Shown here: piece by piece, positions 1 through 64,000 of the stretch
Numbering within the stretch: position 1 is the first letter of the stretch
How the letters are laid out: each line of letters starts with the position of its first letter
Origin: Bacteroidales bacterium
Lineage (GTDB): Bacteria; Bacteroidota; Bacteroidia; Bacteroidales; UBA932
Reading direction: 5' to 3'
NCBI GenBank assembly: GCA_024402135.1
Contig: JAKSJN010000002.1
Location: 124,001-188,000 of the forward strand
DNA length: 64,000 nucleotides
Position numbers and translations under genes: made by a program
The notes under the pieces: generated by a model
The model's database searches: none
Seen by the model: the letters and a program-made list of their open reading frames with translations, nothing else
Told to the model about the DNA's origin: nothing

Positions 1-21
1 TTGTCATAGCTGTAATCATTT

Positions 22-819
22 TTAGTTGCAACTTACTGTATAGTTGGTTACTGGCTTGCCAGTATCACCATCGATGAAACGGACGCAGATCTCACTCATA
101 CCAGGGCCGTTCATGGTTGCACCACGGAGAACGTTCTTGCCCTTCTTGAGAGTGACACGGTCAGAAACCGCACTGTCAACACCCATATGACGGTCACCGG
201 CAACGAGGAGTACTTCCTCACCATTGAGCCACCACATACCGGCCTTGTTTGAGCCGAGCGAGAGACGGACATTCTCGATGTCCTCCTCACAGTTGATGAC
301 AGTAACTGTCCAGAAGATAACTCCGTATCTGTCCTTGTTGAGACCGGTGGCAAAACGGAACAGCTTGACAAAGAAATGGTCGCTGTCAAGAGCGTGCCAG
401 GTAAGCTTCGCCTTTACCCACTTTGGCTCCTGAGGACCCTGGCCCTGTGGAGTTCTTGGTCTGTTTGAAGTAAGGTCAACCGGTGCCTGATACTCCATGT
501 TGACAGTAACCTGATCTCCATCCTTCGGCATCATGGTTAGCTGTCCTGGGAAATACTCCTTGCTGAGCTCGGTTCTGGTGTAAGTCTCAGTGAATACACG
601 GTTGGTAGGATTTGGCTTGCTGATAGGCTCAAGAATCATCCATCTGCGGATGAAACCGTCACCATCAGGTCTCACTGCACCGTTGTCTGCCGGAGTGAAA
701 TAGCCCTTGAGTGCCTCGCTTACGTCAACCTTTGCCTTCTTCTTCTGAGCATCTGCATTGATGCACGGAACAAGTGTCAAGGCTGCGAGAAGCAGAAGAG
801 AATTTATAGTTTTTCTCAT
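22..819 (-). CDS. Secreted beta-sandwich-like protein of a polysaccharide locus (paralogue A)
   Basis: 265 residues with a clear N-terminal signal peptide (basic MRK, hydrophobic LLLLAALTLV, probable cleavage near NADA) and no lipobox, so probably periplasmic or outer-membrane associated. I do not recognise a catalytic family. The body contains motifs GFIRRWMILEPISKP, TWHALDSDHFF, INCEED and NGPGM that recur in the 2301-3017 gene, so the two are paralogues. The pattern of alternating hydrophobic strands suggests a jelly-roll or carbohydrate-binding fold, which is inference. It is the last gene of the SusC/SusD/GH43 run, 42 bases after the GH43 stop. It carries an extra Pro/Gln-rich stretch around residues 120-135 (RTPQGQGPQEP) that the other copy lacks. 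Sure that it is a real gene; function unknown. Confidence 0.8.
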   Translation of the reverse strand: MRKTINSLLLLAALTLVPCINADAQKKKAKVDVSEALKGYFTPADNGAVRPDGDGFIRRWMILEPISKPNPTNRVFTETYTRTELSKEYFPGQLTMMPKDGDQVTVNMEYQAPVDLTSNRPRTPQGQGPQEPKWVKAKLTWHALDSDHFFVKLFRFATGLNKDRYGVIFWTVTVINCEEDIENVRLSLGSNKAGMWWLNGEEVLLVAGDRHMGVDSAVSDRVTLKKGKNVLRGATMNGPGMSEICVRFIDGDTGKPVTNYTVSCN

Positions 820-861
820 ACTTGGGTTTTTTGTTGTTTATGGTTTGATATTAATGTATAA

Positions 862-2298
862 TCAGTGCTTCTTGAGGTTCCACTTCGAGTTGTCGTCATT
901 GAAGTTGAATGCACCAAGGGTAGGAGTGCTGTCGGCGACAGTCATGAGCACGAGTTCCTCGCTGGTTCCAGGAACAGCCTTCGGCATGATTCTGTAGGTT
1001 CCATCGATAAGCTGGTCGATACGCCAGAGCTGAGAGTCTGCACCTGTGAATGAAGGAGCCGCCTTGACATCCTTGTCGGCGGTTGCCTCAAGGACTCTGT
1101 CTGTTCCTTCGATTGCAATCTTGTAATAAGCGCCACCAAGGTAGCCACCTGCATCAGGAACTGATGTGATGGTCCATGTCTGATGAGGGCGGATGATGTC
1201 AGCACCAAGTCTTACTTCCATATCGCCAGAAGGCCAGTTTGCATTGATATCTTCAAGTTTCTGGCCTGCCACCTTCTCGATTGGAGCGTCAGCTGCACGA
1301 CGCCAGCCGCCGCCATTGTTCATACGGACGAAGTCGCATGCGAGCTCGAGGACATATCCTCTGCGCTCTGACTGGATTCCGTAGATACAGGTCTCGTCGA
1401 TGAGCTCGCCGGCTACAGGCCAGCCATTCTTCCACATGAGAGGACGTATTGCGAGAGTGCTCTTGCCGCTGAGGTCGAGATCAGCCTCGAAATGGAAGGA
1501 CATCTTCTGGATGCCTTCAGCTATATCGAATCGTCCGAAGTGGCCTGCTCCGATACGGCGTGGTTCGGAAGAGAGTACATACTTGCCACCGCCCTGCATC
1601 ATATCACGGCCAAGGTTGTCAACGAAAGGTCCCTGAGGGCTCTTTGAACGGCCAGCAATGATGGTGTAGGTCGAATTGGCGCCGGCACAGCATGTTCCAT
1701 GTGTTGCAAGAAGATAGTACCATCCATCATGATAGGTCATCTCGGCAGCCTCGCATGAGAGAGCGACATCCTTAGGTTCACCCTTTGCCTTTGCAGTTGC
1801 AGGATCGAGTTCTACCACGCGGATATAGCCATAATAGGTACCATAGACAAGCCAGAGACGACCGTCAGGACCCATGAGGAGACCTGGATCGATACCGTCA
1901 CAGTCATCGTAACCGGTAGAGCCGGCAATATCAATCGGGTCGGTAATCTTGAAATCAGGAGCGTTTGGATCGAGGGTATTGTACCACAGGGCATATACGC
2001 GTGAGTAATGCTGGAGTTTCGACCCCTGAACACCTGAAGAATAGACGACAAGGTATCTGTCCCCTATCTTCATTGCATCCGGAGCTACACCGCCGCCCGG
2101 GCGTACTGCACCGCTCTCCCAGTGCCAACCATCAGGAGAAATAAGTCCGCCGCCGCCTGTTCCGAAAGTATAATACTTACCGTCACACTCCACGACAGTC
2201 GAAGGGTCGTGGATGAACGGATTGCCTATCTGGGCATTGGCTGCCGAAGCAATAAGCATCAATGCAGCCGACAAACCGATAATTCTTGTCTTTTTCAT
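862..2298 (-). CDS. GH43 family glycoside hydrolase, arabinanase-like, with C-terminal ricin-like domain
   Basis: 478 residues, signal peptide ending near ANAQ (residue 23). The five-bladed propeller of GH43 is recognisable: catalytic base Asp31 in HDPS, pKa-modulating Asp137 in GIDPG, probable general acid Glu183 in CEAAEM, and His253 in GAGHFGRF at the position of the usual propeller-core His. The CCAGANSTY and GRSKSPQGPF strings are typical of endo-1,5-alpha-L-arabinanase-type members. After about residue 370 a QLWRI-containing segment resembles a ricin-type beta-trefoil, a common carbohydrate-binding add-on. It lies between two related non-catalytic proteins and downstream of SusC/SusD, so the locus probably targets arabinan or arabinose-substituted pectin. 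Family call is firm; the exact substrate is inferred. Confidence 0.88.
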   Translation of the reverse strand: MKKTRIIGLSAALMLIASAANAQIGNPFIHDPSTVVECDGKYYTFGTGGGGLISPDGWHWESGAVRPGGGVAPDAMKIGDRYLVVYSSGVQGSKLQHYSRVYALWYNTLDPNAPDFKITDPIDIAGSTGYDDCDGIDPGLLMGPDGRLWLVYGTYYGYIRVVELDPATAKAKGEPKDVALSCEAAEMTYHDGWYYLLATHGTCCAGANSTYTIIAGRSKSPQGPFVDNLGRDMMQGGGKYVLSSEPRRIGAGHFGRFDIAEGIQKMSFHFEADLDLSGKSTLAIRPLMWKNGWPVAGELIDETCIYGIQSERRGYVLELACDFVRMNNGGGWRRAADAPIEKVAGQKLEDINANWPSGDMEVRLGADIIRPHQTWTITSVPDAGGYLGGAYYKIAIEGTDRVLEATADKDVKAAPSFTGADSQLWRIDQLIDGTYRIMPKAVPGTSEELVLMTVADSTPTLGAFNFNDDNSKWNLKKH

Positions 2299-2300
2299 CG

Positions 2301-3017
2301 TTACTTCTTCTTTGTGAGAGCAGTAGTCACGGTGATGTTCTTCACCGGTTTGCCATCTTTATCAATAAATCTGAGGCAGAAATCCGCCATGCCAGGTCCG
2401 TTGAAAATCATACCGCGAACGACATTCTCGCCCTTCTTGAGGGAAAGACGCTTTGACATGATGTCATCGACAACGAGATCGCGGTCATTTGACATCATGA
2501 GCACCTGTTCGCCGTTGAGATACCACATTGCAGCTGAATTTACACCACCGGCAAGGCGTACGTCTTCCATATCCTCCTCGCAGTTGATTGTAGTCACTAC
2601 AAAATAGACCTGTCCATAATACTCCTTTCCATAACTCTGCGCGAAACGGAGAAGATTCACGTAGTAGTTCTTGGAATCGAGAGCATGCCAGATGTGCTTT
2701 TCCTTGCCTACCATGGTCTTGAGACCATCGTATGGCATGAGAGTCATCTGATCTTTGAAATAAGTGTCTGATGATACTTCCTGGAGGTAAGAATCAATCC
2801 AGACGCTATTGCTGGAAGCTGGTTTCGAGATGGGCTCGAGAAGAGCCCATCTTGTAATGAAACCATCCTTGTCAGGGCTTGCAGGTGCTGCAGAAGCATG
2901 GGTGTAGTACTGGTCAAGGAGTGCCGGGTTGGTACCATCATCCTTGGAAAAGCCTACCTGCGAAGACAGCAGAGCTAAAGCCGAGACAGAAAAAAATGTT
3001 TTGAGTAATCTGTTCAT
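2301..3017 (-). CDS. Secreted beta-sandwich-like protein of a polysaccharide locus (paralogue B)
   Basis: About 238 residues when started at the ATG at 3017 (MNRLLKTFF), which opens a good signal peptide and lies 17 bases past the SusD stop. An upstream in-frame ATG at 3041 would overlap SusD and spoil the signal peptide. It shares GFITRWALLEPISKP, WHALDS, INCEED, YLNGEQVL and NGPGM with the 22-819 gene. No catalytic triad or metal site is evident. It ends 2 bases before the GH43 start, implying translational coupling. Probably a non-catalytic glycan-binding or accessory protein of this locus; function not established. Confidence 0.82.
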   Translation of the reverse strand: MNRLLKTFFSVSALALLSSQVGFSKDDGTNPALLDQYYTHASAAPASPDKDGFITRWALLEPISKPASSNSVWIDSYLQEVSSDTYFKDQMTLMPYDGLKTMVGKEKHIWHALDSKNYYVNLLRFAQSYGKEYYGQVYFVVTTINCEEDMEDVRLAGGVNSAAMWYLNGEQVLMMSNDRDLVVDDIMSKRLSLKKGENVVRGMIFNGPGMADFCLRFIDKDGKPVKNITVTTALTKKK

Positions 3018-3034
3018 ATGGTTGTGCGGAAAGA

Positions 3035-4786
3035 CTACCAACCTGGGTTCTGTCTGATGTTCGGATTGATCGAAGTCTCGAGAACTGGGAATGGGAAGAA
3101 CTCATGCTTACCCTTTACGAAGCCATGTGTCTTGCCGTTTCCATACTGTGGATCGTCATTGAAGTTATGGAAGGTAACGTAAGCCTGGTGGGTAGCAGTC
3201 TTGGTAGCTGGATCTGTATCGAAGAAATGGTCCTTCAATGTAGGGATGTCGCTACCAGCCTTCATCATGCCGTCGAGGTCACCCCAACGTACACAGTCCA
3301 CGAAACGGCAGCCCTCAGTCCACATCTCGAACTTCTTCTCCTTCTTGACAGCATCAAGAGTGAGTGCGCCGCTGATCTTGCCTGAACCTGAACGCTGCTG
3401 AACCTCATTGAGAGCAGCAAGGCCAAGAGCTACATCCTTTCCGGTCTGAGCACAGCACTCAGCGTACATGAGAAGAACCTCAGCATAGCGGAAGAGTGTG
3501 TAGTTCGCCTCGCTCCAGCTTGAGTGGAGAAGCTTGCCGTCAGCAGTAAGGCCGAGGTCGCTTGGATGAGCGATTCTCTTGTACTGGAGGTACTCGCAGT
3601 TACCATAGAGACCACGGATGTCGCTGATACCTCTCTTAGGATCCTTTGCCTTGTCTTCCTTGGTAGGACACTCTGAATCGTTGAGGTAGTTGAGATCGTA
3701 AAGAAGCTCATCGTATGAGATAATGGTAGCCTTGCGACGAGGTGAGTCACCATCGTTCTCTACGAACTCCTTGGCGAAGTCAGCCTGGACACCGAGACCA
3801 CCCCAGCCGTTCTTGCCAGGGCCGCACTCGCTAGGAACACCTGCGAAACGGTCGGTACGCCATGTCCACATCTGCATCTGCTGCCAGGTTGAGTAGTTCT
3901 GCATCTGGGTGAATGCTGAAACGTTAGGGTTGAATACCACGTTGCTTTCGAAGATCTTCTCCTCGCAACCGTCGCCCTCTACATGGAAGAGGTCATGGAA
4001 ACGCTCGCCAGGAACAAGGGCGTACTTCTTTGAGTCGATCACCTTGCGGAGAGGAATCATCGCAGCTGCATAGTCGCCTGCGAACATGAGAGCCTTGCCC
4101 TGGATGGTCCATGCGAGACCCTTGGTTGCGTGAACAGCACCGTTTTTGTCGTTTACATCAGCTCTCTCCTGGAGATAAGGGACAGACTCCTCGCACTCCT
4201 TGGCAACCCAACGGAGGAGACCCTCATGGCCACCTTCGTAGTTTGCAGGCTTTGCGTCACCTTCAAGGACAGTGTCAACAAGAGGAGGATCGTTGAAACC
4301 AAGAGCAAGGGTGAGATAGATCCATGCACGGATGACACGGGCTTCAGATATACAGAGGTCCTTGGTATCGCTTGTTCCGTACTGGAAATAGTCAGTCATA
4401 AGGTTGCAGTAGTAAACTGCAAGATAGAGATTCTTGTAGAGTGCGGAAATGATCGAGTTTGCATCATCATAGCGGAACTCATTCATTTCAGCCTGGAAGT
4501 CGTTGTTACCGTACTCCTTGCATGCTGCATAGAGATCATCGCCAGGGAGGTTGAATGCAAACATGTATGGAGTGTAGATCATAGGGTTTGCATTCTTGAC
4601 GGTAGCAAGATTGGTTGCAAATCCATGATAGACTGATGCAAGTGCCGAAAGAGCATCTTCATCTGTCTGGTAGAAGGAGTCGATAGAGGTGACACCCTTC
4701 TGTGGGATCTCAAGCAGAGACTCGCTGCATGAAGAGAAGCCGAGGCCTGCGAGAACCGCCATTATAGGAAGTATATGTTTTTTCAT
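3035..4786 (-). CDS. SusD/RagB-like outer-membrane glycan-binding lipoprotein
   Basis: 583 residues. Lipoprotein signal peptide with lipobox GFSSC (Cys20), then the SusD N-terminal pattern (ESLLEIPQKG, SIDSFYQTDEDALSALASVYHG) and the C-terminal pattern NYTLFRYAEVLLMYAECCAQTG followed by FPFPVLETSINPNIRQNPGW, the usual end of this family. SusD proteins sit on the cell surface as a lid on the SusC transporter and capture oligosaccharides. It follows SusC with a 14-base gap. Substrate is inferred from the GH43 neighbour only. Confidence 0.95.
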   Translation of the reverse strand: MKKHILPIMAVLAGLGFSSCSESLLEIPQKGVTSIDSFYQTDEDALSALASVYHGFATNLATVKNANPMIYTPYMFAFNLPGDDLYAACKEYGNNDFQAEMNEFRYDDANSIISALYKNLYLAVYYCNLMTDYFQYGTSDTKDLCISEARVIRAWIYLTLALGFNDPPLVDTVLEGDAKPANYEGGHEGLLRWVAKECEESVPYLQERADVNDKNGAVHATKGLAWTIQGKALMFAGDYAAAMIPLRKVIDSKKYALVPGERFHDLFHVEGDGCEEKIFESNVVFNPNVSAFTQMQNYSTWQQMQMWTWRTDRFAGVPSECGPGKNGWGGLGVQADFAKEFVENDGDSPRRKATIISYDELLYDLNYLNDSECPTKEDKAKDPKRGISDIRGLYGNCEYLQYKRIAHPSDLGLTADGKLLHSSWSEANYTLFRYAEVLLMYAECCAQTGKDVALGLAALNEVQQRSGSGKISGALTLDAVKKEKKFEMWTEGCRFVDCVRWGDLDGMMKAGSDIPTLKDHFFDTDPATKTATHQAYVTFHNFNDDPQYGNGKTHGFVKGKHEFFPFPVLETSINPNIRQNPGW

Positions 4787-4800
4787 ATTGCAAGCATTTT

Positions 4801-7800
4801 TTAGAAGGTGATTGTAATACCGCCGACGATCTTTCTGGCAGTAGGATAAGAACCGTTATCCATACCCATGTTGGTAGAGTTACCGGTGGTTGCAGTCTCA
4901 GGATCGAAACCAGGATACTTGGTGAAAGTGAACCAGTCGTCAACTGAAACGAATACTCTTGACTTGTTGATAAGAGCCTTCTTGGTAAGCTTGGTTGGAA
5001 GTGTGTAACCGAGCTGGATCTGCTTGATCTTGAAGTAACTTCCGTCGAATACTACACCTGATGATGACCAGTATGTCCAGTCGTTGGCAACTGAGATACA
5101 GCTAGGAACAGGAGCATTCTTGTTTGACTCGGTCCATGCGTTGTCATAGAAATAACGGAGTGAGTTACGCATGTTGGAATCAGCCTGATAGAACATGTTC
5201 ATGATATTGTTGCCGATGGTACCGGTACCATAGAGAGTGAAGTCGAAGCCCTTGTAATCAAGGTTGATGGTGATACCATAGGTATAATCAGGAATACCCT
5301 TGCCGATGAAGGTACGGTCAGCATCAGAGATGATACCATCATCGTTTACATCCTCGTAGATAGCCTGTCCATTTTCAGGATTTACACCATTGAACTTATA
5401 GCCACGGAAGAACCAGATAGGATAGCCGACCTCGAATGAGGTGGTCATCTTGTTGTTGTAAGAGTAGGTACTGTTCTCGAGACGGTAGATTGAAGGGTCG
5501 AGATAGGTTACCTCATTGTGAAGCTTCGAGATGTTGCCGTTGATGCTGTAGCTGAGGTCACCGATGGTGTCCTTCCAGCCGAGCTCAAGCTCAAGACCTG
5601 TATTGAGAACTGAACCTGCGTTTACATAGGTATTGTTCACACCGATCTCAGGAATAGGAGCGATGTTTACAAGGAGGTCCTTGGTTCTCTTGTCGAAGTA
5701 GTCGAAGGCTACTGAGAGACGGTTGTTGAGGAAGCGAGCATCGAGACCGAGGTCGAGCTGCTCAGAGGTCTCCCACTTGAGGCTAGGGTTGGCAAGACCG
5801 TTAGGTGCTGAACCGTAGGTGAAGGTAGGATTTACTACATCGAACTGATACATCTTTGAGTTGAAGCCGATGGTAGCGTCATACTGATATCCGCTGAGGA
5901 CGTTGATGTTACCGTTCTGGCCCCATGAAGCACGGAGCTTGAGGAATGAGACAGCGTCACGTGAAACGTTCTCCTTGAAGAACTTCTCGTTTGAAACGGT
6001 CCAACCTGCAGAGAATGAAGGGAAGTATCCCCAGCGAGCCTTCTTTGAAAGCTTCGATGAGTCGAACGCGTCAGCACGGAAGTTTGCCTGGAAGCTGTAA
6101 CGGTTGTCATATGCATAAGTGAGACGACCGAAATAAGCGATGCTGGCAGACTCTGAAGGAGCGTTGCTGAAGGTCTTGGTTGTAGTATCAAGAGAGTTTA
6201 CATAATTAAGGTAACGGAAGTTCTCCTCATAGCCGAGAAGGATGTCCGGACCAGATGCAGATGCGCTGACATTGTCCGAATGGCTTCTGGTATAAGACAT
6301 ACCGGCCATTGCGGTGATCGCATGCTTCTTGATATTGAAATTGTAGTTAGCGAAGTTCTCCCACTGATAGTACCAGTTGGTGTTTGCACCGGCTGAAATG
6401 CTGTAGTTGTCAGTATATGCAAGCTTGGTTGCATAATAAGGAGCAGAATAGCTGTGAGAGTTTGAAAGACCAGCTCTGTAACCGAAGCGGCTGGTGTAGG
6501 TAAGACCCTTGAATGGGGTGATGTTTGCGTAGAGAGTACCACGAAGGTTGATAGACTCGTTGCTTGAATCGGTCTTGTCTCTCTGGATGAATGGGTTACC
6601 GTTATCGTCATCGACGTACTTTGAGGTAGCGTACCAGAGACCGGTCTTAGGATCCTTCATGATGTTCTTGCCCTTCTGGTAAGCCTCCTGCATACCTGGA
6701 GCGAACTGGCTAGGATCTGAATAATAGACTGGGGTAAGAGGATCGAGAGTAAGCACTGAACCCATGAGGGAACCGTAACGGCCCTGCTGTGATACAGACT
6801 TTGACTCACGGCGCTCGATAGAGGTGTTGGTACCTACGGTAAACCACTTGTAAAGCTGGTAGTCAGCGTTGAGCTGAGCTGAAAGACGGGTGTAGGTATC
6901 TCTGTCGCCAACTACGATACCATCATTGTTCGAGTAGTTGATAGAGGTGAAGAAATGACCCTTGTTGTTACCTCCCTGGAAGGTGATGGCATGCTGCTGT
7001 GAGAAGCTAGGCTCGAATACAACGTCGAACCAGTCGGTGTCGGTTCCGTCGTAGTTGTTCTGCTGGAGATAACCGTCCATATCGATACCTGAAGCCTTCT
7101 TGTAAGCGATCCAGTCCTGTGCACGGAAAATCTCGGCTTTCTTTCCAAGACGCTGGGCAGTGTACTTGAAATCGTAGGTGATGCTTGAATTGCCATTGTT
7201 GGCAGCACCGTTCTTGGTGGTGATGAGAACGACACCGTTACCTGCCTGTGCACCGTAGATAGCTGCAGAAGCCGCATCCTTGAGGACCTCCATTGACTGG
7301 ATCATCGAAGGATCGAGGTAGTCAATGCTGGAAACCTTAAGACCATCGACGATGAGGAGCGGTCCGATATTGCCTGAGTTTGAAGAGAAACCGCGGACAC
7401 GGATAGATGCTGATGAACCAGGAGCACCAGATGAATTGATGATCATGATACCGGCAGCCTTACCCTGAAGAGCAGCAGCAGCATCGGTGGTAGATCTGTT
7501 CTGGAGGTTCTCCTCAGAGACTGATGCAACGGATCCGGTGAGGTCAGACTTCTTCTGGACACCGTAACCGATAACGACGGTCTCTTCGATAAGCTGGGTG
7601 TCTTCCTTGAGAACAGTTCTGTACACGGTCTGATCACCGATTGTGAAGGTCTGGCTTACATAGCCGATGGAAGAAACTTCCACACTTGCTCCCTTAGGAA
7701 CTGAGAGCGAATAAGCACCGTCAAGATCGGTAGCCGCGCCATTGGTAGCGGCACCAACCTGAATGACAGCTGCTCCAACTACAGGCAAGCCTGCTTCGTC

Positions 7801-7899
7801 AACAACAGTACCGGTAATTTTCACGGACTGTGCGAAAGCGGTAGCAGAGATGAGAATCATCGAAGCTGCCAACACTTTAGAGAATAGTTGTTTTAGCAT
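4801..7899 (-). CDS. SusC/RagA-like TonB-dependent outer-membrane transporter
   Basis: 1,032 residues, signal peptide ending at AFAQS. Domain order: carboxypeptidase-regulatory-like domain (VKITGTVVDEAGLPVVGA), TonB-box-like ETVVIGYGVQKKSDLTGSV, plug (ALQGKAAGIMIINSSGAPG, RVRGFSSN, IDYLDPSMIQSMEVLKDA), then a beta-barrel ending in an aromatic residue (TITF). It imports oligosaccharides captured by the downstream SusD. It is the first gene of the locus. The 300 bases upstream show no sensor or anti-sigma gene, so the regulator is either upstream beyond other genes or elsewhere. Confidence 0.95.
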   Translation of the reverse strand: MLKQLFSKVLAASMILISATAFAQSVKITGTVVDEAGLPVVGAAVIQVGAATNGAATDLDGAYSLSVPKGASVEVSSIGYVSQTFTIGDQTVYRTVLKEDTQLIEETVVIGYGVQKKSDLTGSVASVSEENLQNRSTTDAAAALQGKAAGIMIINSSGAPGSSASIRVRGFSSNSGNIGPLLIVDGLKVSSIDYLDPSMIQSMEVLKDAASAAIYGAQAGNGVVLITTKNGAANNGNSSITYDFKYTAQRLGKKAEIFRAQDWIAYKKASGIDMDGYLQQNNYDGTDTDWFDVVFEPSFSQQHAITFQGGNNKGHFFTSINYSNNDGIVVGDRDTYTRLSAQLNADYQLYKWFTVGTNTSIERRESKSVSQQGRYGSLMGSVLTLDPLTPVYYSDPSQFAPGMQEAYQKGKNIMKDPKTGLWYATSKYVDDDNGNPFIQRDKTDSSNESINLRGTLYANITPFKGLTYTSRFGYRAGLSNSHSYSAPYYATKLAYTDNYSISAGANTNWYYQWENFANYNFNIKKHAITAMAGMSYTRSHSDNVSASASGPDILLGYEENFRYLNYVNSLDTTTKTFSNAPSESASIAYFGRLTYAYDNRYSFQANFRADAFDSSKLSKKARWGYFPSFSAGWTVSNEKFFKENVSRDAVSFLKLRASWGQNGNINVLSGYQYDATIGFNSKMYQFDVVNPTFTYGSAPNGLANPSLKWETSEQLDLGLDARFLNNRLSVAFDYFDKRTKDLLVNIAPIPEIGVNNTYVNAGSVLNTGLELELGWKDTIGDLSYSINGNISKLHNEVTYLDPSIYRLENSTYSYNNKMTTSFEVGYPIWFFRGYKFNGVNPENGQAIYEDVNDDGIISDADRTFIGKGIPDYTYGITINLDYKGFDFTLYGTGTIGNNIMNMFYQADSNMRNSLRYFYDNAWTESNKNAPVPSCISVANDWTYWSSSGVVFDGSYFKIKQIQLGYTLPTKLTKKALINKSRVFVSVDDWFTFTKYPGFDPETATTGNSTNMGMDNGSYPTARKIVGGITITF

Positions 7900-8197
7900 A
7901 AATTTTGAATTATGGTTAGTTAAGTGAAATATCCAACACGAAAGTACCCTATTAATAATAAGAGCGGTGCAAGAAATGAATCAGACGATGTAAGAATCGT
8001 ATCATATACATTTTTCTTGCATTGATTGAGTAAATCGTTTTATCCGGGCTCAACAGGAATGCCTACTTTTACATTGCAGAAAAAGGAGGGATTTTTCTTT
8101 CTTTTTTCCAGCTAATAAAGCACAACTGCTAATCATATGATGCTGTCGATAATCAGCCGTAATAGCTTGATTGGAATTAATTATTGGTAAATGAAGA
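7900..8197. other. Intergenic region upstream of SusC
   Basis: About 300 bases, AT-rich, between the SusC start and the terminator of the EamA-family gene. It must hold the promoter of the polysaccharide locus, but I found no convincing TAnnTTTG element on the minus strand and no operator-like dyad. No gene is supported here. Confidence 0.5.
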
Positions 8198-8232
8198 GAA
8201 AGGCCGGACGATGTGATTTCGTCCGGCCTTTC
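8198..8232 (-). terminator. Hairpin terminator after the EamA-family gene
   Basis: Perfect 13-bp inverted repeat (GAAAGGCCGGACG, arms 8198-8210 and 8220-8232) with a 9-base loop, 21 bases past the stop of the 8254-9192 gene. The tract after it on the minus strand is only moderately T-rich, as is often the case in Bacteroidota. Confidence 0.75.
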
Positions 8233-8253
8233 ATTTGTGATACATTTCTTTTA

Positions 8254-9192
8254 TCAGATAAGGAAAAACAGCGATACTCCGATACAGGATATGACGGCTC
8301 CTATGATTCCCTTCGCATTGATTGGAGTCTTGAAAAGCCAATGCGATGGAAGGATGATCAGGATCGGAGTAAGCGCCATCAGCGTACTTGCTATGCCTGC
8401 CGCCGTGAACTGGACAGCCATAAGCGAAAGTGCGACTCCGATGAACGGGCCGAAGATGACTGCAACAAGCATTGCGGACATGCCCTTTCTGTCATGTGAT
8501 TCATCCCACCATTTCTTCAGATTTCTGTTAAGAAGAATGACAAGTGCAAAACAGATGAAACCTGTGATACATCTGATCATGTTTGAAGCGAATGGTATGA
8601 TGTTGTCCATGCCGGTCACTCCAGACATCTCCAGAGCCTCGGTGTAATGGTTCATACCGATCTTGCTGAGAACAAGGCCGCAGCCCTGACCGATGCCGGC
8701 ACCTATTCCAAGGAGTATGCCTTTAAGCGGGAGCTTGACACTGATGCTTTTTCCACCCTCTCCCCTGCCCAGGACGGTAATCGCGATACCTGTAAGTGTA
8801 ACTGCCATGGCAAAGATATTCATGGCAGTGATGTTCTGTCCGAGAGTGATCCAGGCAGCGATGGCTGTCGCAGCCGGAGCCAGGGTCATGAACAGTTGAC
8901 CGTAACGGGAACCGATGTGGATATAGCTCTTGAACAGGCACCAGTCACCAAGAAAGAAGCCCACAAAGCCGGACAGGGACATCCACAGCCACGTCTTGCC
9001 GTCCGCATAGACTGGATATGGGCTTCCGGTAAGGACAAGCAGAAGGATTGCGGTAAAAACCGTGGCAAGACCAAGTCGCCAGACATTCAGGCCTATGACG
9101 CCAAGGCGCTTTGTTCCGATCTCGGATGCAAGTGCCGTTATGGTCCACATGCAAGCCACGATAAGCGATATTATTTCTCCTGTATAGCTCAT
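8254..9192 (-). CDS. EamA/DMT-superfamily transporter
   Basis: 312 residues with about ten hydrophobic segments in two similar halves of five, the EamA duplication. Recognisable pieces are MWTITALASEIGTKRLG in the first half, WLWMSLSGFVGFFLGDWCLF, and LTPILIILPSHWLFKTPINAKGIIGAVISCIGVSLF at the end, which is the characteristic EamA C-terminus. It is an inner-membrane drug/metabolite-type exporter of unknown substrate. It lies 16 bases after the TonB-dependent receptor, so it is probably cotranscribed, but the two need not share a substrate. Confidence 0.85.
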   Translation of the reverse strand: MSYTGEIISLIVACMWTITALASEIGTKRLGVIGLNVWRLGLATVFTAILLLVLTGSPYPVYADGKTWLWMSLSGFVGFFLGDWCLFKSYIHIGSRYGQLFMTLAPAATAIAAWITLGQNITAMNIFAMAVTLTGIAITVLGRGEGGKSISVKLPLKGILLGIGAGIGQGCGLVLSKIGMNHYTEALEMSGVTGMDNIIPFASNMIRCITGFICFALVILLNRNLKKWWDESHDRKGMSAMLVAVIFGPFIGVALSLMAVQFTAAGIASTLMALTPILIILPSHWLFKTPINAKGIIGAVISCIGVSLFFLI

Positions 9193-9208
9193 TTGGGAAT
9201 GTATTTGT

Positions 9209-11197
9209 CTATCTGTCCATTTTTATGCGGAAAGTTGCGCCACAGCGAACCCATACACCTGGCTGAGGGATATTGCCAAAATCATGATATTCCTTATTCA
9301 GCAGATTATCTCCCGCAAGATAGACACTCCAGTCTCCTTTGTCGAGATAAACCTTTGCATCGAGAAGAGTATAAGGGGTGAAATCAACGGTCCTTCCGGT
9401 AGGAGCATTGTTCTCAAAGAGCTCATAGCTGCCCTTGCGGTCCATCCATCTTGCAGAAACATGCATGAACAGGCTGCCGACAAGATGAAGGTCTGCACTT
9501 GCCGACAATTTGTTGCGGAGATACTCCAGAACACTCGTCGATTGTATGTTAGCCTCATGCTTGTAGTCCTGGGAGATGTGACTGTAGTCAAAACGCACAT
9601 TCTGGACGAAGGCATCATGACGGCCAAGCATTGCAGGAATGTCAAAGATAAGATTCAGTTCCTCTCCGAGAGCATTGATCTGGGTGTAGTTCACGGACTT
9701 CCAGTCAGCATCAGGTCCATCGTTCAGGTCCTTGATCCAGTCGATAAGGTCGCTTCCGTGGTTGTACCACAGTGATGCGGATGCAGATACTCCGTTCATA
9801 CGGTATTTCAAACCAGTCTCAAGAGACTGCATGCGCTCTGCGCGAAGATTCTTGTCAGCGAGATGACCACCCACAGAGTAATAAAGCTCAGTGAAGGTTG
9901 GCATGCGCAGCGAACTTCCATACGAGGCATAGAGTTTCAGTGCATCACTGATCCTGTAGCTCGCGTCAGCACTTGGATAGAAGCCCAGGCCGGCATTGTT
10001 TCCTGTGTTCTTTGCTGCAGAAAGACCGGCAGAAGCAGTGAGTCGAGGCAGGATAACGTTGTGTTCAAAGAAAAGATTGATGTCGGTGCGGTTCAAGCCG
10101 CACTTGTACATCGAGTCATATCCTTTTACCGGCTTTGCATCAGCGAGCGGCTCTCCCAGGTTGGTACTGATGATATCCTCATTGCGGACCTCGGCTCCGA
10201 AGGATGTGCGTCCAAGACTTGTCTCGAACCATGCGTTCATGTTTACACCGGCAACAGAAGTTCTGTGATGATTGAATGGTACCCTGGAAGCATCACCACG
10301 GAAGAGCTCAAAGCGGTCCTGGGAGCGGTTCCAGTATATCGATGGCTTAAAGTGTATCTTGCCATCAGTCTCAAGAGAGACAGCTGTATATGTCTTTAGA
10401 GTATGTTCGAACTGATCGTCATAGCGAGCGCTATAGAATGTGTTTGAGCCAAAATCGCGGCTGCTCAGTCCTGCATGTGCACTGAGCTTGCCGATTCCCA
10501 ACTTGGCAGTACTCTGCCAGAAAAGTTTTGTGGCGTCGAAATCGCTGTTCAGACCACCTGCAGCATTACGGCTGTAGCCATCTGAACGCATGTAGCTTGC
10601 AGAAAGCTGGTTGTTCACCTTGTCTCCAGCATGATTGATGCTGATACCGCCGTCAAAAGTGCCGAATGAGCCACCTTCAACATGTGCGGAAAGACCGCTT
10701 TCTGCAGCCTGTTTTGTTACAATGTTGACAGCACCGAGAAGCGATGAGGTACCGTAGATACGGCCAGCTGGACCTTCGATCACTTCGATGCGCTCAATCT
10801 CGCTCATATCAACCGGAAGATCGAACGCATTATGACCAGTCTGAGGGTCACAGATGTTGACTCCGTTGAGCAGGATTGTGATCTGGTTATAGTTTCCACC
10901 ACGTATGCTGACGTCGGTCTGCATTCCGAAGGGACCGCGCTGACGGACATCGACGGCCGAAGCATACTTGAGGATATCGTTAATTGTCATTGCAGGAGTC
11001 GTTGCAATCTGTTCCGCTTCCAGGACCGTGACCATGCGGACTCCCCTGCCGATTGCAAGAGGAACGCGGCTGCCTGTAACGGCGACTCCTTCAAGTTCAT
11101 AATGAAGCGCGGTTGTGTCAACCTGATCAGGCAGCTCAGCCGCGCTGAGCACAAGTCCCAAGGGAAGAATCAGGCAGGATAGAAGAAATCTTTTCAT
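9209..11197 (-). CDS. TonB-dependent receptor, BtuB/Cir-like size class
   Basis: 662 residues with signal peptide (LLSCLILPLGLVLSAAE). The plug is clear: ELEGVAVTGSRVPLA near the TonB box, MTINDILKYASAVDVRQRGP, DVSIRGGNYNQITILLNGV, IERIEVIEGPAGRIYGTSS and GAVNIVTK. The rest is a 22-strand-type barrel. Its length fits receptors for cobalamin, siderophores or other small ligands, not SusC-type glycan transporters. No riboswitch can fit in the 44 bases separating it from murF. Ligand unknown. Confidence 0.88.
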   Translation of the reverse strand: MKRFLLSCLILPLGLVLSAAELPDQVDTTALHYELEGVAVTGSRVPLAIGRGVRMVTVLEAEQIATTPAMTINDILKYASAVDVRQRGPFGMQTDVSIRGGNYNQITILLNGVNICDPQTGHNAFDLPVDMSEIERIEVIEGPAGRIYGTSSLLGAVNIVTKQAAESGLSAHVEGGSFGTFDGGISINHAGDKVNNQLSASYMRSDGYSRNAAGGLNSDFDATKLFWQSTAKLGIGKLSAHAGLSSRDFGSNTFYSARYDDQFEHTLKTYTAVSLETDGKIHFKPSIYWNRSQDRFELFRGDASRVPFNHHRTSVAGVNMNAWFETSLGRTSFGAEVRNEDIISTNLGEPLADAKPVKGYDSMYKCGLNRTDINLFFEHNVILPRLTASAGLSAAKNTGNNAGLGFYPSADASYRISDALKLYASYGSSLRMPTFTELYYSVGGHLADKNLRAERMQSLETGLKYRMNGVSASASLWYNHGSDLIDWIKDLNDGPDADWKSVNYTQINALGEELNLIFDIPAMLGRHDAFVQNVRFDYSHISQDYKHEANIQSTSVLEYLRNKLSASADLHLVGSLFMHVSARWMDRKGSYELFENNAPTGRTVDFTPYTLLDAKVYLDKGDWSVYLAGDNLLNKEYHDFGNIPQPGVWVRCGATFRIKMDR

Positions 11198-11241
11198 GAA
11201 ATTCGGGGAAGATTGATATTTGTTAAACGGTTCGTTTATTC

Positions 11242-12567
11242 TTACAATTGCGGAATGGTTTTTTCCATCATGATGCCTCGTGAGCCTTTGATCAGGACTA
11301 CCGTATCCCTGACCGGATTATTCTCGAGATAAGAAGCCAGGTCGTCGGAAGACGCGCACCATCCTTTTCTCGGGCTGTCAGGACACATAGCAAGTGCCTT
11401 CTTGAACTCCTCGCCGACAAAGATGGTATCGATGCCTGCCGACTCAAGCTTTTTCACGATGGCTACATGTTCCTTGAGCGAATCCTCACCGAGTTCTCTC
11501 ATGTCGCCGAGCAGCGCAAGCTTCTTCTCCGCATTCATGGCGGCAAAGTTGTCGATAGCGACTGCCATGCTCGATGGATTGGCATTATATGCATCTACGA
11601 TCAGAGTATTCGTGGCGGTGCGGACCATCTGGGAACGCTTGTTCGCCGGCTCAAAAGAAGCGATAGCTTCAAGAGCAGCATCGACAGGCACATTGAAATG
11701 TTTTCCTACTGCTACAGCAGCCATCACGTTCATGGCATTGTAAGAACCGACGAGATTGGTCTCGAGCGTCTTTCCGTCAATGGTCATGCGGAGATATGGA
11801 TGTTCTGCATCAGGGTCGATAATTTCTGCCTTGTCATAGCCGACGCCATAGCTTATCGCCTTGAGTCCACTGCGTGAAGCTGCCATGTCCAGAAGGACAG
11901 ACTGGTCGGCATTCACGAAAGCCTGGCCATCATGGGCCTGGAGCCAGTCATAGAGCTGTCCCTTGGCTCTGCATACTCCTTCGAAACTGCCGAAGCCAAG
12001 AAGATGAGCCTTGCCGACATTGGTGATGAGTCCGAAATCAGGCTCGCATACCTCCACGAGGTGAAGGATGTCATCGGGATGATTGGCACCCATCTCGACT
12101 ACCGCGAGCTCGGTTCCCGGACGGATCTTCAGAAGTGTAAGCGGAACGCCGATGTCATTGTTCAGGTTGCCCTCCGTAGCGGATACATTATAGGTCGTGG
12201 CAAGGACGCGGCGAAGCAGTTCCTTTGTCGTGGTCTTGCCATTTGTTCCTGTAAGACCTATGACAGGAAGTCTCTTGCCGTTTACCTGGAGCTGGTTGCG
12301 ATGATGGTTGGCTAGCTGCTTGAGGGCGATGAATGTATCCGGCACGCTGCATACGGCAGGATTGCCGGAAACCGCAGCTTCACTGTCCTCATTGACAAGA
12401 GCATACGAAGCACCCTTCTCGATAGCCTGAAGGGCATAGGCATTTCCGTCAAAATTCTCTCCCTTGAGAGCGACGAAGAGTTCTCCACCTTTGATGGCAC
12501 GGCTGTCTGTCGTGACATTGCCGCCGCACTTCAGGTAGATATCATAGAGTTCTGGAATGGAAATCAT
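11242..12567 (-). CDS. murF: UDP-N-acetylmuramoyl-tripeptide--D-alanyl-D-alanine ligase
   Basis: 441 residues. It catalyses the ATP-dependent addition of D-Ala-D-Ala to UDP-MurNAc-tripeptide in the cytoplasm. Mur ligase features in order: N-terminal substrate domain (TTDSRAIKGGELFVALKGENFDG), P-loop VIGLTGTNGKTTTKELL, VVEMGANHPDDI, then the C-terminal domain with DAYNANPSSM and LLGDMRELGE, which are MurF hallmarks. It lies 9 bases after dut at the end of tgt-lptG-dut-murF. Length is normal for the family. Confidence 0.96.
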   Translation of the reverse strand: MISIPELYDIYLKCGGNVTTDSRAIKGGELFVALKGENFDGNAYALQAIEKGASYALVNEDSEAAVSGNPAVCSVPDTFIALKQLANHHRNQLQVNGKRLPVIGLTGTNGKTTTKELLRRVLATTYNVSATEGNLNNDIGVPLTLLKIRPGTELAVVEMGANHPDDILHLVEVCEPDFGLITNVGKAHLLGFGSFEGVCRAKGQLYDWLQAHDGQAFVNADQSVLLDMAASRSGLKAISYGVGYDKAEIIDPDAEHPYLRMTIDGKTLETNLVGSYNAMNVMAAVAVGKHFNVPVDAALEAIASFEPANKRSQMVRTATNTLIVDAYNANPSSMAVAIDNFAAMNAEKKLALLGDMRELGEDSLKEHVAIVKKLESAGIDTIFVGEEFKKALAMCPDSPRKGWCASSDDLASYLENNPVRDTVVLIKGSRGIMMEKTIPQL

Positions 12568-12576
12568 GCTGAATGT

Positions 12577-13011
12577 TTATTTGACGCCGGTACTTCCAAA
12601 GCCGCCGGCTCCTCTGGTTGTCTCGTCGAGTGTATCTGTTTCTTCCCATTCAACCTGTTCGTGACGTGCGAATACCATCTGGGCGATGCGCTCGCCAGGC
12701 TCGATCACGAAATCGGCATTTGAAAGATTGACAAGGATGACACCTACTTCACCGCGATAATCTGCATCAATGGTTCCTGGGGAATTGAGCACGGTTATGC
12801 CCTTCTTTGCAGCCAGGCCGCTGCGAGGACGGACCTGAGCTTCATAGCCGGCAGGAATAGCCATAAAGAGACCAGTGGGAACGATTGCCCTCTCAAGAGG
12901 TCTGAGGGTTATAGATTCAGTAATGTTGGCCTTGAGATCAAGACCAGCAGACAGCGGAGTCGCATACTGTGGAAGCGGCCATGCTGATTTGTTTATGATC
13001 TGTACTTTCAT
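12577..13011 (-). CDS. dut: Deoxyuridine 5'-triphosphate nucleotidohydrolase (dUTPase)
   Basis: 144 residues from the ATG at 13011 ([14 protein letters not shown]). A longer reading from 13113 would overlap lptG by about 100 bases and adds unrelated sequence, so I reject it. The five trimeric dUTPase motifs are present: [40 protein letters not shown] and [10 protein letters not shown] at the C-terminus. It hydrolyses dUTP to dUMP and PPi. Only one base separates its ATG from the lptG stop (TAG A ATG), strongly suggesting translational coupling. Confidence 0.96.
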
Positions 13012-13012
13012 T

Positions 13013-14098
13013 CTATTTTGGTGCAATCTTGTAGAGGAAGGCTGCAATGCCGGCAAAGAGGACGTTTGGTACCCACAGAGCCACGAATGGCGGCAGCAAT
13101 CCTGTATAGACAAACATCTGACTGAAACGCAGGAACAGGATGTATGAAAAGCTCAAGGCGATTCCGACTCCGATATTCAGGCCGATACCTCCCCTCTTCT
13201 TTCTGGACGACAGGGCAAGTCCCATGATGGTCAGGATAAAGGCAGAGAAAGGCAGGGCGAAGCGTGTATGCTTCTCAATCTGGGCATACATCACATTGGA
13301 GTCACCCCTCATCTTCTGGGTAGCGATGAGTTCCTGAAGCTCTCCGTATGGCAGTGTCTGCACTGTCTGCTGGTTACGGTAGAAGTCCAGCTTTGTAAGT
13401 GCGATGACCGTGTCCTTGGTTTCTCCAATGGTAACCTTGTCCTCAAGGCCTTCGCTGAATTCGCGGATGAAGTATTTCTTCAGTTTCCAAGAGCCTGAAA
13501 GGCTGTCCCATACGGCGCTCTCGCTGGAGAGCTTGCTTACTATGCGGTTATTCTCTATAGTCTCGATAGTCATGCGGTACGCAGTATTGTTCCATGGGCT
13601 GAAGCTTTCAACATAGACGAATTCACCCGGAGCTATCTGGTAATGGACATTACGGACTGTGGTCTGGACAGACTTGACATACTGATTCTCAAAAGCCAGA
13701 CGCTGTTTGTTGGCACCCGGTATGACGTACAGATTGAGCGCAAGGGACAGGAGGGCGATGAAAAATGCAGACACAAGATACGGCCGCATAAGTCTCTTAT
13801 AGCTGATGCCGCAGCTGAGTATCGCGATGATCTCTGAATTTGCAGCGAGCCTGGACGTGAAGAAAATGACCGTCAGGAACACGAACAGCGGGCTGAACAT
13901 GTTGATGAAGTATGGCACGAAGTTGACGTAATAGTCGAAAATGACCTGATGAAGGGTGGCATTGTTCGAGACGAACTTGTCTATCTTCTCGCTGATATCA
14001 AAGATGATAACGATACCGATGATAAGCACGAGAGAGATGAAGAAGGTCGACATGAACTTCTTCGTGATGTAGAGGTCGAGTTTCTTCGGTCCGGTCAT
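13013..14098 (-). CDS. lptG: LptF/LptG-family lipopolysaccharide export permease
   Basis: 361 residues. Three N-terminal membrane helices ([45 protein letters not shown], and one near residue 100), a periplasmic beta-jellyroll of about 180 residues, then three C-terminal helices, as in YjgP/YjgQ proteins. It is the transmembrane part of the LptB2FG transporter that pulls LPS or LOS from the inner membrane to the Lpt bridge. LptG is favoured over LptF on general resemblance ([14 protein letters not shown]); I am not certain which paralogue it is. It sits one base after tgt and one base before dut. Confidence 0.85.
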
Positions 14099-14099
14099 T

Positions 14100-15233
14100 C
14101 TAGAGTCTTGATGTAACCCGTTTTACTGCTTCTTCCTTCCACTCGGCGAAATCTCCGGCCTGTATGTGGATGCGGGCCTGGCGTACTACGTCCAGGTAGA
14201 AGGCAAGATTATGCTCGGTTGCAATCATACCGGCGAACATCTCCTTCGAAACGAAAAGATGACGGAGGTACGCCTTGGTGTATGTATGGTCCACGAACGA
14301 TGTCCCAAGCGGATCAAGCTCACTGAAGTCCTGTTCCCACTTGGCATTTCTCATGTTCATTATTCCATTCCAGGTAAACAGCATGCCGTTTCGGCCATTT
14401 CTGGTCGGCATCACACAGTCGAACATATCGACACCACGGGCAATGCCTTCAAGGATGTTGGCAGGAGTACCGACACCCATGAGGTAGCGTGGCTTATCTT
14501 CAGGCATTATCGGGCATACGTCATCAAGTACCTTGTACATCACCTCCGTAGGCTCACCTACTGCAAGTCCTCCGATAGCGAAGCCACCTGCCTGGTCGAA
14601 CTGTTTTGCATGCTCGACCGCCTGACGGCGAAGGTCTGTATATGTACAACCCTGGATGATCGGGAAGAAAGTCTGGTCGTAACCGTAGTGAGGCTTGGTC
14701 TCATCGAAACGCTTCGCGTATCTTTCCAGCCATGACTGGGTCAGTTTCAGGGATTTCTTTGCATATGCATAATCGGCATCTCCCGGACAGCATTCATCCA
14801 GCGCCATCATGATATCCGCTCCGATTATTCGCTGCGTATCGACATTGTTCTCAGGCGTAAAGGTATGGCGCGAGCCATCGATATGCGAGCTGAATGTACA
14901 GCCGTCAGGTGTAAGTTTGCGGATTCCAGCAAGAGAGAACACCTGGAAGCCGCCACTGTCGGTCAGAATAGGTCTGTCCCAGTTCTCGAACTTATGAAGA
15001 CCGCCTGCCTTGTACAGGGTATCCAGACCTGGACGGAGATAAAGGTGATATGTATTTCCGAGTATGATTTCCGCTTTGATATCCTCCTTCAGTTCCTTGT
15101 GATATACGCCCTTGACAGCGCCAAGCGTACCCACCGGCATGAAAATAGGAGTATTTATTGTACCGTGGTCAGTCGTGATCACGCCGCAGCGTGCCGCCGA
15201 ATGCTTGTCAGTACATATCTTTTCGAACTTCAT
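14100..15233 (-). CDS. tgt: tRNA-guanine(34) transglycosylase (queuine/preQ1)
   Basis: 377 residues. It exchanges G34 of GUN-anticodon tRNAs for preQ1. Conserved elements: TPIFMPVGTLGAVKG, ILGNTYHLYLRPG, catalytic Asp in ILTDSGGFQVFSL, GGLAVGEP and GVDMFDCVMPTRNGRNG with the nucleophile Asp. Oddity: the C-terminal zinc site of most bacterial enzymes (CxCxxC plus His) is not present; the aligned stretch reads DPLGTSFVDHTYTKAYLRH with no cysteines, although the later THN-type motif (ATEHNLAFY) is kept. First gene of a four-gene operon; a TAnnTTTG-like box lies about 20 bases upstream. Confidence 0.94.
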   Translation of the reverse strand: MKFEKICTDKHSAARCGVITTDHGTINTPIFMPVGTLGAVKGVYHKELKEDIKAEIILGNTYHLYLRPGLDTLYKAGGLHKFENWDRPILTDSGGFQVFSLAGIRKLTPDGCTFSSHIDGSRHTFTPENNVDTQRIIGADIMMALDECCPGDADYAYAKKSLKLTQSWLERYAKRFDETKPHYGYDQTFFPIIQGCTYTDLRRQAVEHAKQFDQAGGFAIGGLAVGEPTEVMYKVLDDVCPIMPEDKPRYLMGVGTPANILEGIARGVDMFDCVMPTRNGRNGMLFTWNGIMNMRNAKWEQDFSELDPLGTSFVDHTYTKAYLRHLFVSKEMFAGMIATEHNLAFYLDVVRQARIHIQAGDFAEWKEEAVKRVTSRL

Positions 15234-15252
15234 TCTACTTCATTTTAACTTT

Positions 15253-15290
15253 CAAAGATAGTAAAAATAGAGCAGAATCACTTAATTTTG
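15253..15290. promoter_or_regulatory. Candidate divergent -7 boxes for tgt (-) and nucleoside transporter (+)
   Basis: Two matches to the Bacteroidota -7 consensus TAnnTTTG: TATCTTTG on the minus strand (15253-15260, 19 bases ahead of the tgt start) and TAATTTTG on the plus strand (15283-15290, about 66 bases ahead of the transporter). Neither has a clear TTTG at the proper -33 spacing, so these are tentative. Confidence 0.35.
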
Positions 15291-15356
15291 CGATGCAGAG
15301 TTTCACCCAATGGGTGGAGCATGCTGGGCAGAAATAATAAATAAACCGCATAAGCA

Positions 15357-16634
15357 ATGAAAAATCAAAACATTACGCTCAGACTGATCATCATGAACTT
15401 CCTGGAGTTCGCTGTCTGGGGAGCATACCTCACATCAATGGGAAGCTTCCTTGCAAACTCTGGATTCGGTTCACGCATCTGGCTCTTTTTCGCAACCCAG
15501 GGATTCGTATCCATCTTCATGCCTGCCCTCATGGGAATCGTGGCCGACAAATGGATCCCTGCCCAGAAGGTTCTTTCTCTCTGCCAGGGACTTGCAGGTG
15601 CATTCATGATCGGAGCCGGTGCATATGCGATGAGTTCTGGCAGTGCAATCGCGTTCGGTCCTTTCTATGCTCTCTATACCATGAGCATTGCGTTCTTCAT
15701 GCCGACAATCGCAATCTCCAATTCAGTAGCGTTCAATGCGCTTGAGGTCAGCGGCAAGGATCCTATCAAGGACTTCCCTCCTATCCGCGTTTTCGGAACC
15801 GTAGGTTTCATCTGCTGCATGCTCTTCGTAAACTTCGTAAAGAACGGCAACGGCATTCAGTTCCAGCACTCATACGAGCAGTTCCTCGTCAGCGGCATCC
15901 TCAGCCTGGTGCTCTGCGCTTACGCTCTCACAATGCCAAACTGCCCATGCAAGCCTAAGAGCGAAGGCTCCCAGAGTTTCATCGAGGCAACCGGTCTCAA
16001 CGCATTCAAGCTCTTCAAGCAGGGTCAGTTCGCTGTATTCTTCATCTTCTCGATGCTGCTCGGTGCAGCACTCCAGATCACAAATGGATACGCGAATACC
16101 TTCATCACATCCTTCAAGGAAAGCACAGAATTCGCCTCAACCTGGGGTGCCAACAATGCAAATGCGCTCATTTCGCTCAGTCAGATATCCGAGACTCTCT
16201 GCATCCTCCTCATTCCGTTCTGCATGAAGAAGTTCGGCATCAAGAAAGTCATGCTGATCGCCATGTTTGCATGGGTATTCCGCTTTGGTTTCTTCGGCCT
16301 TGGCAACCCTGGCAGCGGCGTATGGCTCTTTGTACTCAGCTGCATCGTCTACGGTGTCGCATTCGACTTCTTCAACATTTCCGGTTCCCTTTACGTCAAC
16401 CAGAATACTTCCAGCGATATCCGTTCAAGCGCACAGGGTCTGTTCATGCTTATGACAAACGGCCTTGGAGCATCAATCGGCACATGGGCTGCCGGCAAGG
16501 TTGTCAACGCATGTGTATATAATGCCGCTGTCCCTGCATGGGATAAGGCATGGTACATTTTTGCAGCCTATTCGTTCGTGGTTGCCGTTGCATTCATGAT
16601 CCTTTTCAAGGATCCATCAAAACAGCAGAACTAG
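15357..16634 (+). CDS. NupG-like nucleoside:H+ symporter (MFS)
   Basis: 425 residues, 12 predicted membrane helices, beginning LRLIIMNFLEFAVWGAYLTSMG, which is typical of the nucleoside H+ symporter family (NupG/XapB). Other pieces: FFATQGFVSIFMPALMGIVADKW, FFMPTIAISNSVAF, FPPIRVFGTVGF, and a late AQGLFMLMTNGLGASIG. It probably imports nucleosides across the inner membrane. Alone on the plus strand. Its stop codon lies within a CTAG shared with the stop of the convergent zinc-ribbon gene, so no terminator separates them. Confidence 0.88.
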   Translation: MKNQNITLRLIIMNFLEFAVWGAYLTSMGSFLANSGFGSRIWLFFATQGFVSIFMPALMGIVADKWIPAQKVLSLCQGLAGAFMIGAGAYAMSSGSAIAFGPFYALYTMSIAFFMPTIAISNSVAFNALEVSGKDPIKDFPPIRVFGTVGFICCMLFVNFVKNGNGIQFQHSYEQFLVSGILSLVLCAYALTMPNCPCKPKSEGSQSFIEATGLNAFKLFKQGQFAVFFIFSMLLGAALQITNGYANTFITSFKESTEFASTWGANNANALISLSQISETLCILLIPFCMKKFGIKKVMLIAMFAWVFRFGFFGLGNPGSGVWLFVLSCIVYGVAFDFFNISGSLYVNQNTSSDIRSSAQGLFMLMTNGLGASIGTWAAGKVVNACVYNAAVPAWDKAWYIFAAYSFVVAVAFMILFKDPSKQQN

Positions 16635-17008
16635 ACTTCCCGCCGGATACCGAAGACCCTCCCCACAGAACGCCGGTATCTAATGTCGAAGCAATAGTAC
16701 TCAACCTGTCCCCTGCTCTTAACCACAGAGGTGACATATCCGATATTGAAACCTGCGTCCAGCAATTCCGCAAGCTGGATGCAGGTTTTTCCTTTCTTGA
16801 GAAGAGCATCCAGAATCGACCAGTTACGATCCAGAGCCCTCAAAGCCCTGGATCTGATATTCCTGTGCAGTCCGGCATTCCTGTTATGATATCTGTTCTT
16901 GCACTCAGGACAGCAGAATTTCTTGTCCGAACGTCCGTAATTCGTGACCGTCCTGCCGCATTCCAGACAGGTCAGATCATTTCCCATGGGGACGGAATAT
17001 CCGTCCAT
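16631..17008 (-). CDS. Small zinc-ribbon protein, function unknown
   Basis: 125 residues from the ATG at 17008, which has an AAGGAG Shine-Dalgarno-like string 6 bases ahead; alternative in-frame starts are 17029 and 17125. Residues 12-35 hold CLECG...FCCPECKNRYHN, a four-cysteine zinc ribbon, followed by a basic arginine-rich stretch and an alpha-helical segment (NWSILDALLKKGKTCIQLAELLDAG) that could be a helix-turn-helix-like unit. I recognise the type as a recurrent hypothetical protein of Bacteroidota but not a function. Nucleic-acid binding is plausible. Its stop codon overlaps that of the nucleoside transporter. Confidence 0.72.
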   Translation of the reverse strand: MDGYSVPMGNDLTCLECGRTVTNYGRSDKKFCCPECKNRYHNRNAGLHRNIRSRALRALDRNWSILDALLKKGKTCIQLAELLDAGFNIGYVTSVVKSRGQVEYYCFDIRYRRSVGRVFGIRREV

Positions 17009-17066
17009 CTTAATCTCCTTTCTCTCCATATCTATCCATTTTTCAAGACTGGCGTCCCGTTCGCGC

Positions 17067-17074
17067 CAAAGGTA
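17067..17074 (-). promoter_or_regulatory. Candidate -7 box for the zinc-ribbon gene
   Basis: TACCTTTG on the minus strand matches TAnnTTTG and would start transcription near 17060, about 50 bases before the ATG at 17008. That fits a short start and argues against the 17125 start. No good -33 element, so tentative. The rest of 17075-17322 shows no gene or strong hairpin. Confidence 0.4.
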
Positions 17075-17322
17075 TGGATTACATTGCTCAGACAGCGTAA
17101 AAAAGATAAATACATGAATATCCATCGTTCTTTTTTACATCCATTCTTTTTTTACAAAACGGCCTTGAAGATGGTTGCAAATACGTTTTTACAAGAATCA
17201 TAAAAATCATCCGCCTGTTTTTTACATTCTCTTAGCCGGATGGATATGATGATATTCCTTTGTGCCTCGAACCCGCCCCGAAGCGCGCTGTGGCGGAACA
17301 GTATAAACAAACAAGAGACACT

Positions 17323-17673
17323 ATGGAACATCAGAACAGAGTTGAGCTGAGAGGAATCGTGGGATCAGTCAAGGTCCAGACGTTCTCTGAAGACAGGAAA
17401 TTGGCGAAGATAAGACTGGTGACAGTCCGGGCGTACAAGAGCAGAGACGGAGAGCCGGTAATAGAAGAAACATGGCACAACATAACTGCATGGGAGGGCC
17501 GTGAAGTCCAGAACCTCGAATCGATAAAGAGAGGCGACCCGCTCCATGTTGTCGGAAGGATGCGTTCCCAGAAATATACGGCAGCGGACGGCAGCGAACG
17601 TAACACATACGACATCTCCGCCAATACAGTCGAGCTGATCAGAGTTGACGGCCAGCTTCAGTATGAAAGATAA
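17323..17673 (+). CDS. Single-stranded DNA-binding protein-like OB-fold protein
   Basis: 116 residues from the ATG at 17323 (MEHQNRVELRG). SSB features: NRVELRGIVGSVKVQ, TWHNITAWEGREVQNL, IKRGDPLHVVGRMRSQKYTAADGSERNTYDISANTVELI. The protein stops just after the OB-fold (DGQLQYER) and lacks the acidic DDDIPF-type tail that recruits repair and replication partners, so it is unlikely to be the main replicative SSB. Its stop codon directly abuts the start of the fimbrial-locus lipoprotein gene (TAA ATG, zero spacing), implying cotranslation. Why an SSB paralogue leads a surface-structure operon is not clear. Confidence 0.88.
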   Translation: MEHQNRVELRGIVGSVKVQTFSEDRKLAKIRLVTVRAYKSRDGEPVIEETWHNITAWEGREVQNLESIKRGDPLHVVGRMRSQKYTAADGSERNTYDISANTVELIRVDGQLQYER

Positions 17674-19656
17674 ATGGACAGCGGAGTGAAACGGATATTG
17701 CTGCCAGGCATGCTGCTGCTCTGCATAGCCTGCTCTACACAAAGGAAGATCGAGGTCATCAGGAGCGGGGCGATAGTCCCTACCCTGTCCCAGAGCGACG
17801 AGAGCCTGAGCCCGATGGAGGCCGACTACAGTCCAGCACCGCAGAGAGATACACTTAAAGTGACTGATGACGAGGGGAAGGAGGTGCTGATCATGAAGGC
17901 CGTCAAGGATGAGGATGGAGAGATGGTTGCTACGGACGTGCTGGATGCCGCCGTAGTCAGTGCGAAGTTCAGGAATGTCGCAGAGAGAATGGGAAAGGTC
18001 AACCTCACCTTCAGGGTGACAGTTCCAGCCAACATGCAGGACAGCCGCTGGCAGCTCCGTTTCCGACCTTTCCTTCACGTCATGGAGGACACGATAGCCC
18101 TTGATCCAATACTTATCACCGGAAGTTCTTACAGAAACCAGCAGCTGAGAGGCTACCAGCAGTATGAGAAATTCCTGGGTTCGATTATCAGCGACACGAC
18201 CATGTTCATCAATATGGCGCAGCTTGAAGTATTCATCGAGAGAAACATCCCTGATGTATATGCTCTCAAGAGAGACAGCAGTTTCGTCTCCGATGAGGTT
18301 TTCGAGTCCCTGTACGGAGTCACAGAGAAAGAAGCGGTCGAGCATTACACAAACAGGTTTGCGAGAATGGCGAATGACAGGCGGAGGGCTCGTACAGGAA
18401 AGATGTACAGCAAATATGTCAAGGTTCCTATCATCAGTGAAGGTCTCAGACTTGATACGGTCATAAAGACAGGTGACGGGGATTTCATCTACGACTATGT
18501 CCAGACAGTCAACACCAGGCCGAAGCTTAGAAAGGTAGATGCGGTTCTTACCGGCGAAATCTTCGAGCAGGACAGAAGACTGTATACCATACCGAAGAGC
18601 GAACCCCTCACCTTTTACATCAGCTCTTTATCGAGCCTTGCCGACAACAGTGAGCATTACCTCACGAAGGTTGTCGAGAGAAGCGTGGAAGCCAACACTG
18701 CATGCTATATCGACTTTGAACTGGGACAGAGCAAGGTGCTGCCGGGCATGGGCCATAATGCGGAGGAGATTGCCAGAATCAAGAACAACCTCAGGGAGCT
18801 GATGACAAACGAAACATTTGTCCTGGACTCCATTCTGGTAACAGCATCCTCTTCCCCCGAAGGCAGCTGGCATTTCAATGCAGTACTGGCACAGAAGCGC
18901 AGCGAGGCGGTCTCGGGATATTTCGCTCAATTCATGAACGAGCTGAGAGATTCACTGAGGATGGAACGTGGCCTGTCGTTCAACATAGACGACAGCTATG
19001 TCCCTGGAGATGAGAAAGAGAGCGTAATCCGTTTCACTTCAAGAAGCAATCCCGAGAACTGGCGTATGCTTGATGCTCTTGTAAGGGAGGACAGTCTTCT
19101 GACCGTTGAAGACAGGATCTCATACTCCAACCTCGCATCGATTACTGATCCTGATGCCCGTGAGCGTTCCATGCAGTCGAAGCCTTACTATCGTTACATG
19201 AGGGAAAAGCTATATCCAAGGTTAAGGACAGTAAGGTTCGATTTTCACCTCCATAGGAAGGGCATGCTGAAAGACACAGTGCACACGACCATGCTTGACA
19301 GTGTCTACATGAAGGGGCTGCAGGCAATAAGCGACAGGGACTACCCCACGGCCGTGACACTGCTTCGTCCATACGAGGACATCAACACGGCAATTGCATA
19401 CTGCGCAATGGATTACAATGAAAGCGCATACGAGCTGCTCGCCAGGCTCGAGAAGACTGCCGCCGTCAACTACATGCTTGCAATAGTGTACAGCCGACGG
19501 GGTGACGACAGATCGGCGGTAGAATGCTATCTGCGTTCGTGCGCCCAGAATCCAAGTTACGTGCATCGCGGAGGACTGGATCCGGAAATATCCGCTCTCA
19601 TACGCAAATACAACATCCGGAAAGAGGATGACGACATTATACCTACTGATTTATAA
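17674..19656 (+). CDS. OmpA-domain lipoprotein of a fimbrial locus
   Basis: 660 residues. Lipoprotein signal with lipobox LCIACS (Cys20). The N-terminal half is beta-rich with no named domain that I am sure of (LTFRVTVPANMQDSRWQLRFRPFL). Around residues 345-430 there is an OmpA/MotB-like peptidoglycan-binding segment: YIDFELGQSKVLPGM, then ILVTASSSPEGSWHFN and LAQKRSEAVSGYF. The C-terminal 120 residues look like TPR or helical repeats (AYELLARLEKTAAVNYMLA, YSRRGDDRSAVECYL). Probably anchors or organises the fimbria at the outer membrane. Followed 14 bases later by the pilin gene. Confidence 0.75.
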   Translation: MDSGVKRILLPGMLLLCIACSTQRKIEVIRSGAIVPTLSQSDESLSPMEADYSPAPQRDTLKVTDDEGKEVLIMKAVKDEDGEMVATDVLDAAVVSAKFRNVAERMGKVNLTFRVTVPANMQDSRWQLRFRPFLHVMEDTIALDPILITGSSYRNQQLRGYQQYEKFLGSIISDTTMFINMAQLEVFIERNIPDVYALKRDSSFVSDEVFESLYGVTEKEAVEHYTNRFARMANDRRRARTGKMYSKYVKVPIISEGLRLDTVIKTGDGDFIYDYVQTVNTRPKLRKVDAVLTGEIFEQDRRLYTIPKSEPLTFYISSLSSLADNSEHYLTKVVERSVEANTACYIDFELGQSKVLPGMGHNAEEIARIKNNLRELMTNETFVLDSILVTASSSPEGSWHFNAVLAQKRSEAVSGYFAQFMNELRDSLRMERGLSFNIDDSYVPGDEKESVIRFTSRSNPENWRMLDALVREDSLLTVEDRISYSNLASITDPDARERSMQSKPYYRYMREKLYPRLRTVRFDFHLHRKGMLKDTVHTTMLDSVYMKGLQAISDRDYPTAVTLLRPYEDINTAIAYCAMDYNESAYELLARLEKTAAVNYMLAIVYSRRGDDRSAVECYLRSCAQNPSYVHRGGLDPEISALIRKYNIRKEDDDIIPTDL

Positions 19657-19670
19657 ACAATTGAAAAACA

Positions 19671-20699
19671 ATGAAAAAAGCAATCTTTTCCGCTAGTGTG
19701 CTCGCACTTGCAACACTTGTTGCATCATGCAGCAAGGAGACAAATGAACCATCAATCATGCCTAAGGAAGATTATGCCGAGCTTAAACTCGACTTCCCTG
19801 GGGTAACTGTACCGACAAAAGTGCCTCTTGTCGCAGACGAAATCAGTGCAGAAGCCTCGGTGTACGACATACAGGTACTGGTATTCAACGAAAACGGTCT
19901 GGAGTTAGCCCAGATAATTAATGGAACAACCGGTTCACTCAAAGTAACCAAGGGCAGCAAGACCGTCGTTGCAGTGGCAAATTACAGCGATGACCTGTCG
20001 AAATGCGAAAGCCCGGAAGATGTATATGAAACCGCCACTAGCCTGGATGACAACACGATTGGAAGCACTCCATATTTCGTGATGAGCGGAGAGACCGACG
20101 TCACGGTCGAAGGAACCACCCAGGCATCGATCACACTTGAAAGGATTGCCGCCAAGTTCCTCATCAGGAGTATCAGTGTAAACCTCAACTCAGCATTCAG
20201 CGAATCGGATATTACAATCGACAGAATCTACCTGGACAACGCTGTTGTCAATGCAACTCTGGGCGGAGAAAAGGCACCTCTGTCGACCCTAGACTTTGTC
20301 AATGAAAGAGGAGGCTTTGATGACAATGCCAACTACCAGCCATGGACCAGCGGTTACTATGATGACTGGACAATGGATGAAGACGTATACTCCACGAAGC
20401 TGTACGCCTACCCCAATATAACTGAAGACGAGGACGATGACCGTGACAAGACCGGCGCATTCACCGTACGAAAGACACGAATCGTGGTAGAGGCGACTCT
20501 CAAGGGAAAGAAGACGTTCTACCCATTCACCTTCAGCGGTCCTATCGAGCGGAATCACTACTACGAAATTACAGACCTCGTCATCACCGGTTATGGAGTA
20601 GAGCATCCCGAGGATCCGACTCCTACCAAGGGTGACTTCACCGTAAACGTCATTGTAAAGCCATGGGAACAGGGAGGCAGCACCAGCATCGAAATCTGA
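19671..20699 (+). CDS. FimA/Mfa1-type fimbrillin (type V pilin) lipoprotein precursor
   Basis: 342 residues. Lipoprotein signal peptide ending LVASCSKE (Cys20). Fold pattern of Bacteroidales type V pilins: an N-terminal domain with VYDIQVLVFNENGLELA and SKTVVAVANYS, a middle FVMSGETDVTV and ITLERIAAKFLIRSI, and a C-terminal domain ending in HYYEITDLVITGYG and VNVIVKPWEQGG, as in FimA/Mfa1. These are exported as lipoproteins and then processed by a gingipain-like protease to allow donor-strand polymerisation. Likely the shaft subunit here. The next gene starts inside its 3' end. Confidence 0.85.
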   Translation: MKKAIFSASVLALATLVASCSKETNEPSIMPKEDYAELKLDFPGVTVPTKVPLVADEISAEASVYDIQVLVFNENGLELAQIINGTTGSLKVTKGSKTVVAVANYSDDLSKCESPEDVYETATSLDDNTIGSTPYFVMSGETDVTVEGTTQASITLERIAAKFLIRSISVNLNSAFSESDITIDRIYLDNAVVNATLGGEKAPLSTLDFVNERGGFDDNANYQPWTSGYYDDWTMDEDVYSTKLYAYPNITEDEDDDRDKTGAFTVRKTRIVVEATLKGKKTFYPFTFSGPIERNHYYEITDLVITGYGVEHPEDPTPTKGDFTVNVIVKPWEQGGSTSIEI

Positions 20700-21514
20700 T
20701 CATTTCGCTGTCAATGCTGACAAGTGTCCTGGCGGGTTTCCAGGGATGTTCAGTCAAGGAGGACAGGAGTTACTGTCCTTCCTTGTTGATAGTCAACACC
20801 GAGGAAATCAGTCAAAGCATAAGTCCACACATCATCCACATATGGGGCGAGGGCGGTTTTCACTTATATGACAAAATCATTCCTGAGGAATATCCTCACG
20901 AATGGACAGCAGAGGTAAGACGCTCTGTAAACACGCTTACCGCAGTATGCGGACTCGACAAGACGGAAATAGAAAACCGCTGCGTAACCATTCATCGCGG
21001 ACAGGAATCCGACCGGCTGTGGGCCCATCACAGTCTGGTTGACTGTTCTGGCGAGTACGGATACGACACGCTGCGTCTGCACAAACAATACTGTGTCCTT
21101 ACCATCGACATGCTGGATTATCCCGAAGATGCGACTGACTGGTCAGAGTTTCCAGCCATTCCGGAAATCCAGGGGTCATGTTCAGGCTACATGCTCGATG
21201 AAGGATCTCCACTCCACGGGGACTTTCTGGCGAATGCGCGGTATGTAGGGAATGGAATGTTCCAGATAATTCTTCCAAGACAGGAGCCGGATGACGACTT
21301 GCTGATGAGAGTCATACAGGACGGCGTTTCAATCGGATCCGTCGACATCGGAGTCGTATTGAAGATGGCCGGTTTCGATTGGCAGAAGGAGGACCTTGAC
21401 GATGCCTTCATCATTATCAGGAACAGCAACTCGATCGATATAGGAGGAAGCGGAGACAATACCATGAAGGTTGCAGCCTGGCAGTTCGGCAGTTTCGGGA
21501 CCCCCGGTTGGTAA
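20663..21514 (+). CDS. FimB/Mfa2-like fimbrial anchor lipoprotein
   Basis: 283 residues from the ATG at 20663, which overlaps the pilin gene by 37 bases. This start gives a proper lipoprotein signal (basic/polar head, LIISLSMLTSVLAG, FQGC); the next ATG at 20714 would leave a very short one. After the lipid Cys the sequence EDRSYCPSLLIV matches the start of the FimB/Mfa2 family (ED-S-CP). Members lack the protease site, stay lipidated, and terminate and anchor the fimbria. Order pilin-anchor-tip fits a type V pilus operon. Confidence 0.78.
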   Translation: MGTGRQHQHRNLIISLSMLTSVLAGFQGCSVKEDRSYCPSLLIVNTEEISQSISPHIIHIWGEGGFHLYDKIIPEEYPHEWTAEVRRSVNTLTAVCGLDKTEIENRCVTIHRGQESDRLWAHHSLVDCSGEYGYDTLRLHKQYCVLTIDMLDYPEDATDWSEFPAIPEIQGSCSGYMLDEGSPLHGDFLANARYVGNGMFQIILPRQEPDDDLLMRVIQDGVSIGSVDIGVVLKMAGFDWQKEDLDDAFIIIRNSNSIDIGGSGDNTMKVAAWQFGSFGTPGW

Positions 21515-21533
21515 CCATTAAAAGAAATCATAG

Positions 21534-23552
21534 ATGAACAGACTATTACACACCATGGTCAGAATGGCTGCAGGAATATGCGCCGCGACTCTTCTGCTGT
21601 CCTGTATCAAGGATGGCGGCAGAAATGGCTGCCAGGAATGCCTGACCGAAACGATAGAGTTCAAGGTAGCATCGCCACTGACAAGCAAGTCATCATTCAT
21701 CTGCAGTGAAGACCTTATCACTTCATTCAACCTGCTTGTCTACTCCGGGGATTATCTGGTATCTTATGCGAGCACTGACAAGGACCCAAGGGATAACGTG
21801 TTTGTGTTCAGACTGCCTGAAGGTCAGTACGACTGCTATGCAGTGGCAAACGTCAATGGATTCGACCCAGAGGACTACACACTGAAAGATTCTATCCTGG
21901 ACTATTACATCGACACTGATGGATATGACTTTGACCGATACGGCTTTCCAATGACATGGACCTTGGACAGGTATATCGATATTCCAAGAGACAGAACCAT
22001 TACGATCGATCTTGAGAGGATAGTATCCCGTTGGGAATTCTCCGTAGATCTTAGCGAGCTGCCCGAACTGGTCATCAATTCGGTTCAGATGTCAAATGTC
22101 GCGGCTTATGTCAAGGCTTTCGGGAAAGAAAACCATGTTGCCAGCAGCGACGGAGACTTCGCGACATATACGGACGTGAAGAATCTTAACGACGGCGGAA
22201 GCATGGTTTTTTACGTCCCTGAGAATCTTCAGGGCGACCTGCTGGCGGGGAACACGGATCCATACGAGAAAAACTATGAGACTCTATGTGATGCCGTAGG
22301 CAGCACATGGGCTGACAGATGCACTTATCTCGAACTCACTGCCGACTTTGACCCGGAAGCCAATGATGGCAGCCCTGCTTACACAGGCAGCATAACATAC
22401 CGTTTCTACCTGGGTGACAATGACACAAGCAACTTCGACATTCTCCGGAATACGACCAACGAAATCACCCTTACCCCTACCCTGTCAAGTCCGGAAGCCA
22501 CCAGGCCGGATGGCGGTCCGATCATATGGAAGGCCGAGCCTGACGTAGTAAAGTACAGATATGAATATACGCTTGAACTGAGCAAGGAAATACTTACTTC
22601 CGACAACGAGACATTTTCAGCCTCAGTCTGGAGACAGGTATTCAAGGATGGCGTGGAGTCCGGCGATCCAGTCGATGTGACAGACTCTTTCACCTTCGGG
22701 TCCAGCGACCCTCACATCGTCATGGACGACAATGAAGGCCGACTTGAAGCCGGAGCGGAAGAACACGGAACAGCAACAGTAACGGCAGAAGACCCGAGAG
22801 GTAACCTGTGCTGTGCGGAAATCAGTTGGGATATCGTACAAGAGCCTGTAATCACCGTAGAGAAGAGATTCTACGTCCAGCTTGATCCCGAGTACATGGG
22901 AGCAGGCAGGGGCAGTTTCAAGGCGAGGATAATTGCAGAAACCAGCACCTACGTCAATGGAGTTCTTGAAAATACAAGCACAATGGACATAACCGACGCT
23001 GTCGGATACAGGGAATTCGCCTCAGATAATCACGAGGTTGACATTGACAACCGAGGAAATGGCTATATCGACATTACCGTCGAGCATGGAGGATCGGCAA
23101 TGATATACGCTACCGTTACTGCGCCGGGATCGACCGACCCGGTAGAGATCGAGCCGGCAGAGCTGATCTGGGATGATGCTGTCGTCACTTTCGAGTACAC
23201 ATACAAACTGGTTGTAAATGAAGTGACTTACAACGAAGCAGGCAGCGCGACGATGACCAAACGCGGAACCATCAATGGCTATATCATGCAGGAAGCCCGC
23301 AAGTACATCAACGGAACTCTTGTGGCCGGTCCGTACGAGAGCAACATAACTCAACATCTTACAGATATTGAGCTGAATTGTCTGGACCCTGAGGTAACAA
23401 TAGATTTCGAATACATCAACCCGGCAAGATTCCGTATCGGAAGACTCGAAACAAGTCATGTACAGGGACAAGCTTCAATTTACGCAACTGCAAAGAAAGA
23501 CGGAGAAGATATCCCTATCATTCCAGGAATCCTGATATGGGATTTCTCCTGA
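21534..23552 (+). CDS. Large fimbrillin-like tip or adhesin lipoprotein with Ig-like repeats
   Basis: 672 residues. Lipoprotein signal (ICAATLLLSCIKD, Cys24). Residues 40-330 resemble a fimbrillin/DUF4906-like module (FNLLVYSGDYLVSYAS, GQYDCYAVANVNGF, ERIVSRWEFSVDLS, YRFYLGDNDTSNFDILRNTTNEITLTP). The remainder holds three tandem modules of about 105-120 residues opening with YRYEYTLEL, EKRFYVQLD and FEYTYKLVV and closing with ISWDI, LIWDD and LIWDF, likely Ig-like beta-sandwiches. Last gene of the fimbrial operon, 19 bases after the anchor gene. Probable tip adhesin; ligand unknown. Confidence 0.75.
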   Translation: MNRLLHTMVRMAAGICAATLLLSCIKDGGRNGCQECLTETIEFKVASPLTSKSSFICSEDLITSFNLLVYSGDYLVSYASTDKDPRDNVFVFRLPEGQYDCYAVANVNGFDPEDYTLKDSILDYYIDTDGYDFDRYGFPMTWTLDRYIDIPRDRTITIDLERIVSRWEFSVDLSELPELVINSVQMSNVAAYVKAFGKENHVASSDGDFATYTDVKNLNDGGSMVFYVPENLQGDLLAGNTDPYEKNYETLCDAVGSTWADRCTYLELTADFDPEANDGSPAYTGSITYRFYLGDNDTSNFDILRNTTNEITLTPTLSSPEATRPDGGPIIWKAEPDVVKYRYEYTLELSKEILTSDNETFSASVWRQVFKDGVESGDPVDVTDSFTFGSSDPHIVMDDNEGRLEAGAEEHGTATVTAEDPRGNLCCAEISWDIVQEPVITVEKRFYVQLDPEYMGAGRGSFKARIIAETSTYVNGVLENTSTMDITDAVGYREFASDNHEVDIDNRGNGYIDITVEHGGSAMIYATVTAPGSTDPVEIEPAELIWDDAVVTFEYTYKLVVNEVTYNEAGSATMTKRGTINGYIMQEARKYINGTLVAGPYESNITQHLTDIELNCLDPEVTIDFEYINPARFRIGRLETSHVQGQASIYATAKKDGEDIPIIPGILIWDFS

Positions 23553-23672
23553 ACAGACAGATAGACCATTCTATCTTTGTACATTTCATTTGGATGTGCG
23601 GCTTCGCAGTGATGCGCGGCCGCTTTTTCCTCTTCCATATCATAGATGATTCAAAAAGAGACATGATAGATA

Positions 23673-23702
23673 AAGCGGACCCACATCACTGCGGATCCGC
23701 TT
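23673..23702 (+). terminator. Hairpin at the end of the fimbrial operon
   Basis: Arms AAGCGGACCC (23673-23682) and GGATCCGCTT (23693-23702), 10 bp with one mismatch, 120 bases past the last fimbrial gene. A modest T-tract (ACTTTTAG) follows. Plausible but not strong. The 23703-23921 stretch is AT-rich with no gene that I can support. Confidence 0.5.
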
Positions 23703-23921
23703 ACACTTTTAGTCAAAAGTATGAAATCAGTAGTATGTATCACCCTAGGCAAAATGCTTTTGGGTATTACAAATATATACAGAATTATTCAAAAATGACA
23801 ACAATGCAGTATGATTTTACAACATTTTAATTACTTATTTAAACAACACATAACAATTGATCTGCATTAAAGGGTTGAAGGGAATTTTTGACTTGGTCAT
23901 AATGAAAAAAAGCAGAAAAAA

Positions 23922-23952
23922 TTTGCAGTTAATGATTTTTACCCTATATTTG
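23922..23952 (+). promoter_or_regulatory. Bacteroidota-type promoter of tRNA-Ala
   Basis: TTTG at 23922-23925, 19-base spacer, TATATTTG at 23945-23952: an exact match to the sigma-ABfr consensus TTTG-N19-TAnnTTTG. The tRNA begins 12 bases after the -7 box. This is the best promoter in the window. Confidence 0.85.
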
Positions 23953-23963
23953 CAACCGCTTTC

Positions 23964-24039
23964 GGGGGTATAGCTCAGTTGGTAGAGCACCTGCTTTGCA
24001 AGCAGGGGGTCAAGAGTTCGAATCTCTTTATCTCCACCA
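23964..24039 (+). tRNA. tRNA-Ala (anticodon TGC), CCA encoded
   Basis: 76 bases including a genomic CCA. Acceptor stem GGGGGTA pairs with TATCTCC using two G-T wobbles; D-arm AGCTCAGTTGGTAGAGC; anticodon stem-loop with CTTTGCAAG (TGC at its centre); T-arm AAGAG-TTCGAAT-CTCTT. The body is that of the common bacterial tRNA-Ala(UGC). It is not beside rRNA genes in this window, unlike the copy usual in rRNA spacers. Confidence 0.96.
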
Positions 24040-24048
24040 AGAATGGAC

Positions 24049-24075
24049 AAGGATGACTAAGGTCATCCTTTTTTT
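24049..24075 (+). terminator. Intrinsic terminator of tRNA-Ala
   Basis: AAGGATGAC (24049-24057), four-base loop, GTCATCCTT (24062-24070), continuing into a T-run to 24075. Perfect 9-bp stem. It lies 10 bases after the tRNA CCA and 10 bases before the next ATG, so the dehydrogenase gene either has its own start site inside this short interval or depends on readthrough. Confidence 0.88.
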
Positions 24076-24085
24076 GTTTGTGGAT

Positions 24086-26965
24086 ATGGCTATCAGTACC
24101 AAAGCAGAAGCATACAGAAGCTTCGTTGAATCAATCAGCAAGTCTATTGCAGGAGACAGGATCCAGACTGACGATCTCCGTCTTCTGGCGTGGGGTACAG
24201 ACGCGGGATTCTACCGTATGACCCCAAAGGTCGTGATTCACGCCAAGGATGAATCCGAGGTGTCTCTCATTCTTAATGAGGCAAAGGGGCATGGACTCCC
24301 TGTGACTTTCCGCGCCGCAGGCACTTCCCTGTCGGGACAGGCAATCAGCGACTCTATCCTGGTCGTGGCCGGCAAGAACTGGGAAGATTACACGGTACAT
24401 GAGGACGGAAGCATCAGCCTGCAGCCTGGTATTGTAGGCGCCAGGGTTAACCGCATTCTGGCACCGTTCGGACGCAGCTTCGGCCCGGATCCGGCATCCA
24501 TAGGAAGCTGCATGGTCGGAGGAATCGTAATGAACAACGCGTCCGGAATGAGCTGCGGCACGCATGCCAACAGCGACAGGATGATGCGCTCCGCGAGACT
24601 GATTCTTATGGACGGAACAGTCCTGGACACATCCGACGAGGACAGCCGAAAAGCCTTTGCAGCCAGCCATAAGGAACTTCTCGACGAAATCATTTCCATA
24701 AGAAACGACATCTTTGCCGACAGCGAACTGCTTGAACGGATAAGGTACAAGTATTCCATAAAGAACGTAACCGGCCTGAACCTCCTGCCGTTCGTACGTT
24801 TCGAAGACCCGTTCGATATCATCGCCCACCTTCTCACCGGATCCGAAGGCACACTCGCTTTCATGAGTCAGGTCACAATGGATACATTGCCGGTCGCCCC
24901 ATACAAGGCAAGCGCAATGATCTATTTCGAAAACATCAGTGACGCCGCCAAGGCAGTGGTAGCGATCAGACACCTTGACATCAATGCCGCTGAACTTCTG
25001 GACAGACGTTCACTTGCGTCGGTCGGAGACCGCACCGGCCAGATAGAAGGAGAAGCCGACAGGGACATCACCGCAGTCCTGACCCAGACCGTTGCCGAAA
25101 CTCCTGAGAATCTTGAACACCAGATCAGGGAGATAATCGAAGCACTCTCCCCTTTCAAGACAGTGACACCTGTTCATTTCAGCACAGATGCTGCCGAATG
25201 TGCGCGCTTCTGGGCCATACGCTCAGGTATCTTCCCAACTGTTGGAGGCATGCGCCGCCAGGGAACGACCTGTCTCATCGAGGATATCGCGTTCCATATC
25301 GAAGACCTTCCACAGGCAACCGTAGAGCTGTCCGAGCTTCTTGACCGCCACGGATACGACGACTCGTGCATATACGGCCATGCGCTGGAAGGAAACTTCC
25401 ATTTCATTATTAACCAGGCATTCGACAGCGACGCCGATGTTGCCCGTTACGAAGCGATGATACGCGATGTGGCCGAGATGGTAGTGAGCCGCTACGACGG
25501 ATCCCTCAAGGCCGAGCATGGAACAGGACGCAACATGGCTCCTTTCGTCGAGTTTGAGTGGGGCAGCAAGGCTTTCAACATGATGAAGCGCGTCAAGAAG
25601 GCATTCGATCCGGACAACCTTCTCAATCCTGGTGTCATCTTCAATGACGACCCTCGCTGTTTCCTTCGCGATTTCAAGGCTTTGCCTGTCCTGAATCCCG
25701 GCAAGGGTGCTTCCAAAGAAATGGAAGAAGCCTATAAGAAGATCAACAAATGCATAGAGTGCGGATTCTGCGAAGTAAACTGTGTAAGCTGCGGATTCAC
25801 GCTGTCATCACGTACAAGAATAGTCGCACAGCGTGAAATAACAAGACTCGAAGAACTTGCCGAAAAGACTGGTGATATTTCATACAGCACCAAGGCCCAG
25901 ACACTGCGGAACGGTTTCAGATATCTTGGAGACCAGACCTGTGCCGGTGACGGCCTGTGCTCAATGTCATGTCCGATGGGAATCAGTGTAGCCGACCTCA
26001 CTCATGAAATCCGCCGCATCAACTCACCGATAGGGTCTCTGGCACATGGTGTCGGACAGTTCGCCGCAGATCACTTCCCTGCTGCCAAGAGTGCCGTGCG
26101 AGGCCTGCTGGCCAGCGCTCAGCTTGGAGAGTCCGTGCTCGGAGGTAATCTGATGAACGATCTATGCAAGGGGTTGCACAACGGTTTCGGTATTCCGCTA
26201 TGGACGTCATCGACTCCTGGACCTTACAAACTGAAAAAGCAGACAGAAGAGACAAGGCCACTGAAGGTCGTGTATTTCCCGTCATGCATAAACCAGACAA
26301 TGGGCCTGCCGAAAGGCAGTCCTGTCCGGAAGCCTCTGGCCGACGAAACTGCGGAATTGCTGCACAAGGCCGGATACGAGGTCATCTATCCTGAGGGACA
26401 CGAGAAGCTATGCTGCGGAACCATATGGGAAAGTAAGGGAATGCCAGACATCGCAGACCGCAAGACATCAGAACTGGAGGAAGCTCTATGGGAAGCCAGC
26501 AATCACGGCGAATACCCTGTTCTCTGCGACCAGAGCCCATGTCTCCACCGCATGCGCACCAAGATCAGAAAGATGCATCTCTACGAGCCTGCCGAATTCA
26601 TATGGAAGTACCTGCGCGAGCGTCTTGAGTTCAACCAGACCAGCGAGCCTGTAGCAATCCACACGACCTGTTCAACCCGACTGATGGGTCTTGCCGGAAC
26701 ACTGTACGACCTGGCGGCTCTATGTTCGTCAGATGTGCTCGTTCCGGAGGGAGTAGGATGCTGCGGATATGCCGGTGACAAGGGAATGACCAGGCCGGAA
26801 CTGAACAAGTGGGCTCTCCGCAAGCTCAAGCCACAGCTTGAGGCCAAGGGTATCAAAGTCGGTTACTCCAACAGCAGGACCTGCGAAATCGGCCTTGCCA
26901 CCAACTCCGGCATCCCATACGTCTCAATAGTCTATCTCGTCAACGCTCACACTGAAGCGAAATAG
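24086..26965 (+). CDS. Fused FAD-linked oxidase / Fe-S D-2-hydroxyacid dehydrogenase (YdiJ-like)
   Basis: 959 residues from the ATG at 24086 (MAISTKAEAYRSF); a longer reading would run into the tRNA and is rejected. N-terminal FAD-binding domain of the VAO/GlcD type (TFRAAGTSLSGQAISD, FGPDPASIGSCMVGGIVMNNASG), FAD-oxidase C domain (HALEGNFHFIINQ, SLKAEHGTGRNMAPF, FDPDNLLNPGVIF), then a ferredoxin-like segment (CIECGFCEVNCVSCG, CAGDGLCSMSCPMG), and two CCG-type cysteine domains (KLCCGTIWESKG, GVGCCGYAGDKG) like GlcF. The fusion resembles E. coli YdiJ, a D-2-hydroxyglutarate dehydrogenase, and D-lactate dehydrogenases. Probably membrane-associated oxidation feeding electrons to the quinone pool; exact substrate unsure. 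Confidence 0.88.
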   Translation: MAISTKAEAYRSFVESISKSIAGDRIQTDDLRLLAWGTDAGFYRMTPKVVIHAKDESEVSLILNEAKGHGLPVTFRAAGTSLSGQAISDSILVVAGKNWEDYTVHEDGSISLQPGIVGARVNRILAPFGRSFGPDPASIGSCMVGGIVMNNASGMSCGTHANSDRMMRSARLILMDGTVLDTSDEDSRKAFAASHKELLDEIISIRNDIFADSELLERIRYKYSIKNVTGLNLLPFVRFEDPFDIIAHLLTGSEGTLAFMSQVTMDTLPVAPYKASAMIYFENISDAAKAVVAIRHLDINAAELLDRRSLASVGDRTGQIEGEADRDITAVLTQTVAETPENLEHQIREIIEALSPFKTVTPVHFSTDAAECARFWAIRSGIFPTVGGMRRQGTTCLIEDIAFHIEDLPQATVELSELLDRHGYDDSCIYGHALEGNFHFIINQAFDSDADVARYEAMIRDVAEMVVSRYDGSLKAEHGTGRNMAPFVEFEWGSKAFNMMKRVKKAFDPDNLLNPGVIFNDDPRCFLRDFKALPVLNPGKGASKEMEEAYKKINKCIECGFCEVNCVSCGFTLSSRTRIVAQREITRLEELAEKTGDISYSTKAQTLRNGFRYLGDQTCAGDGLCSMSCPMGISVADLTHEIRRINSPIGSLAHGVGQFAADHFPAAKSAVRGLLASAQLGESVLGGNLMNDLCKGLHNGFGIPLWTSSTPGPYKLKKQTEETRPLKVVYFPSCINQTMGLPKGSPVRKPLADETAELLHKAGYEVIYPEGHEKLCCGTIWESKGMPDIADRKTSELEEALWEASNHGEYPVLCDQSPCLHRMRTKIRKMHLYEPAEFIWKYLRERLEFNQTSEPVAIHTTCSTRLMGLAGTLYDLAALCSSDVLVPEGVGCCGYAGDKGMTRPELNKWALRKLKPQLEAKGIKVGYSNSRTCEIGLATNSGIPYVSIVYLVNAHTEAK

Positions 26966-26968
26966 TCC

Positions 26969-27100
26969 TCCCTGACAGGAGGAGACTGTATCAAGCAAAC
27001 CATGGCCGCCCATGGCCATGTGAATGGGTGTCACGAACGAAGTAAGTGACGGGACGGAGCGAAGCGGAGGTTTGCTGATACAGAACTCCTCCTGACTGGG
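26969..27100. repeat. Large imperfect inverted-repeat element (hairpin)
   Basis: About 130 bases. Outer arms of roughly 32 bases pair with few interruptions: CAGGAGGAG + CTGTATCA + GCAAACC in the left arm (to 27001) against their complements in the right arm (27069-27100). Inside are an ATGGCC/GGCCAT dyad near 27002-27020, a GTCAC/GTGAC hairpin (27030-27050) and a purine-rich GGGACGGAGCGAAGCGG run. It starts directly after the dehydrogenase stop. It is too large and structured for a plain terminator; candidate multi-copy palindromic element or MITE-like relic. No transposase nearby. Confidence 0.6.
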
Positions 27101-27112
27101 ACAGTCGGTCAC

Positions 27113-27142
27113 TTTGAAAAGAGAGGGATAATCGCTATATTG
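27113..27142 (+). promoter_or_regulatory. Candidate promoter for the DUF1810-M23-trmO operon
   Basis: TTTG at 27113-27116, 19-base spacer, TATATTG at 27136-27142 (one T short of TATATTTG). Transcription would begin about 20 bases before the DUF1810 ATG at 27169. Confidence 0.55.
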
Positions 27143-27168
27143 CGATGACGTAACTAATACCTAAAGAC

Positions 27169-27591
27169 ATGCCGAATTTCGACCTCGACAGATTCAAGAA
27201 AGCACAGAACGCAGACGACACATACCAGAAGGCGCTGAAGGAAGTCAGCGCAGGACTCAAGGAAGGACACTGGATGTGGTATATATTCCCACAGCTCAGA
27301 GGGCTGGGCAGCTCAGAAACAGCGAACTTCTACGGCCTCATCGGCAAGGGCGAGGCAAAGGCATACCTGGCTGACAAGCAGTTAGGAGGCCGTCTTCGTG
27401 AAATCACCAATGCAGTAGGCCAGATCCGTGGAAAAAGCGCAGCCGAGATTTTCGGAAAGACAGATGCAATGAAACTCCGTTCATGCATGACGCTTTTCTA
27501 CATCGTATCCGGCAAGGAAGAATGTTTCAGGTACATCCTGGCAAAGTTCTGGGACGAGAAGCTTGATCAGAAGACTCTCGATCTGCTATGA
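27169..27591 (+). CDS. DUF1810 family protein
   Basis: 140 residues, whole-length match in character to DUF1810: FDLDRFKKAQ, L..GHWMWYIFPQLRGLGSS, LGGRLREIT, FGKTDAMKLRSCMTLF. Cytosolic, no signal peptide. The family is widespread but I know of no firmly assigned biochemical role. Its TGA stop overlaps the ATG of the M23 peptidase gene (ATGA), so they are translationally coupled. Confidence 0.88.
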   Translation: MPNFDLDRFKKAQNADDTYQKALKEVSAGLKEGHWMWYIFPQLRGLGSSETANFYGLIGKGEAKAYLADKQLGGRLREITNAVGQIRGKSAAEIFGKTDAMKLRSCMTLFYIVSGKEECFRYILAKFWDEKLDQKTLDLL

Positions 27592-28844
27592 GAAAAAACA
27601 TAGGAAAGATATTTCTGGGTTTCGCGGTTGCGGCAACCCTGGCAGGAACGTTCTCATGCAGACGTGTCAATGACAGCATCGAAGCAGCAGAACCTGTCAA
27701 CGACTCCATTCCACCATTCGGTTTCTGGGAGGAGGATTATCGAAGGATAGACGACAAGGTCCGCAACGGAGACACTTTCAGCGGCATGATGAACCGGCTC
27801 GGCATGAGCAGTGAGAGTGCCTATGCCCTCACCCAGATCTGCGATACAATCTTCGACGTGCGCAAGCTGCGCGCAGGGAACCCCTACAAGGCATACTATG
27901 ACAGCCTCAACAATGAGCTGAAGTATGTCATATACGAAAACAGCAGGATACGGAGAACAATCTTCCGCTGTGCGGATTCACTCGCAGTATACACATATGA
28001 TTTCCCTGTCCAGCATGTAAGGAAGTTCGCAGACGTAAGCATCAGTTCATCCCTTTGGAATGACATGAGCAAGGCAGGATCATCTCCAGCCCTGATCATG
28101 AAGCTGTCCGATCTATACGCCTGGACTGTTGATTTCTTCGGGCTCCAGAAGGGAGACCGTTTCCGTCTCATATACAGCCAGACCGAGTGCCTCGGCGAAG
28201 TAATCAGCCTGGACACCATTTATTTTGCCCGCTTCACACGCGACAGCTCAGACCTATACTCTGTCATGTTCGACCAGGGAGACAACGGAAACCTGTACTG
28301 GAACGAAAAGGGTGAAAGCATGCGCAGGGCATTTCTCAAGGCCCCGCTTGAGTTCAAGCGCATTTCTTCCGGGTTCTCCTACGCCCGCAAGCATCCGGTC
28401 ACTGGACAGATAAGGGCACATACAGCCGTAGACTATGCTGCACCTATGGGAACTCCGGTAGTCGCACTCGGCGACGGAACAGTCATCAGCGCAGGATGGG
28501 CAGGCGGTGGCGGCAACACCATCAAGATACGCCACAACAGCGTCTACACGACCTCATACATGCACCTCCGCAATTTCGCTCAGGGGATCAAAGCCGGCAC
28601 ACGGGTCCGTCAGGGCGAAGTCATCGGCTATGTAGGATCGACAGGAACATCAACTGGACCGCACCTCGACTTCAGAGTATACCAGAACGGAACTGCAATC
28701 AACCCGTTGACACTGGAGTCTCCTTCTGCTGAACCTATCAAGGAAGAGAACAAGGCCGCACTGGATTCCGTTCTCAGGGTATACCAGATCATGGCCGAAG
28801 AGTTCGAAGCCGCGGCACCAAAGATTGAGGCCTACGACGAATAA
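27588..28844 (+). CDS. M23 family metallopeptidase lipoprotein (LytM-like)
   Basis: 418 residues. Lipoprotein-type signal (FAVAATLAGTFSCRR, Cys24). The N-terminal 230 residues resemble the helical/LysM-like front part of Bacteroidota cell-wall peptidases (GDTFSGMMNRLGMS). The C-terminal LytM domain has the zinc motif HTAVDYAAP (HxxxD), a third-ligand motif HLDF, and GDGTVISAGWAGGGGNTIKI, GEVIGYVGSTGTSTGPH. It probably cleaves peptidoglycan cross-links in the periplasm; all metal ligands appear intact. Middle gene of a three-gene operon. Confidence 0.9.
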   Translation: MRKNIGKIFLGFAVAATLAGTFSCRRVNDSIEAAEPVNDSIPPFGFWEEDYRRIDDKVRNGDTFSGMMNRLGMSSESAYALTQICDTIFDVRKLRAGNPYKAYYDSLNNELKYVIYENSRIRRTIFRCADSLAVYTYDFPVQHVRKFADVSISSSLWNDMSKAGSSPALIMKLSDLYAWTVDFFGLQKGDRFRLIYSQTECLGEVISLDTIYFARFTRDSSDLYSVMFDQGDNGNLYWNEKGESMRRAFLKAPLEFKRISSGFSYARKHPVTGQIRAHTAVDYAAPMGTPVVALGDGTVISAGWAGGGGNTIKIRHNSVYTTSYMHLRNFAQGIKAGTRVRQGEVIGYVGSTGTSTGPHLDFRVYQNGTAINPLTLESPSAEPIKEENKAALDSVLRVYQIMAEEFEAAAPKIEAYDE

Positions 28845-28855
28845 AGCGAAGAATA

Positions 28856-29557
28856 ATGACAATAGAGCCAATTGCATATTTCAAGTCTCCTTTTACCAGC
28901 AAGTTCGGCATTCCACGCCAGAGTGGACTGCTGGAAAACCTGCGTGGAGAGATTCATCTATGCGGGCCTTATGCGACAGCAGATGCCCTCCGTGGCATGG
29001 AAGACTTCGACAGGCTGTGGCTCATATGGGAATTCTCTGCCAATCATGAGAATACCGGCGAAAGATTCCGCCCGCTCATCCGTCCGCCACGCCTGGGTGG
29101 CAACGCTACGGTAGGTGTCTTTGCCAGCCGTTCTCCCTTCCGTCCAAACCGGCTCGGACTTTCTTGTGTAAGACTGGACAGGGTTGATATCAGCAACCCT
29201 GGACATCCGGTCATACATGTACTTGGCGCTGACCTTATGGATGGCACTCCAATCTACGACATCAAGCCATACATCCCATACGCAGATGCCTTCCCGGATG
29301 CTTCGGGAGGATTTACGGACAAGTCTGGATGGAAAGCATTGGAAGTCATTGTTCCGCAATCCCTCGCAGACAGACTGAAAGAAAAGCTTGGAGAAGATGA
29401 TTTCCAGGCTCTTCTCCAAGCTTTGTCTATGGACCCCAGGCCACGTACCCAGAACGACCCCGACAAGGTCTATGGTCTCCCCTTCCGCAATCTGGACATT
29501 CACTTCAGTGTCTGCGAAGACAGTTTGACCATTCTGGATTTCACTGGTACTTTCTGA
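28856..29557 (+). CDS. trmO: tRNA (N6-threonylcarbamoyladenosine(37)-N6)-methyltransferase TrmO
   Basis: 233 residues. UPF0066/TsaA family hallmarks: IAYFKSPFTSKFGIPRQ, FDRLWLIWEFSAN, RPPRLGGNATVGVFASRSPFRPNRLGLSCVRL and the GADLMDGTPIYDIKPYIPYAD string. TrmO methylates t6A37 of tRNA-Thr(GGU) using SAM with a beta-barrel fold. The C-terminal extension with DPRPRTQNDPDKVYGLPF is typical. Its last 17 bases overlap the convergent M14-like gene end, with no terminator between. Confidence 0.93.
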   Translation: MTIEPIAYFKSPFTSKFGIPRQSGLLENLRGEIHLCGPYATADALRGMEDFDRLWLIWEFSANHENTGERFRPLIRPPRLGGNATVGVFASRSPFRPNRLGLSCVRLDRVDISNPGHPVIHVLGADLMDGTPIYDIKPYIPYADAFPDASGGFTDKSGWKALEVIVPQSLADRLKEKLGEDDFQALLQALSMDPRPRTQNDPDKVYGLPFRNLDIHFSVCEDSLTILDFTGTF

Positions 29558-30479
29558 TCATGAATATCGGAGTGTGAAGGAGTGTAAGAGGTTTGCCGAG
29601 CAAGTGGAATACTACTCCGTCACATGGCGACGCAATCTCCGACCTTACCGAACCGTCATATGGATCTATTATCCTGGCTATGATTTCTCCCTTGGAGACT
29701 TCATGTCCAGGGGAACAGAGGTTCTGGAAGATTCCCGCAGCAGGAGAATTGATTGTGACGAGATCCTGGTCATCAAGAACGATGGTGTTGAATGAAGGAC
29801 GGTTCGCCCCTGACGCAAAATCAGCGATTCCGACGTTGACAATGAAGCGCATGATTGCGTTTACAGGCACCTGGCAAGCCTCCGGAGACACGTCATTGTT
29901 CTTTCCTGCATAGATTGAACATGCTTTGGTATCCCAGATCTGCCAGTTGTAATTGAGCGTGGTTGTATCGAAAGGCTTCGGTGCTCTGACATACACATAA
30001 GGAAGGCCGAAAAGCTTCGCAGTTTCCACATCTTCAAAACCTGTCTTGAGAAGCCTGACGTGAGGCATGAATTCTCCTGTCTGATAGGAGCTGGCCAATT
30101 GAATTCCGTACTTATAGTCCTTGATCGCCTCGAAGACTCCTGATGCAATTCTCTGCGTGGTCTCACCAAGGTCGTACCCAGGGAACATCCTGTTGATGTC
30201 AGTTCCATCGAGAGCCCAGAACCTTTTCTCTACGTTCATGGAGAATGGGTTTGCCGAAGGTATGACAAGGATTTCCTGGCCAGGAGCAATCATGCCGTCC
30301 CTTTCCATCGACTCAAGCTTCGAGACCAGCTGGGCGCATACGAACTGCTGATGAACCTCGTCTCCTCTCATGGCTCCGACAATTGCAAGTGTCTTCTCAC
30401 CGATGCCGAAGCGGTATCCCCATATCCTGAATGTATCGCGGTATGGGGACTCCATACTGAATATTATTTCCTTTCTCAT
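29541..30479 (-). CDS. M14/AstE-AspA-like protein lacking zinc ligands (probable pseudoenzyme)
   Basis: 312 residues, start overlapping the previous stop (ATGA). Paralogue of the 30476-31405 protein: shared VIPSANPF/ALNPMG-type strand, D-INRMFPG substrate motif, and a C-terminal barrel (INSPAAGIFQNL, IARIIDPYDGSV, SPCDGVVFHL). The catalytic site is gone: the HxxE motif reads R38-G-D-E41 (AMRGDEVHQ), the second zinc His is replaced (GIQLASSYQ against VIDIHSSN next door), and the catalytic Glu position reads SIYAG against VVELG. Asn-Arg of the substrate motif remain. Probably binds a related ligand or regulates the active partner. The reading frame is intact, so it is not decaying. Confidence 0.82.
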   Translation of the reverse strand: MRKEIIFSMESPYRDTFRIWGYRFGIGEKTLAIVGAMRGDEVHQQFVCAQLVSKLESMERDGMIAPGQEILVIPSANPFSMNVEKRFWALDGTDINRMFPGYDLGETTQRIASGVFEAIKDYKYGIQLASSYQTGEFMPHVRLLKTGFEDVETAKLFGLPYVYVRAPKPFDTTTLNYNWQIWDTKACSIYAGKNNDVSPEACQVPVNAIMRFIVNVGIADFASGANRPSFNTIVLDDQDLVTINSPAAGIFQNLCSPGHEVSKGEIIARIIDPYDGSVRSEIASPCDGVVFHLLGKPLTLLHTPIFMIRKYQ

Positions 30480-31405
30480 ACCAATCTATGGATTCTGGCG
30501 AGCAAAGAGCCCTCGTAGCAGACAGGGTATGCCCTGATTGTGAACAGATAGCCTCTGCAAGGCGCCTTGACGTCCTCGATGACAGCTCCGGAGAGCGGAT
30601 CGATGATCTGGCCTAGAGAATCTCCTTCTTCCACAATGGATTCATTATGGGTTTCAGTAGAGAAGATTCCCGATGCCGGAGCATTCACGAAACTGACTGA
30701 ATCTCCCTGGGATACGATAGGTTCAACAATTCTGGATGAATCCACCTGTCCCTTCCACATTCCCATTTCTTTCATCAGGTTCTTGATTCCAAGAACCATG
30801 TTCTTTCCATAGTAGTGGTTGATTCTCATTCCAACTCCAAGCTCCACGACAATCGTTGGCGTACCTCTGCTGTTCAGCGAGTGGGCCAAGGTTGCCTCCA
30901 GCACGGTTGCAGCGTCATGAACCCATATGAAATTCACATTCATATGCCTGGCGTATGGCACAAGGGTTTCAGCTGTCATGACGTTGATCCTGGCCTGAGG
31001 GACTTCCCTGAGGAAAATATTGCTGGAATGGATGTCAATGACGAGATCGGCGCCGCTCAGGTCAGCCACTATCGCAGCCGCTGTCTGTTCCGCAACGGTA
31101 CCTTCCGGATTACCCGGGAAGATGCGGTTCATATCCAGGTCGAAATTCGGGATTCCTCGCGTAATCGAATCGATGCCCATAGGATTCAGGGCAGGATATA
31201 CCTCGACAGTACCATCGAGCATATCTATCTCTTCGAGTATTTCCTTCTGCAGCTGGAAACAGATGAACTGTCCTTCCAGCTCGTCTCCGTGAGTTCCGGT
31301 GACAATGCAGATTCTTTTCTTTCCGCTGCCGTTGGTGATGGTATTCTTCTTTATGGAGAACTGCTCATCGACCGGCAGATCGGTTTCAAATATTGTCTTT
31401 ATCAT
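30476..31405 (-). CDS. M14 family zinc deacylase/amidohydrolase, AstE/AspA-like (apparently active)
   Basis: 309 residues. Family of succinylglutamate desuccinylases and aspartoacylases, which release amino acids from N-acyl forms. Zinc ligands His39 and Glu42 in GTHGDELEG, the later His in DLVIDIHSSN, and catalytic Glu in PTIVVELGVG are present, as is NRIFPGNP for the substrate carboxylate. The C-terminal 75 residues form the usual small beta-barrel (VNAPASGIFSTET, LGQIIDPLSGAVIEDVKAPCRGYLF). No signal peptide, so cytosolic. ATGA overlaps on both sides tie it to the transglutaminase-like gene and the pseudoenzyme gene. Natural substrate unknown. Confidence 0.87.
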   Translation of the reverse strand: MIKTIFETDLPVDEQFSIKKNTITNGSGKKRICIVTGTHGDELEGQFICFQLQKEILEEIDMLDGTVEVYPALNPMGIDSITRGIPNFDLDMNRIFPGNPEGTVAEQTAAAIVADLSGADLVIDIHSSNIFLREVPQARINVMTAETLVPYARHMNVNFIWVHDAATVLEATLAHSLNSRGTPTIVVELGVGMRINHYYGKNMVLGIKNLMKEMGMWKGQVDSSRIVEPIVSQGDSVSFVNAPASGIFSTETHNESIVEEGDSLGQIIDPLSGAVIEDVKAPCRGYLFTIRAYPVCYEGSLLARIHRLV

Positions 31406-32175
31406 TGTTCTGATTGTTCAACAGATGAGATAGTCGTAGTATTTTGGGCTGAACAGCCTTTGAAAAGCCCCCTCACGACAGGACAGTCGCCGGCATCACG
31501 TCCTTTTGCAATAGCGATGTACCTGTCGTCACAGACCTTGCCGGCCGTTGGATCCAGACCGTACCATGAGCCTTCCGACCAGACTTCGACCCAGGCATGG
31601 GTCTCGCCTTCCCCAGGTATCATGCCGCATACATATCTGGCTGGAATTCCTGACGCACGGCATGCCGATATCATTATATGAGCATAGTCTTGGCATACTC
31701 CTTTTCGCAGGCGGAATGCCTGGGCAGCAGTAGTTTCTGCCGATGTCACATTCTTCGTATAGGACATCTCAGTCTTGACACGTGACGATATCTCCAATGC
31801 CCTCTCGAACGGAGTTCCATCTGTTTTAGGACTTAGGCAAGCCATTGCCGGATCATGGACAGTCATCCTGGAATCCATATAGAACAAAGCTGAAGGAGAC
31901 TCGTCGGCAATAGGATAAGGAGCAACCTCTACCGTTCCTTCACTGATGTATGAGAATGAGTCATGGGCTGCAGCCTGAAAACCATAGTCTATCCTGGAGC
32001 CCCAGCAATCGCGTCCACTGGAAAGTGAGTCTGGCTGTGGAACTATCCTCAGACTCGAGTCAAGCAGAGTCTGGCGGGCATCCTCCAGCGGGAAGGACCT
32101 TAACAGGAAGCTATGGTCCTTCACCGGATTGGAGAAGTCAGTCCTGGACTCGAATCTGTACCTGAATACTTGCAT
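31402..32175 (-). CDS. Transglutaminase-like cysteine peptidase of the ATP-grasp/alpha-E system
   Basis: 257 residues. N-terminal beta-rich domain (about 1-90) as in COG1305 proteins, then the papain-like transglutaminase core with an intact triad: Cys161 in RKGVCQDYAHIMI, His193 in ETHAWVEVW, Asp208 in GLDPTAG. No signal peptide. Proteins of this type are repeatedly linked with COG2308 ATP-grasp and alpha-E proteins; Iyer, Aravind and colleagues proposed that such sets make and cleave peptide-like amide bonds. One base separates it from the alpha-E stop, and its own stop overlaps the M14 start. Likely a hydrolase or amide-transfer enzyme of this pathway. Confidence 0.88.
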   Translation of the reverse strand: MQVFRYRFESRTDFSNPVKDHSFLLRSFPLEDARQTLLDSSLRIVPQPDSLSSGRDCWGSRIDYGFQAAAHDSFSYISEGTVEVAPYPIADESPSALFYMDSRMTVHDPAMACLSPKTDGTPFERALEISSRVKTEMSYTKNVTSAETTAAQAFRLRKGVCQDYAHIMISACRASGIPARYVCGMIPGEGETHAWVEVWSEGSWYGLDPTAGKVCDDRYIAIAKGRDAGDCPVVRGLFKGCSAQNTTTISSVEQSEQ

Positions 32176-32176
32176 G

Positions 32177-32878
32177 CTACAAAACTACAGCATTTCCGAC
32201 CAGATACAATAACTTGTTCTTGTATTCAGTACCTCCGTCTGTGTATTTTTCTTCAGTCAGCATTTCCCTGAGCTCATCAGTCACCTCGTCATTGAATGCC
32301 CTTGGTTCCTCTGCCTTGCAGTGTCCCAGAGCCTTGAAGGCCTCCTCTATGCGGTAGAACTTGTAATCAAAACGGACATTCATGTCGATATGCTCAATGA
32401 GCTTGCCTATCTTCAGGATGGTCCTTACCCTGTCATCATAGACTCTTTCCTCGATCGAGCCCCAGAATGCGAGCATCCAGTCCGTCAGGGTCTGGAGTTC
32501 ATCGACATTCGGTTCGATTCCATTCTTTGCATTCTGTCTGAGCAGTTCCAGAGGCATCTGGATGTATCCCAGGGTAGGACTTTTGATCTCGTCACGGAGC
32601 AGGACCGCGTTGTCGTTACATCTTTCAACACTGCTGATGACCGATGCCGGATTGGAAAGGTCATGTACCAGTCCGTTGATTACCGACGCCTGGTCAGGAT
32701 ATCGGGACACTCCGCCGATTGCAGAAAGGTATTTTCCATACTCCTGCGGATCACCGTCAATCATCTTGTCGAAGCAGAGTCTGAGGAGGTGCAGTTCCAG
32801 ATAGACACGCTCTGTATATCGTCCCAGCCAGTACAGGCTGTTTGCCTTCGATGGGGAAAGGATTGTACTTGTCTTCAT
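32177..32878 (-). CDS. Alpha-E domain protein (COG2307/DUF403)
   Basis: 233 residues from the ATG at 32878 (MKTSTILSPSKANSLYWLGRYTERVY); a longer reading to 32998 overlaps the ATP-grasp gene and lacks family resemblance. The almost all-helical alpha-E family is recognised by ANSLYWLGRYTERVY near the start and IKSPTLGYIQMPLELLRQ, WGSIEERVYDD and GKLIEHIDM later. Alpha-E proteins almost always accompany circularly permuted ATP-grasp enzymes and are thought to be partner or catalytic subunits in amide-bond formation, which has not been shown experimentally to my knowledge. 17 bases after the ATP-grasp stop. Confidence 0.88.
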   Translation of the reverse strand: MKTSTILSPSKANSLYWLGRYTERVYLELHLLRLCFDKMIDGDPQEYGKYLSAIGGVSRYPDQASVINGLVHDLSNPASVISSVERCNDNAVLLRDEIKSPTLGYIQMPLELLRQNAKNGIEPNVDELQTLTDWMLAFWGSIEERVYDDRVRTILKIGKLIEHIDMNVRFDYKFYRIEEAFKALGHCKAEEPRAFNDEVTDELREMLTEEKYTDGGTEYKNKLLYLVGNAVVL

Positions 32879-32895
32879 ATTTTGTTCAGTTCGTT

Positions 32896-34227
32896 TTATA
32901 CGTTCATGATCCATGTATCCTTGAATCCGCCACCCTGGCTGGAATTCACCACAAATGAGGCAGGATTCCTTGAGAAGCGGGTAAGGCCGCTCTTCCATAC
33001 CCTCACTCCCCCATTGTCCCCGGAGCCACCGGATACAACGAAGGCTCTGAGGTCGGCCTTTCTCCAGACTTTCTCCTCTCCTTCAATAATCTCGAGATCC
33101 TTGAAATCGATGACTTCCTGGGCAATCCACCTTCTTGGCTGCTCTACTATGAGCGACTTGAGCTCTTCCAGCTTCTCAGGGGTAAGGTCACGGCCAAAGA
33201 CCACACCATAGCCGCCGGCCTCGCTCACGTCCTTGATGACGAGTTTGCCGATATTGGCCAGGATGTAGTCGTAATCCTCTTTGTAATATGGGAGATAGGT
33301 CGGTGCGTTATGAAGGATAGGCTCTTCGCCAAGGTAGTACTTCACCATCTTTGGTACGAAGTAATAGATACCCTTGTCATCTGCGACGCCGTTGCCGAAA
33401 CCGTTGATTACGGCTACGTTGCCTTTCTTGTAGGCCTGGAAAAGATTAGGAACTCCGAGGAGTGATGATGCCTCGAAGGCAAGAGGGTCAAGATACTCGT
33501 CGCTCACTCTCCTGTAGATTGCACCGACACGGACTTTTTCCTTGTAGAGTCCTGTATACCAGACGATGTCGTCCTCCACGGTCATGTCACCAGGAAAAGC
33601 CAGAACGGCTCCGGTCTTCTCAGCCAGATAGGAATGCTCGAAAAATGCTGAATTGTATCGGCCAGGTGTAAGGATGACATTTATGCCACGGCCCGCATTC
33701 ATCGTATCCATCATATCCTTGAGAATCTCAGGGTAATCTCTGTTGTCGGCTATGCTGTTGTCGATGAAGGTGGTTGGCGATACCTTTCTGGTAATCTCCC
33801 TGGCTATCATCGGATAGGATGCACCCGACGGAATCCTGAGATTATCCTCCAGTATGAACCAGTTGCCGTCCTTGCCCTCTACCAGGTCGATGCCACTGAT
33901 GTGGGAGTAGACTTTCCCGACAGGATCGATACCTTCGCATTCAGGCATGTAGCCCTTGGATGAATAGACGAACTCTTCGGGAACGATTCCGTCCTTGATG
34001 ATGGACTTGTCATGATAGATATCCCAGAGAAATGCATTGAGTGCCTTCACTCTTTGTACAAGTCCTTTTTCGAGAATGTCCCAGTCTTTTCTGGGAATAA
34101 CTCTGGGAATTGAGTCAAAAGGGAAGAACTGTTCGTTGAAGATACCGTTCTTGTAGACTCCGAATCTCACGCCATACCGCTCCAACCAGCGGTTGACAGA
34201 ATCTCTGCTTTCAATAAGTGTCTGCAT
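32896..34227 (-). CDS. Circularly permuted ATP-grasp protein (COG2308), probable amide ligase
   Basis: 443 residues from the ATG at 34227. I chose this over 34266 because it lies 40 bases past the attenuator T-run, as in the two sister attenuators (37 and 42), and 34266 would start at the last T of that run. Family motifs: PFDSIPRVIPRKDWDILEKGLVQRV, ALNAFLWDIYHDKSII, ILEDNLRIPSGASYP, ILTPGRYNSAFFEH, VINGFGNGVADDKGIYYFVPKM and the late KLVIKDVSEAGGYGVVFG. The N-terminus is shorter than usual for COG2308. ATP-grasp enzymes activate a carboxylate as acyl-phosphate and join it to an amine. First structural gene of a five-gene operon; substrate unknown. Confidence 0.85.
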   Translation of the reverse strand: MQTLIESRDSVNRWLERYGVRFGVYKNGIFNEQFFPFDSIPRVIPRKDWDILEKGLVQRVKALNAFLWDIYHDKSIIKDGIVPEEFVYSSKGYMPECEGIDPVGKVYSHISGIDLVEGKDGNWFILEDNLRIPSGASYPMIAREITRKVSPTTFIDNSIADNRDYPEILKDMMDTMNAGRGINVILTPGRYNSAFFEHSYLAEKTGAVLAFPGDMTVEDDIVWYTGLYKEKVRVGAIYRRVSDEYLDPLAFEASSLLGVPNLFQAYKKGNVAVINGFGNGVADDKGIYYFVPKMVKYYLGEEPILHNAPTYLPYYKEDYDYILANIGKLVIKDVSEAGGYGVVFGRDLTPEKLEELKSLIVEQPRRWIAQEVIDFKDLEIIEGEEKVWRKADLRAFVVSGGSGDNGGVRVWKSGLTRFSRNPASFVVNSSQGGGFKDTWIMNV

Positions 34228-34266
34228 GTTAGGGGAAGTATTAAAAGTTACACTAGTATCAAGCAT

Positions 34267-34299
34267 AAAAAAAGACCGGACTCTTTCAAGCCCGGCCTT
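34267..34299 (-). terminator. Attenuator terminator ahead of the ATP-grasp operon
   Basis: On the minus strand, 10-bp stem (34290-34299 with 34272-34281, two G-U wobbles), 8-base loop, then seven T. It lies between a Gln/Asn-rich leader ORF and the first structural gene, so it can only act as an attenuator of the operon. GCCCG in the leader (34344-34348) is complementary to CGGGC of its 5' arm. Confidence 0.8.
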
Positions 34300-34334
34300 A
34301 CTGTACCTGTATTTTCGTTTTGTCCGTTTATCTT

Positions 34335-34427
34335 CTACTCCGTCGGGCAAGAGCAAAACAAAGACCTCAGCGCATTATTATTACGCTGATTATTATTATT
34401 CTGCTGATTGTTTCTTACCGACATCAT
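34335..34427 (-). CDS. Gln/Asn-rich leader peptide of the ATP-grasp operon
   Basis: 30 codons from ATG 34427 (a second ATG follows at 34424), ending in TAG. 12 of 30 residues are Asn or Gln, including NNQQNNNNQR then NNNALR. Residues 9-13 are QNNNN, at the same positions as in the leaders at 52203-52325 and 59225-59296. The Asn codons are almost all AAT. The ORF ends 36 bases before an intrinsic terminator. Nothing suggests a functional protein; the arrangement is that of a transcription-attenuation leader sensing Gln and/or Asn tRNA charging, which is inference. Confidence 0.75.
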   Translation of the reverse strand: MMSVRNNQQNNNNQRNNNALRSLFCSCPTE

Positions 34428-34432
34428 TACTG

Positions 34433-34463
34433 CAATGATAGATATTTGAACTAAAAAAACAAA
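34433..34463 (-). promoter_or_regulatory. Candidate promoter of the ATP-grasp operon
   Basis: Minus strand TTTG (34460-34463), 19-base spacer, TATCATTG (34433-34440), one mismatch to TAnnTTTG. The sequence downstream (ATTGCA) resembles the glnN promoter. Caveat: the leader ATG is only 5 bases past the box, so the message would be nearly leaderless unless the second ATG or another promoter is used. Confidence 0.45.
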
Positions 34464-34492
34464 GGTTTTTTTTATTAAAAATGTTTTAGATG

Positions 34493-35710
<1,218 letters not shown>

Positions 35711-35720
35711 TTATTCGAAT

Positions 35721-35746
35721 AAAGCCGACCTCGCAGGGTCGGCTTT
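35721..35746 (-). terminator. Hairpin terminator after purA
   Basis: AAAGCCGACC (35721-35730) and GGTCGGCTTT (35737-35746), perfect 10-bp stem with a 6-base loop, 20 bases past the purA stop, before the esterase gene on the same strand. A weak T-rich tract follows on the minus strand. Confidence 0.72.
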
Positions 35747-35765
35747 CTATGATTGCGGATAAAGA

Positions 35766-37031
35766 TTAGCGTACGAGGGTCTCGTCGCGGTCTGGTCCTA
35801 CTGAAATGATACTGATCGGACAGCCGGTCTCCTTCTCGATGAACGCAACATAATCCTTGAACTCCTGTGGGAACTCATTGTAGTCACGGACAGCGCAGAT
35901 ATCCTTCTTCCAGCCCTTGAACTCCTTGTAAACAGGCTCAACATTGTCGTCAACCTCGAATGGGAAGTGATCGACGATCTCGCCGTTGATCTTGTATGCA
36001 ACTGCGATCTTGATGGTATCGAAGGTATTGAGGATGTCCGCCTTCATCATGATAAGATCGGTGACACCGTCAAGCATTACAGCGTACTTGAGAGCAACGA
36101 GATCGAGCCAGCCGCAACGGCGTGGACGGCCGGTAACTGCACCGAACTCATGGCCAAGCTGGCGGATTTCCTCGCCGGTCTCATCGAAGAGCTCAGTCGG
36201 GAATGGACCGCTGCCGACGCGTGTACAGTATGCCTTGAAGATACCGTAAACACTGCCTACCTTGGTAGGAGCGATACCCAGACCAGGGCAGCAGCCACCA
36301 ACCGTGGTGTTTGATGAAGTCACGAATGGATAGGTACCGAAATCGATGTCGAGCATTGAACCCTGGGCACCTTCAGCAATGACAGACTTGTCATTTGCGA
36401 GCATGTCGTTTACATAGTACTCACAGTCGACGAGCTTGAATCCCTTGATGAACTCCATGGCAGCAAACCATGCCTCATCTTCAGCATGAGGATCGCACTC
36501 GAAGCCAAGGTTCTGGAGTTCCTTGATATGGCGGTTCTGAAGTTTCTCGTAACGAGCCTTGAAATCAGGAGCAAGAGCATCGCCTACCCTGAGGGCGTGA
36601 CGTGAGATCTTGTCAGTATAGGTAGGTCCGATTCCCTTGAGGGTCGAGCCGATCTTTCCCTTTCCTGCAGCAGCCTCGTTAGCTGCATCAAGAAGTCTGT
36701 GTGTAGGGAGGATAAGATTCGCCTTCTTTGAGATTACAATCTTCTCCTGTGGATTGAGACCCATTGCAGCGACCTTGCCGCACTCCTCCTGGAACTCGAT
36801 AGGATCGAGCACTACGCCATTACCGATGATGTTGATGGAGCCCTCGCGGAAGATTCCTGAAGGAATGCTTCTGGCAACGAAGTGCTTGCCTTCGAAATAG
36901 AGTGAGTGACCGGCATTAGGGCCACCCTGGAATCTTGCGACTCCGTCATAGCGTCCAGCAAGAACATCAACTACCTTTCCTTTTCCCTCATCGCCCCACT
37001 GGAGGCCGAGTACAACGTCAAGTTTTTTCAT
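35766..37031 (-). CDS. purA: Adenylosuccinate synthetase
   Basis: 421 residues from the ATG at 37031 (MKKLDVVLGLQWGDEGKGK). It converts IMP, Asp and GTP to adenylosuccinate. Signature strings: GDEGKGKVVD, GGPNAGHS, SIPSGIF, GIGPTYTDK, AEGAQGSMLDIDFGTYPFVTSSN, TRVGSGPFPTEL and RRCGWLD. Full length. The other step-specific purine genes purB and purC lie 25 kb away at the end of the window. Divergent from the YqiA-like fusion gene across about 90 bases. Confidence 0.97.
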   Translation of the reverse strand: MKKLDVVLGLQWGDEGKGKVVDVLAGRYDGVARFQGGPNAGHSLYFEGKHFVARSIPSGIFREGSINIIGNGVVLDPIEFQEECGKVAAMGLNPQEKIVISKKANLILPTHRLLDAANEAAAGKGKIGSTLKGIGPTYTDKISRHALRVGDALAPDFKARYEKLQNRHIKELQNLGFECDPHAEDEAWFAAMEFIKGFKLVDCEYYVNDMLANDKSVIAEGAQGSMLDIDFGTYPFVTSSNTTVGGCCPGLGIAPTKVGSVYGIFKAYCTRVGSGPFPTELFDETGEEIRQLGHEFGAVTGRPRRCGWLDLVALKYAVMLDGVTDLIMMKADILNTFDTIKIAVAYKINGEIVDHFPFEVDDNVEPVYKEFKGWKKDICAVRDYNEFPQEFKDYVAFIEKETGCPISIISVGPDRDETLVR

Positions 37032-37122
37032 TTTATATCGAAAATTGTTTTTAATTTGCAATCAGTTTGGCGTAGCCATTCCAATCGTTAAAGTTAGCAA
37101 AATTTATCCACAAGACCAAAAT

Positions 37123-38094
37123 ATGAACAGGATTCTTTTTCTCCACGGATTCGCATCAAGCGGCAACAACGGAACAGTCAAGGCCTTGCGCCAGCTCTAC
37201 CCTGACGTTGAGATCATCGCGCCGGACATTCCGGTAGAGCCTGCAGAGGCGCTCCCAATGCTGAAGGCTCTTGCTGAAGAGAAGAAGCCCGATCTAATCA
37301 TCGGTACATCCATGGGCGCGATGTACACCGAACTGATGCACGGATTCTGGAGAATCGCAGTCAATCCCGCTTTCCAGCTCGCCGAAACCCTGTTGAAGAA
37401 CAACGGACTTGGACGTCAGCAGTTCCACAACCCAAGACAGGACGGAGCCAAGGACTTTCTGGTTACCAAGGGTCTTCTGGAATCCTTCAGGGAAGTATCT
37501 TCTCAGTGCTTCACCGGCATCGATGACACAGACCGTGAAAGATTCTTCGGACTCTTCGGAACGCATGACACGATGGTGAACCACTACGATCTTTGCCGCA
37601 GCCACTACCCTAACTGCATCCATTTCGACGGAGAGCACTATCTCAACGAACATACACTCGGCCGTGCAGTAGTACCTGTGATCCAGTGGATAGACGACAT
37701 CCAGCAGGGACGCAGCAAGCCTAGCGTGTTCATCTGTTTCGACGATGTGCTGCGCTACAGCCATAACGGCGAAGAGGTGGCGTCAGCCCCGCGCAGCATA
37801 CTTGCCCTCATGAAGAACTACGATCTCCGTTTCGTGATTCCTGCCGACCAGGACGGGCTGCACACCAGCATGGACAAGCTTGACTGGCTGGAGACAAAGA
37901 TAGCTGTCCCTGCATGGGACAGGACCTGCCTGACCACACGCAAGGACATGCTTATCGGAGATTATCTCATCGACGCACACCCTGACTGTCATCATTCCGA
38001 CGATTTCATGGGCACCGTCATCCACTTCGGTTCAGACAACTTCAAGAACTGGGATGAAGTGATGACCTATTTCGAGCGTCTCGGAGGTCAATAG
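37123..38094 (+). CDS. YqiA/YcfP-like alpha/beta hydrolase fused to a HAD/5'-nucleotidase-like domain
   Basis: 323 residues from the ATG at 37123 (MNRILFLHGFASSG). Residues 1-185 match the UPF0227 YqiA/YcfP plan: LFLHGFASSGNNGTVKAL, nucleophile Ser in GTSMGAMYTELM, late FDGEHYLNE with a probable catalytic His. Residues 195-323 resemble cytosolic deoxy-5'-nucleotidases (NT5C type): VFICFDDVL, DKLDWLETKI, RTCLTTRKDMLIGDYLIDAHPD. In motif I the expected nucleophile Asp (DxD) aligns with Cys (CFD), so the HAD part may be inactive or altered. Function unknown; no operon partner. Confidence 0.75.
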   Translation: MNRILFLHGFASSGNNGTVKALRQLYPDVEIIAPDIPVEPAEALPMLKALAEEKKPDLIIGTSMGAMYTELMHGFWRIAVNPAFQLAETLLKNNGLGRQQFHNPRQDGAKDFLVTKGLLESFREVSSQCFTGIDDTDRERFFGLFGTHDTMVNHYDLCRSHYPNCIHFDGEHYLNEHTLGRAVVPVIQWIDDIQQGRSKPSVFICFDDVLRYSHNGEEVASAPRSILALMKNYDLRFVIPADQDGLHTSMDKLDWLETKIAVPAWDRTCLTTRKDMLIGDYLIDAHPDCHHSDDFMGTVIHFGSDNFKNWDEVMTYFERLGGQ

Positions 38095-38104
38095 TCAGAG
38101 AACA

Positions 38105-38143
38105 AAAAAAATAAGTTGGTATTCGTTACCAACTTATTTTTTT
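38105..38143. terminator. Bidirectional terminator between the YqiA-like gene and carB
   Basis: Perfect 17-bp inverted repeat (38105-38121 with 38127-38143), 5-base loop, A-tract on one side and T-tract on the other, so it serves both the plus-strand gene ending at 38094 and the long minus-strand operon ending with carB at 38145. Confidence 0.92.
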
Positions 38144-38144
38144 A

Positions 38145-41100
38145 CTAATACTCATCCCAGGACTTGATCTGGATGTCATCCAGGCTCATCGAAGTGAACG
38201 CGCGGATAAACGCGGTCGCCAGTCGTGCATTCGTGAACAGAGGGATGTTGAAGTCGATGGCAGCGCGGCGGATGAGATAGCCGTTGCTGAGCTCGGAATC
38301 CGAGAAGTTCTTAGGGATGTTGATCACCATGTCGACCTTCTTTTCCGCGATGAGCTCCATAGCCTCAGGGAACTGGCCCTTGAGTTCAGTCTCGGACGGC
38401 CATATCGCCCTGGTGCATGGGATTCCATTGTCAACACAGTAGCGGTAGGTTCCTCCTGTAGCATAAAGCTCATAACCATGAGCAGCAAGCAGCTTGCTGG
38501 CATTGAGGAGGTCCGCCTTCTGGAGAGCGTCTCCGGTCGAGAGAAGGATTCTCTTGTCAGGAATGGTATAGCCGACAGAGAGGATCGACTTCAGCAGAGA
38601 CTCGTTAAGGTCGTCACCGATACAGCCTACCTCACCGGTAGAAGACATGTCAACACCAAGCATAGGATCCGCTTCCTCAAGTCTCGCAAATGAGAACTGG
38701 GATGACTTCACACCGACATACTCAAGGTCGAACGCACTCTTGAGAGGAGCTTCCGGATGCTGTCCGAGCATTACCTTTGATGCAAGCTCGATAAGGTCGA
38801 TCTTGAGCACCTTGGATACGAACGGGAAGCTTCGCGATGCACGCAGGTTGCACTCGATTACCTTGACCTCGTTCTCCTTTGCAAGGAACTGGATATTGAA
38901 AGGACCGCAGATATGGAGTGCCTCGGCAATCTTCTTCGCGATCTTCTTGATTCTTCTGGCTGTCTCTACATACAGTTTCTGTGGCGGGAACTGGATCGTA
39001 GCATCTCCCGAGTGTACACCGGCATACTCGATATGCTCCGAGATAGCGTAGGCAAGCACCTTGCCCTCGTCTGCAACAGCATCGAACTCGATCTCCTTGC
39101 ATCGTGTCATGAACTTGCTGACAACGACCGGATGTTCCTGGGAAACTTCCGCTGCGAGGGAGAGGAAACGCTGGAGCTGATTCATGTCGTGGCAGACATT
39201 CATAGCTGCACCGGAGAGTACATATGACGGACGGACAAGAACAGGGAAACCAACCCTGTCAACGAACTTGCCGACGTCCTCGAACGAGGTCAGCTCGCTC
39301 CACTCCGGCTGATCCACTCCAAGAGAATCCACAATGCTCGAGAACTTGTTTCTGTCCTCGGCCTTGTCGATATCCTCGGCACGGGTTCCAAGAATAGGGA
39401 CATTTGCCTTTGAAAGCTTGAGAGCCAGATTGTTCGGAATCTGACCACCTACAGAAACGACAACTCCATGAGGAGTCTCGAGATCGATGATATCCATCAC
39501 TCTCTCGAAGGTCAGTTCGTCAAAGTACAGGCGGTCGCACATATCATAATCGGTACTTACAGTCTCCGGATTGTAATTGATCAGCACTCCCCTGTATCCC
39601 TGCTTCATGATGGTCTTGAGACAGGTCACGGAGCACCAGTCGAACTCAACTGAACTACCGATACGATACGCACCGGAACCAAGCACAACCACAGACCTGC
39701 CGTCCTTTTCATAGTCTATGTCGTTGAACGAACCATTATATGTCAGGTACAGATAATTGGTCTTTGCAGGGAACTCTGCAGCAAGTGTATCGATCTGCTT
39801 TACGACCGGAACGATGCCGTTTGCCTTTCTGAACTCACGGACTGTATTCTGGTTGGCCATTGCCGAACCGTTGTCCTTGAAAATGGCGCGCTGGATCTGG
39901 AAGTCGGAGAATCCCTGACACTTTGCAAGCCTAAGCAGGTCAATCGGCATATCCTCGAGAGAAGAATAGCCGTTCATGCGCTCGTAGGTAGTCACGATGT
40001 TGCGGAGCTTGTCCAGGAACCATTTGTCAATCTTTGTGAGAGCATGGATCTGGTCGACGGTATAGCCGGCTCTGAGGGCCTTTGAGATGACGAAGATACG
40101 GTTGTCGGTAGGAACTCTGAGAGCCTCATCGACGTCTGCGACCTTGAACTCCTTGTTGCCAACGAAGCCATGGGCGCCCTGACCGATCATTCGGAGGCCC
40201 TTCTGGATCGCCTCCTCGAATGTGCGGCCGATTGACATGACTTCACCTACGCTCTTCATGCTTGAGCCGATCTTGCGGCTGACTCCATGGAACTTGGAAA
40301 GGTCCCAGCGCGGAATCTTGCAGACGATGTAGTCGAGTGCAGGTTCAAAGAATGCAGGTGTATCCTTGGTAACAGAATTCTTCAGGTCAAAGAGACCGTA
40401 ACCAAGTCCAAGCTTGGCCGCGACAAAGGCAAGAGGATAACCGGTTGCCTTGGATGCAAGAGCGGAAGAACGGGACAGTCTGGCATTCACCTCAATCACA
40501 CGGTAATCCATGGAATCAGGGTCGTACGCATACTGTACATTACACTCGCCTACAATTCCGATATGGCGGATAATCTTGATGGACAGTTCGCGCAGATAGT
40601 AGTAGTCCTTGTTGCTGAGGGTCTGGGAAGGAGCAACGACAATGCTCTCTCCTGTATGGATTCCAAGAGGATCGAAGTTCTCCATGTTGCAGACCGTGAT
40701 ACAGTTGTCATATCTGTCCCGCACTACCTCATACTCGATCTCCTTCCAGCCCTTGAGAGACTTCTCGACAAGAACCTGGGGAGAGAACGAGAATGCCTTC
40801 TCACAAAGTTCTATGAGTTCCTGCTCGTTGTCGCAGAAACCGGAGCCAAGGCCACCGAGAGCGTATGCTGCACGGACGATGAGAGGATATCCGAGGGCTT
40901 CCGCAGCCGCCTTTGCCTCTTCTATCGATTCTGCAGAATGAGACTTGATGGTCTTTACGTCAATCTCGTCAAGCTTCTTGATGAACAGGTCACGATCCTC
41001 GGTATCCATGATGGCCTGGACAGGTGTTCCAAGGACTTTCACATCGTATTTATCGAGTATTCCGCTTTTGTAGAGCTCTACTCCGCAGTTGAGGGCGGTC

Positions 41101-41375
41101 TGGCCGCCGAACGAGAGCAGGATGCCCTGTGGATTCTCCTTTGCTATGACCTTCTCGACAAAAAACGGCGTGACGGGAAGGAAGTATATCTTGTCAGCGA
41201 CTCCTTCGGAAGTCTGGACAGTCGCGATGTTTGGATTGATGAGCACGGTCTCGATTCCTTCCTCACGCAGAGCCTTGAGGGCCTGGCTTCCGGAATAGTC
41301 GAACTCTCCGGCCTGACCGATCTTAAGCGCGCCGGAACCGAGAATGAGTACTTTCTTGATATTGCTGTCTTTCAT
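38145..41375 (-). CDS. carB: Carbamoyl-phosphate synthase large subunit
   Basis: 1,076 residues with the internal duplication of two ATP-grasp halves: KKVLILGSGALKIGQAGEFDYSGSQ opens the first and SVVVLGSGAYRIGSSVEFDW the second (near residue 560). EVNARLSRSSALASKATGYPLA and ECNLRASRSFPFVSKVLKID are the equivalent motifs of each half. The C-terminal allosteric domain (about 930-1076) has a GGTYRYCVDNGIPC-type MGS fold. It makes carbamoyl phosphate from bicarbonate, ammonia (from CarA) and two ATP for pyrimidines and arginine. Last gene of a seven-gene operon, 11 bases after carA. Confidence 0.97.
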   Translation of the reverse strand: MKDSNIKKVLILGSGALKIGQAGEFDYSGSQALKALREEGIETVLINPNIATVQTSEGVADKIYFLPVTPFFVEKVIAKENPQGILLSFGGQTALNCGVELYKSGILDKYDVKVLGTPVQAIMDTEDRDLFIKKLDEIDVKTIKSHSAESIEEAKAAAEALGYPLIVRAAYALGGLGSGFCDNEQELIELCEKAFSFSPQVLVEKSLKGWKEIEYEVVRDRYDNCITVCNMENFDPLGIHTGESIVVAPSQTLSNKDYYYLRELSIKIIRHIGIVGECNVQYAYDPDSMDYRVIEVNARLSRSSALASKATGYPLAFVAAKLGLGYGLFDLKNSVTKDTPAFFEPALDYIVCKIPRWDLSKFHGVSRKIGSSMKSVGEVMSIGRTFEEAIQKGLRMIGQGAHGFVGNKEFKVADVDEALRVPTDNRIFVISKALRAGYTVDQIHALTKIDKWFLDKLRNIVTTYERMNGYSSLEDMPIDLLRLAKCQGFSDFQIQRAIFKDNGSAMANQNTVREFRKANGIVPVVKQIDTLAAEFPAKTNYLYLTYNGSFNDIDYEKDGRSVVVLGSGAYRIGSSVEFDWCSVTCLKTIMKQGYRGVLINYNPETVSTDYDMCDRLYFDELTFERVMDIIDLETPHGVVVSVGGQIPNNLALKLSKANVPILGTRAEDIDKAEDRNKFSSIVDSLGVDQPEWSELTSFEDVGKFVDRVGFPVLVRPSYVLSGAAMNVCHDMNQLQRFLSLAAEVSQEHPVVVSKFMTRCKEIEFDAVADEGKVLAYAISEHIEYAGVHSGDATIQFPPQKLYVETARRIKKIAKKIAEALHICGPFNIQFLAKENEVKVIECNLRASRSFPFVSKVLKIDLIELASKVMLGQHPEAPLKSAFDLEYVGVKSSQFSFARLEEADPMLGVDMSSTGEVGCIGDDLNESLLKSILSVGYTIPDKRILLSTGDALQKADLLNASKLLAAHGYELYATGGTYRYCVDNGIPCTRAIWPSETELKGQFPEAMELIAEKKVDMVINIPKNFSDSELSNGYLIRRAAIDFNIPLFTNARLATAFIRAFTSMSLDDIQIKSWDEY

Positions 41376-41386
41376 CTTCTTCGTCT

Positions 41387-42466
41387 CTAAAGCATATTGA
41401 TAAACTCATCGAAGAGGAACTGAGTATCGGTAGGACCACTGGATGCCTCTGGATGGAACTGTACGGAACGGAAAGGCTTTGACTTGTGTCTGATTCCTTC
41501 ATTGGTACCGTCATTCATGTTGACGAACCAAGGTTCCCAGTCACAGCCGAGTCTGCTTTCATCAACCGCAAATCCATGATTCTGGGAAGTGATGAAGCAA
41601 CGCTCGGTTCCAAGCATGCGTGCAGGCTGGTTATGGCTGCGATGTCCATACTTAAGCTTATATGTGCTGGCACCTGCAGCTCTCGCAAGAAGCTGATTGC
41701 CCATGCAGATACCGAAAATCGGCTTGTCGCCCTTGAGAGCCTCGCGCAGATGGTTCACCGTAGCCTCGCAGAACTCAGGATTTCCCGGACCGTTAGAGAT
41801 GAACAGACCGTCATACTCCAGCTTTGTGAAGTCGTAATCCCATGGAACACGGATGAGATGGACTCCTCTTTCGACAAAGCAACGCAGAATGTTATGCTTG
41901 ACACCACAGTCTACCAGTACCACGGTCTTGTCTCCGCTGCCGTACTCGATGACCTTGTCGGTGCTGACGATGGCAATCTGATTGTCAAGGTTAGGATCCG
42001 GAACCGGGAAGGATTTCTCGACTCCCTCAGGAACAATCATTCCGAGCATTGAGCCCTTCTCGCGGAGAATCTTTGTCAGTTCACGGGTATCTATGCCGCA
42101 GATGGCCGGAATCTTCTGTTCCTTCAGCCAGTCTCCAAGGCTGCGGACAGCATCCCAGTGACTATAGTCAGCCGAATAGTCCGAGATGACCAGTCCCCTC
42201 ACCCAAATCTTTTCAGATTCGAAGTTCAGCGAGATGCCTTCAGCATCCACGCCGTCATCAGGAACGCCATAGTTACCGATAAGAGGATATGTGACACAGA
42301 GGATCTGGCCGCTGTATGAAGGGTCGGTGAGACTTTCAGGATATCCGACCATGGCTGTAGAAAACACTACCTCTCCGTCAGAGGGTGCGTCATAGCCGAA
42401 AGACCAACCGCTGAGGACGGTTCCATCGGCAAGTCTCAGTTCTGCTTTCTTTCTATCGAGACTCAT
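41387..42466 (-). CDS. carA: Carbamoyl-phosphate synthase small subunit (glutamine amidotransferase)
   Basis: 359 residues from the ATG at 42466, one base after the pyrG stop; the 42496 start would overlap pyrG. N-terminal domain LADGTVLSGWSFG, GEVVFSTAMVGYPESLTDPSYSGQI; class I glutaminase with nucleophile Cys in PIFGICMGNQLLARA, and the HRSHNQPA and FRSVQFHPEASSGPTDTQFLFDEF motifs holding His and Glu. It hydrolyses glutamine and channels ammonia to CarB. Confidence 0.97.
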   Translation of the reverse strand: MSLDRKKAELRLADGTVLSGWSFGYDAPSDGEVVFSTAMVGYPESLTDPSYSGQILCVTYPLIGNYGVPDDGVDAEGISLNFESEKIWVRGLVISDYSADYSHWDAVRSLGDWLKEQKIPAICGIDTRELTKILREKGSMLGMIVPEGVEKSFPVPDPNLDNQIAIVSTDKVIEYGSGDKTVVLVDCGVKHNILRCFVERGVHLIRVPWDYDFTKLEYDGLFISNGPGNPEFCEATVNHLREALKGDKPIFGICMGNQLLARAAGASTYKLKYGHRSHNQPARMLGTERCFITSQNHGFAVDESRLGCDWEPWFVNMNDGTNEGIRHKSKPFRSVQFHPEASSGPTDTQFLFDEFINML

Positions 42467-42467
42467 A

Positions 42468-44075
42468 TTATCTGTTATGTTCGTCGTTATATTCAATAGC
42501 CGCCTTTGTGAAGCTCATGAACAGCGGATGCGGGTGAAGCACCGTGCTCTGATACTCCGGGTGGAATTGAGCTGCAAGATACCACTTCAGCGCCGGAATT
42601 TCAACAATTTCTACAAGATCAGCATCCGGATTCTTTCCTGTACACACCATACCGGCCTTCTCGAACTCCTCCAGATAGGCATTGTTGAATTCGTAACGGT
42701 GGCGATGACGTTCCCGGATATCTGCCTTGCCATAGACCTCGTATGCCTTGGATCCTTCTCTGAGACGGCATGGATACGCACCAAGCCTCATGGTTCCGCC
42801 CATCTGGGTAATGGCCTTCTGCTCTTCCATGATGTCAATGACATTGTGCTTTGTCTCCGGGTCGATCTCAGCACTGTTTGCATCCTTGTAGCCGAGGACG
42901 TTGCGGGCGAATTCGACAACAATCATCTGCATTCCGTAGCATATTCCGAAAGTCGGGATATCGTGGGTCCTGCAGTATTCCGCCATGACAATCTTTCCTT
43001 CAGTTCCGCGCTGACCGAAGCCTGGACAGATCACGACGCCTGATACACCTTTCATCTTCTCCTCAACATCGTCCGGGGTGAGGAACTCGGTGTTGATGAA
43101 CTGAATGTCCACCTTGCGGTCATTGTACACACCTGCATGATGAAGGCTCTCGCGTATGCTCTTGTATGCATCCTGAAGCTCGTACTTGCCGGCGATGGCG
43201 ATCTTCACGGTCTCCACGGCAGCATCCCTGCGCTTGAGGAAGTCTCGCCAGTTCTCCAGCTGCGGAGTCTCCCCTACCGGCATGCCCAGTTTTCTGAGGA
43301 TGGCAGCGTCAAGTCCCTGTTCCTGCATTGCGACTGGCACCTCATAGATGGAAGGCATGTCTTCGCTCTGTACGACACAGTCTCTGTCCACATTACAGAA
43401 TGAGGCCACCTTGTGAATGATATCGCTGTTCAGATGGGTCTCCGTACGGAGAACAAGGATATCCGGCTGTATTCCTACTCCCTGCATTTCCTTGACTGAA
43501 TGCTGGGTAGGTTTGGTCTTGACCTCGCCAGCCGCCTTGAGATATGGGACATAGGTAAGATGAATGCAAGCCACGTCGCCCTGATTCTCCCACTTCATCT
43601 GGCGGATTGCCTCCAGGAACGGCATGGACTCGATATCGCCGATGGTTCCACCGATCTCGGTGATTATGAAATCATACTTGTTGGGATCATCCTCGCGACG
43701 TATGCGGCGCTTGATTTCATCAGTGATATGAGGAACTACCTGTATGGTCTTTCCAAGGTAGTCACCGCGGCGTTCCTTGTCGATGACTGCGCGGTAGATC
43801 CTGCCGGTAGTGATCGAATTGCCACGAGTCGTACGGATGTTGGTGAATCTTTCGTAATGACCCAGGTCAAGGTCTGTTTCCATACCGTCCTCTGTCACAT
43901 AGCATTCTCCGTGCTCGTATGGATTGAGCGTACCAGGATCGATGTTGATGTACGGATCGAACTTCTGGATGGTGATGCTGTAGCCACGAGCCTGCAGCAG
44001 CTTTCCTATTGATGAAGAGATGATGCCCTTTCCCAATGATGAGACCACACCTCCTGTTACAAACAAATATTTCAT
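42468..44075 (-). CDS. pyrG: CTP synthase
   Basis: 535 residues. Amidoligase domain KYLFVTGGVVSSLGKGIISSSIGKLL, KFDPYINIDPGTLNPYEHGE, SEDMPSIYEVPV, then class I glutaminase with Cys in FGICYGMQMIVVEFARN and C-terminal FHPEYQSTVLHPHPLF. It makes CTP from UTP with glutamine nitrogen. 18 bases after purF, 1 base before carA, the middle of the amidotransferase operon. Confidence 0.97.
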   Translation of the reverse strand: MKYLFVTGGVVSSLGKGIISSSIGKLLQARGYSITIQKFDPYINIDPGTLNPYEHGECYVTEDGMETDLDLGHYERFTNIRTTRGNSITTGRIYRAVIDKERRGDYLGKTIQVVPHITDEIKRRIRREDDPNKYDFIITEIGGTIGDIESMPFLEAIRQMKWENQGDVACIHLTYVPYLKAAGEVKTKPTQHSVKEMQGVGIQPDILVLRTETHLNSDIIHKVASFCNVDRDCVVQSEDMPSIYEVPVAMQEQGLDAAILRKLGMPVGETPQLENWRDFLKRRDAAVETVKIAIAGKYELQDAYKSIRESLHHAGVYNDRKVDIQFINTEFLTPDDVEEKMKGVSGVVICPGFGQRGTEGKIVMAEYCRTHDIPTFGICYGMQMIVVEFARNVLGYKDANSAEIDPETKHNVIDIMEEQKAITQMGGTMRLGAYPCRLREGSKAYEVYGKADIRERHRHRYEFNNAYLEEFEKAGMVCTGKNPDADLVEIVEIPALKWYLAAQFHPEYQSTVLHPHPLFMSFTKAAIEYNDEHNR

Positions 44076-44093
44076 ATCCGGTAATTTAGTTTG

Positions 44094-45878
44094 TTATCTT
44101 GCGTCTGCGTGTCCTTCATACCAGTTCATGAAGGCTCTGTTGAGCATCTTGACACCGCCTGGTGTCGGATAGTTACCTGAGAAGTACCAGTCTCCGGGAT
44201 GTCCGGGGATCGCGTTGTGGAGTCCTTCCAGGCTCTGGTATATCAGCTTGACCTCGGCATTCGTTCCTTCAGGAGTAAGCATCTCGGCAATCTCGTCAGA
44301 AATCTCGTCATCCGTGAAGCAGTCGTATATTGCTTTCACATAGTTGACCATCTCTTCCTTGGCCAGATGTTCCTGGGCCTTGCATCTTTCATACACATCA
44401 TCGATGACTGATGACAATCCTTTCTTCTTGAGCAGGCTTATCGCTGCGCGGAATGCCGCGAATTCGCCGAGGCGGGACATATCGATTCCGTAATAATCCG
44501 GATAGCGGACCTGAGGCGAAGAAGAGACGACGACGATCTTTCCCGGATGAAGACGGTCGAGCATCCTGATGATGGACTGCTTCAAGGTTGTGCCGCGCAC
44601 GATACTGTCATCGATGACCACAAGGTTGTCTCCAGGATTTACCTGGCCATACGTGACATCGTAGACATGTGCAGCAAGATCGTTTCTGGAGGCACCCTCC
44701 GCGATGAAGGTCCTGAGCTTGATATCCTTGATTACAATCTTCTCCGCGCGTACGTCAGGATTGACCTTCCTGAGACCTTCCACCATTCCGAAGAAAGCCG
44801 TTTCGGCAGTGTTAGGGATATAAGAGATGACCGTATTCACAAGATCGCCCCCGACAGCCTCAACAATCTGCGGCGCAAGCTCACGACCGAGCTGCTTGCG
44901 CTCGTTATATATATCCATATCCGAACCACGGGAGAAATATATTCGCTCGAACGAGCATTTCTCATTCTTTCCAGGCTCAAGAAGCTGGGCGACCTTGACC
45001 TCGCCTTCCTTGTCGACGGTCAGCATCTCACCGGGACCGAGTTCGCGGACACTTGCAGCATCAACGTTCAAGGTTGTCTGGATGACAGGACGCTCCGAGG
45101 CAACGACTACTATTTCATCATCACAATACCAGAAAGCCGGGCGTATTCCATGAGGATCGCGGAGAGTGAAGATGCTTCCGCTTCCAAGAGCTCCGCAGAT
45201 GACATATCCGCCATCCCACAGAGGAGAGCACTCCTTCATGATGTTGCGGGTGTCGATTCGGTTTTCTACTTCCTGGATAAGAGCCTGACCCTTCAGTCCC
45301 TCGGCTTCGTAATGAGTACAGAGCATTTCATGTTCGTGGTCGAGCATATGGCCCAGCTGTTCGAGAAGGAGGAAGGTATCGCTGTAGATGCGTGGATGCT
45401 GTCCCTGCTCTACCAGGTGTCCGAAGATCTCGTCCACATTGGTCATGTTGAAGTTTCCGCAGAGAAGCATGTTTCTGGCTTTCCAGTTATTGCGTCGGAG
45501 GAACGGGTGGACGTAGCTCAGTCCGGACTTTCCTGTGGTGCTGTAGCGGAGATGGCCCATATAAACCTCACCGATATATGGCATGTCATATCCTTCCTTT
45601 TCGCTTGATGCAATGCTCTGGTGTGCATTTGCGAAGATTTCCTGGATTGCACCTGAGCCAAGGCCTCTCTCTCTGAAGATGAACTCCTCCCCCGGTTTGC
45701 CGTTGATCTTGACGCATGCCATGCCGGCTGCTTCCTGTCCCCTGTTATGCTGTTTCTCCATAAGGAGATAAAGCTTGTCGAGGCCGTAGCAGATGGTCCC
45801 GTATTTCTCCTTATAATACTCAAGTGGCTTGCGAAGCCTTATCAGCGCTACACCGCACTCGTGTTTCAGTACTTCCAT
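44094..45878 (-). CDS. purF: Amidophosphoribosyltransferase
   Basis: 594 residues, longer than the about 500 of E. coli PurF. Class II glutaminase: nucleophile Cys8 after a short propeptide-like start (MEVLKHECGVALIR), KQHNRGQEAAGM, GHLRYSTTGKSG. PRPP-binding motif DNLVVIDDSIVRGTTLKQ, and RNDLAAHVYDVTYGQ ahead of it. It catalyses the first committed step of purine synthesis. The extra length is at the C-terminus (LEGLHNAIPGHPGDWYFSGNYPTPGG). Start overlaps the dapL stop by 13 bases. A second purF elsewhere in the genome is possible, as Bacteroidota often carry two lengths. Confidence 0.92.
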   Translation of the reverse strand: MEVLKHECGVALIRLRKPLEYYKEKYGTICYGLDKLYLLMEKQHNRGQEAAGMACVKINGKPGEEFIFRERGLGSGAIQEIFANAHQSIASSEKEGYDMPYIGEVYMGHLRYSTTGKSGLSYVHPFLRRNNWKARNMLLCGNFNMTNVDEIFGHLVEQGQHPRIYSDTFLLLEQLGHMLDHEHEMLCTHYEAEGLKGQALIQEVENRIDTRNIMKECSPLWDGGYVICGALGSGSIFTLRDPHGIRPAFWYCDDEIVVVASERPVIQTTLNVDAASVRELGPGEMLTVDKEGEVKVAQLLEPGKNEKCSFERIYFSRGSDMDIYNERKQLGRELAPQIVEAVGGDLVNTVISYIPNTAETAFFGMVEGLRKVNPDVRAEKIVIKDIKLRTFIAEGASRNDLAAHVYDVTYGQVNPGDNLVVIDDSIVRGTTLKQSIIRMLDRLHPGKIVVVSSSPQVRYPDYYGIDMSRLGEFAAFRAAISLLKKKGLSSVIDDVYERCKAQEHLAKEEMVNYVKAIYDCFTDDEISDEIAEMLTPEGTNAEVKLIYQSLEGLHNAIPGHPGDWYFSGNYPTPGGVKMLNRAFMNWYEGHADAR

Positions 45879-47071
45879 TGCTCTATCCTCTTCATCGCTT
45901 CTTCACAGTCTTCCGGTCTACCGAAGGATGAGAGACGTACGAAGCCCTCACCTGACTGACCGAAACCTGAACCAGGAGTCGTAACTATACTGAGTTCGTT
46001 CAGCATCTTGTCAAAGAAGTCCCAGGACCCCATTCCATCAGGGGTGCGAAGCCAGATATATGGAGCATCCTCTCCACCTAGGACATCATAGCCGTACTTT
46101 TTCAAGGTCTCACGGATGAGATCGGCGTTCTTCATGTAGCAGTCCACGTTCTCACGGACCTGTCTTTGGCCTTCTTCCGAATAGATTGCAGCGGCCGCTC
46201 TCTGGGAGATATAGGAGGTTCCATTGAACTTTGTGCACTGGCGGCGGTTCCAGTTGTAGTTGAGCGAGATGGTCCTGCCGTCTTCTGAATTGAAGGTAAG
46301 TTCCTTTGGAACGACGGTATAGCCGCATCTTACACCGGTGAAACCTGCTGTCTTGGAGAAGCTTCGGAACTCGATGGCACATTTCTCGGCGCCTTCAATC
46401 TCGAAAATGCTATGAGGGATGCCTTCATGACGGATGTATGAGACGTAGGCCGAATCGTAAAGAATGACACACTTCTCGCGAAGAGCGTATTCAACCCATT
46501 TCGACAGCTGCTCACGGTTCATCGTCAATCCGGTAGGATTGTTCGGATAACAGAGATAGACTACATCGAGATGTTTCTCAGGAATCTGAGGCACGAAGCC
46601 GTTGTCCTGATTGATAGGAAGTATGTTGATGTTCTTCGCCCTTCCGTTCATCACGTTGCTGTCCATATATACCGGATAGGCAGGATCAGGAATACCTATG
46701 ACACAGTCCTGATCAAAGAGATCCACGATATTTCCACAGTCGCTGATTGCACCTTCGCTGATGAAGACCTCATCGATGCCTATATTGACACCAAGAGGAG
46801 CGAATTCGTTGTCTACGATTGCCTGACGGAGAAAGGCGTAGCCCTGCTCAGGACCGTAGCCCCTGAAGGTCTCGCTGCGCGACAGTTCATCCACAGCCTT
46901 GTGCATTGCCTGTATACATACCTCAGGCAGCGGTCTGGTAACATCACCTACACCAAGGCTGATTACCTTGCGGTCAGGATGCTGCTTTTTATATTCTTCG
47001 ACTCTGCGGGTCACCTCAGCGAAAAGGAATCCGTTCTTGAGTTCGAAATAATGTTCGTTGAAAATTGACAT
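45866..47071 (-). CDS. dapL: LL-diaminopimelate aminotransferase
   Basis: 401 residues from the ATG at 47071 (MSIFNEHYFELKNGFLFAEVTRRV). PLP class I fold; the SLGVGDVTRPLP, ETFRGYGPEQGYAFLRQAI, CYPNNPTGL and SFSKTAGFTGVRCGYTVVP strings (PLP Lys in FSKTAGF) are those of DapL. It transaminates tetrahydrodipicolinate directly to LL-DAP, bypassing acylated intermediates, for lysine and peptidoglycan. 4 bases after dapF, whose product acts next in the pathway. Confidence 0.96.
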   Translation of the reverse strand: MSIFNEHYFELKNGFLFAEVTRRVEEYKKQHPDRKVISLGVGDVTRPLPEVCIQAMHKAVDELSRSETFRGYGPEQGYAFLRQAIVDNEFAPLGVNIGIDEVFISEGAISDCGNIVDLFDQDCVIGIPDPAYPVYMDSNVMNGRAKNINILPINQDNGFVPQIPEKHLDVVYLCYPNNPTGLTMNREQLSKWVEYALREKCVILYDSAYVSYIRHEGIPHSIFEIEGAEKCAIEFRSFSKTAGFTGVRCGYTVVPKELTFNSEDGRTISLNYNWNRRQCTKFNGTSYISQRAAAAIYSEEGQRQVRENVDCYMKNADLIRETLKKYGYDVLGGEDAPYIWLRTPDGMGSWDFFDKMLNELSIVTTPGSGFGQSGEGFVRLSSFGRPEDCEEAMKRIEQWKY

Positions 47072-47075
47072 GACA

Positions 47076-47936
47076 CTACTGTTTTGTTCCGTTGTCCAGC
47101 ATGTAGACAGCATCGAGTTCACAAATAAAGCTTGTTTCAGCTGGACCAGTCATATAGACGTGTCCATCCATTTCATCCCAGCGGATGTGAAGATCGCCTC
47201 CGTCCATGGAGACTACTGATTCACGGCCGGCAATACCGGCTTTGGCTGCAGCGACCGCTGTTGCACACGCTCCTGTACCGCAGGCCATCGTGATGCCGGA
47301 TCCGCGTTCCCAGACGCGCATGCGGAGATTTCCGTCAGGGAGTTTCTGGACGAACTCCACGTTTGCTCTCTGAGGAAAGAAAGGAGAATGTTCAAGGAAT
47401 GGTCCGACCTTCTCCAGGTCTATCTTGTTGATATCGTCTACGAAAATTACACAATGGGGATTGCCCATGCAGACGTATGTTGCTTCATATTCATCATCCC
47501 AAGCCTTCAGGACCTTGCCTTCAAGGGTGCCGTCTTCAGTAGCGACCTGTTCCTTGTTGGACAGCAAAGGTTCTCCCATATCCACGGTAGCGCCGGTTGC
47601 GACGCCGTCCTCGATGATAAGCTTGATGATCTTGATGCCGGCAAGGGTCTCCAGAGTGATTTCAGTCTTGTCTGTAAGACCGTTGTCATACACATACTTG
47701 CCGACGCAGCGGCTGCCGTTGCCACACATCATGGCTTCGCTGCCGTCATTGTTGAAGATACGCATCTTGAAATCAGCCACATTGCTGCGGCTGATGAGAA
47801 TGAGGCCGTCAGTCTTGTAGACCGGGCTCCATTTAACAGAAAAAGCTGATGGATCAGGAATGGTGAAACGGTCGGCATCCACATAGATGTATGTGTTGCC
47901 GAGACCGTCCATCACTGCAAATTCGATTTTTGCCAT
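47076..47936 (-). CDS. dapF: Diaminopimelate epimerase
   Basis: 286 residues. The two catalytic cysteines lie in AMMCGNGSRCVGKYVYD and TMACGTGACATAVAA; GLGNTYIYVD at the start and NPHCVIFVDDI are also typical. It converts LL-DAP to meso-DAP. 3 bases after asnB and 4 before dapL. The pairing with dapL makes a complete late DAP module inside an operon otherwise made of glutamine-using enzymes. Confidence 0.97.
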   Translation of the reverse strand: MAKIEFAVMDGLGNTYIYVDADRFTIPDPSAFSVKWSPVYKTDGLILISRSNVADFKMRIFNNDGSEAMMCGNGSRCVGKYVYDNGLTDKTEITLETLAGIKIIKLIIEDGVATGATVDMGEPLLSNKEQVATEDGTLEGKVLKAWDDEYEATYVCMGNPHCVIFVDDINKIDLEKVGPFLEHSPFFPQRANVEFVQKLPDGNLRMRVWERGSGITMACGTGACATAVAAAKAGIAGRESVVSMDGGDLHIRWDEMDGHVYMTGPAETSFICELDAVYMLDNGTKQ

Positions 47937-47939
47937 TGT

Positions 47940-49604
47940 CTAATATGCCTGCTCGTGTACACCCTTCACTGCACGTCCGCTAGGATCGTTGAGGTTCTTG
48001 AATGCCTCATCCCACTCGAGAGCGATAGCGGTCGAACATGCCACAGATGCCTCATGAGGCACACAGCGGGCAGCACTTGCACTTGGGAAATGCTCCTCGA
48101 AGATTGTACGGTACAGGTATTCTTCCTTGTTCATAGGAGGGTTTACAGGGAAGCGCTTCTCTGCACGTGCGAGCTGGTCATCAGAGACACTCTCTTCTGC
48201 AATCTTCTTGAGGGTGTCGATCCAGCTGTAGCCTACACCGTCGCTGAACTGTTCCTTCTGGCGCCATGCCACGCTTGCCGGAAGCATATCCTCGAAAGCC
48301 TCACGGACGATGCGCTTCTCCATGGTCTTGCCTGGACACATCTTGTCAGCAGGGTTGAGACGCATTGCTATGTCGAGGAACTCCTTGTCGAGGAAAGGAA
48401 CTCGTCCTTCAACACCCCATGCGCAAAGGCTCTTGTTTGCACGGAGACAGTCATAAAGGTGAAGCTTTGAGAGCTTGCGTACGGTCTCGTCATGGAATGA
48501 TTTTGCATCCGGTGCCTTATGGAAGTAGAGATATCCGCCGAAGATTTCATCTGCGCCTTCTCCGGAAAGAACCATCTTGATGCCCATTGACTTGATCACG
48601 CGGGCAAGAAGATACATAGGAGTTGAAGCACGGACGGTGGTCACATCGTAGGTCTCGATATAGTAGATCACGTCACGGATGGCGTCAAGGCCTTCCTGGA
48701 TTGTATAGTTGATCTCATGGTGCACGGTACCGATATGCTTTGCAACCTCGGCAGCTTTTGCAAGGTCTGGTGCACCCTTCAGGCCGACAGCGAATGAATG
48801 GAGCTGGGGCCACCATGCAGCCTGGGTGCTGCCGGTCTCGACACGCATCGCTGCATACTTCTTTGCGATTGCACTTACTACCGATGAGTCAAGGCCTCCC
48901 GAGAGGAGGACTCCATAAGGCACATCACTCATGAGCTGGCGCTTCACTGCATCCTCAAGACCCTTTCTGAGATCCTCGACGCTTGAAGTGTTGTCCTTCA
49001 CTGCGTCATACTCCATCCAGTCTCTGGTATACCACTTGGTCATCTTGCGCTCACGGCTGCTGTAATAGTGTCCAGGGAGGAATGGCTCATACTCGGAGCA
49101 GAATCCCTCGAGAGCCTTGAGTTCACTTGCTACACAGAGGGTACCGTCGTCATGCCAGCCGATATAGAGTGGAATCACGCCGATAGGATCGCGGGCAATG
49201 AGGTACTCGTTCTTTTCCTCGTCATAGAGAGCGAACGCAAATATACCGCTGAGGTCCTCGATGAAATCGATTCCTTTCTCCTGGTAGAGTGCGAGTATCA
49301 CCTCACAGTCTGACTGAGTCTGGAAATCATACTTGCCCTCGAGCTGCTTACGGAGCTCCTGATGGTTGTATATCTCACCGTTCACGGCAAGAATATGCTT
49401 ATGATGAGGGCTGATGAGTGGCTGGCCACCTGACTGTGGGTCTACGATAGAGAGTCGCTCGTGAGAAAGAATCGCAGTCTTGCCGCAATATATGCCGCTC
49501 CAGTCCGGTCCGCGATGACGAAGTTTACGGGACATTTGGAGAGCTTTGTCGCGAAGTTCAAGGCTATCGCCCTGGATGTCGAAAATTGCAGTGAATCCAC
49601 ACAT
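47940..49604 (-). CDS. asnB: Asparagine synthase (glutamine-hydrolysing)
   Basis: 554 residues. Class II glutaminase with Cys2 (MCGFTAIFD), RGPDWSGIY, LSIVDPQSGGQPL, GEIYNH; synthetase domain with PP-loop GVLLSGGLDSSVVSAIA, VLSGEGADEIFGGYLYFH and VEGRVPFLDKEFLD. It makes Asn from Asp, Gln and ATP. First gene of the asnB-dapF-dapL-purF-pyrG-carA-carB operon. No Gln/Asn leader ORF precedes it; instead there is a promoter inside an inverted repeat and a 5' hairpin. Confidence 0.97.
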   Translation of the reverse strand: MCGFTAIFDIQGDSLELRDKALQMSRKLRHRGPDWSGIYCGKTAILSHERLSIVDPQSGGQPLISPHHKHILAVNGEIYNHQELRKQLEGKYDFQTQSDCEVILALYQEKGIDFIEDLSGIFAFALYDEEKNEYLIARDPIGVIPLYIGWHDDGTLCVASELKALEGFCSEYEPFLPGHYYSSRERKMTKWYTRDWMEYDAVKDNTSSVEDLRKGLEDAVKRQLMSDVPYGVLLSGGLDSSVVSAIAKKYAAMRVETGSTQAAWWPQLHSFAVGLKGAPDLAKAAEVAKHIGTVHHEINYTIQEGLDAIRDVIYYIETYDVTTVRASTPMYLLARVIKSMGIKMVLSGEGADEIFGGYLYFHKAPDAKSFHDETVRKLSKLHLYDCLRANKSLCAWGVEGRVPFLDKEFLDIAMRLNPADKMCPGKTMEKRIVREAFEDMLPASVAWRQKEQFSDGVGYSWIDTLKKIAEESVSDDQLARAEKRFPVNPPMNKEEYLYRTIFEEHFPSASAARCVPHEASVACSTAIALEWDEAFKNLNDPSGRAVKGVHEQAY

Positions 49605-49630
49605 GATAGAAATGTTAAAAATTCGTTTTA

Positions 49631-49676
49631 GGAATGTGGGATTCCCGGCTGAAGAAGATTCCGGAATTCACATTCC
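49631..49676 (-). promoter_or_regulatory. 5'-UTR hairpin ahead of asnB
   Basis: GGAATGTG (49631-49638) and CACATTCC (49669-49676) pair, extended inward by ATTCC/GGAAT, giving a long imperfect hairpin at the very start of the predicted transcript, 27 bases before the asnB ATG. No T-run follows, so not a terminator. It may affect mRNA stability or translation. It holds an ATG-TGA minimal ORF. Confidence 0.5.
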
Positions 49677-49723
49677 GGGGTACAAATGTATGGCAAAAAA
49701 AACCAATGTTCCAAATGTACCCC
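49677..49723 (-). promoter_or_regulatory. asnB operon promoter flanked by an 8-bp inverted repeat
   Basis: Minus strand TTTG (49712-49715), 21-base spacer, TACATTTG (49683-49690) matches the Bacteroidota consensus apart from slightly long spacing. The outer bases GGGGTACA (49677-49684) and TGTACCCC (49716-49723) form an inverted repeat with a 31-base interval that covers both promoter elements, as an operator pair would. Confidence 0.65.
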
Positions 49724-49747
49724 TGTTAATATTTTGATTAAATTGTT

Positions 49748-50965
49748 TTATCTGTTGTATGCCGACTCGCCATGTTCATAAACGTCAAGTCCTTCTTCTT
49801 CCTCACGTGCACCACATCTGAGACCTACGGTATATTTGATTGCGTTGAAGATGATCATACCCATGACGAATGCGAATGCTACTACAACGAATGCACCGAG
49901 TGTCTGTACGCCGAGACTGACCTCACTGCCGTTGATCGATGAGTCGCAGAAAACACCGGTGAGGATGGTTCCAAGGATACCGCCTACACCATGTACGCTG
50001 ACTGCTCCGACTGGATCGTCGATCTTGAGGGTCTTGTCAATGAATGATACCGAGAAGCACATCACTACTGAAACTATGATGCCAATAAGAGCTGCAGCAC
50101 CGATTCCAACACAGTCACAACCTGCAGTAATACCTACAAGACCGGCAAGCACACCGTTGCAGACCATTGAAAGCGAAGGCTTTCCATCAACCAGCCAGGT
50201 GTATGCGAGCGCTGTGATACCGCCTGTTGCTGCAGCCATGTTGGTAGTGATGAAAATATGAGCTGAATGGATTGCGCTCTCACCGGTGATTGAAAGTTCA
50301 GAGCATGGGTTGAAGCCGAACCAGCCCACCCAGAGGGCGAATACGCCAAGGGCGCAGAGAGCGAGGTTATGGCCAGGGATAGCGCGGCTCTTGCCGTCCT
50401 TGCCATATTTGCCGATTCTTGGTCCGAGTACGATTGCTCCAGCAAGAGCGAGGGCGCCACCGCAAGCGTGAACCATGGTTGATCCTGCGAAATCGTGGAA
50501 TCCGAGTTCTGAGAGCCAGCCGCCACCCCAGCCCCAGTGGCCTGAGATTGGATAAACGAATGCTGAGATCAGGACTGAGTAGAGCATGTACATAGAGAAC
50601 TTTGTACGCTCAGCCATTGCACCGCTGACGATAGTCGCGGTAGTCGCACAGAACATTGTCTGGAAGATGAAGAATGCTCCAGCAGGAATGTTGTCGTTGC
50701 CCATGTTTGAGCTGAAGAAGAATCCGTCCCAGCCGAACAGACCGTGGTCGCTTCCGAACATGAGGGAGAATCCGATCACCCAGAAGAGAACGCTTCCGCA
50801 CATGAAGTCACAGAAGTTCTTCATGAGAATGTTGGCTGTGTTCTTGGATCTGGTAAGGCCTGCCTCGACAAGGGCGAAACCTGGCTGCATCCAGAATACG
50901 AGCATCGCTCCCAAGAGAACCCACAAAGTATCTACTCCACTTATTGTTGATATAATTGCATCCAT
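49748..50965 (-). CDS. amt: Ammonium transporter
   Basis: 405 residues, about 11 membrane helices. Amt/Rh features: VLLGAMLVFWMQPGFALVEAGLTRSKNTANILMKN, DFAGSTMVHACGGALALAGA, HNLALCALGVFALWVGWFGFNPCSE, HGVGGILGTILTGVF with the twin His region. It conducts ammonium across the inner membrane. Third gene after P-II and a beta-barrel protein. A P-II gene in the operon is the standard amt-glnK arrangement. No signal peptide is evident at the N-terminus. Confidence 0.96.
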   Translation of the reverse strand: MDAIISTISGVDTLWVLLGAMLVFWMQPGFALVEAGLTRSKNTANILMKNFCDFMCGSVLFWVIGFSLMFGSDHGLFGWDGFFFSSNMGNDNIPAGAFFIFQTMFCATTATIVSGAMAERTKFSMYMLYSVLISAFVYPISGHWGWGGGWLSELGFHDFAGSTMVHACGGALALAGAIVLGPRIGKYGKDGKSRAIPGHNLALCALGVFALWVGWFGFNPCSELSITGESAIHSAHIFITTNMAAATGGITALAYTWLVDGKPSLSMVCNGVLAGLVGITAGCDCVGIGAAALIGIIVSVVMCFSVSFIDKTLKIDDPVGAVSVHGVGGILGTILTGVFCDSSINGSEVSLGVQTLGAFVVVAFAFVMGMIIFNAIKYTVGLRCGAREEEEGLDVYEHGESAYNR

Positions 50966-51002
50966 GATAATTCTGATTTTGATGATTGACTAACCGATTA
51001 AA

Positions 51003-51707
51003 TTAAAATGCTGAAATTGTAAGGCCGAACACCAGATGTGCCGTTCCTATGCCTGGATTGGTACAGATTCCTGCGAACACAGGAATCGAGAATGAGTCTG
51101 AAACTGAAATCTCCTTGAATGCCATTACTGAAGCGTTCACAATGGAGAAGCCATCCTCGGAACCAGCGTAGAAATCAGTAGCATAAGGGACAGCACCAAG
51201 AGAGGCCGTGAAATCGACTCCTCCGAGCTGGAATGGAACTCCGACCTCGAAGTAGGAAGAATAAGCCATCTTCCCTGATGGGTTGAGACCGTCTGCTCCA
51301 CCTATGTTAGTGTACCAGGAAAGTGAGGCAAAACCGAAATCATATCCTACATAGGCTTCGAACACATGTGGAGTCGTGTCTGCCTTGTAGAGGAAGTATC
51401 TGTCTTCGTCAAACCAGTAATCTGTGATTCCGAGGCTGAGACCTTCATACTCATATCCGAGTGTAAGGTCAAGTTCACGTGAATCTGAAGGTTCCGACAG
51501 GCCTACACTGCCCCATGCTGAAAGGGAAATGCCTTTGTAAGAGATTCCAAGAGTCGGCTGGAGCGACGCCTTGCCGAGTTCCTGTCCTCGCCAGATATAC
51601 TGGCTGACGATGTCGGCGGATATCGCAGTTTCAACCGTGTCCTGCGCTTTCATGCCAAGCGGCATTGCAGCAGCAATAATCAATGCTGTAATACGGGTCT
51701 TTCTCAT
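51003..51707 (-). CDS. Outer-membrane beta-barrel protein in the P-II/Amt operon
   Basis: 234 residues, signal peptide ending PLGMKAQ. The remainder is alternating amphipathic strands ending in an aromatic (LTISAF), with DIVSQYIWRGQELGKASLQPTLGISYKG near the start, the pattern of TorF/TIGR02001-type putative porins. About 10-12 strands. Lying between glnB and amt with gaps of 36 and 37 bases, it may be an outer-membrane channel for ammonium or small nitrogen compounds; that role is inferred from context only. Confidence 0.72.
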   Translation of the reverse strand: MRKTRITALIIAAAMPLGMKAQDTVETAISADIVSQYIWRGQELGKASLQPTLGISYKGISLSAWGSVGLSEPSDSRELDLTLGYEYEGLSLGITDYWFDEDRYFLYKADTTPHVFEAYVGYDFGFASLSWYTNIGGADGLNPSGKMAYSSYFEVGVPFQLGGVDFTASLGAVPYATDFYAGSEDGFSIVNASVMAFKEISVSDSFSIPVFAGICTNPGIGTAHLVFGLTISAF

Positions 51708-51743
51708 AGGTTCATTGTCAAGTTCGTGAATATGCCTGGGGAA

Positions 51744-52091
51744 TCAGAGTTTATCTGCAATAACCTCGTCACCATGACGTCCTGTCCTGATGCTGTAGGT
51801 ATCAAGGACATCGCTTACGAAGATTCGTCCGTCTCCGACGTCTCCGGTATGGGCTACTTCCATGATGACCTTTACTGTAGGCTCGAGGAATTTCTCGCGG
51901 CAGACGATTGTGATCTTCACTCTTTCGATCACATCAGTGCTGTACTGAACACCACGATAGACTCTTTCCTGTCGGCTCTGGCCGATACCATGCACTTCAT
52001 GATACTCGAACCAGTCGATGTCTGAAGCAAGGAGGGCTTCCTTGACATCTTCGAACTTTGTCTTTCGAACAATTGCTTCAATCTTTTTCAT
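51744..52091 (-). CDS. P-II family nitrogen regulatory protein
   Basis: 115 residues. P-II fold from MKKIEAIVRKTKFEDVKEAL to DTYSIRTGRHGDEVI. T-loop region HGIGQSRQERVYRGVQYSTD keeps Tyr45 and Tyr50, the latter at the place of the uridylylated Tyr51 of E. coli GlnB, but the usual GYGRQKGH is altered and one residue shorter. It senses 2-oxoglutarate, ATP and ADP and gates Amt. First gene after the attenuator at 52133-52166, so its synthesis rises with Gln/Asn limitation if the attenuator model holds. GlnB or GlnK naming not decidable. Confidence 0.93.
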   Translation of the reverse strand: MKKIEAIVRKTKFEDVKEALLASDIDWFEYHEVHGIGQSRQERVYRGVQYSTDVIERVKITIVCREKFLEPTVKVIMEVAHTGDVGDGRIFVSDVLDTYSIRTGRHGDEVIADKL

Positions 52092-52132
52092 AACACTATT
52101 TGTTTGGGGTTCGTATAATCGTCGCTGTGAAT

Positions 52133-52166
52133 AAAAAAAGGCCGGTCCCTTGTATGGGACCGGCCT
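52133..52166 (-). terminator. Attenuator terminator ahead of the P-II/amt operon
   Basis: Perfect 11-bp stem (52139-52149 with 52156-52166), 6-base loop, then T-run on the minus strand. The leader ORF holds GGACCGG (within 52221-52229), complementary to CCGGTCC in the terminator 5' arm, a possible antiterminator pairing. Confidence 0.88.
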
Positions 52167-52202
52167 CGTGTATCATCTATACTTTCAGATTTACTTCCTG
52201 CC

Positions 52203-52325
52203 TTATTTCAGTCTATCCTTGACCGGTCCACATGTCAGCTTGATCAGAGCCTGATTATTATTAACCTGGTTCTGATTATTATTAGAATTATTATTATTCT
52301 GCTGATATGTGCGGTAAGAGGTCAT
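52203..52325 (-). CDS. Gln/Asn-rich leader peptide of the P-II/amt operon
   Basis: 40 codons, ATG at 52325, TAA at 52203. 16 of 40 residues are Asn or Gln: QQNNNN at 8-13, then NNNQNQ, then NNNQALI. The QNNNN at residues 9-13 and the closing (Q/N)AL(I/R) are shared with the two other leaders. The stop lies 36 bases before the terminator. No function expected for the peptide itself. A short TACATTG box at 52356-52362 may be its promoter. Confidence 0.78.
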   Translation of the reverse strand: MTSYRTYQQNNNNSNNNQNQVNNNQALIKLTCGPVKDRLK

Positions 52326-52355
52326 CTGATCGCTGTTTCGTTCTTGTTTCTTGTG

Positions 52356-52362
52356 CAATGTA
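52356..52362 (-). promoter_or_regulatory. Weak candidate -7 box of the P-II/amt leader
   Basis: TACATTG followed by CAC, resembling the TATAATTG-CAC of the glnN promoter but one base short, and with no TTG at the right spacing. A shared AAGAACGAA string lies between this box and the leader ATG in both units. Tentative. Confidence 0.35.
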
Positions 52363-52418
52363 GAAATAAAAATCGATAAGGTGTATAGAAAAAATGAACT
52401 TTTTTCAGCTAAAACATT

Positions 52419-55400
52419 TTAGCATCCCGAAATCCGCATGAATTGCTTCACACTGCTGTCCCAATCTGCCAGGAGACGTTTTGCGAGCTGGCTTCCGGTA
52501 TAGCGGACATGGTTCTTGAGGATACGCTGGAGTTCATTCCTGTCTTCTTCACTCTCGACAAGACAAATCTCTGTCATCTCAAGGTTGCAGAAGAAATCAG
52601 CATCACCGTCAGGGTTCCATACGTATGCGATTCCACCACTCATGCCGGCAGCGAAGTTTCGTCCGATCTTTCCGATGACGACCACGGTACCGTCAGTCAT
52701 GTACTCGCAGCCATGGTCGCCGACGCCTTCACAGACTGCGGTAGCACCACTGTTGCGGACACAGAATCTCTCGCCGACCACTCCGCTGATATACATCTCA
52801 CCCGCAGTCGCGCCATAACCGATGGTATTTCCACCGATGATGTTCTCTTCAGCCTTGAATGATGCCTCAGGAGATGGCTTGACAATGATCTTTCCTCCCG
52901 ACAGACCCTTTCCAAGGTAATCGTTTGCGTCACCGACGAGAGTCAGCGTCACACCCTTGCAGAGGAATGCTCCGAAACTCTGGCCTGCACTACCCTCCAG
53001 CTGAACCGAGATTGTGTCATCACGGAGAGCCTTCTGGCCGTATTTCTGGACGATCTTGCCACTGAGCATCGTTCCGACGCTGCGGTTGATGTTGCGGACT
53101 GTTGTCTCGTAGCGTACACGGCTCTTATCTTCGAGTGCCTTTGAAGCAGCCTCGATGATTTCTGCATCTTTCAGGTTCTCGACCTTGTTTACATGTGCGC
53201 CATCATAGCTTCTGGCGTTTTTCTGGTAATCCTCAGGGATGTAAAGGACTCTGTCAAGCGAAACCTTGTCGGCGATCTTGCCGTTGAAGTCTCTCTTGTG
53301 AAGCAGGTCTGCCCTGCCGATGATTTCCGAGAGTGAACGATATCCCATGAGGGCAAGATACTCACGTACCTGTCTTGCCATGAACCTGTAGTAGGTCACA
53401 ACGTCCTCGTACTTGCCCTTGAAACGGGCTCTGAGCTCAGGCTTCTGGGTCGCAATACCCATAGGACAGCTGTTCTTGTAGCAGTTGCGGCACATGATGC
53501 AGCCCATGGCAATCATAGGTGCCGTACCGAAACCGTATTCCTCAGCTCCAAGCAATGCCATGAACATTACATCACGGGCGCTCTTGAGACCACCGTCGGC
53601 CTGGAGGCGTACATTTCCGCGAAGATTGTTGATGACGAGCGACTGCTGGATCTGTGCCAGACCGATCTCGACAGGACTGCCGGCGTACTTCACTGAACTT
53701 GCAGGGCTTGCTCCGGTTCCACCGTCACCGCCACTGATCAGGATGACATCGGCCTTGGCCTTTGCGACACCAGCTGCGACAGTGCCTACACCCTGTTCTG
53801 ATACAAGCTTTACACTGATGCGTGCAGCAGGATTGACATTTCTGAGGTCATAGATGAGCTGTGCAAGGTCCTCGATAGAATAGATATCGTGATGAGGTGG
53901 AGGCGAGATGAGAGTGGTTCCCACCTTCGCGTGGCGGGTCTTGGCGATCATCGCATCAACCTTGAAGCCAGGAAGCTGACCACCTTCACCAGGCTTTGCA
54001 CCCTGAGCCACCTTGATCTGGATCTCGTTTGCGTTCACGAGGTAAACGGTATCGACACCGAATCGGCCGGAAGCGACCTGTTTTACGGTATTGCGCGCAT
54101 CAAGACCATCAGGACGAGCCTTCAGACGGTCGGTGTCCTCTCCACCTTCACCAGTGTTGCTGGCGGCGCCAATGGCATTCATTGCGATTGCCAGGGTCTC
54201 ATGTGCCTCCTTGCTGATCGCACCGAATGAAATCGCCTCAGAAACGAAGCGCTTCATGATAGCCTCTTCGCTCTCGACCTGGTCGATTGGAATCGGCTCC
54301 CTGTCGCTCTCGATCTCCATCAGGTCACGGAGATACATAGGGTTTTCCTTGTTCTCCGACATCGCACAGAACGCCTTGAACGACTCGAAATCGTTCTCAC
54401 GGAGAGACTTCTTCATCATGGCGATGTTCTGCGGATTCCAGCCATGGTCCTCACCTCCCTTGCGGTAGTGGTACTCTCCGAAATCCTCGAGAGCTTCGCT
54501 TGCATCCTTCGCATAGCCGCTCTTGTGAGCCTCTATCGCATCGTGGGCGATATCGTCGATGCTAACACCCTCGATAGGTGCAATACCGCCGCCGAGATAC
54601 TTGTCAAGGACACCGCTGGAGATACCGAGAGTGTCGAACTGCGCTGCACCCTTGTAGCTTCTCAAAGTAGAGATACCCATCTTCGACATGATCTTCTGGA
54701 TACCCTTGCTGATCGCGTGGATATAATGTTCCTCTGCAGCAGGATAGTCAAGCTGTATGGTCTTGTCCTTGACGAGTCTGTCAAGGATGGAGAATGCCAT
54801 GTATGGATTGACTCCACTTGCACCATATCCCATGAGAAGAGCGACGTGCATCACCTCGAAGACCTCTCCCGACTCAACCAGGATAGCCGCATGCTCACGC
54901 TTCTTGCGATGGATCAGGTGATGATGGATTGCAGACAGAGCAAGAAGCGACGGAATAGGAGCATGATCCTTGTCCACACTCTTGTCGCTGATAATCATAT
55001 AGTTGTAACCAGCATCGATTGCTGTCTCAACGTCTTTGCAGAGTCTCTCGATCGCTTCCTCCATTGCCGAGGTGCCACCTGCGGCGTTGAAGGTCATAGG
55101 AAGAGTGATCGTCTTGAAGCCCTTGTACCTCAGGTTCCTCAAAGTCAGCATTTCCGCGTTCGAAAGCACAGGAGATGTCAGTTTCACGACCTTGCAGAGT
55201 TCCTCGGAAGGATGAAGGAAGTTTCCATTTACAGCACCGATATATGTAGAGAGCGACATGACGGCCTTCTCTCGTATCGGATCGATAGGAGGGTTGGTCA
55301 CCTGGGCGAACTTCTGCTTGAAGTAGTTGAAGAATCGCTGAGGCTTGCGGGAAAGCACGGCAAGAGCCGTATCGTTACCCATGGAGTAAAGAGCCTCCTG

Positions 55401-56855
55401 GCTGTTGGTCGCCATAGGGATGATCAGCTTCTCGATGTCTTCGCTGTTGTAGTTGAACACATGGAGCAGACGGTCATGGTCTTCCAGGGCATGTACAGGC
55501 TTGCGGCCACTCTGGATATCCTTGAGAATGATTCTGCCCTTGTGCAGCCATTCGGTATATGGATAGGCTTCGGCAAGCGAATCCTTGATTTCGTCATTGG
55601 TATAGATGCGTCCTTCATGGGTGTCGACCATGAAGAGTTTTCCAGGAAGCAGTCTTCCCTTCTGGGCAATCTCCTTCTCCGGAATCTCGGAAGCTCCGGT
55701 TTCTGACGCCATTACGAGCATGCCCTGCTTGGTGATGACCCAGCGGCAAGGTCTCAGACCGTTACGGTCCAGCATACCTCCGGCATAGCGGCCATCAGTG
55801 AACAGCATGGTTGCAGGTCCATCCCATGGCTCCATGAAGATACTGTGATACTCGTAGAAGCTGCGGAGGTTCTGTTTGAGAGGGTTGCTCTCGTTTACGC
55901 TTTCCGGAATAAGCATTGAAAGAGCGTGGCTGATGCTAAGTCCGCTCCTGTGGAAGAATTCCAGCACATTGTCGAATGAAGCGCTGTCGCTCATTCCCGG
56001 CTGGATGATCGGTGCGATGTTGGTATCCACATCACCGAAAGACTCGTTGCTGAGCAGCGACTCCCTGGTCTTGATCCAAAGACGGTTACCACGGATTGTG
56101 TTGATCTCGCCATTGTGACCGATCATTCTGAACGGCTGGGCAAGACTCCAGGTCGGGAATGTGTTTGTGGAGAATCTTGAGTGCACCAGAGCGATGCTGC
56201 TGGTGAAATATGGGCTCTGGAGATCCAGGAAATACTGTCTGAGCTGGTCAGATGTCAGCATGCCCTTGTACACCATGGTACTGGTGGACATGGATACTAT
56301 GTAGCAGGATTCCTTGTCAGAGATCTCTGAGTCAAGGACCTTGCGCTCGATGGCCTTTCTTGCAAGATAGAGCTTGTCCTCGAGGACTGCAGTATCATCA
56401 CAGCCGGTGATGAAGATCTGTCTGTGCTCAGGTTCTGTGCCAAGCGCCATTTCACCAAGGACAGAACTGTCCACAGGAATCTGTCTTGTGTGCATGATCT
56501 CGAGACCCTGCTCGTCAAGACAGTCTTCGATGATGTCGCTGAAGCTGCGGTTGTCGTCCTCGTCCTTTGGAAGGAAGATTACTCCAACGCCGTAGCGACC
56601 CTTCTCAGGAACAGGTATTCCGTTAAGAAGGATGAACTCATGAGGAATCTGGACCATGATGCCGGCACCGTCGCCTGTCTTGCCATCACTTCCCTCGGCA
56701 CCTCTGTGGGCCATGTTCTCGAGAAGAGTGAGTCCTTTGTCTACTATTTCGTGATATTTGCTTCCGTTGATGTTGACCACAAGGCCTACTCCGCACGCAT
56801 CGTGTTCATCTGCGCGGCTGTAGAGGCCCTGGTCAATCGGCTGTCGGTACTTCAT
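52419..56855 (-). CDS. gltB: Glutamate synthase large subunit
   Basis: 1,478 residues. Class II glutaminase domain with nucleophile Cys ([12 protein letters not shown], Cys21), central domain, FMN-binding synthase domain ([55 protein letters not shown]), 3Fe-4S cysteines in [19 protein letters not shown], and C-terminal GXGXG beta-helix ([19 protein letters not shown]). It moves the glutamine amide onto 2-oxoglutarate. It follows the GSIII gene with a hairpin in the gap. No gltD (small subunit) lies next to it in this window. Confidence 0.96.
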   Translation of the reverse strand: [1478 protein letters not shown]

Positions 56856-56871
56856 GATTGGTTTGTTTGAA

Positions 56872-56903
56872 GATGAAGCCGGGGTGTTCTCCCCAGCTTC
56901 ATC
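56872..56903 (-). other. Intercistronic hairpin between glnN and gltB
   Basis: 13-bp stem with one U-G wobble on the transcript (56872-56884 with 56891-56903), 6-base loop, 16 bases ahead of the gltB ATG. No T-run after it, so more likely a partial terminator, an RNA-stability element or a processing site that sets the GS to GOGAT ratio. Confidence 0.6.
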
Positions 56904-56927
56904 AGAACGGAATGATTAATAATGCTA

Positions 56928-59102
56928 TTAGCTGATGAACAGAAGTTCGCGGTACTTAGGAAGAGGCCACATCTTGTTGTCTACGATCTCTTCGAGCTTG
57001 TCGATAGGACGGCGGAGTGCAGCAAGATCTTCAGCAATCTCATGGTAAGCAACGGCCTTGTCATACTCGCTTTCGAGAACATTTGCCTTCTTGCGTGCCT
57101 CACGCATTGCTGTAGCCTTCTCCTGAATCTCGGCAGCGAAGCGGTTGATCTTGCCGATGATTTCGAGCTCGACCTCACATCCTTCAGTTGAACCGAAGAT
57201 TTCCTTGTTGAGAGCGACCTCCTTGAGGAGCTTTGCCTTATACTCGAGTACTGCAGGAATGATGTGGTTTGTAGCCATTCTTACCATCACTCGTGACTCG
57301 ATCTGGATCTTCTTCGAATAGGTCTCCCACTTGACCTCATTGCGGGCCTCAAGCTCCTTCTCGGTATATACACCGGTAGAGGTAAAGAGCTTCATGGCAT
57401 CTGGAGTGGTGAACTCCTTGATCATCTCAGGAACACTGGTCTCGACATCGAGTCCTCTCTTCTTGGCCTCAACCTGCCATTCGTCAGAGTAGCCGTTTCC
57501 ATCGAAGCAGACTACGTCGATGATTGACTTGATGATAGGCTTAAGAGTATCCATGATGGCGATCTCGAGCTTCTTGCCGCTAGCAAGCTCTGCATCGAGT
57601 GCTGCCTTGAACTCTCTGAGCTGCTCTGCAACAGCTGCATTGAGGGTTGTCATTGCACCAGCGCAGTTCGCGTATGAACCAACGGCACGGAACTCGAAAC
57701 GGTTGCCGGTGAATGCGAATGGAGAAGTTCTGTTACGGTCGGTGTTGTCAAGGAAGATCTCAGGAATCTCGACGAGGCCGAGGGACTTGCCCTTCTTGCC
57801 TGCGATCTCGATAGGAGTATCTGAAGGAACCTCAAGGAGCTTGTGGAGCACATCGGTCATGGTCTTGCCGAGGAACGCAGATACGATTGCAGGAGGTGCC
57901 TCGTTTGCGCCAAGTCGGTGTGCGTTGGTTGCAGAAGCGATGCTGGCCTTGAGCAGAGCGTTGTGCTTCTGGACTGCTGCCAGGGTGTTTACGAAGAATG
58001 TAACGAACTGGAGGTTGCTCTTTGGATCCTTGCCTGGAGAGAACAGACCGACACCGGTATCGGTACCGAGTGACCAGTTGTTGTGCTTGCCTGAACCGTT
58101 GATGCCGTCGAATGGCTTCTCGTGGAAGAGAACCACGAAACCGTGCTTGCGGGCCAGCATGTTCATGAGGTTCATCACGATCTGGTTCTGGTCATTAGCC
58201 AGGTTGGTTTCACCGAAGATAGGAGCAAGCTCGAACTGGTTAGGGGCCACCTCATTGTGACGGGTCTTTACCGGAATTCCAAGTTTATGAGCCGATACCT
58301 CGAGATCACGCATGAAAGAAGCTACACGTGAAGGGATTGCACCGAAGTAGTGGTCGTCAAGCTGCTGGTTCTTTGATGAGTTGTGGCCCATGAGGGTACG
58401 ACCGGTAATCATCAGGTCAGGTCTTGCAGCATAGAGAGCCTCGTCAACGAGGAAGTACTCCTGTTCCCATCCGAGATATGAATAAACCTTGCTGACCTTC
58501 TTGTCGAAGAGCTGGCAGATTGGAACTGCGGCATCGCTGACAGCCTTGAGGGCACGTTTGAGAGGAGTCTTGTAGTCAAGGGCCTCACCGGTATAGGAAA
58601 CGAATACGGTAGGGATACAGAGGGTATCGTCCTGGATGAATACTGGAGAAGTCGGATCCCATGCAGTGTAGCCACGTGCCTCGAATGTTGCGCGGATACC
58701 TCCGTTAGGGAAAGATGATGCATCAGGTTCCTGCTGTGCGAGCATCTTGCCGTCGAATTTCTCGATGACACCACCCTTGCCATCATAATCGATGAGCGAA
58801 TCATGCTTCTCTGCTGTACCATCGGTAAGAGGCTGGAACCAGTGTGTAACGTGGGTTACATGATGCTCGATTGCCCATGCTTTCATACCCTTTGCAACAC
58901 CATCAGCGGTCTTGCGGTCAAGGGCACCACCCTCGTCAATACACTTGAGGATTGCTGCCAGAGTTTCGGCGTCAAGATACTTATGCATCTTTGCGCGATC
59001 AAACACAAGCTCTCCGAAATAGTCGGAAGTCTTCATTGCGGGGTTCTCAGCTGCAACTGCCTTCTTTTCGAAGGATGCACGTACTAGTTCAAATCTGTCC
59101 AT
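56928..59102 (-). CDS. glnN: Glutamine synthetase type III
   Basis: 724 residues, the size of GSIII, not GSI (about 470). GSIII strings: THWFQPLTDGTAEKHDSLIDYD, SFPNGGIRATFEARGYTAWDPTSPVF, WEQEYFLVDEALY, HEKPFDGINGSGKHNNWSLGTD (glutamate flap/ATP region), NRTSPFAFTGNRFEFRAVGS. It makes glutamine from glutamate and ammonia and is the main ammonia-fixing enzyme in Bacteroidales. It is preceded by a 23-codon Gln/Asn leader and an attenuator, and followed by gltB, so GS-GOGAT is one unit here. Confidence 0.97.
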   Translation of the reverse strand: MDRFELVRASFEKKAVAAENPAMKTSDYFGELVFDRAKMHKYLDAETLAAILKCIDEGGALDRKTADGVAKGMKAWAIEHHVTHVTHWFQPLTDGTAEKHDSLIDYDGKGGVIEKFDGKMLAQQEPDASSFPNGGIRATFEARGYTAWDPTSPVFIQDDTLCIPTVFVSYTGEALDYKTPLKRALKAVSDAAVPICQLFDKKVSKVYSYLGWEQEYFLVDEALYAARPDLMITGRTLMGHNSSKNQQLDDHYFGAIPSRVASFMRDLEVSAHKLGIPVKTRHNEVAPNQFELAPIFGETNLANDQNQIVMNLMNMLARKHGFVVLFHEKPFDGINGSGKHNNWSLGTDTGVGLFSPGKDPKSNLQFVTFFVNTLAAVQKHNALLKASIASATNAHRLGANEAPPAIVSAFLGKTMTDVLHKLLEVPSDTPIEIAGKKGKSLGLVEIPEIFLDNTDRNRTSPFAFTGNRFEFRAVGSYANCAGAMTTLNAAVAEQLREFKAALDAELASGKKLEIAIMDTLKPIIKSIIDVVCFDGNGYSDEWQVEAKKRGLDVETSVPEMIKEFTTPDAMKLFTSTGVYTEKELEARNEVKWETYSKKIQIESRVMVRMATNHIIPAVLEYKAKLLKEVALNKEIFGSTEGCEVELEIIGKINRFAAEIQEKATAMREARKKANVLESEYDKAVAYHEIAEDLAALRRPIDKLEEIVDNKMWPLPKYRELLFIS

Positions 59103-59138
59103 TTTAATAGTTTATTAAGTTCGTTGAATTCCCGGTAT

Positions 59139-59171
59139 AAAAAAAAGAGGCTGATCCTTCGACCAGCCTCT
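59139..59171 (-). terminator. Attenuator terminator ahead of glnN
   Basis: Minus strand AGAGGCTGGTC, 4-base loop GAAG, GATCAGCCTCT (one G-U pair), then eight T; 59146-59171 plus T-run to 59139. ACCAGC in the leader codons and CCAGC after the leader stop can both pair with GCTGG of its 5' arm. Confidence 0.9.
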
Positions 59172-59224
59172 CTGTTATCAAGTGCTCTAATCTTCTTTTT
59201 TATCCGTTTACCTTGCTGGATAGG

Positions 59225-59296
59225 TTACACAGAAAAGATCAGAGCCTGCTGGTTCTGATTATTATTATTCTGCTTGTTATTAAGGAAGGTAAACAT
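59225..59296 (-). CDS. Gln/Asn-rich leader peptide of glnN
   Basis: 23 codons, ATG 59296, TAA 59225. 11 of 23 residues are Asn or Gln: NNKQ, NNNN, QNQQ, then ALI. QNNNN occupies residues 9-13 as in the two sister leaders. GTTTACCTT just inside the ATG (59286-59294) is perfectly complementary to AAGGTAAAC 70 bases downstream (59206-59214), which would enclose the codon run in a long-range pairing. Stop codon is 53 bases before the terminator. A transcription-attenuation leader is the best explanation. Confidence 0.82.
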   Translation of the reverse strand: MFTFLNNKQNNNNQNQQALIFSV

Positions 59297-59317
59297 CTGT
59301 CGTTCGTTCTTTGAGTG

Positions 59318-59347
59318 CAATTATAGAGAAAAAAAACTACAATGCAA
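59318..59347 (-). promoter_or_regulatory. Promoter of the glnN leader
   Basis: Minus strand TTG (59345-59347), 19-base spacer, TATAATTG (59318-59325), one mismatch to TTTG-N19-TAnnTTTG. 21 bases separate it from the leader ATG. Confidence 0.65.
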
Positions 59348-59391
59348 GAGCCTTTTTAAAAAAATTTAAGATAAATCGTTTTATCGGAAAA

Positions 59392-61434
59392 CTATCTGTT
59401 CACAATCTTTCCAGCGGCACGGATGAGCGGTTCAACACTCACTTCTTCGCCTACTGCGCGCTTCATCCACACGTCAGGAGTGACACGTCCCTGGCTGAAT
59501 ACACGCTTGAGTTCATTGGCGAAGTCCGCACGGTTGGTGAACTGCGAAAGGTATTCCTCGAGCTGGTACTCGACCACATGTCCATAAGGATAGTTCGGAA
59601 GATACATAGGCGAATTGACCATGTGAGAATAAACGGCAAGCAATGGACAGTCATGGGTGCCGAGAACAGGCTCATAGTACTGGTTCCAGACGTCACAGGC
59701 AATCCTTACGACTGCGTCGCGGAGCTGTTCAGCCGTTGCAGAAGGATTGTCATAGAGCCAGCGCCAGGTATACATGTCTGTAAGCGCAACTCCCATGATC
59801 TCGTATGCACCCCAGAAGATGTCCAGGGTTGTATTCTCATCGACACCGGCAAAAGGATAGCCGAGAAGCTGGAGATCACGCTTCTGGAACACGAACGCCA
59901 TTGTCTCGGTCAGTGCGCTGTTCGGAATGCCTGACATGATATAGTGGTCCACATAGTAAAGGTCGAGAGTTTCCTCTACGTTATGGCCGAACTCATGAAC
60001 AGCGATATTGTAGCCCTTGTAATCCATTCCCTCTGCACCGATACGGGTACGGAGAAGCGATGGCTGCCAACGGCTCTGGCTTGGCCACGCATGACCTGAG
60101 CCTCTGGCTCCTTCCACATCGATCTTGTCAGCGATATAGTCCGCATCCTCGGCACTGAAACCCATCTTGCGGAGCATTTCAGGCATGCCTTTCTTGAAAG
60201 CAGCGGCATTTGGATAGAGGGCACGGGTCTGGGCGGTCAGATTGTCCTCAGACATGGTTGAACGGCTCTTGAAGCCATCATACCAGATATCGAAAGGTCT
60301 GAGTTCACGGCCGAGACGGGAAGCGATCAGCTTTCCAGTCGCCTTTATCTCATCACTGCCGACAAGACGGACGAACAGTTTCTCGATCACTTCATCAGAA
60401 ACCTCCATGCTTGACTCGAAGTTGCGGATGATTCCGCTTGGCATCTGAGGATCCCATGCGTCCAGGGCCTGGTTTGCATGGAACACATCAAGAATGCGGG
60501 CATAACGCTCGGCACCTTCAGGCTCTGCAGCAATCTCCTTTCCGTCCTTCCAAACTGTATTCGAATATGGTTTCCAGTCGTATTCAGGATTGTTGATCAC
60601 GCACTGAGGGATGTCCTGGAGCACGATATGTTCCATTACCTTGAAAATCATTTCCTGCTTTGCGGCTGCATTCGGGACGTCGGCGTAGTCAGCCTTGATC
60701 TCGTCTCTGAGATTCCAGTGGGCAAGGAGACACATGTCTTCAGGGAACAGACGCTCACCATCTTCGGTGAGAAGATGTCCCATCATGATGTTGTAGCTGG
60801 CGATATAGTTCTCCGCAGCCGAATTTGCTGCCGAGAAAGCCTGACTGATTTCTGCAGGATGACGGCCTGTATACATGTCTCCCATTCTTGCATAAGCCCA
60901 CTGGAGTTCGTCCCAATCCATTCCGAGGGCATTCTTCTCCGCCAGGGAATAGAACGGGAAGTTGAGAGCGATGATGAAGGCAATCTTATTGCCGTAGAGG
61001 TCCTCCGAGAGATGGGAAAAAGGACTGAATGCACTGAAAGCATAGTCAATTGCCGTTGGTTCATCTCCTGCAAGGACGGTCGGACGCTGAAGTCTGAGAG
61101 CCAGGTCGTTTGAACAGCCTGAGATTGCTTCCATGGCATATGATACCCTGTCGAAGAGTTTTCTCTTCCCCTCAGGAGTATTCTCATAGCTTGAGAGCAC
61201 GAAGTCAATGAATTCAGCCTCGCCGCCATCGCTTTCACGCCATAACGAAGCGCAGCCACGCACTCCCCTCTCCATCAGCTGAGAGTCGATGGCATTCGGA
61301 GCCAGCTCAGAGACTGCCTTGGAGATTGCAGCTTCGGATATGTTTGAACCTGTGACAGTCTTGTCATTGCTGCATGAAATCACGGCTCCCGCTACAGCTA
61401 ATGCAAGAGCGATTGATCTGATAAGTTGTTTCAT
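59392..61434 (-). CDS. HExxH zinc metallopeptidase lipoprotein
   Basis: 680 residues from the ATG at 61434 (MKQLIRSIALALAV). Lipoprotein signal with lipobox VISCSND. The helical body ends in a gluzincin-like active site near residue 480: AVHEFGHNVEE (HExxH) with a downstream Glu in SALTETMAFVFQ about 25-30 residues later, as in M3-type oligopeptidases. WPSQSRWQPSLLRTRIG and DMYTWRWLYDNPSATAEQLRDAV also look M3-like. Surface- or periplasm-anchored peptidase of unknown substrate. It ends 45 bases before the glnN promoter and shares its strand. Confidence 0.78.
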   Translation of the reverse strand: MKQLIRSIALALAVAGAVISCSNDKTVTGSNISEAAISKAVSELAPNAIDSQLMERGVRGCASLWRESDGGEAEFIDFVLSSYENTPEGKRKLFDRVSYAMEAISGCSNDLALRLQRPTVLAGDEPTAIDYAFSAFSPFSHLSEDLYGNKIAFIIALNFPFYSLAEKNALGMDWDELQWAYARMGDMYTGRHPAEISQAFSAANSAAENYIASYNIMMGHLLTEDGERLFPEDMCLLAHWNLRDEIKADYADVPNAAAKQEMIFKVMEHIVLQDIPQCVINNPEYDWKPYSNTVWKDGKEIAAEPEGAERYARILDVFHANQALDAWDPQMPSGIIRNFESSMEVSDEVIEKLFVRLVGSDEIKATGKLIASRLGRELRPFDIWYDGFKSRSTMSEDNLTAQTRALYPNAAAFKKGMPEMLRKMGFSAEDADYIADKIDVEGARGSGHAWPSQSRWQPSLLRTRIGAEGMDYKGYNIAVHEFGHNVEETLDLYYVDHYIMSGIPNSALTETMAFVFQKRDLQLLGYPFAGVDENTTLDIFWGAYEIMGVALTDMYTWRWLYDNPSATAEQLRDAVVRIACDVWNQYYEPVLGTHDCPLLAVYSHMVNSPMYLPNYPYGHVVEYQLEEYLSQFTNRADFANELKRVFSQGRVTPDVWMKRAVGEEVSVEPLIRAAGKIVNR

Positions 61435-61512
61435 GATTGTCTGTGTTTGGCGCAAATATACGGAATACGGATCATTTTGACTATTTTTGGATTCTCAAAA
61501 CTAAAGACAGAT

Positions 61513-62244
61513 ATGGCAGACGTAAAGATAGAAACCACACTTGGCGACATCATTGTTCGCCTTTATGACGAGACTCCCCTTCACCGCGACAACTTCCTCA
61601 AGCTCGCGAAGGAAGGTTACTATGACGGAACAATCTTCCACCGTGTTATCGCCAACTTCATGATCCAGGGTGGAGACCCTGACTCAAGGAATCCAAAGCC
61701 GAACGCAAGCTATGGTACCGGCGGTCCGGACTATACCATCGAGGCTGAGATCAAGCCGGAGCTCTTCCACAAGCGCGGAGCCCTCGCCGCTGCACGTCAG
61801 GGCGACCAGGTCAACCCGGAGCGCCGGTCAAGCGGCAGCCAGTTCTACATCGTATGGGGTGACACCTACAAGGAAGGTCAGCTCAGCCAGCTCTCGAAGC
61901 AGATGAAGATGATGGCCCAGCAGAACGCATTCGACAAGCTCGCCAGAGAGAACAGGGCAAAAATCATGGACATGCGCCGCAACCGCGACCAGGCTGGTCT
62001 GCTTGCCCTCCAGGAGCTCCTCAGCAATCAGGCTGTCGAGATGACAAAGGGCCAGGGTGGTCTCAGCGAAGCCCAGAAGACCGCCTACTCAACCATAGGC
62101 GGAACGCCTCATCTTGACGGTCAGTACACAGTCTTCGGAGAGGTTATCGAAGGTCTCGACATCGTTGGGAAGATACAGTCGGTAAAGACCCGTCCCGGAG
62201 ACCGTCCTGTCGAGGACATCAAGATGAAGATGACAGTTCTTTAA
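61513..62244 (+). CDS. Cyclophilin-type peptidylprolyl isomerase
   Basis: 243 residues from the ATG at 61513 (MADVKIETTLGDIIVRLY). Cyclophilin motifs: GYYDGTIFHRVIANFMIQGGD, GALAAARQG, GSQFYIVWGDT, FGEVIEGLDIVGKIQSVKT. An insert of about 75 residues (QLSKQMKMMAQQNAFDKLA..QAGLLALQELL) between the core strands is helical and charged. No signal peptide, so cytosolic. It catalyses cis-trans isomerisation of prolyl bonds. Confidence 0.92.
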   Translation: MADVKIETTLGDIIVRLYDETPLHRDNFLKLAKEGYYDGTIFHRVIANFMIQGGDPDSRNPKPNASYGTGGPDYTIEAEIKPELFHKRGALAAARQGDQVNPERRSSGSQFYIVWGDTYKEGQLSQLSKQMKMMAQQNAFDKLARENRAKIMDMRRNRDQAGLLALQELLSNQAVEMTKGQGGLSEAQKTAYSTIGGTPHLDGQYTVFGEVIEGLDIVGKIQSVKTRPGDRPVEDIKMKMTVL

Positions 62245-62262
62245 TCAAAACACTGAAAAAGA

Positions 62263-62291
62263 GAAGAGGATGGCCGATGGCCATCCTCTTC
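62263..62291. terminator. Bidirectional hairpin between PPIase gene and purB
   Basis: Perfect 13-bp stem GAAGAGGATGGCC / GGCCATCCTCTTC with a 3-base loop, 18 bases after the PPIase stop and 36 bases before the convergent purB stop. Confidence 0.85.
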
Positions 62292-62326
62292 GTATATATG
62301 GACCCGTAAAAACGAGCCTGGGGAAT

Positions 62327-63625
62327 CTAGACGAGAATACCTACTCTCTTGAAGATGTAGTCAACATTCTTGAAGTAGTACTCAAGAGTGAAGCAAGACT
62401 CAAGTTCCTCCTTTGAGATGAGTCCCATGACCTTCTCGCTCTCGGAGAGAAGAGTCTGGTAATCAAGACCCTCGCTCCATGCCTTCATAGCGATAGGCTG
62501 AACGGTATCATATGCTTCCTCACGAGCGAGACCCTTGCCGATGAGAGCGTTCATTACGCGCTGTGCGAAGATGACGCCCTTGGTCTGATAGATGTTGGCA
62601 AGCATGCGCTCAGGATATACTGTGAGATTCTCGAGAATACCCTTGAAACGGCAGAGCATATAGTCGAGCAGCTCGGTAGCATCAGGGAGGATGATACGCT
62701 CGGTAGATGAGTGTGAGATGTCACGCTCATACCAGAGAGCCACGTTCTCGCAAGAAGCTGCCATGTAGCCGCGCATAACTCTTGCACAGCCGCAGATGTT
62801 CTCGCTGCTGATAGGATTACGCTTGTGTGGCATTGCGCTTGAGCCCTTCTGACCCTTGCGGAAAGCCTCTTCTGCCTCGCGGACCTCGGTACGCTGAGCA
62901 TTGCGGACCTCTGTTGCCATCTGCTCGAGGGTAGATGCAATCACAGCGAGAGTTGCGATGTAGTATGCATGACGGTCACGCTGAAGAACCTGGGTAGAGA
63001 TGTTTGCAGAGTCGATTCCAAGTTTCTCGCATACATAGTCCTGGATAAATGGAGGGATGTTTGCGAAATTGCCGACAGCACCGCTCATCTTTCCACACTC
63101 GACGCCCTTGGCTGCAATCTTGAAGCGCTCGATGTTGCGCTTCATCTCCTCGTACCAGAGAGCCCACTTGAGACCATATGAAGTGATGTCCGCATGGATA
63201 CCATGGGTACGTCCGATACAAGGGGTCTCCTTGAATTCGATTGCACGCTTCTTGAGAACCTCGAGGAACTCCTCAAGATCCTTAAGGATGATGGTATTGG
63301 CCTGCTTGATGAGATAACCGTTGGCAGTGTCCACAACATCAGTAGAGGTAAGACCATAGTGAACCCACTTGCGCTCCTCTCCGAGGCTTTCGCTCACGGC
63401 ACGGGTGAAAGCGACTACGTCATGGCGGGTCTGCTCCTCGATTTCCTTGATGCGGTCAACATTGAAGGTTGCCTTTGCACGGATAGCTTCAACGTCCTCT
63501 GCAGGAATGACATCAAGCTTTGACCATGCCTCACAGGAGAGGATCTCGACCTCAAGGTATGCACCGAACTTGTTTTCTTCGGTCCATACGTCACGCATTA
63601 CTTTTCTTGAATATCTCTCGATCAT
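62327..63625 (-). CDS. purB: Adenylosuccinate lyase
   Basis: 432 residues. Fumarase/aspartase superfamily: [22 protein letters not shown] at the start, [28 protein letters not shown] with active-site His, and the signature [19 protein letters not shown]. It acts twice in purine synthesis (SAICAR and adenylosuccinate cleavage). 3 bases after purC, whose product is its substrate. Confidence 0.97.
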
Positions 63626-63628
63626 GGC

Positions 63629-64000
63629 TTATTTTGCAAGGAAGGCGTTGATATTCTTCTCGATACGACCGAGGACATCCTCGTCCTCAGCGCGTACGAA
63701 CTTCTCTCCGGTAACATGCTCATAGAGCTCGATGTAACGCTCGGTGATACCATTTACGACCTCTGGAGTCATTTCAGGAACCTTCTGACCATCCTGACCC
63801 TGAAAACCGTTTGCCATAAGCCACTCGCGTACGAACTCCTTTGAGAGCTGCTTCTGACGCTCACCTGCAGCCTGACGCTCCTCATAGCCTTCAGCGTAGA
63901 AATAACGTGATGAATCTGGAGTGTGGATCTCGTCCATGAGAATGATCTTGCCATCCTTCTTGCCGAACTCGTACTTGGTATCTACGAGGATGAGGCCCAT
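63629..64000 (-). CDS. purC: SAICAR synthase, 3' part (cut by window edge)
   Basis: 123 residues of C-terminal sequence; the ATG in phase at 64000 is internal, since family proteins are about 240-310 residues and the N-terminal ATP-binding part is missing here. [27 protein letters not shown] and [12 protein letters not shown] are SAICAR synthase motifs (the Asp of [10 protein letters not shown] binds substrate). Operon purC-purB. Confidence 0.93.

Follow-up and report, generated by a model that had tools for sequence, protein, structure and literature searches.

In the 64,000-nucleotide stretch of DNA analysed here (the window), an uncharacterised five-gene operon headed by a COG2308-like ATP-grasp ligase is preceded by a short open reading frame rich in Asn and Gln codons and by an intrinsic terminator, and the same arrangement stands before the GSIII and P-II/Amt operons of the same genome. 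Attenuation at these leaders is likely, and we consider it quite probable that they are ribosome-mediated attenuators that read charged tRNA-Asn and tRNA-Gln and make up a small nitrogen-limitation regulon of the gut-dwelling genus Candidatus Cryptobacteroides. Since the operon, which encodes COG2308, Alpha-E, transglutaminase-like and paired AspA-family proteins, would lie under the control of such a leader, it probably serves nitrogen scavenging or sparing. Shared control with GSIII and P-II/Amt is, in itself, no proof of a shared pathway. The source genus was assigned from named relatives, namely: C. caccocaballi (90%) and C. onthequi (86%), whose loci recur as same-genus genomes in the genus search.

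On the minus strand, the putative -7 box, the leader, the terminator and the five genes follow one another in this order:

34433..34440, minus strand: putative Bacteroidota -7 box TATCATTG, read from the sequence and Bacteroidota-like
34335..34427, minus strand: Asn/Gln leader peptide MMSVRNNQQNNNNQRNNNALRSLFCSCPTE, 30 codons, ATGATG...TAG, read from the sequence, the shuffles and the comparison with locus L052
34272..34299, minus strand: intrinsic terminator stem, 12 bp, -18.7 kcal/mol, z -4.2
32896..34227, minus strand: circularly permuted ATP-grasp (COG2308-like) ligase, PF14403 at 1e-132, nearest solved structure 3n6x
32177..32998, minus strand: Alpha-E protein, PF04168 at 9e-21, coordinates counted from the first ATG, though the gene may begin further downstream
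31402..32175, minus strand: transglutaminase-like protein, PF01841 at 4e-24 and PF08379, with C161, H193 and D208 invariant
30476..31405, minus strand: AspA1, an AstE/AspA-family metal hydrolase, PF24827 at 9e-25, with HGDE...H126...E188 intact
29541..30479, minus strand: AspA2, an AstE/AspA paralogue, PF24827 at 3e-13, with RGDE and QLAS and two motif histidines missing

An earlier note on this DNA had described a 30-codon leader with QNNNN at codons 9-13, an NNNALR motif and a seven-T terminator before the COG2308 operon, and it was correct in all these details. NNNALR occupies codons 16-21 of MMSVRNNQQNNNNQRNNNALRSLFCSCPTE, the densest 15 codons of which hold 12 Asn/Gln, and the first two T of the seven-T run are also the last two bases of the stem (34299-34272, minus strand). 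The leader stop codon is separated from the stem by a 35-nt spacer on the minus strand, and the start of the first gene was taken as 34227 (minus strand). Two hallmarks of peptide-leader attenuators are present: a short ORF rich in the sensed codons, and an intrinsic terminator between the leader and the first gene. Rfam covariance models, run on the window at gathering thresholds, returned one tRNA only and no T-box or other described leader.

The leader ATG lies 5 nt downstream of TATCATTG, which was called a -7 box by what we take to be the Bacteroidota consensus, and from the box to the ATG the window and L052, a 98%-identical sister locus, agree at 13/13 bases. The mRNA of this leader may thus be nearly leaderless. 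At the COG2308 leaders of the window (34428-34440), L050 and L054, the ATG stands about 4-6 nt past the putative -7 box; in the window, some 20-30 nt separate the two at the leaders of GSIII and P-II.

The earlier note had also placed the same device before the GSIII and P-II/Amt operons, and this held for both, each leader having its own terminator:

52203..52325, minus strand: second Asn/Gln leader, before P-II, the gene at 51003, Amt and AsnB
52138..52167, minus strand: terminator stem of the second leader, -26.5 kcal/mol
59225..59296, minus strand: third Asn/Gln leader, before GSIII and glutamate synthase (gltB)
59144..59173, minus strand: terminator stem of the third leader, -21.6 kcal/mol

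Such units are not expected by chance. Three short ORFs of the window reach a density of 8 or more Asn/Gln in 15 codons, each followed by a terminator, while 40 dinucleotide shuffles of the window gave a mean of 0.025 such ORFs, with a terminator in 0/40. Across the whole 2.6-Mb genome, which is 98.1% complete, 59 sites match the pattern AAYAAYAAYMAN and 43 match its backward control, and inspection of the 59 contexts found a short Asn/Gln-rich ORF with a terminator only for 7 matches, all inside the three leaders. In this pattern search, which is blind to leaders that lack three consecutive Asn, an Asn-run leader with a terminator occurs in three places only: before GSIII, before P-II/Amt/AsnB and before the COG2308 operon. 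The AAYAAYAAYMAN matches at C34:8421/8424 were rejected as leaders, both being within a long coding frame. A fourth exact match to CAGAAYAAYAAYAAY in the genome (L004) was taken as chance; it begins a long coding frame that looks Wzz-like by eye. An order-wide search with CARAAYAAYAAYAAY was dropped as noise, given matches in 118 of 149 genomes and a backward control that matched frequently as well. The second GSIII paralogue of the same genome (G000:C1:229259-231352, 53% identical) has no Asn/Gln leader.

The stem at 34299-34272 might merely terminate the upstream esterase gene (34493-35686), with the Asn/Gln ORF being incidental. The esterase gene shares the strand of the stem, which lies about 190 nt past the end of the gene; the same gene order is found in L052, and a distant esterase-like gene (31% identity, covering part of the protein) is located upstream in L050. 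However, at L054 an amidohydrolase gene lies upstream of the leader and stem, with no esterase match, and a leader with a terminator also precedes GSIII and P-II. An incidental ORF is further opposed by the shuffles, none of which produced such a unit, and by conservation: the leader ORF is identical to that of L052 at 91/93 positions (97.8%), compared to 101/130 (77.7%) in the flanking non-coding stretches (Fisher p 7e-6). We thus regard this explanation as very improbable.

The Asn/Gln leader device is largely confined to Cryptobacteroides, and it is not universal there. GSIII is matched in 56 of 61 genomes of the genus, and 13 of the 30 best-scoring loci (two of them with little upstream DNA) have both an Asn/Gln leader and a stem, the T tracts being poor in some of them. 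For P-II, matched in 19 of the 61 genomes, the leader is found at 7/19 loci. In the family set, one of 28 GSIII loci has the leader with a terminator (L254, from another genus); one of the 28 is of the same genus and has none. A leader with a terminator was found at 0/28 P-II loci of the order set. Among the named species, the GSIII of C. onthequi (L294) has a leader and a stem with a weak T tract, and the second GSIII of C. caccocaballi (L295) has no leader.

The ATP-grasp gene itself is rare, being present in 4/200 genus, 1/149 family and 11/295 order genomes. Five Cryptobacteroides-type loci were found (L050 came from the genus search; L049 repeats L053 and L051 repeats L054), and all five are tied to an Asn/Gln leader, the window and L052 being near-identical. 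Four of them have their own leader and stem, namely: the window, L052, L054/L051 and L050. In the fifth, L053/L049 of C. caccocaballi, the order is leader, terminator, GSIII, asnB and operon, such that the operon follows GSIII and asnB (gaps of 76 and 42 bp) behind the GSIII leader MFKTVSYSLILKNKNNQNQNNNQNQQALTFVVHIRPSTI. The GSIII-asnB gap of this locus (L053:4027-12690) also has a GC hairpin of 9 bp, lacking a good T tract, which may limit read-through. The COG2308 leaders diverge in sequence (RNNQQNNNNQRNNN, RNNNNNQQQGNQN and RRNNNNNNQQQGNQN) and keep the Asn/Gln run; T tracts are weak at L050 and L054.

A scan of named genomes, in which the best 80 of at least 582 relatives were kept, reached beyond Bacteroidales into Clostridia and Desulfovibrionaceae. 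ORF calling recovered the complete five-gene set at 58 of the 80 loci kept, and the other 22 include contig-end cuts and genes hidden by a longer antisense frame in ORF picking (as in L052). ATP-grasp relatives of 65-72% identity occur in MAGs labelled Mailhella/Desulfovibrionaceae and Clostridia (L105, L106, L119, L120 and L122-L131), reflecting either horizontal transfer among gut anaerobes or mis-binned contigs. At L118:7953-9314 the ATP-grasp reads as two adjacent pieces of 98 and 352 aa, either a broken gene or a sequence error.

The leader had been expected before COG2308 operons across Bacteroidales, its absence from orthologous operons being named as evidence against the proposal, and this expectation was not borne out. 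With a threshold of at least 9 Asn/Gln in 15 codons, no upstream leader was found at any of the 77 loci outside the Cryptobacteroides group (L055-L131, from the best 80 of at least 582); the largest value was 8, at L104, without a terminator, and six of the 77 (L056, L057, L093, L113, L119 and L122) have under 300 nt upstream. The leader was likewise found at 0/7 order-level loci (L036-L042; the fragments L043-L048 are outside this count). The absence thus holds outside the genus and not within Cryptobacteroides, and absence before the 77 other relatives points to a lineage-specific capture. In the gene tree, the five Cryptobacteroides-type rows form one clade (100/98) with L055 as sister, which has no leader and a GC content of 45.6% as opposed to 50-54%; the only GSIII match in the L055 genome is 51% identical and also without a leader. 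This topology suggests that the COG2308 operon probably gained its leader on or after entry into Cryptobacteroides.

In order to look for an antiterminator, 23 distinct leaders (13 GSIII, 7 P-II and 3 COG2308) were examined for pairing between the segment past the Asn/Gln run and the terminator 5′ arm. Against shuffles, the mean z is -1.08, with p<0.05 in 5/23. Pairing with the leader's own terminator arm is stronger than with swapped arms (mean -15.1 vs. -13.6 kcal/mol; 5000 permutations, p 0.001, which is optimistic given the kinship among the 23 leaders). Partner segments change together: several GSIII leaders have CCAGCC:GGCTGG, P-II leaders have CCGGTC:GACCGG, and L053 has ACGGCCT:AGGCCGT. 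In 20/23 leaders the start of the best core falls in the stretch from 45 nt ahead of the stop codon to 20 nt past it; in 13/23 it falls between -20 and +12, a range that a terminating ribosome would occupy. The window has one such segment before the COG2308 operon:

34344..34348, minus strand: GCCCG, a candidate antiterminator segment lying within the leader ORF; its complement CGGGC belongs to the 5′ arm of the terminator, making a weak pairing of 5 bp

For this leader the own arm ranks 1 of 21 (p 0.29 vs. shuffles), and for the COG2308 leaders L050 and L054 it ranks 11 and 6 of 21 (p 0.59 each). Antiterminator pairing is thus supported over the 23 leaders together and weak in the COG2308 copies.

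These elements suggest how the leaders could work. When amide amino acids are plentiful, the ribosome would cross the Asn/Gln codons and reach the stop codon, where it would mask the nearby segment, leaving the terminator free to form and the operon switched off. Under nitrogen shortage, the ribosome would stall early in the Asn/Gln run, and the freed segment could pair as an antiterminator with the terminator 5′ arm, letting the polymerase read into the operon. The fit between the sensed amino acid and the controlled pathway is clear for the GSIII/gltB and P-II/Amt/AsnB operons. The leaders might instead act via Rho, a translational coupling switch or an RNA-binding protein, the signal still being nitrogen, as the modest antiterminator pairing in the COG2308 copies and the weak T tracts in two of them would allow; the Asn/Gln codon runs, the stem before the gene and the arm-specific pairing across the set fit attenuation, and we consider these other routes unlikely. 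That the Asn/Gln-rich peptides are functional small proteins is less likely still, and hardly credible to us: the ORF is conserved between close relatives, but peptides of the same gene vary in sequence and length beyond the Asn/Gln run, and each of the 23 leaders, over all three operon types, is followed by a stem.

Independent gene context makes the link of the COG2308 operon to nitrogen well supported. Among the 80 best loci, Amt is the commonest non-core neighbour cluster (9 by clustering, 10 with the split gene in L075), and a PF00909 check of neighbouring Amt gave 6/6 matches. Compared to the 10 of 80 loci observed, 0.18 would be expected by chance in the flanks, on the basis of ~0.8 matches per genome over 60 order genomes, assuming a genome size of 3.4 Mb and with 735 kb of flanking DNA; the genomes of this set of 60 that carry the operon (G000, G002, G018 and G055) have 1-2 Amt each, and an expectation of 0.3-0.4 may be fairer. 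By eye, the nine Amt loci on the tree (L067 was left out) fall in four or five places (L095; L089; L058/L061; L082; L075/L080/L083/L084), and the tree's Amt-label count of 1 change compares labelled rows only and is no test of independence. In the Prevotella-type loci L075, L080, L082, L083 and L084, only 10-76 bp separate the end of Amt from the ATP-grasp gene downstream. Other nitrogen-related neighbours are gltB (L068), GSIII/gltB (L094) and P-II (L095). None of the Amt genes adjoining the operon in other genera is preceded by an Asn/Gln leader.

Published work also ties the ATP-grasp/Alpha-E/transglutaminase cluster to nitrogen. In B. cenocepacia, I35_5080-5083 (DUF404/407, DUF403 and two transglutaminase-like proteins) are NtrC/sigma54-dependent and 6.0- to 9.4-fold lower in an ntrC mutant (PMC5491218). 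Anbu is raised in nitrogen-limited P. putida and is encoded with the ATP-grasp/Alpha-E/transglutaminase trio in other bacteria (PMC5666114, PMC6376114), and abundances in marine metagenomes tie these domains to urea metabolism (PMC3597751). In view of the Burkholderia and Pseudomonas reports, the nitrogen connection of the gene cluster was already known in Proteobacteria; what is added here is the operon with two AspA-family proteins and a probable attenuator. The membership in a nitrogen-limitation response proposed by the earlier note is strengthened by the Amt, GSIII and asnB neighbours in relatives and by the NtrC dependence in Burkholderia; conservation of the leader across Bacteroidales is not supported.

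As for the enzymes, we favour a role in which amide or amino nitrogen would be freed from, or recycled out of, a small conjugate or peptide. The product suggested by the earlier note, an amide-linked polymer or an N-acyl amino acid, is one possibility. AspA1 has the HxxE...H metal motif, with H39, E42 and H126 invariant at ≥97% over 61 rows and lined up with solved relatives. Its nearest solved chains are AstE/AspA-type proteins and its best NCBIfam model is DoeB, far below the cut-off. In AspA2 the motif is absent, reading R38-G-D-E41 and missing the second-place His. R38 and E41 are invariant at ≥97% over 64 rows, and AspA2 is kept beside an intact AspA1 in the window and in relatives. Since both motif histidines are lost and the replacement R38 is invariant, AspA2 is probably a conserved, non-catalytic partner.

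In some relatives the end of the operon is overlapped by a gene for Peptidase C26 (L104:12682-13395) or a class-I glutamine amidotransferase (L068:12659-13384, with a relative at L073:12659-13384), a hint of gamma-glutamyl or glutamine chemistry. Such overlaps, and the N-acyl deacylase-like proteins that come nearest to AspA1 (with scores far short of the family cut-off), would suit a different reason for co-control, compatible with the attenuator, e.g. turnover of a gamma-glutamyl or amide conjugate that accumulates when glutamine synthetase is induced. The Amt genes directly upstream in the Prevotella-type loci and the NtrC dependence reported for Burkholderia (PMC5491218) fit scavenging at least equally, and we hold conjugate turnover to be possible, though somewhat doubtful.

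On a broader view, to which we give even chances, the nitrogen regulon of Cryptobacteroides would consist of Asn/Gln-codon attenuators and not of one transcription factor, and new operons would join it via a leader of their own or behind a leader-GSIII unit. The COG2308 operon would be such a recruit, itself a nitrogen-starvation system across distant phyla. No Asn/Gln leader attenuator in Bacteroidota was found in the literature searched, and no Rfam model matches the leader at gathering threshold. An attenuator reading Asn/Gln, if true, would extend a classic device to a new specificity and offer a means of nitrogen sensing without NtrC, and nitrogen limitation would be a testable physiological role for the widespread ligase/Alpha-E/transglutaminase system. 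That unrelated devices, NtrC in Burkholderia and an attenuator here, would place it under one condition is more telling than homology alone.

Like the peptide-leader attenuators of the trp, his, leu and ilv type, the units described here have a short ORF with runs of the relevant codons and an intrinsic terminator before the first gene, the antiterminator here being only a candidate. Unlike them, they present Asn and Gln codons and stand before nitrogen-assimilation genes and an uncharacterised operon. In Bacteroidota, the candidate attenuator Bacteroid-trp would work via Trp codons. Rfam lists it as RF01692, and it has a table entry in PMC2864571. The cyanobacterial glnA and Downstream-peptide RNAs (RF01739 and RF01704), neither of which has a match in the window, are riboswitch candidates with a conserved fold, unlike the leaders here. 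The Anbu operon, the expression of which is nitrogen-linked (PMC5666114, PMC6376114, PMC5491218), shares its first three genes (ATP-grasp, Alpha-E and transglutaminase) and their order with the window operon. The proteasome-like Anbu subunit is absent from the window operon, which has two AstE/AspA-family proteins in its place, one of them without the metal-motif histidines. Finally, the control device differs: an attenuator, as proposed here, for the window operon, and NtrC/sigma54 for the Burkholderia genes (PMC5491218).
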